Below, piece by piece: positions 1 to 42,705 of a stretch of 42,705 nucleotides of DNA. The position numbers and the translations under genes were made by a program. The DNA is from Bdellovibrio sp. (GTDB taxonomy: Bacteria; Bdellovibrionota; Bdellovibrionia; Bdellovibrionales; Bdellovibrionaceae), in contig JACMQO010000134.1 of the NCBI GenBank assembly GCA_014376935.1, forward strand, positions 1-42,705, in the 5' to 3' direction. A model generated the notes under the pieces. It saw only the letters and a program-made list of their open reading frames with translations, ran no database searches and had not been told where the DNA came from. The first letter of the stretch is position 1; the number at the start of each line of letters is the position of its first letter.

Positions 1-2928
1 GCTACAAATGATGTTCACTATCTCACGCAAGATGATCAAATTGCGCAAGAGGTTCTAGTTTGTATCGGAAGCAATAAAACTTTATCAGATGAATCCCGTT
101 ACACATTAGGTAGTTCGGAGTTTTACTTTAAGTCGGCCGATAAGATGGAATCATTATTTGCCGAAATACCACAGGCGATCGCAAATACGTTAGTTATCGC
201 TGAACGTTGTAACGTTAAATTTAATTTAAAAGATAGTAACGGCAAAACCATTTACCATTTACCAAGTTTTCCAACGACTGAGGGTCGTACGGTTAAAGAA
301 GAAATTATTTACCGTAGTAAAATCGGACTTGAAGAGCGCTACCAAGAAATGGACGCGCAAGGAAAAGGCTTAACTGACGAAAGAAAAGCCGAATATCAAA
401 AGCGTTTAGAATACGAATTATCTGTCATCGACCGTATGGGCTTTAACGGATATTTTTTGATCGTCCAAGATTTTATCAATTGGGCGAAGAATCGTGATAT
501 TCCGGTAGGTCCTGGTCGTGGATCCGGAGCGGGTTCGATCGTTGCTTTCAGTTTAAAAATCACAGATTTAGATCCGATTCCTTACTTTCTACTTTTCGAA
601 CGTTTCTTAAATCCAGAGCGGGTATCGATGCCCGATTTCGATATCGACTTCTGTCAAGATCGTCGCCAAGAAGTGATTAAATACGTGACCGAAAAATACG
701 GCGCGGAATCGGTTTCGCAAATTATTACCTACGGAAAATTGCAATCACGCGCCGCCCTTAAAGACGTGGGCCGCGTTTTAGGAATGTCATTTGCCGAAGT
801 GGATGCCGTTTCGAAACTAATTCCAGATAAATTAGGGGTAACCCTTTCTGAATCGTTAGAAATGGAACCACGTATTCGCGAAATGATGGAGTCTAATCCA
901 ACGGTTGGAACACTGATGGAGTTAGCCTTACGGGTCGAGGGTATGGTTCGCCACGCCGGTATCCATGCAGCCGGTGTGATTATCGCCGACGGAAGCTTGG
1001 TGCGCCATGCGCCGATGTACCGTGGGTCTGATGATGAAAATGTCGTTCAATACGATATGAAACATGCCGAGAAAATTGGGCTTATTAAGTTCGACTTTTT
1101 GGGTCTTAAAACTTTAACTCATATTCACTACGCTTTAAAATTAGTTGAGAAAAACCGTGGAAAAAAAATTCATTCACGTGATATTTCAATTGATGATTCA
1201 AAAATTTACGAACTTCTTTCACGTGGTGATACGGCCGGTGTATTTCAGTTCGAGGGTGAAGGTATTTCTGATGCTACCCGTAAAATTCGGCCTTCGACGT
1301 TTGGTGATATCACGGCGATCACATCATTGTATCGCCCCGGTCCGATGGCCAATATTCCTGAGTTCGCCAAGCGTAAACATGGTGAAAGCCCGGTTGAATA
1401 TTTACTAGCCGATTCAAAACAAATTTTAGAAGATACGTACGGAATCTTAGTTTACCAAGAGCAGGTTATGGGTATCGCGTCCGTGATTGCGGGCTATAGC
1501 TTAGGTGAAGCGGATATGCTTCGCCGTGCGATGGGTAAAAAAATCAAAGCCGAAATGGATCAACATCGCGAGCGCTTCTTAAAAGGGGCTAGCGAGCGTG
1601 GCCATGATAAGAAGAAATCCGAAGAACTTTTCGAATTAATGTTTAAGTTTGCCGATTACGGATTTAATAAATCCCATGCGGCAGCGTATTCGGTCATTAC
1701 GGCACAAACGGCGTGGATTAAGCATTATTATCCGGCCGAATTCTTTGCGGCTTTATTATCAACCGAGGTTGGCGATACCGACAAAGTTGTAAAATACGTT
1801 AAAGATGCACAAAAAAGAAATTTGACCGTGCATTCGCCGGATGTGAATTTCTCAGATTATTTATTTTCGGTGAATGGCGACGAAATTTATTTTGGTCTTG
1901 GCGCTATTAAGGGTGTTGGTCAGGCTGCGGTCGAAGCTATTATCGAAGCCCGTGACAAAATAGAAGATAAAAAATTTAAATCATTAGAAGATTTTTTTAA
2001 CGCCGTTGATCTAAGACGCGTAAATAAAAAAGTGATCGAAGGTCTTATTAAAGCGGGTGCTTTTGATCGTTTTGGTTATCATCGGGCCCAATTGATGTCG
2101 GGTTATTCTTTATTCTTAGACCGCGCCGTGGGTCATCAAAAAGATAAAGAAGTCGGTCAGGTTTCATTGTTCGATATGGAAACGGCCGATGCCGTCGTCG
2201 TGACTTTACCTGATGTCAAAAACTGGAGCCGTGTTCAACAATTGTCATTTGAGAAAGAAATTTTAGGTTTTTACTTAACTGATCACCCTTTACGTGGGTT
2301 TGAAAATTTCGCAAAAATTTGGGCCTCAAGTACGGTCGCAGATCTTCCGAAGTTAGTTCCACCGGAAGGAAGCCCCGAAGCTTTAGCCCAAGCGGCCGAG
2401 CGTGCGAAACTAAAATGGAACGATCCTAAAAATAAAAAGCGCGTGATCGTGGCTGGCTTAATTACCGAATACCGCGAACTGATCACGAAAAAAGGCACTC
2501 GCATGGCTTTTGCCAAGGTCGAAGACTTAACGGGAACGGCCGAACTTATTATTTTTCCAGATACGTTTGCGAAGTACGCAGAAATTCTAAAAGAAGAAAA
2601 ACCATTACTGATTGGTGGTGGTTTAGAAGTTGAAAATGGTAATGCTAAAATCATGGCCGATAGCTTTGCGCTTTTTGATGACGTTTTAAAGAAAACCAAA
2701 AAAATTTCGGTCCGTTTAGATAAATTAGAACCGGAAGACTATGAAAAGTTAGACGGTCTTCTTTGTGAATACAAAGGCCAGACGAACGTCCGTCTTGTGA
2801 TGAACGTCAGCGGGCAAGATATCGAAATTTTTGCCGAAAAACCACATCAGATCGAGATTTCGGACCATTTTTTTGAAGGGGCCAGACAACTCTTTGGTCG
2901 AACAGACTTTATCGAAGTTCAAAACTAA
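1..2928 (+). CDS. dnaE: DNA polymerase III subunit alpha (5'-truncated by window edge)
   Basis: This is the catalytic subunit of the chromosomal replicase. The frame is open from base 1 with no start, so the gene begins upstream; 975 residues are visible of about 1,170 usual for the family, and most of the N-terminal PHP domain is missing. The palm motif MPDFDIDF lies at visible residues 210-217 and carries catalytic acidic residues. A PGRGSGAGS nucleotide-binding stretch precedes it, and a helix-hairpin-helix-like GLGAIKGVGQ segment follows near residue 590. An OB-fold with the phrase VAGLITEYRELITKKGTRMAF sits near residues 770-810. The ATG at 145 is an internal Met, not the start. The sequence ends in a normal tail 51 bases before the next gene. 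Identification is secure. Confidence 0.97.
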   Translation, partial: ATNDVHYLTQDDQIAQEVLVCIGSNKTLSDESRYTLGSSEFYFKSADKMESLFAEIPQAIANTLVIAERCNVKFNLKDSNGKTIYHLPSFPTTEGRTVKEEIIYRSKIGLEERYQEMDAQGKGLTDERKAEYQKRLEYELSVIDRMGFNGYFLIVQDFINWAKNRDIPVGPGRGSGAGSIVAFSLKITDLDPIPYFLLFERFLNPERVSMPDFDIDFCQDRRQEVIKYVTEKYGAESVSQIITYGKLQSRAALKDVGRVLGMSFAEVDAVSKLIPDKLGVTLSESLEMEPRIREMMESNPTVGTLMELALRVEGMVRHAGIHAAGVIIADGSLVRHAPMYRGSDDENVVQYDMKHAEKIGLIKFDFLGLKTLTHIHYALKLVEKNRGKKIHSRDISIDDSKIYELLSRGDTAGVFQFEGEGISDATRKIRPSTFGDITAITSLYRPGPMANIPEFAKRKHGESPVEYLLADSKQILEDTYGILVYQEQVMGIASVIAGYSLGEADMLRRAMGKKIKAEMDQHRERFLKGASERGHDKKKSEELFELMFKFADYGFNKSHAAAYSVITAQTAWIKHYYPAEFFAALLSTEVGDTDKVVKYVKDAQKRNLTVHSPDVNFSDYLFSVNGDEIYFGLGAIKGVGQAAVEAIIEARDKIEDKKFKSLEDFFNAVDLRRVNKKVIEGLIKAGAFDRFGYHRAQLMSGYSLFLDRAVGHQKDKEVGQVSLFDMETADAVVVTLPDVKNWSRVQQLSFEKEILGFYLTDHPLRGFENFAKIWASSTVADLPKLVPPEGSPEALAQAAERAKLKWNDPKNKKRVIVAGLITEYRELITKKGTRMAFAKVEDLTGTAELIIFPDTFAKYAEILKEEKPLLIGGGLEVENGNAKIMADSFALFDDVLKKTKKISVRLDKLEPEDYEKLDGLLCEYKGQTNVRLVMNVSGQDIEIFAEKPHQIEISDHFFEGARQLFGRTDFIEVQN

Positions 2929-2979
2929 GGTACGCTTAAGACTGATTGAAATGATCTTTCTTAAGCAAGGAGTACTTTG

Positions 2980-3978
2980 GTGATAAAACAAAGTTTAAAG
3001 ACCACGTCTTTGACGATGACGCTAGTAACGGTTGGTTTTTTATTTTCGGGATGCAAAACTCCGCCCCCAGCACAAGATGAAGTCGTCGCTGAAAAGCCAC
3101 CTGAAAAAGTGGCCGAGAAAGAAATCGCTACGGCTTTAAAACGCCAAGTTAAAGATTTGGATTTAAAAAAATCAGACGACGCGGGCTTAAAGAAGCGTAT
3201 CGTTATTTTACCATTTATCGATGAAACCGAAAATCAAGAAGCTTCGCGCATCAAAGCGCGTAACGCATTCGTTGAAGACCTAAACCGCTCAGAGGGCGTA
3301 ATCGCACTAGAAGCCAATCAGCTAAAAAATGACGTCAGTAAATACTTAAAAAATGGTGAATATGATCTTTATAAATTAGCTAAAGATTCGCAAAACGACG
3401 GTGTTAGTTCTTTATTAGAAGGAAAGATCATCGATTTAAAACTGAAACAAAACTTAGACCCTGAAAAAAAAATTCAACAAGCTAGTTTTGAAGTATCAGT
3501 GCGCATCCGTATTTTAAATATCAGAGCCGGTAAAGAAATTTTCTCGGTTGTAAAAACGGTCACGATCGATGACGAAAACAGTAAACTGGCAGAGCCGGTT
3601 GCTGGCAAAGCCTTCTTTGCAAAAAATCCAGGTTTAGTGACGGTTTTAATGAAAGATGCCTTTTTAGATTTTTCTCCGCAAGTGTCCGAGGCCATGACTC
3701 AAGTGACTTGGGAGGGCCGTATCGCCGCACTGAAGGGTGAAAAAATATATTTGAATGTGGGCCGCGTTTCTGGTGTTCAAGTTGGCGATATTTTAAAAGT
3801 TGTCGAAGATGGTAGCGAAATCTACGATCCCGAAATTGGTTACCATATCGGTCAAGTCAAAGGCCAAGCTAAAGGCACTTTAGAAGTTGTTGGTTTTTTT
3901 GGTCAAGACGGTGCAGTTAGCATTATGCATTCAGGCGCAGGCTTTAAAGAAAACGACCGCGTCGAATTGTATCAATAA
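2980..3978 (+). CDS. Lipoprotein with CsgG-like and FlgT C-terminal-like regions
   Basis: This is an exported lipoprotein of unknown exact role. From the GTG at 2980 it has a hydrophobic leader and a lipobox FSGC with Cys25. The TTG at 2977 would also be in frame, but the AAGGAG at 2967-2972 is better spaced (7 bases) from the GTG. Residues about 65-200 (IVILPFIDETENQ, then LEGKIIDLKLK) look like the CsgG/LpoB-type fold found in many envelope lipoproteins. The C-terminal 85 residues (KIYLNVGRVSGVQVGDILKV, then IGYHIGQVKGQAKG) resemble the FlgT C-terminal SH3-like domain. It follows dnaE closely and may be cotranscribed. A flagellar or envelope-stability role is inference only. Confidence 0.8.
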   Translation: MIKQSLKTTSLTMTLVTVGFLFSGCKTPPPAQDEVVAEKPPEKVAEKEIATALKRQVKDLDLKKSDDAGLKKRIVILPFIDETENQEASRIKARNAFVEDLNRSEGVIALEANQLKNDVSKYLKNGEYDLYKLAKDSQNDGVSSLLEGKIIDLKLKQNLDPEKKIQQASFEVSVRIRILNIRAGKEIFSVVKTVTIDDENSKLAEPVAGKAFFAKNPGLVTVLMKDAFLDFSPQVSEAMTQVTWEGRIAALKGEKIYLNVGRVSGVQVGDILKVVEDGSEIYDPEIGYHIGQVKGQAKGTLEVVGFFGQDGAVSIMHSGAGFKENDRVELYQ

Positions 3979-3999
3979 AAAATAGAGTTTAGAGACTGA

Positions 4000-5020
4000 C
4001 TACTCGTAGCAATGATAGTTTTTAAAACTTTCATCTAAAGGCGTAAGCGCCGCATCGGTTTTGTAACTTTGTAAGTATTCGACCCGCACGTCATCCGCTG
4101 GGTGGGTCGACATAAATTCTGGGACATGAACTCCGGTAGCGGTACTTTTTTTTCATCTTTTCAAAAAAGTGAATCACGCCATTACTGCCGATTCCTAGTC
4201 CTTTTAATGTTTCGACCGCGTACGTATCAGCCTCTTTTTCAAGACCGCGATCAAATTGAAGCCCAACGATACGGCTTAAAGTATTCGGGTCAATAAGTAC
4301 AAATTGCGAAAAATCGCCCGTTAAAAAATTTAAAGACAGTGTTAAAAAGCTTCCGCGAATGACCCCTTGTAATATGTGACGTTTTTGGTAGTGACCTGCT
4401 TCGTGCGCTAAGACCCTTAATATTTCTTCAGTTGAATCTGCTTCACGAATAAGGGTGTCAGTGATAAATATTTTTCCTCCCGGTAACGTAAAGGCGTTAC
4501 TTTGGGGCATACTGATTATTTGCATAGAACTTACGACCATCGAGAAGAAAACATCCTTTTCGACTCTTTTTTCTAATTTAGAAATGAAATCCTGTTCACT
4601 TATAGATCTTTGGCAAACTGGAAAAAATTTGTCGTAATTTAATTTTTCAGCGTATTTCTTTTATGTATCATAAGATATTTTTGATGCTAAATAACGGCTT
4701 AATGGTTTCGTTCCTTAAAAAACAAAAATAGCAAAGACGATTAAAAATAAAAGTCCAAGGCTAATAATATTTCGCGGTGATAATAATTTTTCTAATTTTG
4801 ATTTCTGTAATTGTGGAATCGCTTCGGTAAGACTTAAATCAATCAGTTGAATGCGTGCGTTCGGTTCGTGGCGCACCATCATAAATCGTTTGTCTAAATG
4901 ATTCGGGTCATACGAAATATCTTTTAATGGCCCACATGATTTAGAATCCTAAATCAAGATTGTAAGCGGAAACTAAATCTGTCGCCTTTGAATGCGGTGT
5001 TAGAAAAGAAAAAGCGCCGG
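4000..5020 (-). pseudogene. Decayed M48 family metallopeptidase (N-terminal domain, TM segment, M48 domain)
   Basis: Read on the minus strand, this stretch rebuilds one protein: a soluble N-terminal region (4720-5020), one membrane segment (NIISLGLLFLIVFAIFVF, about 4720-4773), then an M48 zinc protease with HEAGH at 4391-4405 and EKEADTYAVE as the downstream zinc-ligand motif. It is broken in several places. There are in-frame TAA stops at 4715-4717 and 4661-4663, a frame change near 4945 in the N-terminal region, and a run of eight A (plus-strand T 4146-4153). In that run, removing one A restores the C-terminal sequence FMSTHPADDVRVEYL down to the TAG at 4000-4002. The longest intact piece (4091-4540) keeps HExxH but lacks the membrane anchor and the true C-terminus. 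This architecture is known for bacterial M48 proteins. Sequencing error could explain the homopolymer shift but not all the lesions. Confidence 0.82.
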
Positions 5021-5337
5021 GTATTCGCGCGTGCCCAAGGACTGTAAAATCCCAAAGTGATGATCGTTCGAATAATATTTTTTAGCGATTACGATCGTTA
5101 AGTCTGAGCCAAAGCTATATTAAGAAAAATAGTGGCGCTCAGATGTGGTTGGCGAATGAACAAAATCGGTAGTGGTCGATGAAGGTGTATCCAAAAAAAA
5201 CTCCAAATTTAAAAGAAATTGGATCCTTATAATGGATGGAGTTTATGAATAAACAAATTAGAAAATACTAAAAAGCTTTAATTTAGATCAGCGCCTAAAA
5301 CTTTTATAAAGGCTAAGATCTAAGGCTTTTGAAAAGA
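5021..5337. other. Gene-poor stretch between pseudogene and IF-1-like gene
   Basis: No intact gene is visible here. On the minus strand about 5030-5140 translates to coding-looking phrases (GSDLTIVIAKKYYSNDHHFGILQSLG) between stops, so it may be another relic, either of the M48 gene's 5' region or of an upstream neighbour. The rest is AT-rich with no recognised RNA or repeat. Confidence 0.35.
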
Positions 5338-5559
5338 TTAGGCTTTAAACCTAAAAGTAATAAGTCCGTGAGTCACGTCGTACGGAGAAATAGCCACGGT
5401 TACGCGGTCGCCGATGACGATTCTGATTTTAAATTTTTTCATTTTTCCGCAAAGTTTTGCAGAAATATTTGAACCTTGATCTAATTTAACTGCATAGCTT
5501 CCGCCACCGTTAATTGCGATAATTTGGCCATCAAATGGAACGTTGTCTTCTTTTGACAT
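5338..5559 (-). CDS. infA: Translation initiation factor IF-1-like protein
   Basis: This 73-residue protein has the single OB-fold of bacterial IF-1, which binds the 30S A site during initiation. The N-terminal MSKEDN, the core GKMKKFKIRIVIGDRVTV and the end SPYDVTHGLITFRF match the family layout and length. It is divergent: the first strands read FDGQIIAINGGGSYAVKLDQG instead of the usual form with a Phe/Arg core, and the C-terminus lacks the common Arg-rich ending. An AAGGAG lies just upstream of its ATG. It may be a second IF-1 paralogue rather than the essential copy; the window cannot decide this. Confidence 0.85.
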   Translation of the reverse strand: MSKEDNVPFDGQIIAINGGGSYAVKLDQGSNISAKLCGKMKKFKIRIVIGDRVTVAISPYDVTHGLITFRFKA

Positions 5560-5640
5560 TAAGACTCCTTCGTAAAGAGTAAATAGAGAAATGTTTTAAA
5601 GCTAAAAATTAAGATGCTAGAAAACAGGGGATGGTAAACT

Positions 5641-5675
5641 TAAAAAAAAGAAAAAGGCGTCTTTGCAGACGCCTT
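5641..5675 (-). terminator. Rho-independent terminator of the RRM gene
   Basis: A perfect 8-bp stem, AAGGCGTC/GACGCCTT with a 6-base loop (5654-5675), is followed on the minus strand by a T-rich run (5641-5653). It lies 45 bases after the RRM gene stop and separates that gene from the IF-1-like gene. Confidence 0.9.
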
Positions 5676-5719
5676 AATCGTAGACCCCATTGTTGGGCCA
5701 TCTTTAGTTTTGGTAAAGA

Positions 5720-6052
5720 CTAGTAACGTTTAGAAAAACCGCCACCGCCGCCGCCGCCTGGACGACGACCACCACCACCACCGCCGCCGCCACCAGTGCG
5801 AGGTTCTTGTGGTTTAGCTTCAGAAACGTTAAGTGCGCGACCTGACATTTCTTGACCGTTTAATTTTTGGATTGCAGTAGCTGCTTCTGATTCAGATCCC
5901 ATTTCAACGAATCCGAAACCTTTAGAGCGACCAGAATCGCGATCCATGATTACGTTAGCAGATTCAACATGACCGAATTCTGCGAAGATGTCTTGTAGAG
6001 CTGCTGAGTCTACAGAGTAAGATAAATTTCCTACGTATATTTTTTTTCCCAT
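5720..6052 (-). CDS. Glycine-rich RRM RNA-binding protein
   Basis: This 110-residue protein has one RNA recognition motif followed by a Gly/Arg tail. RNP2 (IYVGNL) is at residues 4-9 and RNP1 (KGFGFVEM) at about 44-51, with the aromatic residues expected to stack on RNA. The tail, from about residue 85, is almost all Gly with a few Arg. This is the bacterial and cyanobacterial Rbp type, thought to act as an RNA chaperone, often in cold response. The start at 6052 is preferred because GGAGG lies 8 bases before it; the in-frame ATG at 6067 abuts that ribosome binding site. It is monocistronic, with its own terminator. Confidence 0.93.
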   Translation of the reverse strand: MGKKIYVGNLSYSVDSAALQDIFAEFGHVESANVIMDRDSGRSKGFGFVEMGSESEAATAIQKLNGQEMSGRALNVSEAKPQEPRTGGGGGGGGGRRPGGGGGGGFSKRY

Positions 6053-6292
6053 TTGTATTGCCTCCATGAAGCTAGGGGGCCATTCAAGAAGCGCAAAAGA
6101 AAAACCTTAAGATACTTAACTGAACGGACTGTTGAAACCGTATAGAAACAGGTTTTAGCCTAAAAAGATAGTGTAATCTAAGACACAGCTGCTTATTTTG
6201 TAGGAAGCTTCAAAAACTAGCCTTCTTTGAAAAAAGAAGTCGTAAACGACATATTTGGTCAGGGTGGGGGAGGGAAAATTTCTGGTAAAAAT

Positions 6293-6368
6293 TGGTCGGC
6301 CTTGCAGGACTCGAACCTGCGACCACTTCCATGTCATGGAAATGCGCTACCAACTGCGCTAAAGGCCG
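6293..6368 (-). tRNA. tRNA-Val(GAC), CCA encoded
   Basis: A full cloverleaf can be folded by eye. The acceptor stem is CGGCCTT/AAGGCCG, the D arm GCGC-AGTTGGTA-GCGC, the anticodon stem TTTCC/GGAAG with loop ATGACAT, and the T arm GCAGG-TTCGAGT-CCTGC. The discriminator is A and CCA is encoded. Anticodon GAC reads valine codons GUC and GUU. The total length is 76 bases. Confidence 0.97.
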
Positions 6369-6461
6369 ACGTAAAGTAAGTACATGTAAAAACTAGCAGT
6401 TTTGACAATAGTTATCAAGCTTTCTTGCTTTATAACTTCGATTTGTCTAAGCCTTGACGAT

Positions 6462-7139
6462 ATGAACTATTACAGTCTTTTCCCTATTCTACTGACGGGT
6501 CTTATGATTGCCGTCCTTCATGCGGCAATTCCGACGCACTGGCTGCCATTTGTTATCGCGTCGCGTGCACAAAAGTGGAGTTGGCAGAAAACTCAGTCGA
6601 TTTTACTGATCGCAGGGCTTGGGCACGTCATTATGACGACTTTGATTGGCGCCCTGATTTTTGTGCTTGGACTTAGTTTTTTTCAAAAATATCAGAGTTA
6701 TTTTTTAATTTTAGCTAGTGCCTCGATCGGATTTTTTGGGATTTTTCAAATTGTGCAGCATTTCCGCGGGCACCGTCATTCGCACTGTGACCATGGTCAC
6801 GGGCACGCCCATCATCACCATTTTGATGAGCATCAAAAAACGGGTCAAGACGGCTGGGCGATTCTAAGCTTACTTTCGCTTTTAACTTTCTCTCCGTGTG
6901 AAAGTTTTCTGCCGGTTTATCTTTCGGCCGTTCATCATGGATGGCAGGGGTTTTTGGCTTTAAGTTTGATCTTGGCGTTCGGGACTTTGTTTTCAATGTT
7001 GGCCTTAACATGGGTTTCGATGCTGGGTTTATCGCGCTTTGAAATGAATTGGATCGAAGATAACGAAAAACTTGTGACGGGGATTGGCTTACTTGTATTA
7101 TCTATTCTTGTTTTTGTGATCGAAAACCATCAACATTAG
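6462..7139 (+). CDS. Polytopic membrane protein with His-rich loop (NicO/RcnA- or TauE-like)
   Basis: This inner-membrane protein of about 225 residues has roughly six hydrophobic segments. An N-terminal HAAIPTHWLPFV motif begins the second part of helix 1, and a central loop (about residues 105-135) is packed with His (HRHSHCDHGHGHAHHHHFDEH). Similar arrangements occur in nickel/cobalt efflux proteins and in the TauE/UreH-like superfamily, so metal handling is plausible, but the substrate is unknown. The ATG at 6462 is chosen as the start. An in-frame TTG at 6402 would add 20 residues, but it lies in the promoter-like gap after the tRNA gene and has no ribosome binding site. The gene ends 5 bases before arfB, suggesting cotranscription. 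Confidence 0.75.
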   Translation: MNYYSLFPILLTGLMIAVLHAAIPTHWLPFVIASRAQKWSWQKTQSILLIAGLGHVIMTTLIGALIFVLGLSFFQKYQSYFLILASASIGFFGIFQIVQHFRGHRHSHCDHGHGHAHHHHFDEHQKTGQDGWAILSLLSLLTFSPCESFLPVYLSAVHHGWQGFLALSLILAFGTLFSMLALTWVSMLGLSRFEMNWIEDNEKLVTGIGLLVLSILVFVIENHQH

Positions 7140-7144
7140 TTGTC

Positions 7145-7555
7145 ATGCTAAAAGAAAACAAAATTATTATTCCGTGGACAGAAATTGAATGGACGGCGAC
7201 GCGCTCTTCGGGGGCGGGTGGTCAGCATGTGAATCGGACTAATTCGGCCGTGATTTTAAGATTCTCGATTTCTAAATCTTTGATTTTAAACGATACGCAG
7301 AAGCAAAAACTACTGGTGCGTTTGCAGTCTCGATTAGCTCAGGGTGACGATATTTTAATTCGCATCGAAGATCAGCGGGATCAGAAAAGTAATAAAGACC
7401 GGGCTTATAAGTTACTCTGTGAGCTTGTCTCAAGATCATTGATTGACCCTAAAAAGCGAATCGCTACAAAGCCGAAGAAAAGTGCCGTTCGTAAAAGATT
7501 AAACGAAAAGAAACGCCATTCAGAAGTTAAAAAAAGTCGTTCGGAAAAGTTCTAA
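7145..7555 (+). CDS. arfB: Peptidyl-tRNA hydrolase ArfB (ribosome rescue)
   Basis: This 136-residue relative of class I release factors lacks the stop-codon recognition domain. The GGQ motif that triggers peptidyl-tRNA hydrolysis is at residues 25-27 within SSGAGGQHVNRT. The C-terminus from about residue 105 is a basic Lys/Arg-rich tail, which in ArfB/YaeJ enters the empty mRNA channel of stalled ribosomes. Length and tail match ArfB rather than RF1/RF2, which are about 360 residues. It acts in the cytosol on non-stop complexes and follows the His-rich membrane protein gene by 5 bases. Confidence 0.95.
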   Translation: MLKENKIIIPWTEIEWTATRSSGAGGQHVNRTNSAVILRFSISKSLILNDTQKQKLLVRLQSRLAQGDDILIRIEDQRDQKSNKDRAYKLLCELVSRSLIDPKKRIATKPKKSAVRKRLNEKKRHSEVKKSRSEKF

Positions 7556-7745
7556 TTAACCTTCGTCTAGCTTGATTACAAGCCAGCTATGACTTTTTAA
7601 ACTAACCTGCACGTTGACACTTAAATTAACCAGTTTTTAATCAAAATCGATTTCAAATATAGACATTAGACTTTTGCTAGTAGTTAATTGCTACATGTAG
7701 TTGTAAGCTATAGTTTTAAATATTAACCCGTTATTTGGAGCCCGA

Positions 7746-9074
7746 GTGAAGAAGAAAATATTAGTCGTTGAAGACGATCAATTTTTCCGTGAAACAGTTT
7801 GTGAACTATTGCAAAAAAAATTCGACGTTAAAGAAGCTGCTAGCGGTAAAGCGGCTATTGAAATTTTAAGTATTGCTGATTTTGATTTAGTCTTATCTGA
7901 CATTCAAATGCCTGGCATGACAGGAATTGAACTTTTGGAATGGTCACAAAAAAACAAACCGATTCCATTTGTTATCATGACCGGATTTTCGCTATTGTTA
8001 GAAACTAAAACTGCGTTTGATCTGGGCGCAAAAGGATTTGTATCGAAACCTTTTAAAAGTTCAGAACTGCTTGCGACGATTGATTCGATTATCGGAGACA
8101 AAGAAAAAATCGAAGTGGCTGAAGTTCAGCCAAAGCAAGATTACTGCAAAGTTTCAATTGATGAATTCGTAGCTAGACCGAAAATTGATTTTGATGTCTT
8201 TATTAAATTGTCAGAAACAAAGGTTATTCGCTTGGCGCATAAAGGTGAACAACTTCCGGCCGATCGTGTACAGCATTACAAAGAAAAAGGTGTTAAATTT
8301 TTACATATTTTAAAAGAGGATTTTGGAAAGTTAGTCGATTTTAATATGAGCCTGACTCGGATTATCAAAGATCGTGATGACATTTCGATCGAGAAAAAAA
8401 TGAATTTCATTAAATACACCGGCGAAGTGCTGATGGAAAAGGTCTTTGTGATGGGACTTGATAAACAAAGTTTCACCGACGGGCAAAACTTTTTAAATAT
8501 GTCATTAGGGGTAATTAGTGATTCAAAAGAACATCTTGATTTGTTAGATGCCTTAAACGCTAATTCAGATCAGGTTTATGCACATTCGTTAGGGGTTGCG
8601 CTTTATAGCGTTATGGTCGCAAAAAAAATGGGGTTCGAAGCGAATTCTGTTCTATTTAAAATTATGATGGCGGGCTTGTATCATGATATTGGAAAGAAAG
8701 AAATTGATCGTGCTTTATTGGAAAAGCCTCGTCAGTTATTAAGTCAGCAAGAAAGAAAAATTTTTGAAACCCACGTCATCCGCAGCCAAGAAATTCTTAT
8801 GCAGGTGCACGGTGTTTCAGAAGAAGTGGCGCAAATTGTTTCGGAACATCATGAAGATATGACGGGGAATGGTTACCCCTTGAATAAAGCCGTTAAATTT
8901 CAACATCCGCTTTCACGTATTATTCAGGCCGTAAATATTTTTATGGAACTAGTTGTTAAGCCAGGAAATGAACATGTGACTGGCCCTGCGGCGGTGGCGC
9001 AAATTGAAAAAGTATATGACAACCGCGTGGATAAAAAAGTGCTTGCGGCATTGAAGTCAATTTTTTCAGCGTAG
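7746..9074 (+). CDS. Response regulator with HD-GYP-type phosphodiesterase domain
   Basis: This is a 442-residue cytosolic regulator. Residues 1-120 are a receiver domain with the acidic pair EDD at 9-11, phospho-acceptor Asp within LSDIQMPG near residue 53, and KPF near 103. Residues 145-200 (DVFIKLSETKVIRLAHKG) resemble the DUF3391-like segment that precedes many HD-GYP domains. Residues 280-420 form the HD-GYP domain with HDIGK at 313-317 and HHEDMTGNGYP near 367. The family consensus is HHExxDGxGYP, so one Asp is replaced by Thr. Such proteins normally hydrolyse cyclic di-GMP. The GTG start is supported by GGAG 5 bases upstream. No partner histidine kinase is adjacent. Confidence 0.92.
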   Translation: MKKKILVVEDDQFFRETVCELLQKKFDVKEAASGKAAIEILSIADFDLVLSDIQMPGMTGIELLEWSQKNKPIPFVIMTGFSLLLETKTAFDLGAKGFVSKPFKSSELLATIDSIIGDKEKIEVAEVQPKQDYCKVSIDEFVARPKIDFDVFIKLSETKVIRLAHKGEQLPADRVQHYKEKGVKFLHILKEDFGKLVDFNMSLTRIIKDRDDISIEKKMNFIKYTGEVLMEKVFVMGLDKQSFTDGQNFLNMSLGVISDSKEHLDLLDALNANSDQVYAHSLGVALYSVMVAKKMGFEANSVLFKIMMAGLYHDIGKKEIDRALLEKPRQLLSQQERKIFETHVIRSQEILMQVHGVSEEVAQIVSEHHEDMTGNGYPLNKAVKFQHPLSRIIQAVNIFMELVVKPGNEHVTGPAAVAQIEKVYDNRVDKKVLAALKSIFSA

Positions 9075-10403
9075 TTACTTAAGTAAGCGAATTAGTTTTA
9101 ATTTAACAGGCGTATACGGCGGCAACAAGAATTGGGTTAACGATTTGAAAAATTTAAGCCGAATGATGGCGCGCTGGTGACTTAATTCCACAAAGCCATG
9201 CCATCCATGATAGCGACCCATACCGCTAGCGCCGACTCCACCGAAAGGTAAATACGGATTAGCTAAATGCATAATGACCGTATTGATGGCGACTCCACCT
9301 GAAGTATGCGCTTTTAAAATGGACTCAATGAATGTTTTATTTTTTGAAAAAATATACATCGCTAGCGGTTTTTCGTAATTTTTTATGATCGCATCAATTT
9401 CAACGTGTGTTTCGTAAGTCAGAACGGGTAAAACAGGACCAAAGATTTCATCTTTCATGGTGGCATCGCTTAAGTCGCTGACTGGTTTTACTTCTAATGC
9501 TTTCTGGTTAAAGAAACCAAGTGGCTTTTGCACCATCGTATTTAAGCGGGCTTCGTGATTTTGGTTAATAATTTTACCTTCTATTTCAAGTTCATGTAAA
9601 TTTTCAAGTCGGGTCATTTCTTTCTCAAATTGAACCTGGACAGATTTATGAACGATCACGTAATCAGGTGCCACACAAGTTTGCCCGCGATTTAAAAACT
9701 TACCCCAAAATATTTTTTCGCAGGCTAAGTGGATGTCTGCCGTTTCATCAACGATTGTTGGCGATTTTCCGCCCAGTTCAAGTGTCATCGGAATCAATTT
9801 ATCCGCGCAAGCTTTGGCGATGATGCGACCAACGGCTGTCGAGCCCGTAAAAAAAACGTGATCAAAGTGGTAAGTTAGAAGATTTTCTGTGGCCGACTTA
9901 TCCCCTAAAACCACAACAGCTTCGCCAGAAGTAAAGCAGTCTTGAACTAACTTTGAAATCACGTTTGAAGTGTGCGGAGTCAGCTCTGAGGGTTTAAGAA
10001 CGGCCGTATTTCCGGCAGCCAAGGCCGTTATGAAAGGAACGATGGCTAAATAAAATGGGTAATTCCAAGGAGAGATGATAAGAATCACACCCTTATTTTC
10101 ATAACGTATCGAACTGGAATGACCTAGAAGCGTTATTGGAGTCGGAACTTTTTGATCCTTCATCCAGCGCGATAAATGTTTTATAAAAAAATCAATTTCT
10201 GAATAAACCGGGGTTATTTCTGTAAGCCTTGTTTCAAATTCAGGCTTCGAAAAATCAGCTTTTAGCGCATTGATAATTTGTTCTTCGTTTTTGGCGATCC
10301 AACTTTTAACCTTTTTGAGTCTTACGATTCGTTGCCAAGCTTTATCGTGACGAAACTCAAGCGCTTTAGATTTAAGAATTAGAAATTGGGTTTCAGTCAG
10401 CAT
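9075..10403 (-). CDS. NAD(P)-dependent aldehyde dehydrogenase
   Basis: This is a 442-residue class 3-like aldehyde dehydrogenase that oxidises an aldehyde to its acid. The general base is Glu209 in LELGGKSP and the catalytic nucleophile Cys243 in RGQTCVAPDYV. The cofactor-site phrases SPWNYPF and FTGSTAVG are present. The C-terminus is hydrophobic and basic (LKFFKSLTQFLLPPYTPVKLKL), as in membrane-associated fatty aldehyde dehydrogenases, so a lipid-derived aldehyde substrate is possible. Its stop codon abuts the stop of the convergent HD-GYP gene with no gap. It starts 13 bases after ttcA and is likely the last gene of that minus-strand run. Confidence 0.93.
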   Translation of the reverse strand: MLTETQFLILKSKALEFRHDKAWQRIVRLKKVKSWIAKNEEQIINALKADFSKPEFETRLTEITPVYSEIDFFIKHLSRWMKDQKVPTPITLLGHSSSIRYENKGVILIISPWNYPFYLAIVPFITALAAGNTAVLKPSELTPHTSNVISKLVQDCFTSGEAVVVLGDKSATENLLTYHFDHVFFTGSTAVGRIIAKACADKLIPMTLELGGKSPTIVDETADIHLACEKIFWGKFLNRGQTCVAPDYVIVHKSVQVQFEKEMTRLENLHELEIEGKIINQNHEARLNTMVQKPLGFFNQKALEVKPVSDLSDATMKDEIFGPVLPVLTYETHVEIDAIIKNYEKPLAMYIFSKNKTFIESILKAHTSGGVAINTVIMHLANPYLPFGGVGASGMGRYHGWHGFVELSHQRAIIRLKFFKSLTQFLLPPYTPVKLKLIRLLK

Positions 10404-10416
10404 AAATACCTTTAAG

Positions 10417-11205
10417 TTACATATCTTTAAAATTATAAAGTTTTTGATCCATCAGATGACTTGGTTTTACATTTTCTAAAGCTGTTTGAAAAGAGGCCGC
10501 CATATTGGGAATTTCTTTTTCAAGATCCGAAATTAATTTTTTCATACGTTGGCGTTTCATTCCTTCTTGCGAACCACAAAGGTTGCACGGAATAATTGGA
10601 AAGTTCCAAATTTCTGCCAGTTCAATCAGATCTTTTTCGGCCACGTAAACTAACGGACGTAATACTATATTTCGTTCATCGTCAGATTTTAATTTCGCGG
10701 GCATCGTCGAAAGCTGACCGGTGTAAAATAAATTGAGCAAAGTCGTTTCGATCACATCGTCACGATGGTGACCTAAAGCCATTTTTGTAAATTGATTAGC
10801 GTGGGCGTAATCATACAAAATAGCGCGGCGCAATTTTGAACACAACGAACAAAATGTTCCATTTTTAACCTTGTCGGTGACGATGGAATACGTGTCTTTT
10901 TCAAGAATATTTAATTTAAGCTGTTCTGCTTCAAGCCAAGTTTGAAATTTTTGAGCTGAAAATCCGGGTTGTTTTTGATCTAAGATCGTCGCTTCGATGG
11001 TAAAATTCATCGGCGCGCGCTTACGGATTTCTTCAAGTAAAATAGCTAATATGGAAGAGTCTTTTCCGCCCGAGACGCAGATCATGACTTTATCGCCTTC
11101 GGCGATCATATTGAAATCGGCTAGGGCTTTGGTAATTTGCTTTCTGATCTGCAAAGCTAGGGGATGGTTTCTTTGAACTTCTTGGGTGCGAGATAATTCT
11201 ATCAT
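10417..11205 (-). CDS. ttcA: tRNA 2-thiocytidine(32) synthetase TtcA
   Basis: This 262-residue PP-loop ATPase thiolates C32 of certain tRNAs. The ATP-binding SGGKDS is at residues 45-50. Two CxxC pairs, Cys119/Cys122 (FCSLCSKLRR) and Cys207/Cys210 (PCNLCGS), match those that hold the iron-sulfur cluster in TtcA, and GHHRDDVIETTLLNLFY is the family signature. Length is a little shorter than the E. coli protein (311). The gene is 3 bases after the MscS-like gene and 13 before the aldehyde dehydrogenase, so the three probably share one transcript, without an obvious functional link. Confidence 0.95.
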   Translation of the reverse strand: MIELSRTQEVQRNHPLALQIRKQITKALADFNMIAEGDKVMICVSGGKDSSILAILLEEIRKRAPMNFTIEATILDQKQPGFSAQKFQTWLEAEQLKLNILEKDTYSIVTDKVKNGTFCSLCSKLRRAILYDYAHANQFTKMALGHHRDDVIETTLLNLFYTGQLSTMPAKLKSDDERNIVLRPLVYVAEKDLIELAEIWNFPIIPCNLCGSQEGMKRQRMKKLISDLEKEIPNMAASFQTALENVKPSHLMDQKLYNFKDM

Positions 11206-11208
11206 ATT

Positions 11209-12243
11209 TTAGACTGTCGTTGTTTGTATGTTAATGGTTGGTTTAGAGAATTGAATTTTATTTTGTTCAAGTAAGGCTAAAGCGCGCGCCGCCACTTTGT
11301 CGCCTACGGTAAATTGTTTACCGTAGTTGTCGATGTAATAAATCAGTTTAATCGTGACACCGTAGTCGTTCATTTCCTGAATGTAGGCGAACGGCGCAGG
11401 AATTCCGCGCACTTCTGAAATTTGGCTTGCCGCTTGTTCTAGTATATCTTTGGCTTTTTCAAATTCAGATAAAAATGGGAATTTATAAATTTGACTTCGT
11501 AAAATGGGCTGGTGTTCCGGAGAATAATTACTGACTTGGCATTGGGCGACTAGTTTGTTGGGCATCGTGATCATCTCGTCGGAAAGACCGACAAGTAAAG
11601 TCGAGCGCCAAGAAAGTTCTTTCACCTGGCCGACAATTTTGACTAAACCATTTTGAATTTCGATCCAGTCACCGATTTCAAATGTTTTATCAATTTGTAA
11701 AGAAATACCCGCGAATAAATTGCCTAAAGTGTCTTGCAGAGCAAGACCCAGAATAATTGAAAAGGCTGCTGACGTTGCAAGAAGTGGTGTTAACTGAACG
11801 CCCAAGATCACATTGACGGCCCAAAAGCCAATCAAGATAGAAAGAACGAGCGAGAAAATATTAACAAGTAAAAGTGGAACACCCGCGCGCATCGATCCCA
11901 AGAACATATACTGTAGAACAAGCAAACGACTGCACTTGACTAAAAACACTGAACCCGCAAAGAAGCAGATTAAAGCTAAGTACGGAGTCACACGGCGAAC
12001 TAAATCAACGTCTGTAATTTGCGACGCTAGAAAAAATAAGCCGTATGAAAAGCTTAAAAGTAAAAAATAATTTCCTAAATTTCTAAAGTGACCTTTTAAA
12101 TTTCTATGGCGCTCTTCAGAAACGGTACGAAGAAAAAAGCGGTAAAAAAGAAATGCAATCAGCCCTAACATCGCGAGTAGAATAAAGGTCTCTAGATCGA
12201 TCAATTGATAAAGCCTACTTGTCTGGATGATACGGTCGTTCAA
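11209..12243 (-). CDS. MscS-family mechanosensitive channel
   Basis: This inner-membrane protein of about 344 residues has four to five transmembrane segments followed by the MscS pore helix and beta domain. The pore-lining segment ATSAAFSIILGLALQDTLGNLFAG and the following IDKTFEIGDWIEI are diagnostic. The C-terminal half is the cytosolic cage. Such channels release solutes on hypo-osmotic shock. The start is uncertain. A TTG at 12243 has AAGGA seven bases upstream and is preferred here; the longest frame begins at a TTG at 12282 without such a site. It heads the mscS-ttcA-aldehyde dehydrogenase run. Confidence 0.9.
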   Translation of the reverse strand: MNDRIIQTSRLYQLIDLETFILLAMLGLIAFLFYRFFLRTVSEERHRNLKGHFRNLGNYFLLLSFSYGLFFLASQITDVDLVRRVTPYLALICFFAGSVFLVKCSRLLVLQYMFLGSMRAGVPLLLVNIFSLVLSILIGFWAVNVILGVQLTPLLATSAAFSIILGLALQDTLGNLFAGISLQIDKTFEIGDWIEIQNGLVKIVGQVKELSWRSTLLVGLSDEMITMPNKLVAQCQVSNYSPEHQPILRSQIYKFPFLSEFEKAKDILEQAASQISEVRGIPAPFAYIQEMNDYGVTIKLIYYIDNYGKQFTVGDKVAARALALLEQNKIQFSKPTINIQTTTV

Positions 12244-12390
12244 AGCCTGGTCCTTTCTGTTCAATACAGCGTCGTCTAACAATTAGACACTTCTTTATTA
12301 TTTTCAAGTTTTGCTTCGGTTTGACTCTAAAAAATCATCGCAAGTGGTCAATAATTCGGCTTAATTCGAAATATAGGGTATAAATCCCTT

Positions 12391-13008
12391 ATGGCAAAGA
12401 TATTCGCATATTTTTTCATTCTTATTGAGCTTACATTCTTAAGCTTGCCGTCTTTTGCGAAAGATCCGGTTAAGCTAATTCCAAAAACTCCTTTTTGTTC
12501 GAATATGAAGTTGATTGACCGTGCAACGCACGTGGGTCTTATGCAGGTCACAGAAGCGGATTATATTGTCGTGTCTAAACAACGTCGTCTGATGTATTTA
12601 TTAAATAAAGGTCAAATTGTTCGGGTTTACTCGGTGGCCTTTGGCAGCGGCGTTTTAAAAGGGCCAAAAATTCAGTCCGGGGACGGGCGCACACCCGAAG
12701 GACTTTATTTCATCGACGGCAAAAACTCAAAATCAAAGTACCACTTGGGTTTACATCTTTCATATCCCTCACAAAATGATACCGATTTTGCAGTTAAAAA
12801 TTCAATTGCGGACCCGGGCAGTGACATCATGATTCATGGTTTTCCGACTGATTTTATCGATAATTTAAATCCTGAAGTTGTCCGCCAAGTTCATCCTAAA
12901 GCGGATTGGACGCAAGGTTGTATTGCCGTCACCGATACCGAGATCGAAGAGGTCTTTGCGATGGTGAAAGCCAAAGTTCCCGTCGAGATTTGTCCGTTAA
13001 ATAAATAA
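12391..13008 (+). CDS. Exported L,D-transpeptidase (YkuD domain)
   Basis: This 205-residue protein begins with a signal peptide (residues 1-23, ending SFA). The YkuD domain starts at ADYIVVSKQRRLMYLL. His149 in IMIHGFP and Cys177 in DWTQGCIAV form the catalytic motif of L,D-transpeptidases, which make or remodel 3-3 peptidoglycan cross-links or attach proteins and amino acids to the wall. It is expected in the periplasm. In predatory bdellovibrios such enzymes act on prey wall, but that link is inference. It is a single gene, divergent from the MscS-like gene. Confidence 0.93.
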   Translation: MAKIFAYFFILIELTFLSLPSFAKDPVKLIPKTPFCSNMKLIDRATHVGLMQVTEADYIVVSKQRRLMYLLNKGQIVRVYSVAFGSGVLKGPKIQSGDGRTPEGLYFIDGKNSKSKYHLGLHLSYPSQNDTDFAVKNSIADPGSDIMIHGFPTDFIDNLNPEVVRQVHPKADWTQGCIAVTDTEIEEVFAMVKAKVPVEICPLNK

Positions 13009-13101
13009 GCCAAATAAATCAAATCACCTAGACTAACGTCTGCACCTAGGTAGTCATTAATTAAGATCTCTCTTATCATAAAGGCTTATGAGGGAGACAT
13101 C

Positions 13102-13881
13102 ATGAGTACGACGACTTTAAAAAAGCCCGTAGGCGTTTATTTACTAGCTGTATTATTTCTTTTAGCACCGCTGGGTAATATATTTATTAGTTTTGCCGGC
13201 TCTGGTTTAGATAATTGGTATCAACCTTCTATATTTTTCTCGCTGGCTCAAAGTATTCCGTGGTTTGATTGGTTGTGGTTGGCGTTACTTTTTGTAACAG
13301 GATTACTTCTTTTTAGACCTCACAAGTTATCTTGGTCGATCGCTATTGTTACCTTAATAGTTGTTCTGGTGATGAATGCGTTTCGCCTTTATAGTGCCGA
13401 CTCCAATTCAATTGATCCTTTATTTTTAAAAGTTTTTTCAATCCTAGCTATCATATGCACGCTCAGCGTTTTAGTGATCGCCTTTTACTTTCGCTTTCCT
13501 TACTTGGATCGTCGTAGTCAGTGGGTTTCATCAAAACCCAATACCGACCGCCGTGCAGCCACACGATTTACCGAAATTGATCGTCGTGATGACCCAACTA
13601 TGGATGCGCGCTTCTTCAATATCCGCACACCAGTCCTTTGTGGCGGAGCCAAGGCCATGACAGAGTCCTTATCTGAAACGGGATGCCGCGTTTCTTTAGA
13701 TCAACCATGCACATTCAAAAAAGACGACATGGTGACCTTAAAATTTAGCGATATTTCAGATGTTCAAATCACGGCCCAAGTGGTGGATCAAATGGAATTT
13801 GGCGCTCGGTTAGAGTTTATCAAGCCTGATCTTCAATTTAAGCAAGACTTAAGTCATTGGTTAAAGAACAGAAAGTCTTAA
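13102..13881 (+). CDS. Membrane-anchored PilZ domain protein
   Basis: This 259-residue protein has four hydrophobic helices (about residues 12-30, 50-70, 75-95 and 110-130) and then a cytosolic PilZ domain. The cyclic di-GMP-binding RRAATRF (the RxxxR motif) is near residues 150-156, and the second motif reads SLSETGCRVSL near 190, close to the usual D/NxSxxG. The segment between has repeated DRR triplets (LDRRSQ, TDRRAA, IDRRDD). It probably senses cyclic di-GMP at the inner membrane; the effector role is unknown. The start has a purine-rich GAGGGAGA just upstream. It may respond to the HD-GYP protein at 7746, though the genes are not linked. Confidence 0.88.
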   Translation: MSTTTLKKPVGVYLLAVLFLLAPLGNIFISFAGSGLDNWYQPSIFFSLAQSIPWFDWLWLALLFVTGLLLFRPHKLSWSIAIVTLIVVLVMNAFRLYSADSNSIDPLFLKVFSILAIICTLSVLVIAFYFRFPYLDRRSQWVSSKPNTDRRAATRFTEIDRRDDPTMDARFFNIRTPVLCGGAKAMTESLSETGCRVSLDQPCTFKKDDMVTLKFSDISDVQITAQVVDQMEFGARLEFIKPDLQFKQDLSHWLKNRKS

Positions 13882-13981
13882 TCTGAGACGTAACATAATG
13901 ATTTATGCCAACCGATATTAAGCTATTAGAATGATACGCCGATAAAGAGAATGATATTTTTTGAATCAAAAGGGGTCGATA

Positions 13982-16492
13982 ATGAAGTTGTTAAAATTTT
14001 TAAGCTGGTCTGCTGCGCACACGGCGTGGATAACAATGAGCTTTTCCCCATTGGCCATTGGCGCGGAAGCGCAAAGAATGTCGAAACAAAATCTACAAAA
14101 ATACGTTCAAGAATCTGGCTTAAATAAGAAGATCACTTACGGTGAATTCTGGGAGAAAACAAAAGTTTACTATCCAGGTTTTGTCTATGGCGAAATGGAA
14201 ATTTTCTTTAAGCAAAATAAAAATTTAGTCATGCCTGAAATTTCTATTTCTTCAGCGACGGCGACGGATGGAACAGAAATTCCAACAGCCAGCTATTCGG
14301 TGAACGGCAAACCTTACACGCTACAAATTTTTGGTGAAAAAAACAAATACGCTAAATTTAACAATGTAACCGTTCTAGAATCTGATGTTGATCGCCCGAA
14401 TGATCTTTTTAAACGAATGATGGCCAACGATTATCGTTTAAGAAATGAAGTGGATCTACTTAAGAAAAAACAAAATCAAGGTTCAGCAGCTGATGCAGCG
14501 AAGGCGGCCGCTTACAAAAAAGATTTTGCTCGGTTCAAAGGTTTTCCGCGCATCACGCCGGCTTTATGGAAGTCTTTAACTCCTGAAAAAAGAGCGAACT
14601 ATTTAGTTAAAATGCGCTTGATGTGGTTAGATTCAAGAAAAGTAGTTGAAAATAAAACTTACAAGACGGCAGTGACCGAAGTTGATCCGATCAAACAATT
14701 TTATAAAGTGATTTTCGGAGAAAATGCGCAAGCCCAAGACGCAGCGTTAGACGAGCTAGCTCCGCTTCCGGGTGCAGCAGCAACGGCTTCGAAAGCATCA
14801 AAAGCGGCCAAAGCGACACCTTCAGCTAAAGTTCAAGTGCAAGGCGCAACCGTTACGGTGAACGGTAAGCCAGTGACAATTCCAACGGACGCAAAAAAAT
14901 GTTTAGTTGCGGGTTACATTGGAGCTTACGGTGTTGTGGATAATAGTTCAGGAAAAGACCGTAAAGGTTGTTCTTTGGATTTAGCTTTAGCCACATATGA
15001 TAATTACAAAAGCTTATCTTACATCAAAGAAGCGAATGACGAATGTAAAAATAATTTTGAAAAATCATGGGGCGCTTGTAACCCAATGGTATACGGCTAT
15101 CCAGGTGGTAAAGCGAAGTGCGTCGATAAGTTAGACCCATCGTTTCAAGACGCCACGACGCAAGTAGGTCCTTGTGATGTTTCAAGCCCACTTTCTAAAT
15201 CAACGGTAGGTATTGGTTTTACAAAAGACTACTCGAATATTATGCCGCCAGAAACACGCATTGCTTTGATTGAAAAAGATCAAAAGGCTGACGACTATAA
15301 ATTAACCAAAGACTTTTTAGCCGGTGTTTTAACGAAGAAGGACCCTTTACTTTTAGCGATGATGCAAAAGGGTGAATGGAATTCAGATCTTGATAACGAA
15401 TTAGTGCGTATTCAAAATCACTTTGAGGCCGGCATCGAAGAAGCCATTGGCGTCTGTGAAGCTTCGTTTAAAAACGGAGAATCACAATTAGATAAAAAAC
15501 AAAAATCAGCGTGTGATCAATTGCATCGCCGTTGGTTATTCACCGAGCGCGTGATCGCAGAACTTCGTTCTAAGGCGTGTATCGATGGTTCAACGTATGT
15601 TGGTGCTTACGGTAAAGATGAATTATCAAGCCAAGCTGTTGATAAAACAAAATTAAATAAAAAAACGATTTCAGCAGATGGATTTTCTTCAGATGGCGCT
15701 GGTCTTTGTCAATGTCCAGATGGATCTAAAATCGGTTTCGGTAAGCCGTGCATGGCGGTTGTTGAAATTAAAGAATGTCGTCCCGGCAAACATTCTCAGA
15801 AGAATGAAAAAACGGGAAAAATGGAATGCGTGAATACAACTGTTGTCGATCATTCGTGCCCAACAGGCACGAAATTTATGGCCGGTGAAGAAGATGATTC
15901 TTGCGTTTGTACGAATAGCCCAGAAAAACGCGCTCCGGTTGGTTTAACGGTCACCGATGCGCAGGCATTATGTAAAGAAGAAAGTAATGCTTGGAAATGG
16001 GCTTTAGGAATTGGCGTCGGTATCGCCGCTTTATTATGGTGGAAAAATCGCCATAAAAAAACGGATCCGGTGACACCACCGATTGCGCCGGTCTGTAATA
16101 AAAATCAAACTTTAATAAGTTCAGGATGTGCGTGCGTTGTGAAAACTTGCCCAGGTGGCGGAGTTCCTAATCCAAATACGTGTGCTTGTGATCCGATGAC
16201 GCCTCTGCCAGTTTGCGCTTCTCCACAGATTTTAACGGGTAGTACTTGTGGATGCGCCGATGCCGGAACGTGCACGCCGAAGCCAGGCTACAAGGCAGGA
16301 ATATACAATTACTTAACATGTAATTGCGCTTATGAATCGGAACCTATTACATGTCCGGATGGCACTAAGTTAGCGGCTCCAAAGACATTAGCGGATTGCC
16401 CGAAACCGGTTGTTCCGACTCCGACTGAGGGTGGTTCAGGTACAAATCCGACAGATAATGGCGGCTACGGTGGAGTTCCAACCGGAAAATAG
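13982..16492 (+). CDS. Large exported Cys-rich protein, tandem paralogue A
   Basis: This 836-residue protein is not recognised. It has a signal peptide (about residues 1-27, ending AIGA) and an N-terminal region (30-240) whose VMPEISISSATATDGTEIP and FGEKNKYAKF match the next gene. A low-complexity Ala/Lys linker follows. A Cys-bearing region has CLVAGY, ACNPMVYGYPGGKAKC and ACDQLHRRWLF, all shared with paralogue B. A CxCPDG segment leads to one membrane helix (WKWALGIGVGIAALLWW, about 675-692) flanked by KNRHKK, and then a tail of about 140 residues with many CxC and Cys-Pro motifs. The ATG at 13982 has AAGGGG six bases upstream; the TTG at 13961 does not. It lies 48 bases before its paralogue, so the two are probably in one operon. 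Confidence 0.8.
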   Translation: MKLLKFLSWSAAHTAWITMSFSPLAIGAEAQRMSKQNLQKYVQESGLNKKITYGEFWEKTKVYYPGFVYGEMEIFFKQNKNLVMPEISISSATATDGTEIPTASYSVNGKPYTLQIFGEKNKYAKFNNVTVLESDVDRPNDLFKRMMANDYRLRNEVDLLKKKQNQGSAADAAKAAAYKKDFARFKGFPRITPALWKSLTPEKRANYLVKMRLMWLDSRKVVENKTYKTAVTEVDPIKQFYKVIFGENAQAQDAALDELAPLPGAAATASKASKAAKATPSAKVQVQGATVTVNGKPVTIPTDAKKCLVAGYIGAYGVVDNSSGKDRKGCSLDLALATYDNYKSLSYIKEANDECKNNFEKSWGACNPMVYGYPGGKAKCVDKLDPSFQDATTQVGPCDVSSPLSKSTVGIGFTKDYSNIMPPETRIALIEKDQKADDYKLTKDFLAGVLTKKDPLLLAMMQKGEWNSDLDNELVRIQNHFEAGIEEAIGVCEASFKNGESQLDKKQKSACDQLHRRWLFTERVIAELRSKACIDGSTYVGAYGKDELSSQAVDKTKLNKKTISADGFSSDGAGLCQCPDGSKIGFGKPCMAVVEIKECRPGKHSQKNEKTGKMECVNTTVVDHSCPTGTKFMAGEEDDSCVCTNSPEKRAPVGLTVTDAQALCKEESNAWKWALGIGVGIAALLWWKNRHKKTDPVTPPIAPVCNKNQTLISSGCACVVKTCPGGGVPNPNTCACDPMTPLPVCASPQILTGSTCGCADAGTCTPKPGYKAGIYNYLTCNCAYESEPITCPDGTKLAAPKTLADCPKPVVPTPTEGGSGTNPTDNGGYGGVPTGK

Positions 16493-16540
16493 TTAGGGCT
16501 AATTGATTTGAACGTAAAGACTTTTGCGAAAAGGATTGTT

Positions 16541-18775
16541 ATGAAATTTTTTAAATTTAAAACTTCGGTGACTTGGTTAGCCACATGGTTCTCGGTCGCA
16601 ACTATGGTGATGTCTCCGGTGGCTCAAGGTCAAGAAGCTAAAAATATTTCAAAACAACAGATGCAAAGCGTATTTGACCAATTAGGTTTAAATAAGCAAA
16701 CAACCGTTGGTGAGTTTTTTCAAAAAAATAAAGCTTTGTTTCCTGAGCGCGTTCGTAAAGAAATCGAACCGCTTTTAGCAGGCTACAAAAATGTGATGAT
16801 GCCAGAGTTTCGAGTCACCGCAGCCACGGGGCCAGATGGTCGTGAAATTCCAAACGTCACCATGTCTTACAATGGCCAAATGATTAACATGCAATGGTTC
16901 GGCGAAAAAGAACGCTTCGTTAAATTTCAAAATACCAATTTATCTGAAGTGGATATCATTAATTTCACAGATATGTTTTCAAAAGTATTAGCGGGCGACG
17001 AAGTTCTAAGAAAACAGAATGAAGTTGGTCAACTTGAGTTAAAAAAGCCCACGACAAACTTTAGTGGTCTACCAATCATTAATGCTGTTCTTTGGAAGAA
17101 AATGACGACGCAAGAACGTGTCAGTTACATGGTGCAGATGCGTCACTTGTGGTTAGATGCGAAAAATGTTTTGTTTGAAAAAAACAAAATGAGCAAAAAC
17201 AAAAGAACGGCTTCTTATGAAGTTTTAGAAAAAATTTGGGCTTTCTTAGCCGGCGTTGAAGCCGAAGCACAAGATGCAATACCTGCATCAAAAGCTAAAA
17301 AAGGTAAAAAAGCTGTCGCTAAAGATACGCCGACCGCTTTCTTGAAGAAGACAGATTCGACGACAAACTTAAATGCTTCAAGTTGTTTGGTGGCTGGCTA
17401 TTCAGCTCAGTACAATAATGGCGTTTGTGATCATAATAAATTATTAGATTCTTATAGTGGTAGCCCGTTCGTACAAAGCATGAAAGAAAAATGTAATGCG
17501 ACAACGCCAGGTACAATTGCGTGTAATCCGTTAGTTTATGGAACTCCGGATGGATCGCCAATTTGTATCACTCCATCACGAAAAGCAGCCGACTTTCAAG
17601 TGGCGACTCATTTTGGTGGGCCTTGTGATAGTAAAAGCTTATTACAAACCGATCCAAATGCCGTTCCTTTCTTAAAAGATGAAAACAAACATGCAGGTCG
17701 TTATGACGATGCCAACTTATCGATGACCGAAGACCAACGTCGTGAAACTTTCAAAAAGCAGCAGGCGGGTAATAATTTTAACGAAACAAAAAAATTCGTC
17801 GAAGGAATTTTAAAAGTCAACGACCCATCGCTTAAAGATATCTTCGAAAAAGGTGTTTTAACTGACGGAGTACTGGCTCAATTAAAAGATATTCAAGAGC
17901 AATTCAATAAAGAAATTAAGGAAAGCACAACGGCTTGTAAAGCGGCTGCGAACGACAAAAAAGCAAAGCACGAAAAAAACTTTTGGGGCGCTTGTGATCA
18001 ATTGCAACGTCGATTTTTATTTATTTCTGAAATGCTAGCTACGAAGTGTGATCCAAAATCTGCCATCAATCCATCCACATTAAAGTGTACCTGTTCGGCT
18101 GATCAGTCAGAAGTCGCGCCAGGAGCAAGTTGTAATGGGCCTGCGACTCCACCGGCGGTTACACCTCCGGGAAAAACAGAACCTCCAGTCAAAGAAAAAC
18201 CTCCGGTTAAATCAGATTGCGGTCCAGGTATGACTTCGAAAACGATTACTGGTGAAGTCAGTGGCGCTCAATCGACGGAATGTGTTCCTGATAAAGCGCC
18301 ACCGAAAGTTAAAGAAAAAGAAGACTGCGGCATTTTATGTACTTTATGGAAAGGGGCTAAATTTGTTCTTCCGATCGCTTTAGGGCTTGGGGCTGCCTAT
18401 TTAGTTTATCGTTTGTTAATTCCTAAAAAAGTGAATTTAAATCCGGCGGGCGATGTTTGTCCGAACGGCGTTGTGGCGCCGTGTACGGGAACGTGTTCGG
18501 GGAATTTGGCTTGGATCAATGGAACGTGTCAGTGTCCAGCGTGCCCAGTTGGTCAAACTTTAACGAATGCTTCATCGTGTACATGTTCGACAGGTACGAC
18601 GACAACAACATACACATGTTGGGATGGAACAACGAAAGTGACTGATTTATCTTTATGTCCAACTCAGACTTATACATGTTGGAATGGAACGAAAGTAACT
18701 AATCCGTTGAACTGCCCAGAGCAAACTACAACGACGACGACGACCGATTCAACAAAAACGAGTACGGGTCGGTAG
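16541..18775 (+). CDS. Large exported Cys-rich protein, tandem paralogue B
   Basis: This 744-residue paralogue of the preceding gene is also of unknown function. It keeps the same order: signal peptide (ending PVAQGQ), N-terminal region with MMPEFRVTAATGPDGREIP and WFGEKERFVKF, Lys/Ala linker, CLVAGY, ACNPLVYGTPDGSPIC, ACDQLQRRFLF, a Pro/Lys-rich linker, one membrane helix (LPIALGLGAAYLVYRLLI) followed by PKK, and a Cys/Thr-rich tail. The tail has two tandem units, TYTCWDGTTKVTDLSLCP and TYTCWNGTKVTNPLNCP, and ends in a Thr run. The start at 16541 has AAAGGA five bases upstream; the TTG at 16508 is the alternative. A strong terminator follows 33 bases after the stop. Confidence 0.8.
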   Translation: MKFFKFKTSVTWLATWFSVATMVMSPVAQGQEAKNISKQQMQSVFDQLGLNKQTTVGEFFQKNKALFPERVRKEIEPLLAGYKNVMMPEFRVTAATGPDGREIPNVTMSYNGQMINMQWFGEKERFVKFQNTNLSEVDIINFTDMFSKVLAGDEVLRKQNEVGQLELKKPTTNFSGLPIINAVLWKKMTTQERVSYMVQMRHLWLDAKNVLFEKNKMSKNKRTASYEVLEKIWAFLAGVEAEAQDAIPASKAKKGKKAVAKDTPTAFLKKTDSTTNLNASSCLVAGYSAQYNNGVCDHNKLLDSYSGSPFVQSMKEKCNATTPGTIACNPLVYGTPDGSPICITPSRKAADFQVATHFGGPCDSKSLLQTDPNAVPFLKDENKHAGRYDDANLSMTEDQRRETFKKQQAGNNFNETKKFVEGILKVNDPSLKDIFEKGVLTDGVLAQLKDIQEQFNKEIKESTTACKAAANDKKAKHEKNFWGACDQLQRRFLFISEMLATKCDPKSAINPSTLKCTCSADQSEVAPGASCNGPATPPAVTPPGKTEPPVKEKPPVKSDCGPGMTSKTITGEVSGAQSTECVPDKAPPKVKEKEDCGILCTLWKGAKFVLPIALGLGAAYLVYRLLIPKKVNLNPAGDVCPNGVVAPCTGTCSGNLAWINGTCQCPACPVGQTLTNASSCTCSTGTTTTTYTCWDGTTKVTDLSLCPTQTYTCWNGTKVTNPLNCPEQTTTTTTTDSTKTSTGR

Positions 18776-18801
18776 GGCCAGTTAACTTAATAAAAAAGAA
18801 C

Positions 18802-18838
18802 AAAAAAGGGGAAGATTTTGATCTTCCCCTTTTTTTTA
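18802..18838. terminator. Bidirectional rho-independent terminator
   Basis: A 9-bp stem GGGGAAGAT/ATCTTCCCC with a TTTG loop lies at 18808-18829. A-run and T-run on either side extend the stem and give a U-tract in both directions. It sits between the Cys-rich pair (plus) and the small exported protein (minus), so it can end both transcripts. Confidence 0.92.
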
Positions 18839-18858
18839 TTTAAATTAGATTTTAAGAA

Positions 18859-19134
18859 CTACTTCTTTTTCTTAGGCTCTTTCGCAGCACCCTTTGATTC
18901 AATTTCAGTGGCCGTCATCGAATAATACACCGTCACTTTGCCGCCAACAGTAACTTCACCCGTCGTTTTAACTCCAGCTGATTTGGCAATTTCAAATTTT
19001 TCGCCTTTTTTGTCGACGATAATTTTTGAATCTGACACTTCAACAACCGTTCCAGTCACTTGGTAATCTTTAGCAGAAGCTGTTCCGGCAGCCGTTAATA
19101 CAGATAAAGAGGCGATGGCTAATAACATTTTCAT
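18859..19134 (-). CDS. Small exported protein, OB/DUF5666-like
   Basis: This 91-residue protein has a clean signal peptide (MKMLLAIASLSVLTAAGTASA, cleaved before KDYQ). The mature part is about 70 residues of alternating beta-strand pattern (YQVTGTVVEVSDSKIIVDKKGEKFEIA, then GEVTVGGKVTVYY) and a basic tail KEPKKKK. The pattern resembles small DUF5666/OB-like periplasmic proteins, but the family is not certain. AAGGAG lies seven bases before the start. It is monocistronic and shares the terminator at 18802-18838 with the convergent genes. Confidence 0.78.
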   Translation of the reverse strand: MKMLLAIASLSVLTAAGTASAKDYQVTGTVVEVSDSKIIVDKKGEKFEIAKSAGVKTTGEVTVGGKVTVYYSMTATEIESKGAAKEPKKKK

Positions 19135-19234
19135 TTGAAATCTCCTTTAAGTTAGATAAGAAAAAGTTCATACTAATTTAAGACAATAGTCTAGCCCATA
19201 TTGGATTTAAGATGATCCGTGTTAAACTGGTTTC

Positions 19235-19864
19235 GTGATTACAAATCAAGGCACTCATCAAAATACAAACGTGAACGGTGTGATCGTTCCTGAAAAAACG
19301 CCGGTCAAAACTCCTGAAGTACCGCGCCAAACGCCACCAAATCCGCGCGTACGATCTGATCTTTTTAGACGCTTAGAAATCATTGATGGTGATGCTGATT
19401 TAGGAACCGGATTTCGAAGTGGTTCGCAAAAAAGATCAGGCTTAAAATTAGCGTTATGGACTTGGTTATCTGCTAGCATTGATGCATTAGTTTTAGTTTC
19501 GATGAGTTGCTTATTTGCGATCGCTTTTTCATTTTTGATGCGGACATCACCCGGCTTATTATTCGTGACGGTCGTAAAAAGCCAACATCCACTGATTAAT
19601 TTAGGTTTATTATTTCTTTTAAGCACCTGGAGTTACTTGATATTTATGCGTGCTTTTATCGGCGCTTCGATTGGCGAATGGACATGTGATTTAAGAGTCG
19701 GGCAACCGTTACAGCGTTTTAAAAGTAATTATATATTAAAAGTCATGCTTCGAACCACGATAGTGATGCTGACGGGTGTATTTTTACTTCCGTTGATGTC
19801 TTTGCTGTTAGCTCGCGATATTGCAGGCGATTTATCAGGTGTTCGTATCTATTCTTTGCAATAA
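19235..19864 (+). CDS. RDD family membrane protein
   Basis: This 209-residue protein has a Pro-rich cytosolic N-terminus of about 70 residues and then three to four hydrophobic segments. The first helix carries ASIDALVLVS and the central loop GASIGEWTCDLRVGQP, which match the RDD layout (an Asp in helix 1 and the G-x-x-x-x-x-L-R-V loop). A third segment starts at LRTTIVMLTGVFLL. The family includes putative ion antiporters, and no specific role can be given. The start is a GTG without a clear ribosome binding site. Its last 30 bases overlap the 3' end of the convergent methyltransferase gene. Confidence 0.72.
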   Translation: MITNQGTHQNTNVNGVIVPEKTPVKTPEVPRQTPPNPRVRSDLFRRLEIIDGDADLGTGFRSGSQKRSGLKLALWTWLSASIDALVLVSMSCLFAIAFSFLMRTSPGLLFVTVVKSQHPLINLGLLFLLSTWSYLIFMRAFIGASIGEWTCDLRVGQPLQRFKSNYILKVMLRTTIVMLTGVFLLPLMSLLLARDIAGDLSGVRIYSLQ

Positions 19865-20968
19865 AACGCACGTTTCAAAATGTTTCGTTTGTGGAAATTG
19901 ATCGACTAAAACAACATCTTTAATTTCATACCCCGCATTAACGAAGGCCTTTAGGTCTTGAGCTAAACTTTCAGGAAAACATGAAATATAGATGCACGTT
20001 TTCGTCTTTAAACGCGTTACTTCATGAACAAAGTTTTTTAAACCAGACCGCGGTGGATTTAATAACGCTAAATCATATTTAGGAATTTGCGCGATCGGCT
20101 TTTTTTGAAAATCATCACAGTAAATTGTTAAATGATCTTGCAGCTGACTTTTCTTAGCATTAACCGCTAACATTTCGGTCGCTAGCTGATCAAATTCAAA
20201 AACATCCACGTGATGTCCGTATGATAAAAGCGGAAGCGTAAACTGACCAATGCCGGCGCCAAATTCGCAAACAGATAACGCATTTGAATCTAGCGATAAT
20301 GAGTCAACCCAGCCATGAACCACTTCAACTAAAGAATTAGCTGTTGTCCAAGACGGTTGCGTAAAACTTGAAATTAAACTGGATAAATTAAATGAAACAT
20401 AATTATTTAAGTGAACTTGAAACCACTGGCTTGAAACTGGATCCGCTAACTTAAAAAGACCCTGTTTTTTCACTAAAGATTTACCTTTTTGTCCGATTTC
20501 AATTTGAAATCCAAGGTCTAAAAGCTGTTGAAAACTTTTTCCATCGCCTAATAAAGTTTTAATATCGATATTTGCAAAATCTAACCAAACGCCGCGATTT
20601 TTATCAGGACCCACGCGTAACCGGACAGAACCTTTTTTAATGCCGAAATCGATTTTTCGGAAATCGTCATAGGCGGCTTGTAGTTCAGGAGTAATTTGTA
20701 AACAGGCCTGAATATCTAGAATCGATTTATCGCGACCATAAAGGCCCTTTCTGTTCGCCTCGATGGTGAAATCAAAACGATTTCTTAAATGATTCTGGCC
20801 AAGACTGATAAATTGAACCCTTGGAAGATTCAGCCCGGCTTCTTTAAAGCACAGTTCAAGATGCTGAAGTTTGAGTTCAGATTGGGTTTCGTAAGGCAAA
20901 TTGTCATAATGACAACCGCCGCAGTCTTTAAGGTATGGGCAGATTAAATTCAATGTTTTATCTTTCAC
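19835..20968 (-). CDS. RNA (uracil-5-)methyltransferase, RlmC/RlmD/TrmA type
   Basis: This 377-residue SAM-dependent enzyme methylates C5 of uridine in rRNA or tRNA. Four cysteines, Cys10, Cys16, Cys19 (CPYLKDCGGC) and Cys89 (IQACLQ), match the [4Fe-4S] ligands of RlmD/RlmC. The catalytic domain has LSVCEFGAGIGQFTLPLL for SAM binding, LLNPPRSGLK, the nucleophile in YISCFPESL and the base in HFETCVLL. There is no N-terminal TRAM domain, which is as in RlmC. The target site cannot be told from sequence. The gene overlaps the 3' end of the preceding lipoprotein gene by 11 bases, so the two are translationally coupled. Confidence 0.9.
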   Translation of the reverse strand: MKDKTLNLICPYLKDCGGCHYDNLPYETQSELKLQHLELCFKEAGLNLPRVQFISLGQNHLRNRFDFTIEANRKGLYGRDKSILDIQACLQITPELQAAYDDFRKIDFGIKKGSVRLRVGPDKNRGVWLDFANIDIKTLLGDGKSFQQLLDLGFQIEIGQKGKSLVKKQGLFKLADPVSSQWFQVHLNNYVSFNLSSLISSFTQPSWTTANSLVEVVHGWVDSLSLDSNALSVCEFGAGIGQFTLPLLSYGHHVDVFEFDQLATEMLAVNAKKSQLQDHLTIYCDDFQKKPIAQIPKYDLALLNPPRSGLKNFVHEVTRLKTKTCIYISCFPESLAQDLKAFVNAGYEIKDVVLVDQFPQTKHFETCVLLQRIDTNT

Positions 20969-21575
20969 GTAATATAGATTTTAAATTCGCTGGGCATGAC
21001 TTCTGATTTTTAATCGCGCCATCTTCAAAATGCAGGTCGCGTGCCGTAAAACCAATGGTGACATGTGGGAAAAAAAGTTCGGGATCAAAATCAGTTTTTG
21101 ATAGACCGCTTTCTTCAGCGATTTTTTTTCTAAATTCGACTAAACCTGAGGATTCGATCACGACGTAATAGGTATGCTCAGGCTGACCCTCTATTTTTTT
21201 CTGAAAATGTCCTAGACACAGGTTTTTGATTTTAGGTTCCGTCGCCATAAATTCGTTTGCTAAGGTGTGTATGCGGCGGGGCTCTATTTTTGTGGTAAGA
21301 ACTTTAAACTCGGGCGGCGTAATTAAAGTGATATGCGCTTCGCCGCGATTTTTCAAAGTTGTTTTTAAACGCTGGTCTAATTTATCAGAAATCATTTTAT
21401 AATACGGATACGCTAAATCAAGACTCACGTAGGGTTTAGCCGGAGGGGTTTCAACGAACGGAGCCGCCGATGTATCGATTGGTCTTGGAGCCGGGCTTGA
21501 GCAGCCCGAAATAAAAGCGATTGTAAATGAAAGTAAGATGACCATGTAGGCTACAGAACGTGAATAAATTGACAT
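20958..21575 (-). CDS. Lipoprotein with 2H phosphoesterase (LigT-like) motifs
   Basis: This 205-residue protein starts with a leader and lipobox FISGC (Cys25), then a Pro/Ala linker. The rest has two H-x-T motifs, His81-Ile-Thr83 in AHITLITPPEF and His171-Val-Thr173 in FFPHVTIGF. Their spacing of 90 residues is typical of 2H phosphoesterases, which act on cyclic or 2'-5' nucleotide bonds. Most known members are cytosolic; this one is predicted to be anchored outside the cytoplasm. The ATG at 21575 has GAGGT upstream, and longer frames run into the divergent gene. It lies 28 bases from the divergent M28 gene start and overlaps the following methyltransferase gene by 11 bases. Confidence 0.8.
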   Translation of the reverse strand: MSIYSRSVAYMVILLSFTIAFISGCSSPAPRPIDTSAAPFVETPPAKPYVSLDLAYPYYKMISDKLDQRLKTTLKNRGEAHITLITPPEFKVLTTKIEPRRIHTLANEFMATEPKIKNLCLGHFQKKIEGQPEHTYYVVIESSGLVEFRKKIAEESGLSKTDFDPELFFPHVTIGFTARDLHFEDGAIKNQKSCPANLKSILRER

Positions 21576-21603
21576 CAGGACCTCGGTTTGTTTGTCTGTC
21601 TGT

Positions 21604-24555
21604 ATGAAAAAAATATTAATCGTTATCGTATCGTTTATGGCGTTAGCCGTCACCTTATCTTCTGTTAAAACGTGGGCTGAAAACCAAGCCACACCGGCCG
21701 GAGGCTTAGACGCAAAAGCCCTAGAAAATATCGTCAATGACCCGAATAAGCTTTTAGCCAATTCAAAGCAAATTACGTTTGTGGGCCCAAGATCAGGCGA
21801 AGGGTATTTTAGCCAAGATGGTCAAAAAATGATCTTTCAGTCTGAACGTGAACCCGGAAATCCTTTCTATCAGATGTTCATTTTAGATTTAAAAACCGGC
21901 CGCACGAATCGTGTTTCAACGGGCCAAGGAAAAACCACCTGCGGATGGATTCACCCCAATTTGAAAAAAGTGATGTGGTCATCGACCCATCTAGATAAAA
22001 AAACGGCCGAGAAAGTCAAAGCTGAATATGAAGAGCGCGCAAAACCCGTGAAAGGCCGCTACTCTTGGAGTTTTGATCAAGAATTTGATATTTTTGAATC
22101 GGATTTAAACGGTAAACATATTAAAAGGCTTACAAAAGAAAAAGGTTACGACGCCGAAGGTTCGTATTCTCCGGATGGAAAATACATTGCTTTTGCATCG
22201 AACCGTTCAGGCTACACCGACAAATTATCGGACGAAGATCAAAAGATTTTTGACCGCGATCCATCGTTTGCGATGGAAATTTACATCATGAAGGCAGACG
22301 GCACGAACGTTAAACGCTTAACAAATTCTGCGGGTTACGATGGCGGCCCTTTCTTTAGCGCTGACGGTAAAAAAATCACTTGGCGCCGTTTTAATGCCGA
22401 CGGCTCAAAAGCTGAAATCTACACAATGAATGTGGATGGGTCAGACCAGAAGCAAATCACGCATTTAGGTTCAATGTCTTGGGCTCCATTTTATCATCCG
22501 TCGGGTGATTATATTATTTTTGCGTCTTCGGTTTTAGGGTATTCAAATTTTGAATTATTTATCGTTGATAGCGAAGGCAAACAAAAACCGGCCCGCGTGA
22601 CATTTGCCGACGGCTTTGATGGTTTAGCCAGTTTTTCTCCGGATGGTCACAAGATGACGTGGTCGCACCGAAATGAAAAAGGGGATAGTCAAATTTATAT
22701 CGCCGACTGGAACGATCACGAAGCGCGCCGCTTACTGAATTTACCGGCGGTTGATTCTGGGTTTGATTTCAAATTATCAGAAAACATTTTACAAGACGAT
22801 GCAAAAAATATCGTTAGTTATTTAGCCTCTGAAAATATGCAAGGACGTAACACGGGTTCGCCTGAAGAAAAAATATATACAAAAAAGATTTCTGATTTAT
22901 TTAAATCGTGGGGCTTAAAACCTGCTTTAGGAAAAGATTTTATCCAAACTTTCGAATTTGTATCCAACGTCAGTGCCGCTGAAAAAAATTCGATGGAACT
23001 TAAAGGGCGCTTGCAGAAAAAACTAGTTCGTTCACAAGACTACCAAGTTCTATCTTATTCTAAAATAGGCCCAGTGACCGAAATGCCGATCGTGTTTGCG
23101 GGTTACGGAATTAAAGCGGCCGCCACGGATAAATTACCTGCATTTGATTCGTACAAAGATTTAGACGTTGCCGGTAAATGGGTGATGGTTCTAGAAGATA
23201 TGCCGCACTTAGCAAATAAAGAAGTTCAGCATCAGCTAGCAACGTACTCAAGACCGCAGCATAAAATTACGGTGGCGAAAAATTTAAAAGCGGCCGGTGT
23301 TATTTTTATCTCTGACGTTGGTCTTAAAGAAGTTAGATTTGAAGGGCGTCTGTCAGACACAACATTACCGGTGATCAAAATCTCTGAAAAATTAGCGACC
23401 GAGATGTTTAAAAAAACGGATCAAGCGAAACAATTCCTTTCGTACGGTAAATTGAAAGAAAGTTTTGAAACTTCAAAAGCAACCCAAGGATTTGCTTTAA
23501 CTTCAATGTACTTAGGCGGCGAAATTGATTTAAAATATGAAAAATCAATTGGCCACAACGTGATTGCCAGATTAGATCCGGCCGGCGTAAATAAAAAAAC
23601 AAAAGGCTTAATCATCGGAGCCCACGGCGATCACTTAGGTCGCGGTGAAAGCACGGGTTCATCACTGGCTAAAGCTGAAGAAAAAGGAAAAATTCATTTC
23701 GGCGCAGACGATAATGCATCTGGGGTCGCAGGTGTTCTTGAATTAGCCCATTATTTTTCAGCGAAGAAAAATTTAAAAACCTTAAAAAAACCTTTGTATT
23801 TTGCGGTTTGGACGGGCGAAGAAATTGGTATTTTAGGTTCAACAGCTTTCGTTAAGCAGTGGGAATTAGATAATAAATCAAAACTAAATACAAAAATCGA
23901 AGCTAGCTTAAACATGGATATGATCGGCCGACTACGCGATAGTTTACAAGTTTTAGGCGTGGGTTCAGCAAAGCAATGGACCGGACTTAGCGAAGAGGTC
24001 GGATTAATTACCGGACAAAATTTAGTTTTAACATCAGACCCTTACAATCCTACAGATGGAATGACGTTCTATATGGCCGACATGCCGTCGATTTCTTTCT
24101 TTACGGGTTCTCATGCCGAATACCATTCGCCGCGCGATACGGCGGATACGCTGAATTACCCGGGCCTTATTAAAGTGATCGATGTTGTTAAAACGTATAT
24201 TGAAAAATTAGCCACCGTTCAGGTTCAACAGGTTCAGTATGAAAAAGTCGAAGGCAATGCCGGGCAAAAATTAGAAGGCCGTAGCTTTAGAGTCTATTTA
24301 GGAACAATTCCCGATTACAGCCAAGAGGGCGTTAAGGGAGTTCGTATTTCAGGCGTCTCTAAGAATTCGCCGGCCGAAAAAGCAGGATTAAAAGCGGGTG
24401 ATGTGATTATTGAATTTGATGAAACTAAGATCGAGAATTTATACGATTATGTTTATACACTTCAGGCCGTAAAGGCGAACAAAGCGACTAAGATTAAAAT
24501 TAATCGCTCTGAAAAAACTTTAGATCAAGAAATTACTCCGGTCTTAAAGGAGTAA
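21604..24555 (+). CDS. Exported TolB-like propeller / M28 aminopeptidase / PDZ fusion
   Basis: This 983-residue exported protein has a signal peptide (residues 1-25). Residues about 45-390 carry WD40/PD40 TolB-like repeats (YSPDGKYIAFASNRSG, FFSADGKKITWRRF, FSPDGHKMTW). About 400-650 holds a PA-like insert. The M28 zinc peptidase domain follows, with ligands in GAHGDHLG, GADDNASG, TGEEIG, NMDMIG and SHAEYHSPRD. The C-terminus (about 890-975) is a PDZ domain (NSPAEKAGLKAGDVIIEFDETKIENLYDY). It likely trims peptides in the periplasm or outside the cell. The ATG at 21604 is chosen, and no ribosome binding site is clear there. Its last 12 bases overlap the convergent gene. Confidence 0.92.
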   Translation: MKKILIVIVSFMALAVTLSSVKTWAENQATPAGGLDAKALENIVNDPNKLLANSKQITFVGPRSGEGYFSQDGQKMIFQSEREPGNPFYQMFILDLKTGRTNRVSTGQGKTTCGWIHPNLKKVMWSSTHLDKKTAEKVKAEYEERAKPVKGRYSWSFDQEFDIFESDLNGKHIKRLTKEKGYDAEGSYSPDGKYIAFASNRSGYTDKLSDEDQKIFDRDPSFAMEIYIMKADGTNVKRLTNSAGYDGGPFFSADGKKITWRRFNADGSKAEIYTMNVDGSDQKQITHLGSMSWAPFYHPSGDYIIFASSVLGYSNFELFIVDSEGKQKPARVTFADGFDGLASFSPDGHKMTWSHRNEKGDSQIYIADWNDHEARRLLNLPAVDSGFDFKLSENILQDDAKNIVSYLASENMQGRNTGSPEEKIYTKKISDLFKSWGLKPALGKDFIQTFEFVSNVSAAEKNSMELKGRLQKKLVRSQDYQVLSYSKIGPVTEMPIVFAGYGIKAAATDKLPAFDSYKDLDVAGKWVMVLEDMPHLANKEVQHQLATYSRPQHKITVAKNLKAAGVIFISDVGLKEVRFEGRLSDTTLPVIKISEKLATEMFKKTDQAKQFLSYGKLKESFETSKATQGFALTSMYLGGEIDLKYEKSIGHNVIARLDPAGVNKKTKGLIIGAHGDHLGRGESTGSSLAKAEEKGKIHFGADDNASGVAGVLELAHYFSAKKNLKTLKKPLYFAVWTGEEIGILGSTAFVKQWELDNKSKLNTKIEASLNMDMIGRLRDSLQVLGVGSAKQWTGLSEEVGLITGQNLVLTSDPYNPTDGMTFYMADMPSISFFTGSHAEYHSPRDTADTLNYPGLIKVIDVVKTYIEKLATVQVQQVQYEKVEGNAGQKLEGRSFRVYLGTIPDYSQEGVKGVRISGVSKNSPAEKAGLKAGDVIIEFDETKIENLYDYVYTLQAVKANKATKIKINRSEKTLDQEITPVLKE

Positions 24556-25242
24556 TTTCGGACATTGCGCTTTAACGAACTGAACGAAGGAATCGCCGGT
24601 TAATTTAAAATCGGGTTCACCATTCGCATCGTAATCCATAAATGTTTTATTTTTAACTAAGCAGGTTTCAGTCATCTTCGGTGATTTGAAACTTGTGCTG
24701 TTTGACGGTGAAGCGATATTTAGGCCACCTAATCTAAATCCGGTGTCTAACCAAAATCCTTTTTTCAAAGTAATTTCGACTCCGCCTGCATTTTTCGTCG
24801 ACAGCGGTTTTTCTTTCACGGTGCCATCACTTAAGCTAACCAATGAAAAGTCTTTGCCCGAAACGCGCAAGATGTGGCCTGATACGGTTTTTACTAAAAC
24901 ATCTCCATTGGGTTCAAAAGAAAAATCTGGGTAGTCATTGATGACCGGAAACAAAAAGAAGTCACGCGCGCCCGTGTAGGTTGAATCAGGGCCCGCGCCG
25001 TAAGAATTAAAAACCATGAACCGACCCGTGTTATCAAAGAAGTAATCACGGTATTTTAAATCTTTCACCTGTCTGGGGTGGACAGAGATAAAACAAGTAC
25101 GTGATGAAGGCCACCATTGACGGTTCACTTGAATCACATCGTTTCCGGTTAGAATCTCTTCGCATTTAGTGTTGGTGAATTCAGCATGCGCAGAAGCCGC
25201 GCCCATAAAGGCCATAATTGAAATGATGATTTGTTTTTTCAT
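24544..25242 (-). CDS. Exported protein of unknown function
   Basis: This 232-residue protein is not recognised. It has a signal peptide (MKKQIIISIMAFMGAASAHA) followed by a mature region with four Cys (NTKCEEI, RTCFISV, TETCLVKN, AQCPKLLL) that could form disulfides. It is rich in Asp/Gly/Phe beta-strand patterns. DYDANGEPDFKLTGD near the C-terminus looks like a calcium-binding-type loop, but a function cannot be assigned. The start at 25242 is chosen because it begins the signal peptide; the longer frame from 25317 would put 25 residues before it. Its 3' end overlaps the M28 gene's by 12 bases. Confidence 0.75.
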   Translation of the reverse strand: MKKQIIISIMAFMGAASAHAEFTNTKCEEILTGNDVIQVNRQWWPSSRTCFISVHPRQVKDLKYRDYFFDNTGRFMVFNSYGAGPDSTYTGARDFFLFPVINDYPDFSFEPNGDVLVKTVSGHILRVSGKDFSLVSLSDGTVKEKPLSTKNAGGVEITLKKGFWLDTGFRLGGLNIASPSNSTSFKSPKMTETCLVKNKTFMDYDANGEPDFKLTGDSFVQFVKAQCPKLLL

Positions 25243-25412
25243 TTCTTTATTTTCTTTGATAATGAAAATAATTAAAACCGACGCAGGACTAGATTTCACA
25301 CTTGTCACGTAAAACACGACTGGATCTTTTAAATAGTTCTTAGTCTAGAGTCCGACTCAAAAAATATTTTTTTGGTGAGAAATTTTTTATTTTTCCGTAA
25401 GGTGTAAATCCT

Positions 25413-25694
25413 ATGAGAAATTACGAACAGCAAAAAGAATTAATCAGAAAACGAGCCTACATCAGCTTCTTAACCTTTATTTTAGGGCTTTCTACGCCAA
25501 CGCTATTTTCAATCTCTAAACAAGCCAACCTATCATTATCGATTCAAGTGACTCTTTATTTAGGACTTTTAATTGCGCTTTTTGTTTGTCTATTTCAAAA
25601 ACGTCAAATCAAATTGCAGCTAGAACAAATTTCGACTCGTTCTAACCAAACGGCCGAAGAATCTGTATCCAACGTATTTCAAAAATCGTCTTAG
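25413..25694 (+). CDS. Small two-helix membrane protein
   Basis: This 93-residue protein is not recognised. It has a charged N-terminus (MRNYEQQKELIRKR), two hydrophobic helices (about residues 16-34 and 42-62) and a Gln/Ser-rich cytosolic tail. The hairpin with both ends probably inside is a common small inner-membrane design, and nothing points to a role. It stands alone, with 129 bases to the next reading frame. Confidence 0.6.
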   Translation: MRNYEQQKELIRKRAYISFLTFILGLSTPTLFSISKQANLSLSIQVTLYLGLLIALFVCLFQKRQIKLQLEQISTRSNQTAEESVSNVFQKSS

Positions 25695-25823
25695 GCGCAT
25701 TAATCTTAAGAAAAATCTGGGTACGTTTAAAGAACCTAACGTATGGGTTCGCTATCAACTATAAACAAGAATACGTACATCAAGTAAAAAATAGATCAGT
25801 TATGATAATCACAAAAGCAATTT

Positions 25824-26234
25824 ATGAAGGATAGGTTAGAGATCGCCAAGAACCCCGAAAAAGACCTTATTCTTGCTTCCGTTTTTTGGAAGCGCGCGGG
25901 GACAGCTGGCTCAATTTTTCGTTGTTTCTACAGAGATTTTTTACTTGAGAGTTCACAGGTGCTAGGCACAAAAGCTGTTAAAATTGCGTATGTTGCCTTT
26001 CGCGAAATAGCTGAAGATTGGCGTCAGGTCGCAATACTTATTGAAGAATCTGGAAAAAAACTAACTCTGCCACCATTGATAAAGGCTGCAAAAATTAGCG
26101 AGAGCTTAGCCGTCAAAGAAAAATCTGCAAGCAGCTGCTTAGCGATATTTAATTTGAGCAGCATTATGGGGTCAAAAGTAATACTGGAATCACTAATACA
26201 CCTGAAGCAAACCCTCAATACACCATTCATCTGA
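25824..26234 (+). pseudogene. Orphan DUF4872-like C-terminal fragment
   Basis: This 136-residue helical reading frame contains GTAGSIFRCFYRDFLLESSQVLG followed by a second helical half with EIAEDWRQVAILIEESGK. From memory of the family, these resemble the DUF4872 C-terminal domain of BtrH-like proteins, which are normally about 320-340 residues with a papain-like N-terminal domain. That N-terminal domain is not encoded upstream, where only a two-helix membrane protein gene is found. No ribosome binding site is seen before the ATG. It is probably a truncated relic, but a short functional protein cannot be excluded. Confidence 0.45.
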
Positions 26235-26326
26235 TAAGTTATATTATGTTACATACGGTGTGTATTACAAATCGAGACCAACTTAAACCCTGACATTTAT
26301 TTCTTACAGATTTAAGCTATTTACAC

Positions 26327-26794
26327 ATGTTACCTTTGGTTATTAAACAAATCACCTTCGATCAAATCTTACCGATTTGGGCCCAGTACTTATGGCCAGA
26401 ACGTCGATCAATCATTGAACCTGTTAGCGCGATTGATATCGATTCAAATATTGATATGGGTATTTTTAATTTCGCCGATAATGCCCACTATTTTGCGGCT
26501 TTTAATAATGATCAGATCATTGGAGTTATTAGTGGCCATTTAACCAAGCCTAATCAGTGTCGTCTGCGGGGTTTATTTGTGATGCCCGAATACCGCGGCC
26601 AATCGGTTTCACGAAGACTGATTGAAACTGAACTGAACCATGCCACCGAATTAGGTTGCACGCAGATATGGGCTTTAATTCGTACCAAAAACATAGGTTT
26701 ATTCGCCAAATATGAATTCAAAGAACATATGTTAACAAATAAATATGAATTCGGTCCGCATTACATCGTCCAGCGTAAAATTCCCCAGACCTAG
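26327..26794 (+). CDS. GNAT family N-acetyltransferase
   Basis: This 155-residue cytosolic acetyl-CoA-dependent acyltransferase has the central beta-strand pair AAFNNDQIIGVISGHL and RLRGLFVMPEYRGQSVSRRLIE. The second contains the acetyl-CoA-binding pattern (R/Q-x-x-G-x-G/A, here R-G-Q-S-V-S, so one Gly is replaced). The end KYEFKEH is the usual last helix and strand. The substrate is unknown. It is followed after 36 bases by a hexapeptide-repeat acyltransferase; the pair may or may not be linked. Confidence 0.85.
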   Translation: MLPLVIKQITFDQILPIWAQYLWPERRSIIEPVSAIDIDSNIDMGIFNFADNAHYFAAFNNDQIIGVISGHLTKPNQCRLRGLFVMPEYRGQSVSRRLIETELNHATELGCTQIWALIRTKNIGLFAKYEFKEHMLTNKYEFGPHYIVQRKIPQT

Positions 26795-26830
26795 ACTCTT
26801 AAGTTCGAAGTAATTATCCGATATTAAAGT

Positions 26831-27640
26831 ATGAACAAAATTGATCTTGAATCAACCAAAAGTCAGCGCACGGGATTTGTCGGATTATTTGAAACGACAT
26901 TACGAAAATTTAAAATATTAACTTACTTAATTTCGATGATCCCAATTTATTTAGTGGCGTGCTTAGTTTTAGCAACGGCATTAGTTCCAGCTATTTATAC
27001 TTTTAAGTCCATTCAGAATCTAACGCACTTATCAGGAGAATTGGTTCAAAATATCGGAATCGCTTTATCATTAGCGGCCGGGTATTTCATTTACGGAACA
27101 ACTTTGATGTTTGTAGCCCCGTTGGTGAATTTTATTTTACGAGCAAAGCTAAAAGCTTGGCGCGGTCCGTATCATTCGGCGGAATCTGTAAAATGGTTTA
27201 TTCACAATGGGTTAACGTATTTAGTTCGTTATACATTTTTAGAGTTCGTAACGCCGTCGCCATTAAGTTTATTATTTTACAGAATGATGGGAATGAAAAT
27301 GGGGTCTGGTGTCGTGATCAATACGACTTGGATTTCTGATCCGTCATTGATTGAACTAGGTGATAAAGTCACATTAGGCGGATCGGTTACAATCGTAGCC
27401 CATTATGGCCAGGGTGGATTATTAGTTATTGCCCCCGTCCGCATCGGAAATAACTGCACCGTCGGTTTAAAATCTTCAATCATGGGCGGAGTTATAATGG
27501 GTGATGGAGCAAAGCTATTACCCCATTCAGTTGTATTACCAAAAACCGTTATTCCCCCCGGAGAAACTTGGGGTGGAGTTCCGGCTGTAAAAATTGATTT
27601 ACTCAAAGTGATAAAAAACGCTTCAACGCCTGCGGCCTAA
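26831..27640 (+). CDS. Membrane-bound hexapeptide-repeat acyltransferase
   Basis: This 269-residue protein has two long hydrophobic helices (about residues 30-57 and 73-103) and then a left-handed beta-helix (about 155-250) built from hexapeptide repeats (VVINTTWISDPSLIELGDKVTLGGSVTIVAH, then PVRIGNNCTVGLKSSIMGGVIMGDGAKL). The end WGGVPAVKI is typical of the trimeric LbetaH acetyltransferases. The catalytic His is probably the one in VAHYGQGG. Similar domains end some non-ribosomal peptide synthetase-like proteins. The acceptor is unknown, and sugar or surface polymer modification is a guess. Confidence 0.82.
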   Translation: MNKIDLESTKSQRTGFVGLFETTLRKFKILTYLISMIPIYLVACLVLATALVPAIYTFKSIQNLTHLSGELVQNIGIALSLAAGYFIYGTTLMFVAPLVNFILRAKLKAWRGPYHSAESVKWFIHNGLTYLVRYTFLEFVTPSPLSLLFYRMMGMKMGSGVVINTTWISDPSLIELGDKVTLGGSVTIVAHYGQGGLLVIAPVRIGNNCTVGLKSSIMGGVIMGDGAKLLPHSVVLPKTVIPPGETWGGVPAVKIDLLKVIKNASTPAA

Positions 27641-27644
27641 AGGC

Positions 27645-27830
27645 TTAGTGTTTTTTACCTTTACCTGAAATTTTATCATTAAGATGATCCATATAGTCTT
27701 TCACAAAATCAAGCGACCCCTTTGCGATTTGTTTGTCGTTGTCTTGAACGGCCTTTTTATATTGAGCCGATGCATTTTGACCATGAAAATAACCTAGAAG
27801 ATAGGCGAAGTAATCCTGATACTCGGTCAT
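27645..27830 (-). CDS. Small hypothetical protein
   Basis: This 61-residue soluble, charged helical protein (MTEYQDYFAYLLGYFHGQNASAQY, ending SGKGKKH) is not recognised. It ends 4 bases from the convergent acyltransferase stop. No clear ribosome binding site precedes the ATG. The frame stays open for 19 codons upstream of the ATG with coding-like residues (ALEDLSIDHLKDKD), so the true start may be a non-ATG codon or the gene may be a remnant. Confidence 0.5.
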   Translation of the reverse strand: MTEYQDYFAYLLGYFHGQNASAQYKKAVQDNDKQIAKGSLDFVKDYMDHLNDKISGKGKKH

Positions 27831-28036
27831 ATCTTTATCTTTTAAATGGTCAATGGATAGGTCTTCTAATGCATTTTCTTATTTTTTACGAAATACAAAT
27901 GAATTTTCAATCTGATCATCCCCACGAGCCAGCAAAGCTTGTTACAGAAGTTGATAAAATCAAGTGGACTCTTGTTAAAGTCCCTACTTTGTCTCACCCT
28001 GCGATGGGTAGCAAAAACTGTTGGTCGATCACCCGA

Positions 28037-28930
28037 CTACTCGATTTTTTTAAGGTAATCGCCGGCAGATTCTTTGGGTCGAATATCTAAGTATTTACCA
28101 GTTGTTGAAATGGATTCGTGCCCCAACGTTTTTTGAACGACATGAATCGGCGCACCGGCTTCGATAGAATGGGTCGCGCAGGTATGACGTAACCAATGCG
28201 GCGACGGCATCACCGAAAGCTTAGCTTTGACGGCCGAAGCACGCACGATACGAAAAATCTGACTTGAATTCAATGGCTTATCAACGATATTCGCTAAATC
28301 ACTTTCAGAAACGAATAAATAACGAGTCGAAATTTTCGCAACGTAATCTAAAAGTTCGATCGATAAATGACTGGGTAAATTAATAGATCGCACTTTGCGT
28401 CCTTTACCTTCGACCAGTAGGTAATAAGCATCTTCTGAAGTTTTTTGAATGCTGGTTACTTTTAGTTTACAAAGTTCATCCACACGAATCCCGGTAAAAT
28501 AAAAAATTTTTAAAATCAGCGAATTTCTAGAATTCATTTCTTTCAAAATCATTTGCTCAACTTGCTCACGAGATAAAACTTTTGAATAAAGACGATCGGG
28601 GGTTTTGATCGATTCTAACATCGTGGCGGGATTTCGCTCTATATACCCCGTCTTTTGCGCAAACGAAAATAACGAACACAGCGCGTTTTTATAGGTGTTT
28701 CGGGTCGAGTCTGTATGATCACCAAATGTTTTAATAAATAAAGATAAGTGCGTAATCTGAGTGGTTTTTAAAGTCAGCGCCGGGTAGAAATTCATGAATT
28801 CTTTAACGATACGGCGGTAATAGCGCTGCGTTTTTTCTGACTTTTGAAAAAGCCAAGATCCTATGATGGCCAAATCTTCTAAATTCTTTCCGGGTACGAT
28901 CTCTAGATTATTAATTTGAGAAACTGGCAT
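28037..28930 (-). CDS. Tyrosine recombinase (XerC/XerD-like integrase)
   Basis: This is a 297-residue site-specific recombinase. Residues 15-100 are the SAM-like core-binding domain, and 120-290 the catalytic domain. The full catalytic set is visible: Arg149 (TGIRVDEL), Lys176 (EGKGRK), His245 and Arg248 (HWLRHT), His271 (LGHES) and nucleophile Tyr280 (GKYLDI). Length and layout match XerC/XerD and single-gene integrases. The start codon coincides with one end of a perfect 11-bp inverted repeat (28930-28961), with no good ribosome binding site outside it. No tRNA lies next to it. Whether this is the cell's dif recombinase or a mobile-element enzyme is not settled; the neighbours suggest an accessory site. 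Confidence 0.92.
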   Translation of the reverse strand: MPVSQINNLEIVPGKNLEDLAIIGSWLFQKSEKTQRYYRRIVKEFMNFYPALTLKTTQITHLSLFIKTFGDHTDSTRNTYKNALCSLFSFAQKTGYIERNPATMLESIKTPDRLYSKVLSREQVEQMILKEMNSRNSLILKIFYFTGIRVDELCKLKVTSIQKTSEDAYYLLVEGKGRKVRSINLPSHLSIELLDYVAKISTRYLFVSESDLANIVDKPLNSSQIFRIVRASAVKAKLSVMPSPHWLRHTCATHSIEAGAPIHVVQKTLGHESISTTGKYLDIRPKESAGDYLKKIE

Positions 28931-28961
28931 GCAGTTAATAGCCTATCAGTTATTAACTGCA
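28930..28961. repeat. Perfect 11-bp inverted repeat at the recombinase start
   Basis: TGCAGTTAATA (28930-28940) and its exact reverse complement TATTAACTGCA (28951-28961) are separated by 10 bases, GCCTATCAGT. The dyad overlaps the first base of the recombinase ATG and covers its leader. It could be a recombinase binding site, an operator, or an mRNA hairpin over the ribosome binding region. Confidence 0.85.
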
Positions 28962-28984
28962 GCGCAAGAAAAGATGGTTTGCTG

Positions 28985-29320
28985 TTACTTCGTAACGTTA
29001 TTCACCGGTGTTGTTGTCTCTACGTCGGCCGGGCCCGTGACAGAATCAGACGCTTTCGCTGCTGATGTTGTTCCCATCGCTGCTGCGTTTGTATTTGTTG
29101 TTGTTGCCGCGCGGTTCATATTTGAGTTTCCAGTTGTTGTCGTCGTTGTCGTATCGACCATTGAACTTGTCGCTGCCGGAGTCATCGATTCGTTCACACG
29201 TGGAGAACGAGCCGCAAAAGCGATCGCCAATACGATAATGATGGCTGCCGCAAAACCCCAGTAAATGGCTTTGTTGTTTTTGCGTGCTGTTGGTTGATTC
29301 ATTGTTGTCGTTGTTGCCAT
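28985..29320 (-). CDS. Thr-rich single-pass membrane protein
   Basis: This 111-residue protein has a short cytosolic Thr-rich N-terminus, one membrane helix (YWGFAAAIIIVLAIAFAA, about residues 20-37), and a low-complexity Thr/Ala/Asn exported tail with several Thr runs. It has no recognised family. AAAGGGG lies seven bases before the ATG, which makes it more likely real than the opposite-strand frame over the same bases. It lies 54 bases upstream of the recombinase gene on the same strand. Confidence 0.7.
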   Translation of the reverse strand: MATTTTMNQPTARKNNKAIYWGFAAAIIIVLAIAFAARSPRVNESMTPAATSSMVDTTTTTTTGNSNMNRAATTTNTNAAAMGTTSAAKASDSVTGPADVETTTPVNNVTK

Positions 29321-29659
29321 GTTAAATCCCCTTTCAAAGGTTTATCGAATAATCAAAGCGAAAACAGTTCGCTTCTTAGCGATAGAATGAAAATGCAATC
29401 CAGATTCCATAAAAACAGCCCTTCAGAAGTGAAATAGGGCCTTCTAATGATATGGGTTCATTCATTTCGCCTCACCCCTAGGGAAAAACAGAATGCAAAA
29501 ATCTGAAAAAAAGAGCTTAAAAACTGCTTAAAATTTAACATTCGAAAAACAACATAAACACAAATGTAATTATATGCACGAATACTTAACTAATCATGCA
29601 TCTACAAACTAGACCTTTGTCCAATAGTAAAATATGGCAGTTTTGGCAGAATTTGAAGT
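29321..29659. other. AT-rich intergenic region with promoter space for both sides
   Basis: This stretch holds no convincing gene. It separates the divergent Thr-rich protein and HTH genes and must hold both promoters, though no strong -35/-10 pair stands out. Near the right end the hexamer TGGCAG occurs twice (see the repeat at 29635-29675). Confidence 0.4.
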
Positions 29660-29675
29660 ATGAAAAATACTGCCA
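29635..29675. promoter_or_regulatory. TGGCAG hexamer repeats around the HTH gene start
   Basis: TGGCAG occurs at 29635-29640 and 29644-29649 as a direct repeat with a 3-base gap. Its reverse complement CTGCCA is at 29670-29675, just inside the gene. The ATG at 29660 lies between them. This could be an autoregulatory operator or a short mRNA hairpin; no normal ribosome binding site is seen here. Confidence 0.45.
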
Positions 29676-30106
29676 CCGCATTTGATTATCCGATCGTAAT
29701 TCGCCAGAAGCTTGGTTTTTTAACCATAACGGTTCCAGACTTAAATATCGTCATGGCGGAAGAAATTCCTGTGACGGGAAAACTAGAGAAACATTTCTTA
29801 ATGAAAGTCGCCAGGAGCATAGGTTTGACGTGGCTGAAGGTCGACAAACAAATCAAACGCAAACAAGCCAAATTAAGAAAACCATCACCAACAAAAAGCA
29901 TCATGGGTCCACTGTTTAAAAACAAACCCATCAACACCCCAGAAGCCGCCAAGATCTTGGGAGTCAGCGAAAACACATTAAGAAGAATGGTAAAAAGAAA
30001 ACAAATCCAATGCATGAAGACGGCCAAAGGCCACAGAAGATTCAGCGAAACGGCATTAAAAAATTGGATAGAAAAAAGCAAATCGCAAGAAAACCCAAAG
30101 AATTAA
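29660..30106 (+). CDS. HicB-like N-terminal domain with excisionase-type HTH
   Basis: This is a 148-residue DNA-binding protein. Residues 8-50 (FDYPIVIRQKLGFLTITVPDL) resemble the partial RNase H fold of HicB antitoxins. Residues 92-143 (INTPEAAKILGVSENTLRRMVKRKQIQCMKTAKGHRRF) are a clear MerR/excisionase-type winged helix-turn-helix that reads DNA. No HicA toxin gene is next to it. It may regulate itself and perhaps the recombinase 700 bases away, which is inference. The HTH call is strong; the HicB-like call is moderate. Confidence 0.8.
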   Translation: MKNTATAFDYPIVIRQKLGFLTITVPDLNIVMAEEIPVTGKLEKHFLMKVARSIGLTWLKVDKQIKRKQAKLRKPSPTKSIMGPLFKNKPINTPEAAKILGVSENTLRRMVKRKQIQCMKTAKGHRRFSETALKNWIEKSKSQENPKN

Positions 30107-30459
30107 TGTGTAATAAAAATCAGGTCTAAATACCAAACTTCTCTGTAAGTTGTATACATATAGGCAGACATCTTACGGAGGAGTAATTTGGAAAATAACA
30201 CCACTTCAAATGCGGCAAAATTTTAAATTATGATGAAAATTTAAAAAGAAAAAAACAAGAGCCAAAATCTATTTAAAAGAACAATTAAATTAGATAAAAG
30301 AAAAATCAAATAGAAGACTACAATCCAGAACCAAAAAAAAATCCTGAAAGTACCCTTTCAGGATTCACCAACGAACCACAAACCAACATCTAAAAAAAGA
30401 ATCCCAATGAGGCGGTAGCTAAAAAACCACCCAAAACTAAAATCAAAAGACCCTAAACA
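30107..30459. other. AT-rich intergenic region
   Basis: No full gene is visible. A strong ribosome-binding-like ACGGAGGAG (30175-30183) precedes a TTG that opens a frame of only 12 codons, followed by A-rich degenerate sequence, so this may be a gene relic. The right part holds the terminator at 30333-30365. Confidence 0.4.
30333..30365 (-). terminator. Rho-independent terminator of the bamB operon
   Basis: The stem AATCCTGAAAG/CTTTCAGGATT (30340-30350 and 30355-30365) has a 4-base loop. On the minus strand it is followed by a run of T (plus-strand A at 30333-30340). It lies downstream of the small lipoprotein gene, the last of the minus-strand run. Confidence 0.9.
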
Positions 30460-30855
30460 CTAATCCTTATTCCACTTTTTAAACCCAAGCTTCTGCGCCT
30501 TGTCCAAATCAGCCGCTAAAATCTCATAAACATTACAAGTTCCTGTCGGATGACCACACATCTGAACACGCATCAAGCCATCATGCTTATTGTCTGCCTT
30601 AAAGACTTGAATCCCTTGAAGGTCTTTCTTCATCGTATCAAGGTCAATTTTAGCTCCTTGACCACATTGCAAAGACCCATCTGGCTTATAAACACGAACT
30701 TTTGAAGTTAAATCTTTAGCTTCAGTCATGGTCTTTTCATTTCCTTTGATTTCAACCGGAGGACGATCTTCAATTTTACATTTAGCGGTCGAGCATCCCA
30801 TAAAAGCAAATGCCGCAAACGATAAAGCTAATACAGATAATTTACGTAAACTCAT
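30460..30855 (-). CDS. Small lipoprotein of unknown function
   Basis: This 131-residue protein has a signal peptide and lipobox FMGC with Cys21. The mature part has five more Cys (AKCKIEDR, LQCGQGAK, VQMCGHPTGTCNVYEI) and a positively charged end. No family is recognised. It lies 23 bases after bamB and before the operon terminator, which suggests an envelope role tied to outer-membrane assembly; that is inference from position only. Confidence 0.75.
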   Translation of the reverse strand: MSLRKLSVLALSFAAFAFMGCSTAKCKIEDRPPVEIKGNEKTMTEAKDLTSKVRVYKPDGSLQCGQGAKIDLDTMKKDLQGIQVFKADNKHDGLMRVQMCGHPTGTCNVYEILAADLDKAQKLGFKKWNKD

Positions 30856-30878
30856 TTAAATACCCACCTTTGTTTAAA

Positions 30879-32045
30879 TTATCGTAAGAATGAAGGCTCT
30901 TCAGGCGCATTGATACTGGCACGAATGGAATAGGCATTGCCTTCACCCGAAATAAAATAAATGTTATTTTGATCCGCTTGAACCGTCGGTCTAGAAAACA
31001 CCCCACGACCTGGATCAAACGAAGCTTTCTTAGCCCCTGTCAATAAATCCAGTAGAATCAAACTACCCTGAGACTCTCCGGCCACGACAAAACCCTTAAA
31101 TAAAACAGGATCGGTCATGATGCCTTTATCACTTTTAAATCTCCAAAACTCTTTACCGTCTTTTTTATAAACAGAAATCATTTCAGATTTTGAAGAGCCA
31201 AAAATAATGCGATCGCCCGAAATCACCGGCGTGCTGACGCCACCGCTTTTAACACTCCAGACAATTTCACCTTTGTTTTTTGAAACACAGTAAAGTTTGT
31301 CGTCATAACTATTAATATAAAGATAATCGCCATCCACAATTGGGCTTGAGTCGATATCTTTAAAGCGGGTGTTCTTGTTTAAAGAAATCTCCCACTGCTG
31401 ACTGCCCGTCTTTGCGTTAAACGAGACTAAAGAGCCGTCACTAAATCCAACGTATAAAATTCCATTTGAAAGGGCTGGCTTGGAGCCTCCGCGAATAGTC
31501 ATTAAGTTCGATGTGTCTTGACGATTGTAGGTCCAAAGTTGCTTACCCGTCGCCGCATCTAAAGCGAATATCGACTGGCTACCCGAGATAAAATACAAAG
31601 AGCCATCAAATAATAAGGGCTCTGCAACGGCTTCTGATTTCGTGTCAAAAGTCCAAAGAACCGACCCATTCGTTAAATCAATGGAATACATTTTTCCGTT
31701 ATTCGATCCGACAAACAAACGATCACGAATGGCCGTACCGCTAGCTTCGACCCCGTAAGGGATGTTGACGCGCCATAATTCTTGACCAGACTCTTGATTG
31801 TAAGCAACAAGACCATCTACGGCGTTACCCATAATAATCTTATTTTTGTAAACAATGGGCGTCATACGGTTAATTTTACGAAACCCGTCGTTTTTCTTAG
31901 CTAACGAATCACGAACCCACCGCGCTGACAAAGTCACGCGGGCTTCGGGAACCGAGTCTTTTTTTGCACTTGAAGTACAACTTGAAAAAAACAAACCGTA
32001 AGTCATTGCGATCAAGATCAGAGTGATTTTTTGAAGTTGTGTCAT
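30879..32045 (-). CDS. bamB: Outer membrane protein assembly factor BamB
   Basis: This 388-residue lipoprotein has lipobox FSSC (Cys23) and then an eight-blade PQQ-type beta-propeller. Repeats such as VAYNQESGQELWRV, YSIDLTNGSVLWTF, FALDAATGKQLWTY and SFNAKTGSQQWEI carry the family's A-x-D-x-x-T-G-x-x-x-W pattern. BamB helps the BAM complex insert beta-barrel proteins and sits in the outer membrane facing the periplasm. The upstream neighbour is a YfgM-like TPR protein 5 bases away, the same pair as in E. coli, which supports the call; der, which follows in E. coli, is absent here. Confidence 0.92.
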   Translation of the reverse strand: MTQLQKITLILIAMTYGLFFSSCTSSAKKDSVPEARVTLSARWVRDSLAKKNDGFRKINRMTPIVYKNKIIMGNAVDGLVAYNQESGQELWRVNIPYGVEASGTAIRDRLFVGSNNGKMYSIDLTNGSVLWTFDTKSEAVAEPLLFDGSLYFISGSQSIFALDAATGKQLWTYNRQDTSNLMTIRGGSKPALSNGILYVGFSDGSLVSFNAKTGSQQWEISLNKNTRFKDIDSSPIVDGDYLYINSYDDKLYCVSKNKGEIVWSVKSGGVSTPVISGDRIIFGSSKSEMISVYKKDGKEFWRFKSDKGIMTDPVLFKGFVVAGESQGSLILLDLLTGAKKASFDPGRGVFSRPTVQADQNNIYFISGEGNAYSIRASINAPEEPSFLR

Positions 32046-32050
32046 AGTGA

Positions 32051-32764
32051 TTATGTACCCGATACTTTTTTGAATTGAATAAGACGTAAATACTTAGCCG
32101 CTTCTTTGACTGATGAAGATGACTCAAAAGTCTCGTTTTTGCCGTCAGGCTTTTGATTTGCGATATTCGTTAGAATTTCTTCGGCTCTTTTTAAATCGTT
32201 TGTTTTTTGGTAACACAATGCCTGTTGAATTTTAACGTCATTATGTAAAAAAGCCGCTTGTTTGCGATCAACAACTTTTTGCCAAACCGTAATCGCATCC
32301 GCACATTTATCTAAATCAGCTAAGACTTGACCTAATTGCTGCTGAACCAAAGTGTTCACAAGACCCGAGTCATTATTTTGCGCTTTTTGTAACGCAGCTA
32401 AAGCAGCATCTTTTTTATTTTCATCAATTAAAATTTCAGCGTAATACAATGCGGCCATTTGACCCGCTTTCGTCGCAGAATCGGTCGCTAAGAAAGCTTC
32501 GAAGTCTTTTTTAACAGACGCTAATTCGCCAGACAAATCAGGCGCAACTGCCGGAGTCTTTGCCTTTGGATCTTTAACTTCTGCCGGAGCTGCCTTTTTT
32601 GTTTTATAATCGCTGTATTTCTTCTCAATTAAAAAAAAGTTTTCTTGCGCTTTTTTCTCTGCCGACACGTTCATCGTTGTTTTTGCAACAATACCTAAAC
32701 CGACAACTAAAAGTAAAACGACTACGCCGACGATTGTTTTCCACTGTGTTTCTAAAAATGACAT
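32051..32764 (-). CDS. YfgM-like membrane TPR protein
   Basis: This 237-residue protein has an N-terminal membrane anchor (WKTIVGVVVLLLVVGLGIV, about residues 8-26) and then a periplasmic region of tetratricopeptide-like helices (AALYYAEILIDENKKDAALAALQKAQ, later DLKRAEEILTNIANQ). YfgM is a periplasmic chaperone-like partner of the SecYEG/PpiD machinery. A Pro/Ala/Lys linker near residues 55-75 separates the anchor from the TPR part. Its place just before bamB matches the conserved neighbourhood. It starts 28 bases after the leucine dehydrogenase stop. Confidence 0.87.
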   Translation of the reverse strand: MSFLETQWKTIVGVVVLLLVVGLGIVAKTTMNVSAEKKAQENFFLIEKKYSDYKTKKAAPAEVKDPKAKTPAVAPDLSGELASVKKDFEAFLATDSATKAGQMAALYYAEILIDENKKDAALAALQKAQNNDSGLVNTLVQQQLGQVLADLDKCADAITVWQKVVDRKQAAFLHNDVKIQQALCYQKTNDLKRAEEILTNIANQKPDGKNETFESSSSVKEAAKYLRLIQFKKVSGT

Positions 32765-32792
32765 TTTCTTCTGCTTTCCCTTATGTTGTGAA

Positions 32793-33908
32793 TTAACGGA
32801 TGTAAACTTCTTTTAACGTTGTATATGAACGGCTTGATTTACCCGGATGACGTTGTTTTAGTTTTCCGATCGTAGCGATACGCTCTTCAGCTAAACGATC
32901 TGCCGCCAAATGCGTTCCAATATTGTCACGTTTAGAAATTTCGAAAACTTTTTTAACATTGTCGTAAACTTTTTTTGTTTTATCAAAAGCGCGTTCCGGA
33001 GCATAACCTTCTAACTCAACAAACACGTTCATCAATCCACCGGCATTTACAACGTAATCTGGAGCATACAAAATGCCCAATTCACGCAGCTGATCACCGT
33101 GCTTAGCTGTCGCTAATTGGTTGTTCGCACCACCAGCAATGATTTTACATTTAAAGTTAGCAATCGTTTGATCATTAACAACAGCACCCATCGCACAAGG
33201 TGATTGGATATCACACTCAATCCCTAAGATTTGATCCGGACCTACAACCGCAACACCATATTTATCGTGATGCATTTTTACGCGGGATTGGTCGATATCA
33301 GCAATCGTAACAACAGCGCCCTCTTCAACTAAGTACTTCACTAAGTTTGAACCAACGTTACCTAAACCTTGAACCGCAATACGCATTCCTTTTAAAGAAT
33401 CTGTATTAAACTTTTCACTGGCTGCAGCTTTGATTCCCATCAACACGCCATGAGCCGTGTACGGTGACGGATCTCCAGATCCGCCGAAATCTTTTGGAAT
33501 ACCCGTTACAAACGGAGACTCCATGTAGATTTGTTCCATGTCGCCCACGGATGTTCCAACATCTTCAGCGGTGATGTACCGACCATTTAAAGAATTTACG
33601 AACTGACCAAAGGCACGAAATAGTCCTTCAGACTTTTGAGTTTTTGAATCGCCGATGATAACAGCTTTTCCGCCACCTAGATTAAGACCTGCGGCCGCCG
33701 CTTTGTAAGTCATACCTTTTGATAAGCGAAGAACGTCGACTAAAGCTTCTTCTTCAGTTTTATAATTGAACATACGAGTTCCACCCAACGCTGGCCCCAA
33801 AGCTGTGTTGTGAATGGCAATAATGGCTTTTAAACCGACAGATTTATCTTGGCAAAATACGACTTGTTCGTGATCGCCGTGCTGACTGATCAATTCGAAT
33901 GGACCCAC
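32793..33908 (-). CDS. Leucine (branched-chain amino acid) dehydrogenase
   Basis: This 371-residue NAD-dependent enzyme of the Glu/Leu/Phe/Val dehydrogenase family deaminates branched-chain amino acids to keto acids. Lys69 ([11 protein letters not shown]) and Lys81 (LGGGKAVI) correspond to the substrate-binding and catalytic lysines, and [13 protein letters not shown] is the NAD-binding Rossmann loop. ALGGTRMF and the length near 364 match leucine dehydrogenase. In a cell living on protein this would feed branched-chain carbon into lipid synthesis, which is inference. It heads the minus-strand run with yfgM and bamB; ribosome binding site AAGGAG is just upstream. Confidence 0.92.
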
Positions 33909-34060
33909 TGGATACTCCTTTTAAACACCGAAAGTAATGATTTACTAAATGATGTCAAAGTGTTGCAGATTTAAGGTAAAAGACTAGCTGTTACACTTCG
34001 CGACACATAAAAACAATTTTGCTTGTTTTTAAGAAATAATCCGGACCAAAGCTCGACTGC

Positions 34061-34094
34061 AAAAAAAAAGGCTGACTTCGAAGTCAGCCTTTTT
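34061..34094. terminator. Bidirectional rho-independent terminator
   Basis: A perfect 24-base palindrome, AAGGCTGACTT-CG-AAGTCAGCCTT, is flanked by an A-run on the left and a T-run on the right. On the minus strand it ends the small exported protein gene at 34118-34435, 24 bases upstream. Confidence 0.92.
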
Positions 34095-34117
34095 AAGTTC
34101 AAAATAAAAACAAAAAA

Positions 34118-34435
34118 CTACTCGGCCGAATCCACTTCGACAGCTAAACGTTTTTGCGCCTGTTTTTCAGAGGCACGGTGATAGTCTTTTTCTTTAGAAA
34201 AAGTTAAAAAGCTTTTTTTCGTCGGCGCATTAATTGTGCTTGAAGAATCAACTAAAAATCGTTCACGCGTTTCTTTTTGAACGGCAACTTGAGTGTCTTT
34301 CATATTTTCAGTCAATGAAGCATGAAGATCATTCTGGGCCTTCGAATTTTCTTCGATCAGGTCATTGAAATCGCTTAATTTAGCATTCGCGTTTAAAACA
34401 AAACCTAAAGTTAATACCATTAAAATTGCTTTCAT
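34118..34435 (-). CDS. Small exported hypothetical protein
   Basis: This 105-residue protein has a short signal peptide (MKAILMVLTLGFVLNANA) and a charged, helical mature part rich in Glu, Lys, Ser and Thr, with no Cys. No family is recognised. GGAGG lies five bases before the start and a strong terminator follows the stop, so it is a single well-expressed-looking unit. Confidence 0.72.
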   Translation of the reverse strand: MKAILMVLTLGFVLNANAKLSDFNDLIEENSKAQNDLHASLTENMKDTQVAVQKETRERFLVDSSSTINAPTKKSFLTFSKEKDYHRASEKQAQKRLAVEVDSAE

Positions 34436-34623
34436 AAAGGCCTCCGAAAAGGGGATGGGTTCTATACCCTAGAATAAAGCAAGGCCTAGGCCATAAGCCT
34501 TTACGATCAACCCGTCTATACGTGATTAAAGCGACTCAGAATAAGACGCTGTCCAAACTTTAAACGATTTGAGCCTTAAGTTGTTAGCTTGGACTTTTCT
34601 CTTAATTTACGCTAAACCAAGCT

Positions 34624-35220
34624 ATGAAAACTTTTTTTACGACTCAAATTTATCAAAAAAAAATCAACTTTGATTTGTCCGACTTGACCACCGAAATCCA
34701 ACAAATTCAAAACATGGATACAGCTGGAAAAGCCTGGTCAAAGCAAAATTATAAAAAAGGTTACACGTCATATAGTTCGATAGATCAACTGCACCAAATG
34801 TCCTCGACTTTTTCAGATTTACAGAAAAAAATTGATCGCCATGTCAGCCATTATTTAAAAGATTTGGATTACGTATCCACGTTAAAGAATTTGAAGATGA
34901 CAAACTGCTGGGTGAACGTCATGCCTAAGGGGGCTCAACACACGGCTCACCTTCACCCGCATTCCGTGATTAGCGGCACTTTTTACGTTTCGATCCCCAA
35001 AGGCGCCAGCGCGATCAAATTCGAAGATCCACGCCTAGCGCAATTTATGAACGCCCCTTTAGTTAAAGAGCAAGCGAAGTTATTTAATCGACGCTTTGTC
35101 AGCCTACAGCCAAACCCAAGTGACGTGATTCTATTCGAAAGCTGGCTCAAACATGAAGTTCCTACAAACGAAACAGCACAACCCAGAATCAGCATCAGCT
35201 TTAATTACGGTTGGGTGTAG
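34624..35220 (+). CDS. 2OG-Fe(II) oxygenase superfamily protein (TIGR02466-like)
   Basis: This 198-residue protein has TNCWVNVMPKGAQHTAHLHPHSVISGTFYVS, then IKFEDPR, then DVILFESWLKHEVPTNETAQPRISISFNY. The pattern of first His cluster, distal His and Arg on a C-terminal strand fits the TIGR02466 branch of 2-oxoglutarate/Fe(II) oxygenases. The exact metal ligands cannot be fixed without structure, and the substrate is unknown. It stands alone, 52 bases before yceD. No clear ribosome binding site is seen; the ATG is the only sensible start. Confidence 0.85.
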   Translation: MKTFFTTQIYQKKINFDLSDLTTEIQQIQNMDTAGKAWSKQNYKKGYTSYSSIDQLHQMSSTFSDLQKKIDRHVSHYLKDLDYVSTLKNLKMTNCWVNVMPKGAQHTAHLHPHSVISGTFYVSIPKGASAIKFEDPRLAQFMNAPLVKEQAKLFNRRFVSLQPNPSDVILFESWLKHEVPTNETAQPRISISFNYGWV

Positions 35221-35272
35221 CGCCCAAGTGTTCATTTGACGCGAAAGCCTTTTTTAGATACATTTCGCGTCT

Positions 35273-35830
35273 ATGAAAATAAAACTAAACGAGATCCCTG
35301 AAGAAGGCCGCAATTACGAATTTACTCGCGAAACGGGCGAATTGAATTTGGCTTTAGCCGATGTCATCGGCGACGAGTCTTTTAACATTCAAATGTTCAT
35401 CAAACCCCTGAACACCAAAGATTTTATGCTAACGGGTCATATCAAAACGCGCACCGAAGAGAACTGCTCACGATGCGGCGATACGTTTAAGTTTGCTTTA
35501 AACAAAAAAATTAAAGAGATTTTAATTCCTAAACAAGAAATGGACCGCACCGGTAAATACATCAAATCTTCGGTGGCCGTTTCTGAAACTGACGATAATG
35601 ACGCAGCCGTTGTGGAGTACGAACAAAATCAATTCGACGTGGGCGAGTTTCTTCATGAATCCATCGCGATCGACGTGCCTTTTGCACCGATGCCAGAGAC
35701 AAAACCGAACGGCGATTGCATTTTGTGCGATAAACCGGCGAACAAAACTTTATTAATTTATGATGAGAACTTAAGCGTTGAGAGAAAACAAAGCCCTTTC
35801 GAAAGCTTAAAAAATATAAAATTGAATTAA
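35273..35830 (+). CDS. yceD: DUF177 protein YceD
   Basis: This 185-residue YceD/DUF177 family protein is the usual neighbour of rpmF and is implicated in 23S rRNA/large-subunit maturation. The family signature is TRTEENCSRCGDTFKF near residues 60-75; a second pair CILCDKP near 148-154 makes a possible metal-binding set of four Cys. The acidic central stretch (ETDDNDAAVVEYEQ) is typical. It precedes rpmF by 58 bases and starts the fatty acid synthesis block. Confidence 0.92.
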   Translation: MKIKLNEIPEEGRNYEFTRETGELNLALADVIGDESFNIQMFIKPLNTKDFMLTGHIKTRTEENCSRCGDTFKFALNKKIKEILIPKQEMDRTGKYIKSSVAVSETDDNDAAVVEYEQNQFDVGEFLHESIAIDVPFAPMPETKPNGDCILCDKPANKTLLIYDENLSVERKQSPFESLKNIKLN

Positions 35831-35888
35831 TTATTGATTTTATGTAAACCTTACAGCATCCTTAACATCTTTTTTTACGGAGAATAAA

Positions 35889-36083
35889 ATGCCTACACCC
35901 AAGAAGAAAACCTCGAAGTCTCGTCGCGATATGAGAAGATCACATGACGGATTATCAGCTCCAGCAATGGCTGTTGATAAAAAATCTGGCGAATTAGTTC
36001 GTCCACACGTTGCTTTTAAAGCAGCTGATGGCGCCCTTTACTACAAAGGGAAGCAAATTAGCGCGGCTAAAGCTAAAAAATAA
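35889..36083 (+). CDS. rpmF: 50S ribosomal protein L32
   Basis: This 64-residue basic ribosomal protein has the family start [22 protein letters not shown]. Many L32 proteins carry a four-Cys zinc site; this one has no Cys and is of the Cys-free type. GGAG is present before the ATG. The stop is two bases before fabH, so synthesis of the two is tightly coupled. Confidence 0.96.
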
Positions 36084-36085
36084 TT

Positions 36086-37075
36086 ATGTTTTTTCGCTCT
36101 AAAGTAGCTGGTGTTGGATCTTTTCTTCCGGAAAAGGTTCTAACTAACTACGATCTTGAGAAAATGGTTGATACCTCGCACGACTGGATCCTTCAGCGTA
36201 CAGGTATCGAGCGTCGTCATGTCGTTGACGAAAATGAAGGCACGTCGGATCTTTGTGTCCGCGCGGCCAACAACGCCCTTAAAGACGCCAATATGACAGT
36301 CGATCAAATCGACTTGATTATGGTAGCGACCGTTACCCCTGATTACAAAATGCCAGCGTGTGCCTGTTTAGTTCAAGCTAAACTGGGTGCTAAGAATATT
36401 ATGGCTTTTGATATCAATGCGGCTTGCTCAGGATTTATCTACGGCCTTTTCATTGCTGATCAGTTTATCAAAACTGGCGCGTACAAAAATATCTTAGTTA
36501 TCGGTGCCGAAAATCTAACGCGTCTTTTAAATTACAAGGACCGCGACACCTGCATTCTATTCGGCGATGGCGCCGGCGCATTTATTTTAAGTCAAACCTC
36601 GGCCACAGATGAGAACTATTTAATGACAGCTCATGCCCACGCTGAAGGAGCTCACGCCGAATTACTTTGGTCTAAGGGCGGCGGCACTCGCTACCCGATC
36701 TCTCAACAAGTTCTTGATGACGGATCTCATTACATGCAAATGAAGGGTAAAGAGATCTTTAAAAATGCGACACGCACAATGGCGACGGCCTGCAAAGAAG
36801 CCTTAGCAGCCATCAACAAAACGGCGGCTGACATTGACTGGATCGTTCCTCACCAAGCAAACCTTCGTATCACTGAAGCTGTGGCTAACCAATTTGATTT
36901 TCCGATGGCAAGAATTGTTTCAACGGTCCACGAAACCGGAAATACTTCGGCGGCCTCAATCCCCATCGCTTTTGACATGGCTTACAAAGATGGACGCATC
37001 AAGCGCGGACAACTTATTTTATTAACGGCCTTCGGTGCGGGTTTGACTTCAGGCTCGGCCATTCTTAGATTCTAA
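36086..37075 (+). CDS. fabH: 3-oxoacyl-ACP synthase III
   Basis: This 329-residue enzyme condenses acetyl-CoA with malonyl-ACP to start fatty acid synthesis. The catalytic triad is visible: Cys114 in NAACSGFIYG, His in VPHQANLRI and Asn in TGNTSAAS. GIERRHVVDENEGTSDL is the family N-terminal signature and length is normal. It begins two bases after rpmF. In many bacteria plsX lies between rpmF and fabH; it is missing here. A hairpin with a T-run follows, 35 bases after the stop. Confidence 0.97.
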   Translation: MFFRSKVAGVGSFLPEKVLTNYDLEKMVDTSHDWILQRTGIERRHVVDENEGTSDLCVRAANNALKDANMTVDQIDLIMVATVTPDYKMPACACLVQAKLGAKNIMAFDINAACSGFIYGLFIADQFIKTGAYKNILVIGAENLTRLLNYKDRDTCILFGDGAGAFILSQTSATDENYLMTAHAHAEGAHAELLWSKGGGTRYPISQQVLDDGSHYMQMKGKEIFKNATRTMATACKEALAAINKTAADIDWIVPHQANLRITEAVANQFDFPMARIVSTVHETGNTSAASIPIAFDMAYKDGRIKRGQLILLTAFGAGLTSGSAILRF

Positions 37076-37109
37076 TCGAACAATTTGGTTTACATTTTAT
37101 TTAAACAAT

Positions 37110-37138
37110 AAAAAACAACGTCGCTAACGTTGTTTTTT
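37110..37138 (+). terminator. Rho-independent terminator between fabH and fabD
   Basis: The stem AAAAACAACGT/ACGTTGTTTTT with a 5-base loop ends in a T-run. It lies inside an otherwise continuous fab cluster, so it should end or attenuate the yceD-rpmF-fabH transcript and leave fabD onward to its own or read-through transcription. The U-tract is formed by the stem's own T-run, and the stem is AT-rich, so it may be leaky. Confidence 0.75.
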
Positions 37139-37166
37139 AATTCATAGAAAGAAACTTGGAGTCTTT

Positions 37167-38126
37167 ATGCTGACTTTTGTTTTTCCCGGTCAAGGTAGTC
37201 AATCTGTTGGAATGGGTGATTTCCTTTATAAAGAATTTAAAATTTGTCGCGATATTTTCGATGAGGCTTCAGAGGCGATCAATGTCGATCTTAAAAAGTT
37301 ATGTTTCACAGGATCTGAATCAGATTTAGCTTTAACTGAAAATACCCAGCCTGCTTTGCTGACCGTCTCTACGGCAACCGCAAGAGTCTTGACCACTGAA
37401 TTTGGAATCGTTCCGCAGGCTACTGCCGGCCATTCTATTGGTGAATATGCCAGCTTCGTTTTAGGATCAGTTATTTCTTTTAGTGATGCCGTAAAAGCGG
37501 TGAAATTGCGCGGTCAAGCGATGCAGTCCGCTGTACCTGTTGGGCAAGGTGGAATGATCGCTACGTTAGGATTAAACGAAGAACAAGTTCAATTTTTATG
37601 TCAATGGGCGTGCAAGGAATCAGGATTTTCTCCGTTATCGCCGGCCAATTTTAACTGCGACGGACAAATCGTCATCAGCGGAAACGCAAATGCTTTAAAC
37701 TGGTTGAAAGAGAATTTTAAACCAGAAATTTTACCCGGCGAAGCTAAACGGGTTAAATTGATTCCGTTGCAAGTATCAGCTCCTTTTCACTGTGAAATGA
37801 TGAAACCAGCCCAAGACAAAATGGCGGCTTTTTTTGAAACAATTCAAGTTAAAAACTCAACATTACCAATTGTTCAAAATATTCACGCTAAACCTGAAAC
37901 TGACGCCAACACGTTAAAGAAAAATATTATTTTACAAGTCTCGGGCGCGGTTAAATGGACGCAAACTGTGCAGCAATTGAAAGAAATGAACATGTCGCAG
38001 ATTATTGAATGCGGGAACGGCTCGGTTCTTAAGGGTCTATTTAAGAAAAGTGATGCTGAGTTTTTTAAAGTATTCTCTACGAACTCTTTAGAAGATTTGA
38101 ACGCGTTATCTCAATTTAAAAAATAA
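37167..38126 (+). CDS. fabD: Malonyl-CoA:ACP transacylase
   Basis: This 319-residue enzyme moves malonyl from CoA to the acyl carrier protein. The N-terminal VFPGQGSQSVGMG, nucleophile Ser90 in GHSIGEYAS, Arg in KLRGQAMQ and His in SAPFHCEMM are all present. Length is normal. A ribosome binding site (CTTGGAG) precedes it, and a terminator-like hairpin separates it from fabH. Confidence 0.97.
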   Translation: MLTFVFPGQGSQSVGMGDFLYKEFKICRDIFDEASEAINVDLKKLCFTGSESDLALTENTQPALLTVSTATARVLTTEFGIVPQATAGHSIGEYASFVLGSVISFSDAVKAVKLRGQAMQSAVPVGQGGMIATLGLNEEQVQFLCQWACKESGFSPLSPANFNCDGQIVISGNANALNWLKENFKPEILPGEAKRVKLIPLQVSAPFHCEMMKPAQDKMAAFFETIQVKNSTLPIVQNIHAKPETDANTLKKNIILQVSGAVKWTQTVQQLKEMNMSQIIECGNGSVLKGLFKKSDAEFFKVFSTNSLEDLNALSQFKK

Positions 38127-38194
38127 TGCATCGCAATCATTTTGAATAAAAATCCTTGAGCTAAAACTCTAGTTCGGTCATCGTGCTTAACTGA

Positions 38195-38944
38195 ATGAAA
38201 ACACATGATTTGTCAGGCAAAAAAATTTTTGTTACAGGCGGAAGCCGTGGTATCGGCTCAGCGATTGTTAAACACTTGGCTGAACTGGGTGCAACTGTTT
38301 GTTTTACTTACTCTTCAAATGAAGCTTCGGCTGCCGAACTTGCGAAGTCATTACCTGGCACAGGTCATTTCTTTTTAAAGCTAGATATTTCAAATGAAGC
38401 TAATGTTGAACAAGTCGCATCTGAAATTATAGCAAAATGGCAAACGGTCGACGGCGTCGTCAACAATGCGGGCATCACCAAAGATCAATTGATCTTAAGA
38501 ATGAAGTCTGAAGATTTCACGAACGTGATTCAAACAAATTTAACCGGATCATTTCTAATCACGAAAGCTTTTAGCAAAGTGATGTTAAAAGCGCGCGCGG
38601 GATCATTCGTTAATATTTCATCTGTGATTGGATCACTGGGTAACGCTGGTCAATCGAACTACGCTGCTAGTAAGGGTGGGCTTGAGGCCTTTACGAAATC
38701 GGTGGCTTTAGAACTTGCTTCACGTGGCATTCGTGCGAATTGCGTAGCTCCTGGGTACATCAAAAGTGACATGACGGCCGCGTTATCAGAAGATCAGCTG
38801 AAAAGCTTTTCGGAAAAAATTCCATTAAGCCGCCCCGGAGAGGGCCATGAAGTTGCCAGTGCTGTGGCTTTTTTGCTAAGCGATTCGGCATCTTACATTA
38901 CTGGTCAAACGCTACACGTAAATGGTGGAATGTATTTAAATTAG
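38195..38944 (+). CDS. fabG: 3-oxoacyl-ACP reductase
   Basis: This 249-residue short-chain dehydrogenase reduces 3-oxoacyl-ACP with NADPH. TGGSRGIG at residues 14-21 binds the cofactor, NNAG is at 90-93, and the catalytic set is Ser142/143, Tyr156 and Lys160 (SNYAASK). The C-terminal ITGQTLHVNGGMY is the FabG ending. It is followed by acpP after 65 bases. Confidence 0.96.
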   Translation: MKTHDLSGKKIFVTGGSRGIGSAIVKHLAELGATVCFTYSSNEASAAELAKSLPGTGHFFLKLDISNEANVEQVASEIIAKWQTVDGVVNNAGITKDQLILRMKSEDFTNVIQTNLTGSFLITKAFSKVMLKARAGSFVNISSVIGSLGNAGQSNYAASKGGLEAFTKSVALELASRGIRANCVAPGYIKSDMTAALSEDQLKSFSEKIPLSRPGEGHEVASAVAFLLSDSASYITGQTLHVNGGMYLN

Positions 38945-39009
38945 TAGTTATATATAAGACTTAATTTTTAAAAATAAATTTGAAAAAAAACGACTAAAGG
39001 AGATTTTAA

Positions 39010-39246
39010 ATGTCAGTAAACGCAAAAGTAAAAGACATCATCGTAGAACAACTTGGTGTAGATCCAGAAAAAGTAAAATCAGAAGCTTCATTTGTTGATG
39101 ATTTAGGTGCTGATAGCCTTGATATCGTAGAATTAGTAATGGCGATGGAAGAAGAATTCGATCTTGAAATTCCAGACGAAGACGCTGAAAAATTAAAAAC
39201 TGTTAACGACGTGCAAACTTACTTAGCCTCTAAAGGCAAAGCGTAG
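39010..39246 (+). CDS. acpP: Acyl carrier protein
   Basis: This 78-residue acidic carrier protein holds growing acyl chains. Ser36 in [10 protein letters not shown] is the site for the phosphopantetheine arm. AAAGGAG lies eight bases before the ATG, the strongest ribosome binding site in the block, fitting the high level at which ACP is needed. It is eight bases from the fabF start. Confidence 0.98.
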
Positions 39247-39253
39247 TTTGACT

Positions 39254-40510
39254 ATGAATAAGCCCAACGGACAAAAACGAGTTGTAATAACTGGGGTCGG
39301 CGCAGTCTCACCTCTTGGGCTTACTTTATCTGAATCTTGGTCTGGTGCCCTTAAGGGACAATCAGGCATCGCAAATATTACTAAATTCGACGCTTCAAAT
39401 TACGATGTGAAATTTGCCGGCGAAGTTAAAAATTTCTCTGCCGACACTTACGTTGAAAAAAAAGAACAGAAAAAAATGGATCTTTTTATTCAATACGCTA
39501 TTGCCACAACAAAAATGGCTTTAGATCAATCTGGACTTAAAATCACCGATGAAAACGCAGACCGCGTTGGTGTATTTATTGGTTCTGGCATGGGTGGCCT
39601 TCCTTTTATCGAAGAACAACATTCGAAATTAGTTGAAAAAGGTCCATCACGTGTATCCCCTTTCTTTATTCCATCTGTTATTTCAAATTTAGCTCCGGGT
39701 TGGGTTTCGATTCTATTCGGCGCTAAAGGCCCTAGTTTTACTTTAACTTCAGCCTGCGCGACCGGCGTTCATTCGATCGGTGAAGCTTACAATTACATTC
39801 GCTTCGGCTTAGCTGATGTCATCATCGCGGGTGGTTCAGAATCGACAGTTAGTCCAATGGCTTTAGCTGGTTTCGGAAACATGCGTGCACTATCAACCCG
39901 AAATGATAGCCCAACCGAAGCGTCTCGACCTTGGGATAAAGACCGTAACGGTTTTGTTTTAGGTGAAGGCGCTGCGACTTTTATCGTTGAATCATTAGAG
40001 GGCGCGCAAAAGCGCGGAGCTAAAATTCTATGTGAAATTTCTGGTTACGGTGCGTCTTCAGATGCGTATCATATTACTTCCCCTGATCCTGAGGGACGCG
40101 GTTTCGTATCGGCGATGACGAATGCGTTAAAAGATGCGCAGTTAAAGCCAACAGATATTCAGTATATCAATGCTCATGGCACGAGTACTCCGATGGGTGA
40201 CCCATTAGAGTCATTAGCTGTTAAAAAAATTATGGGCGACCAAGCGAAAAACGTTTGGATCTCTTCAACAAAATCAATGACGGGTCATTTACTTGGTGCG
40301 GCCGGCGCGATCGAATCTGCTTTCTGCGTGATGAGTTTAGTGGATCAAATCGTTCCTCCAACAATTAATCTGCATTCGCCAAGTCCTGATTGCGATTTGG
40401 ATTACGTTCCGAACAAAGCGCGCGATGGTAAAATTCAACACGTCATGAATAACTCGTTTGGTTTCGGCGGCACGAACAGCTGTTTAGTTTTCTCAAAATA
40501 CAATGGCTAA
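39254..40510 (+). CDS. fabF: 3-oxoacyl-ACP synthase II
   Basis: This 418-residue condensing enzyme elongates fatty acids. The nucleophile is Cys168 in TSACATGVHS, with the two His in NAHGTSTPMGD and STKSMTGHLLGAAG, and NNSFGFGGTNS as the C-terminal loop. The ATG at 39254 is chosen; a TTG at 39248 in the same frame, two bases after the acpP stop, is the alternative. No ribosome binding site of its own is seen, so it probably relies on translation of acpP. Confidence 0.97.
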   Translation: MNKPNGQKRVVITGVGAVSPLGLTLSESWSGALKGQSGIANITKFDASNYDVKFAGEVKNFSADTYVEKKEQKKMDLFIQYAIATTKMALDQSGLKITDENADRVGVFIGSGMGGLPFIEEQHSKLVEKGPSRVSPFFIPSVISNLAPGWVSILFGAKGPSFTLTSACATGVHSIGEAYNYIRFGLADVIIAGGSESTVSPMALAGFGNMRALSTRNDSPTEASRPWDKDRNGFVLGEGAATFIVESLEGAQKRGAKILCEISGYGASSDAYHITSPDPEGRGFVSAMTNALKDAQLKPTDIQYINAHGTSTPMGDPLESLAVKKIMGDQAKNVWISSTKSMTGHLLGAAGAIESAFCVMSLVDQIVPPTINLHSPSPDCDLDYVPNKARDGKIQHVMNNSFGFGGTNSCLVFSKYNG

Positions 40511-40584
40511 TGATTTTTAAAATCAAAGGTTTGTTTTTTCTTCATTGACCAACAATTGGCTTTTATAAAACTAAGGATTTTTTA

Positions 40585-41049
40585 ATGAATATTTATCTGG
40601 CTTCAGATCATGCTGGTTTTGAATTAAAAAACAAAGTACGTGATTTTCTAGAAACAGTGTTCGTGAAAGAAAAAAGAATTAGCGGCAAAGTAAACGTTTT
40701 AGATTTGGGACCACAGAATTTAGATTCTGTCGATTACCCTGATTTTGCCGATCTTGTCTGCCAACAATTAAAAAAGTCAGACACCGCGTTTGGAATTCTG
40801 ATTTGCGGGTCTGGCCAAGGTATGGTGATGCGAGCCAATAAATACCCATTCATTCGCGCCGCCCTTGTTTATAATGACGAAATCGCGAAATTAGCGCGTG
40901 AACATAATGATGCTAACGTAATATGCATTGGATCGCGCTTCTGTACGCCCGAAGATGCTAATGATTGGGTCAACGTTTTCTTACAAACGCCTTTTGCAGG
41001 CGGTCGCCATCAAACCAGAGTTGCAAAGATCGGGTCTGTGCTTTCATAA
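40585..41049 (+). CDS. rpiB: Ribose-5-phosphate isomerase B
   Basis: This 154-residue enzyme interconverts ribulose- and ribose-5-phosphate in the pentose pathway. The motif SDHAGFELK is at residues 7-15, the catalytic base region is Cys74 in ICGSGQGM, and [13 protein letters not shown] is the family signature near 115. Its place between fabF and glyA is conserved in several deltaproteobacterial relatives. The gene lies 75 bases after fabF. Confidence 0.95.
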
Positions 41050-41056
41050 TGAGGGC

Positions 41057-42322
41057 ATGACAAAACAATATTCGTTAAATACAGATCTTCAATCTGATCC
41101 CGAAATTTTTAACTTAATCCAACAAGAAACAACTCGTCAGCAAGACGGTCTCGAGATGATCGCGTCCGAGAACTACACGTCTCGTGCCGTGATGCAGGCG
41201 CAAGGTACAATCCTTACCAATAAGTATGCTGAAGGCTATCCCGGAAAGCGCTATTACGGCGGCTGTGAATTTGTCGATGGGGTTGAATCGATCGCCATCG
41301 AACGTTTAAAGAAATTATTTAATGCAGGCTTTGCGAACGTTCAACCTCACTCGGGTTCGAATGCGAATATGGGCGTTTACATGGCCGCACTGAAGCCCGG
41401 TGAAACGATCTTAGGAATGGATCTATCACATGGTGGCCATTTAACTCATGGAAGTCCAGTCAACTTCAGTGGCTTACTATTTAAGGCGACGTCTTATAAG
41501 TTGGATGAAAAAACAGGGTTACTTAATTACGATACCATTCGCGAAACCGCTTTAGAGGTCAAACCAAAATTAATTATTGCCGGCTACAGCGCTTACCCCC
41601 GCCACTTAGACTTTGCAAAATTTAAAGAAATTTCTGACCTTGTCGGCGCAACGTTATTGGTTGATATGGCGCACTTCGCGGGGCTTGTCGCTTCAGGACA
41701 TCACCAATCACCGATGCCTTACGCTGATTACGTGACATCAACGACGCATAAAACGTTACGCGGCCCACGCGGCGGAATTATTTTAACGAATTCAGAAGAA
41801 AAAGCTAAAATCATGAACTCGCGCATCTTTCCTGGAATTCAGGGCGGTCCGCTTGAACATGTGATTGCAGCGAAAGCGATCGCCTTCAAAGAAGCTTTAA
41901 AACCTGATTTCAAACAATACATCGATCAAGTTTTAAAAAATGCCAAGGCGTTAGCAGAAACTTTAACGTCTGAAGGTCTAAACCTTGTTACGGGCGGCAC
42001 CGACAATCATTTAATGTTAGTCGACCTTTCATTAAGTGAAAAATTTAAAGACATTACAGGTAAAGTGGCCGAGCACGCCTTAGACGAAGCCGGAATCACA
42101 GTTAATAAAAACACCGTGCCCGGCGAGAAAAGATCACCATTCACAACAAGCGGTATCCGTATCGGAACTCCGGCCTTAACGACTCGTGGAATGAAAGAGT
42201 CCGAAATGAAACAAATCGGAAAATGGATAAGCCACGTTTTAAAAAACACCGACAATGCCGACATCAAACATCAAGTTAAACAACAAGTGAAAGAGTTATG
42301 TCAAAATTTTCCAATTTACTAA
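41057..42322 (+). CDS. glyA: Serine hydroxymethyltransferase
   Basis: This 421-residue PLP enzyme converts serine and tetrahydrofolate to glycine and methylene-THF. The PLP-binding lysine is Lys232 in [14 protein letters not shown]; the [10 protein letters not shown] start signature and [10 protein letters not shown] are present. The ATG at 41057 follows GAGGG and fits family length. The frame is open further upstream to 40928 only because it overlaps rpiB. The 3' end overlaps the next gene by 25 bases. Confidence 0.97.
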
Positions 42323-42705
42323 AACGAAGTCATAAGTTTGCGCTTTCATTCACTGCACTTTTAATTATCGCCAGCTGCGCCTCAAATCCGCCGTCAGATG
42401 TCGTTGTGACAAACGACGCGTCTCCGGAGCAGCCAAAAGTGCAAATCGATAAAGAAAATAATTCGATTCGCATCACCCGTCCCCAAGACGAATCGGCGCA
42501 AGATAAAAACAGCCAAACTAAAACCAAAACGAAACGAAAAAAATATCAATTTGATTGGCCCGTGTGGGAAGCCCGCATGACCCGTGGGTTTTTACCGAAA
42601 GTTGCAAAAAAAAGAAAGCGTCCACATAAAGGTATCGATTTAGCGGCCCCGCGTGGAACGGCCGTCATGGCCTCTCATGACGGAACGATTATCTATACGG
42701 GAAAA
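42298..42705 (+). CDS. M23 peptidase-family lipoprotein (cut off by window end)
   Basis: This is the start of an exported endopeptidase. From the ATG at 42298, 136 residues are visible. There is a signal peptide with lipobox IASC (Cys27), a charged Lys/Gln/Thr linker (about residues 50-80), and the beginning of an M23/LysM-type metallopeptidase domain ([28 protein letters not shown]). The His and Asp of HKGID are the first zinc ligands. Such enzymes cleave peptidoglycan peptides or act as amidase activators; which of these cannot be told without the rest. The gene overlaps glyA by 25 bases, suggesting coupling. Confidence 0.85.

Follow-up and report, generated by a model that had tools for sequence, protein, structure and literature searches.

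Two adjacent genes, A and B, within a 42,705-nt stretch of Bdellovibrio sp. DNA (contig JACMQO010000134.1, positions 1 to 42,705; hereafter the window) encode large exported, cysteine-rich proteins that a sequence-only reading had been unable to place in any named family, which raises the question of what these proteins are, how widely they occur and what they do.

Architecture of A and B

The two genes are separated by 48 bases and encode proteins built from the same parts in the same order (Table 1), as the sequence-only reading had described. All of the motifs that it quoted are found: CLVAGY occurs in both proteins, ACNPMVYGYPGG and ACNPLVYGTPDG in A and B, respectively, and ACDQLHRRWLF (A) and ACDQLQRRFLF (B) complete the set; a single membrane helix followed by a Cys-rich tail is likewise predicted in both (dG −0.87 for A and −0.70 for B). 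Over A residues 6-539, A and B are 37% identical (E 5e-68), which agrees with the description of a related yet well-diverged pair; moreover, because identity amounts to 40% in the N-terminal region, 34% in the cysteine domain and 30% in the rest, their likeness extends beyond low-complexity parts.

Table 1. Features of the A/B locus, in window positions
Feature	Position	Strand	Details
YkuD L,D-transpeptidase with signal peptide	12391..13008	+	two genes upstream of A, PilZ between; E 1.3e-17
Membrane PilZ-domain protein	13102..13881	+	directly upstream of A, conserved
Gene A	13982..16492	+	836 aa; signal peptide, N-terminal alpha/beta domain, helical module, eight-Cys domain, hydrophobic helix, Cys-rich tail
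A signal peptide	13982..14065	+	about residues 1-28, ...SPLAIGA; from sequence and family SPxAxG motif
A eight-Cys domain	14900..15532	+	CLVAGY, then ACNPMVYGYPGG, then ACDQLHRR; basis includes homology to phylum-wide domain
A hydrophobic helix	15989..16051	+	WKWALGIGVGIAALLWW region
A tail	16052..16489	+	14 Cys; ends in GGVPTGK
Gene B	16541..18775	+	744 aa; paralogue of A, same part order
B signal peptide	16541..16630	+	about residues 1-30, ...SPVAQG; from sequence and family SPxAxG motif
B eight-Cys domain	17384..18013	+	CLVAGY, then ACNPLVYGTPDG, then ACDQLQRR; basis includes homology to phylum-wide domain
B hydrophobic helix	18362..18421	+	FVLPIALGLGAAYLVYRLLI
B tail	18422..18772	+	12 Cys, repeated two-Cys loops; ends in R
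Intrinsic terminator-like hairpin	18802..18835	+	15 pairs, then T's; reads on both strands
RDD-like membrane protein	19235..19864	+	downstream, conserved, often overlapping in relatives; name from sequence reading

Consistent with the claim that the pair belongs to no named family, neither protein has a match above the curated cut-offs in Pfam, NCBIfam or PHROGs, or any match among PDB sequences, and family-library searches found no peptidoglycan-enzyme or known binding signature in them. Across the wider family to which A and B belong (gene X, see below), Pfam gave no recurring match, L,D-transpeptidase domains (YkuD, YkuD_2) included; scattered matches in single members, such as Hirudin and FliJ, do not recur and were treated as chance. 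AlphaFold2 models calculated from 22 sequences reached a mean pLDDT of 60 for B and 65 for A, and a fold search of the PDB with both whole-protein models returned nothing reliable (Foldseek best E 0.4 and 2.8; VIA-align best Z 4.8 and 3.5), the gyrase insert and toluene-tolerance (Ttg2) protein among the matches being at noise level. As the models are of moderate quality and cover the proteins as wholes, the absence of a fold match is no proof of a new fold.

MYXO-CTERM and GlyGly-CTERM sorted proteins are also exported and carry a single hydrophobic helix towards the C-terminus. In these proteins, however, the helix is followed by a short basic end, whereas 121-149 residues follow it in A and B, which show no such sorting signal and have no NCBIfam match. 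The extreme C-termini are nevertheless patterned: GGVR or a close variant terminates the single-copy members of the wider family, whereas most B copies finish with R and A copies with GGVPxxN/K, and this conservation of the final residues suggests that the C-terminus is recognised by something.

A family-wide gene at a conserved locus

A and B are tandem paralogues of a Bdellovibrionaceae gene that we name X. A whole-genome profile search found X in 62 of the 66 genomes searched from the window's family, with 18 of its 20 genera represented. In the window's own genome, A scores 678 bits and B 770 bits against this profile (N-terminal domain plus cysteine domain), of whose alignment both are part; singles from other genera also match. 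Genera other than the window's carry one X copy of about 580-730 aa at the same PilZ-X-RDD locus, as exemplified by a genome with a 3,782,950-nt chromosome that we take to be B. bacteriovorus HD100 (X at 1,964,675-1,966,474). In the window's Pseudobdellovibrio-type genus, A is followed by B in every genome with a completely assembled locus, including one with a 2,657,893-nt chromosome, presumably exovorus JSS, and that of Bdellovibrio sp. qaytius (CP025734.1). The libraries searched hold no annotation of X, and no literature on it was found; the hypothetical gene Bd2033, listed as predatory (PMC2797640), has a locus number near our estimate for X, nothing links the two, and we do not claim that they are the same.

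The genes around X run in the order TtcA-like, MscS, sometimes a YkuD L,D-transpeptidase, PilZ, X, RDD-like, RlmD-like methyltransferase and M28 peptidase, the RDD, TtcA and RlmD names coming partly from sequence reading; A and B occupy the corresponding place, between PilZ and the RDD-like and RlmD-like genes. PilZ lies just upstream of X in most genomes. The YkuD gene is also close to the single X of the genome taken as HD100 and is absent from some X loci, and the RDD-like protein of the window has no Pfam match. This arrangement qualifies the earlier view of A and B as a self-contained two-gene unit with its own terminator: the strong terminator is there, and the unit is self-contained in this genome and only a few others, most genomes having the RDD-like gene a few bases 3' of the last copy or overlapping it. 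The conserved arrangement is a PilZ-X-RDD cluster, of which the two-gene unit is a lineage-specific form, and the sequence-only reading had overlooked both that X is single at the same locus elsewhere in the family and that its middle part is a phylum-wide domain.

A small exported protein of 91 aa, without a Pfam match, is encoded between B and the RDD-like gene (18859-19134, − strand), where few relatives have it; farther downstream, a fusion of M28 peptidase, PD40 repeats and a PDZ domain (21592-24555, + strand) is conserved in its synteny with X. A third B-type copy stands alone, away from the locus, in one genome (L034:8249-10084, − strand; 611 aa, four Cys in its short tail). B contains one in-frame stop in each of two metagenome-assembled genomes (L038:10908-11071 and L035:1130-1140), located after the signal-peptide region in one case and in the helix region in the other, which reflects either assembly error or decay.

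A tree built from the N-terminal domain unites every A and B copy to the exclusion of the singles (100/99), and within this group A and B each fall on one side of a branch (76/94). This grouping places the duplication before the window's genus, in keeping with the earlier proposal that it is old and that both copies were retained. The cysteine-domain tree differs in that the A copies from qaytius and from one relative nest among the B copies, each grouping with its own B (100/100). Identity between A and B of qaytius is 77% in the cysteine domain and 42% elsewhere, and the cysteine domain of these pairs has, judging from this pattern, likely undergone gene conversion within the pair. The loci that show this likeness are L043 (qaytius), 7219-11503, and L044, 730-5016.

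An eight-cysteine domain and its fusions to L,D-transpeptidases

The middle part of X is defined by eight invariant cysteines set around the motifs C-x-VAG-Y, CNPxVYG and AC-x2-L-x2-R; A and B carry all eight in the same sequence, the fourth lying within CNPxx[YF]G. A codon-pattern search for CNPxx[YF]G found more sites than a reversed control, and those sites revealed a second group of exported proteins with eight cysteines of the same kind, one of them encoded in the window's own genome. A profile of this second group (A6), built without any X protein, aligns with the X profile (A2) over the first six cysteines with an hhalign probability of 97% (E 1e-10); it also detects X itself in whole genomes, with E 9.8e-6 in the genome taken as HD100 and E 2e-10 in another Bdellovibrio, and yields matches in 99 of 291 genomes from the phylum. 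The domain has no match in Pfam, NCBIfam or the PDB. It is phylum-wide, and we found no prior description of it.

Members of the second group, such as the exported 471-aa protein from the window's own genome (L089:5601-7016, contig C92; motif CNPxLFG), have the same eight invariant cysteines as X, preceded by a helical LTxxQRxxYI module that by eye resembles that of X. They differ from X in being shorter (about 330-650 aa) and in lacking the X-specific N-terminal alpha/beta domain as well as the hydrophobic helix and tail.

A YkuD-type L,D-transpeptidase domain is present in 6 of 45 non-X eight-Cys proteins examined, a non-random sample drawn from hit lists and partly by length. Five of these score above the Pfam cut-off for YkuD_2 (L185, at 7e-29, L187, L190, L193 and L198) and the sixth, L181, falls just under the cut-off for YkuD. 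Because YkuD_2 is rare, with 0-5 copies per genome in ten genomes, such fusions are far above chance. Among the L,D-transpeptidases of YkuD and YkuD_2 type that bear accessory domains (PF03734, PF13645), several Bdellovibrionota proteins have the eight-Cys domain before YkuD_2; unlike them, A and B contain no YkuD or other enzyme domain, and no enzyme domain could be recognised in most of the eight-Cys proteins examined. A CHAP-like amidase suspected by eye in L180, L191, L194 and L204 was unsupported on testing; these four proteins have in common an unnamed C-terminal domain that has no Pfam match and whose Cys and His positions resemble, by eye, those of an amidase.

Membrane topology and possible function of X

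A and B, which are exported and membrane-anchored, probably work in or on the cell envelope. As its signal peptide indicates, X would be exported by Sec; the N-terminal alpha/beta domain, the short helical module and the eight-cysteine domain would fold in the periplasm, the last of these presumably held by disulfides in view of its eight invariant cysteines, and the single hydrophobic helix would anchor the protein. So placed, X could serve peptidoglycan work as a scaffold or as a partner that targets it, whether on the predator's own wall or where the predator contacts prey. The phylum-wide fusions of the eight-Cys domain to L,D-transpeptidases, together with the L,D-transpeptidase gene near X, make such a peptidoglycan role the likeliest. 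A precedent within the same family is the peptidoglycan LD-carboxypeptidase Bd1075 of B. bacteriovorus, which is directed by an accessory NTF2 domain (PMC8938487) and illustrates how a non-catalytic periplasmic domain can position cell-wall chemistry; the parallel drawn is one of role, and X differs in being non-enzymatic and in its membrane helix and tail. We give even chances to X being an envelope scaffold that is non-catalytic, anchored in the membrane, stabilised by disulfides and linked to peptidoglycan work, and hold the peptidoglycan role, taken by itself, to fall slightly short of that.

The predicted insertion energy (dG) of the helix is below zero in 44 of 53 X members (median −1.0), and the flanking charge is +2.4 after the helix and +0.6 before it; together, these values favour a cytoplasmic tail. 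The number of tail cysteines, which ranges from 0 to 20, suggests instead a tail outside the cytoplasm, since it shows the even pattern expected for disulfides in 56 of 63 X members, each of the 7 odd-count members having one extra Cys in the helix segment. Because the members share ancestry, the cases are effectively fewer, but the counts of 4, 10, 12, 14, 16, 18 and 20 found within one genus require several independent even steps. Even counts would also be compatible with metal-binding pairs.

An outside tail would fit a surface prey-contact protein, with the helix in the outer membrane and the Cys-rich tail displayed as an adhesin, and the abundance of P, T, S and G in the tails and their repeated two-Cys loops agree with such a role. 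On this reading, the tandem copies and their enlarged tails would represent an adaptation to epibiotic predation, the duplicated genus including both qaytius and the genome taken as JSS. Qaytius and JSS are reported to be epibiotic (PMC11656739). Against this, invading Bdellovibrio have singles with short tails, and the duplication is one evolutionary event, so that the epibiotic link has n=1; with a helix of sufficient hydrophobicity to be retained in the inner membrane and a flank charge that favours a cytoplasmic tail, we consider the adhesin, although it is the main rival to the scaffold, rather unlikely. These same two properties place the tail where an inner-membrane signal transducer would need it, with periplasmic domains sensing envelope or redox state and metal-binding Cys pairs, which even numbers would suit, signalling in the cytoplasm, possibly through the PilZ and RDD-like membrane proteins encoded directly upstream and downstream of X across genera. 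Such a transducer is nonetheless improbable, given that many single-copy tails have two Cys about ten residues apart or none, that X has no known signalling domain and that the tails look like low-complexity exported linkers and not like a folded cytoplasmic domain. That the pair is a lineage-specific curiosity with no conserved role would accord with the lack of annotation and literature matches, but it is scarcely credible for a gene that is near-universal in the family, conserved in synteny and retained in both copies in every genome of the window's genus with a completely assembled locus.

A bolder combination, which we regard as doubtful, would make X a hallmark of the predator family, with a single alpha-helix across the outer membrane, a disulfide-rich tail shown to prey and a periplasmic eight-Cys domain docking on the cell wall or on L,D-transpeptidases; if this were true, the move to feeding from outside the prey would have involved the duplication of X and the enlargement of its tails.

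In summary, nearly all sampled members of one predatory bacterial family carry X. Its occurrence as a single gene in invading predators and as a tandem pair in outside-feeding ones is a testable candidate for their difference in lifestyle that rests on one duplication. The eight-Cys domain at the centre of X extends across the phylum, is absent from Pfam and NCBIfam and recurs in fusion with enzymes that cross-link the cell wall, so that its description would give a handle on dozens of unnamed proteins.
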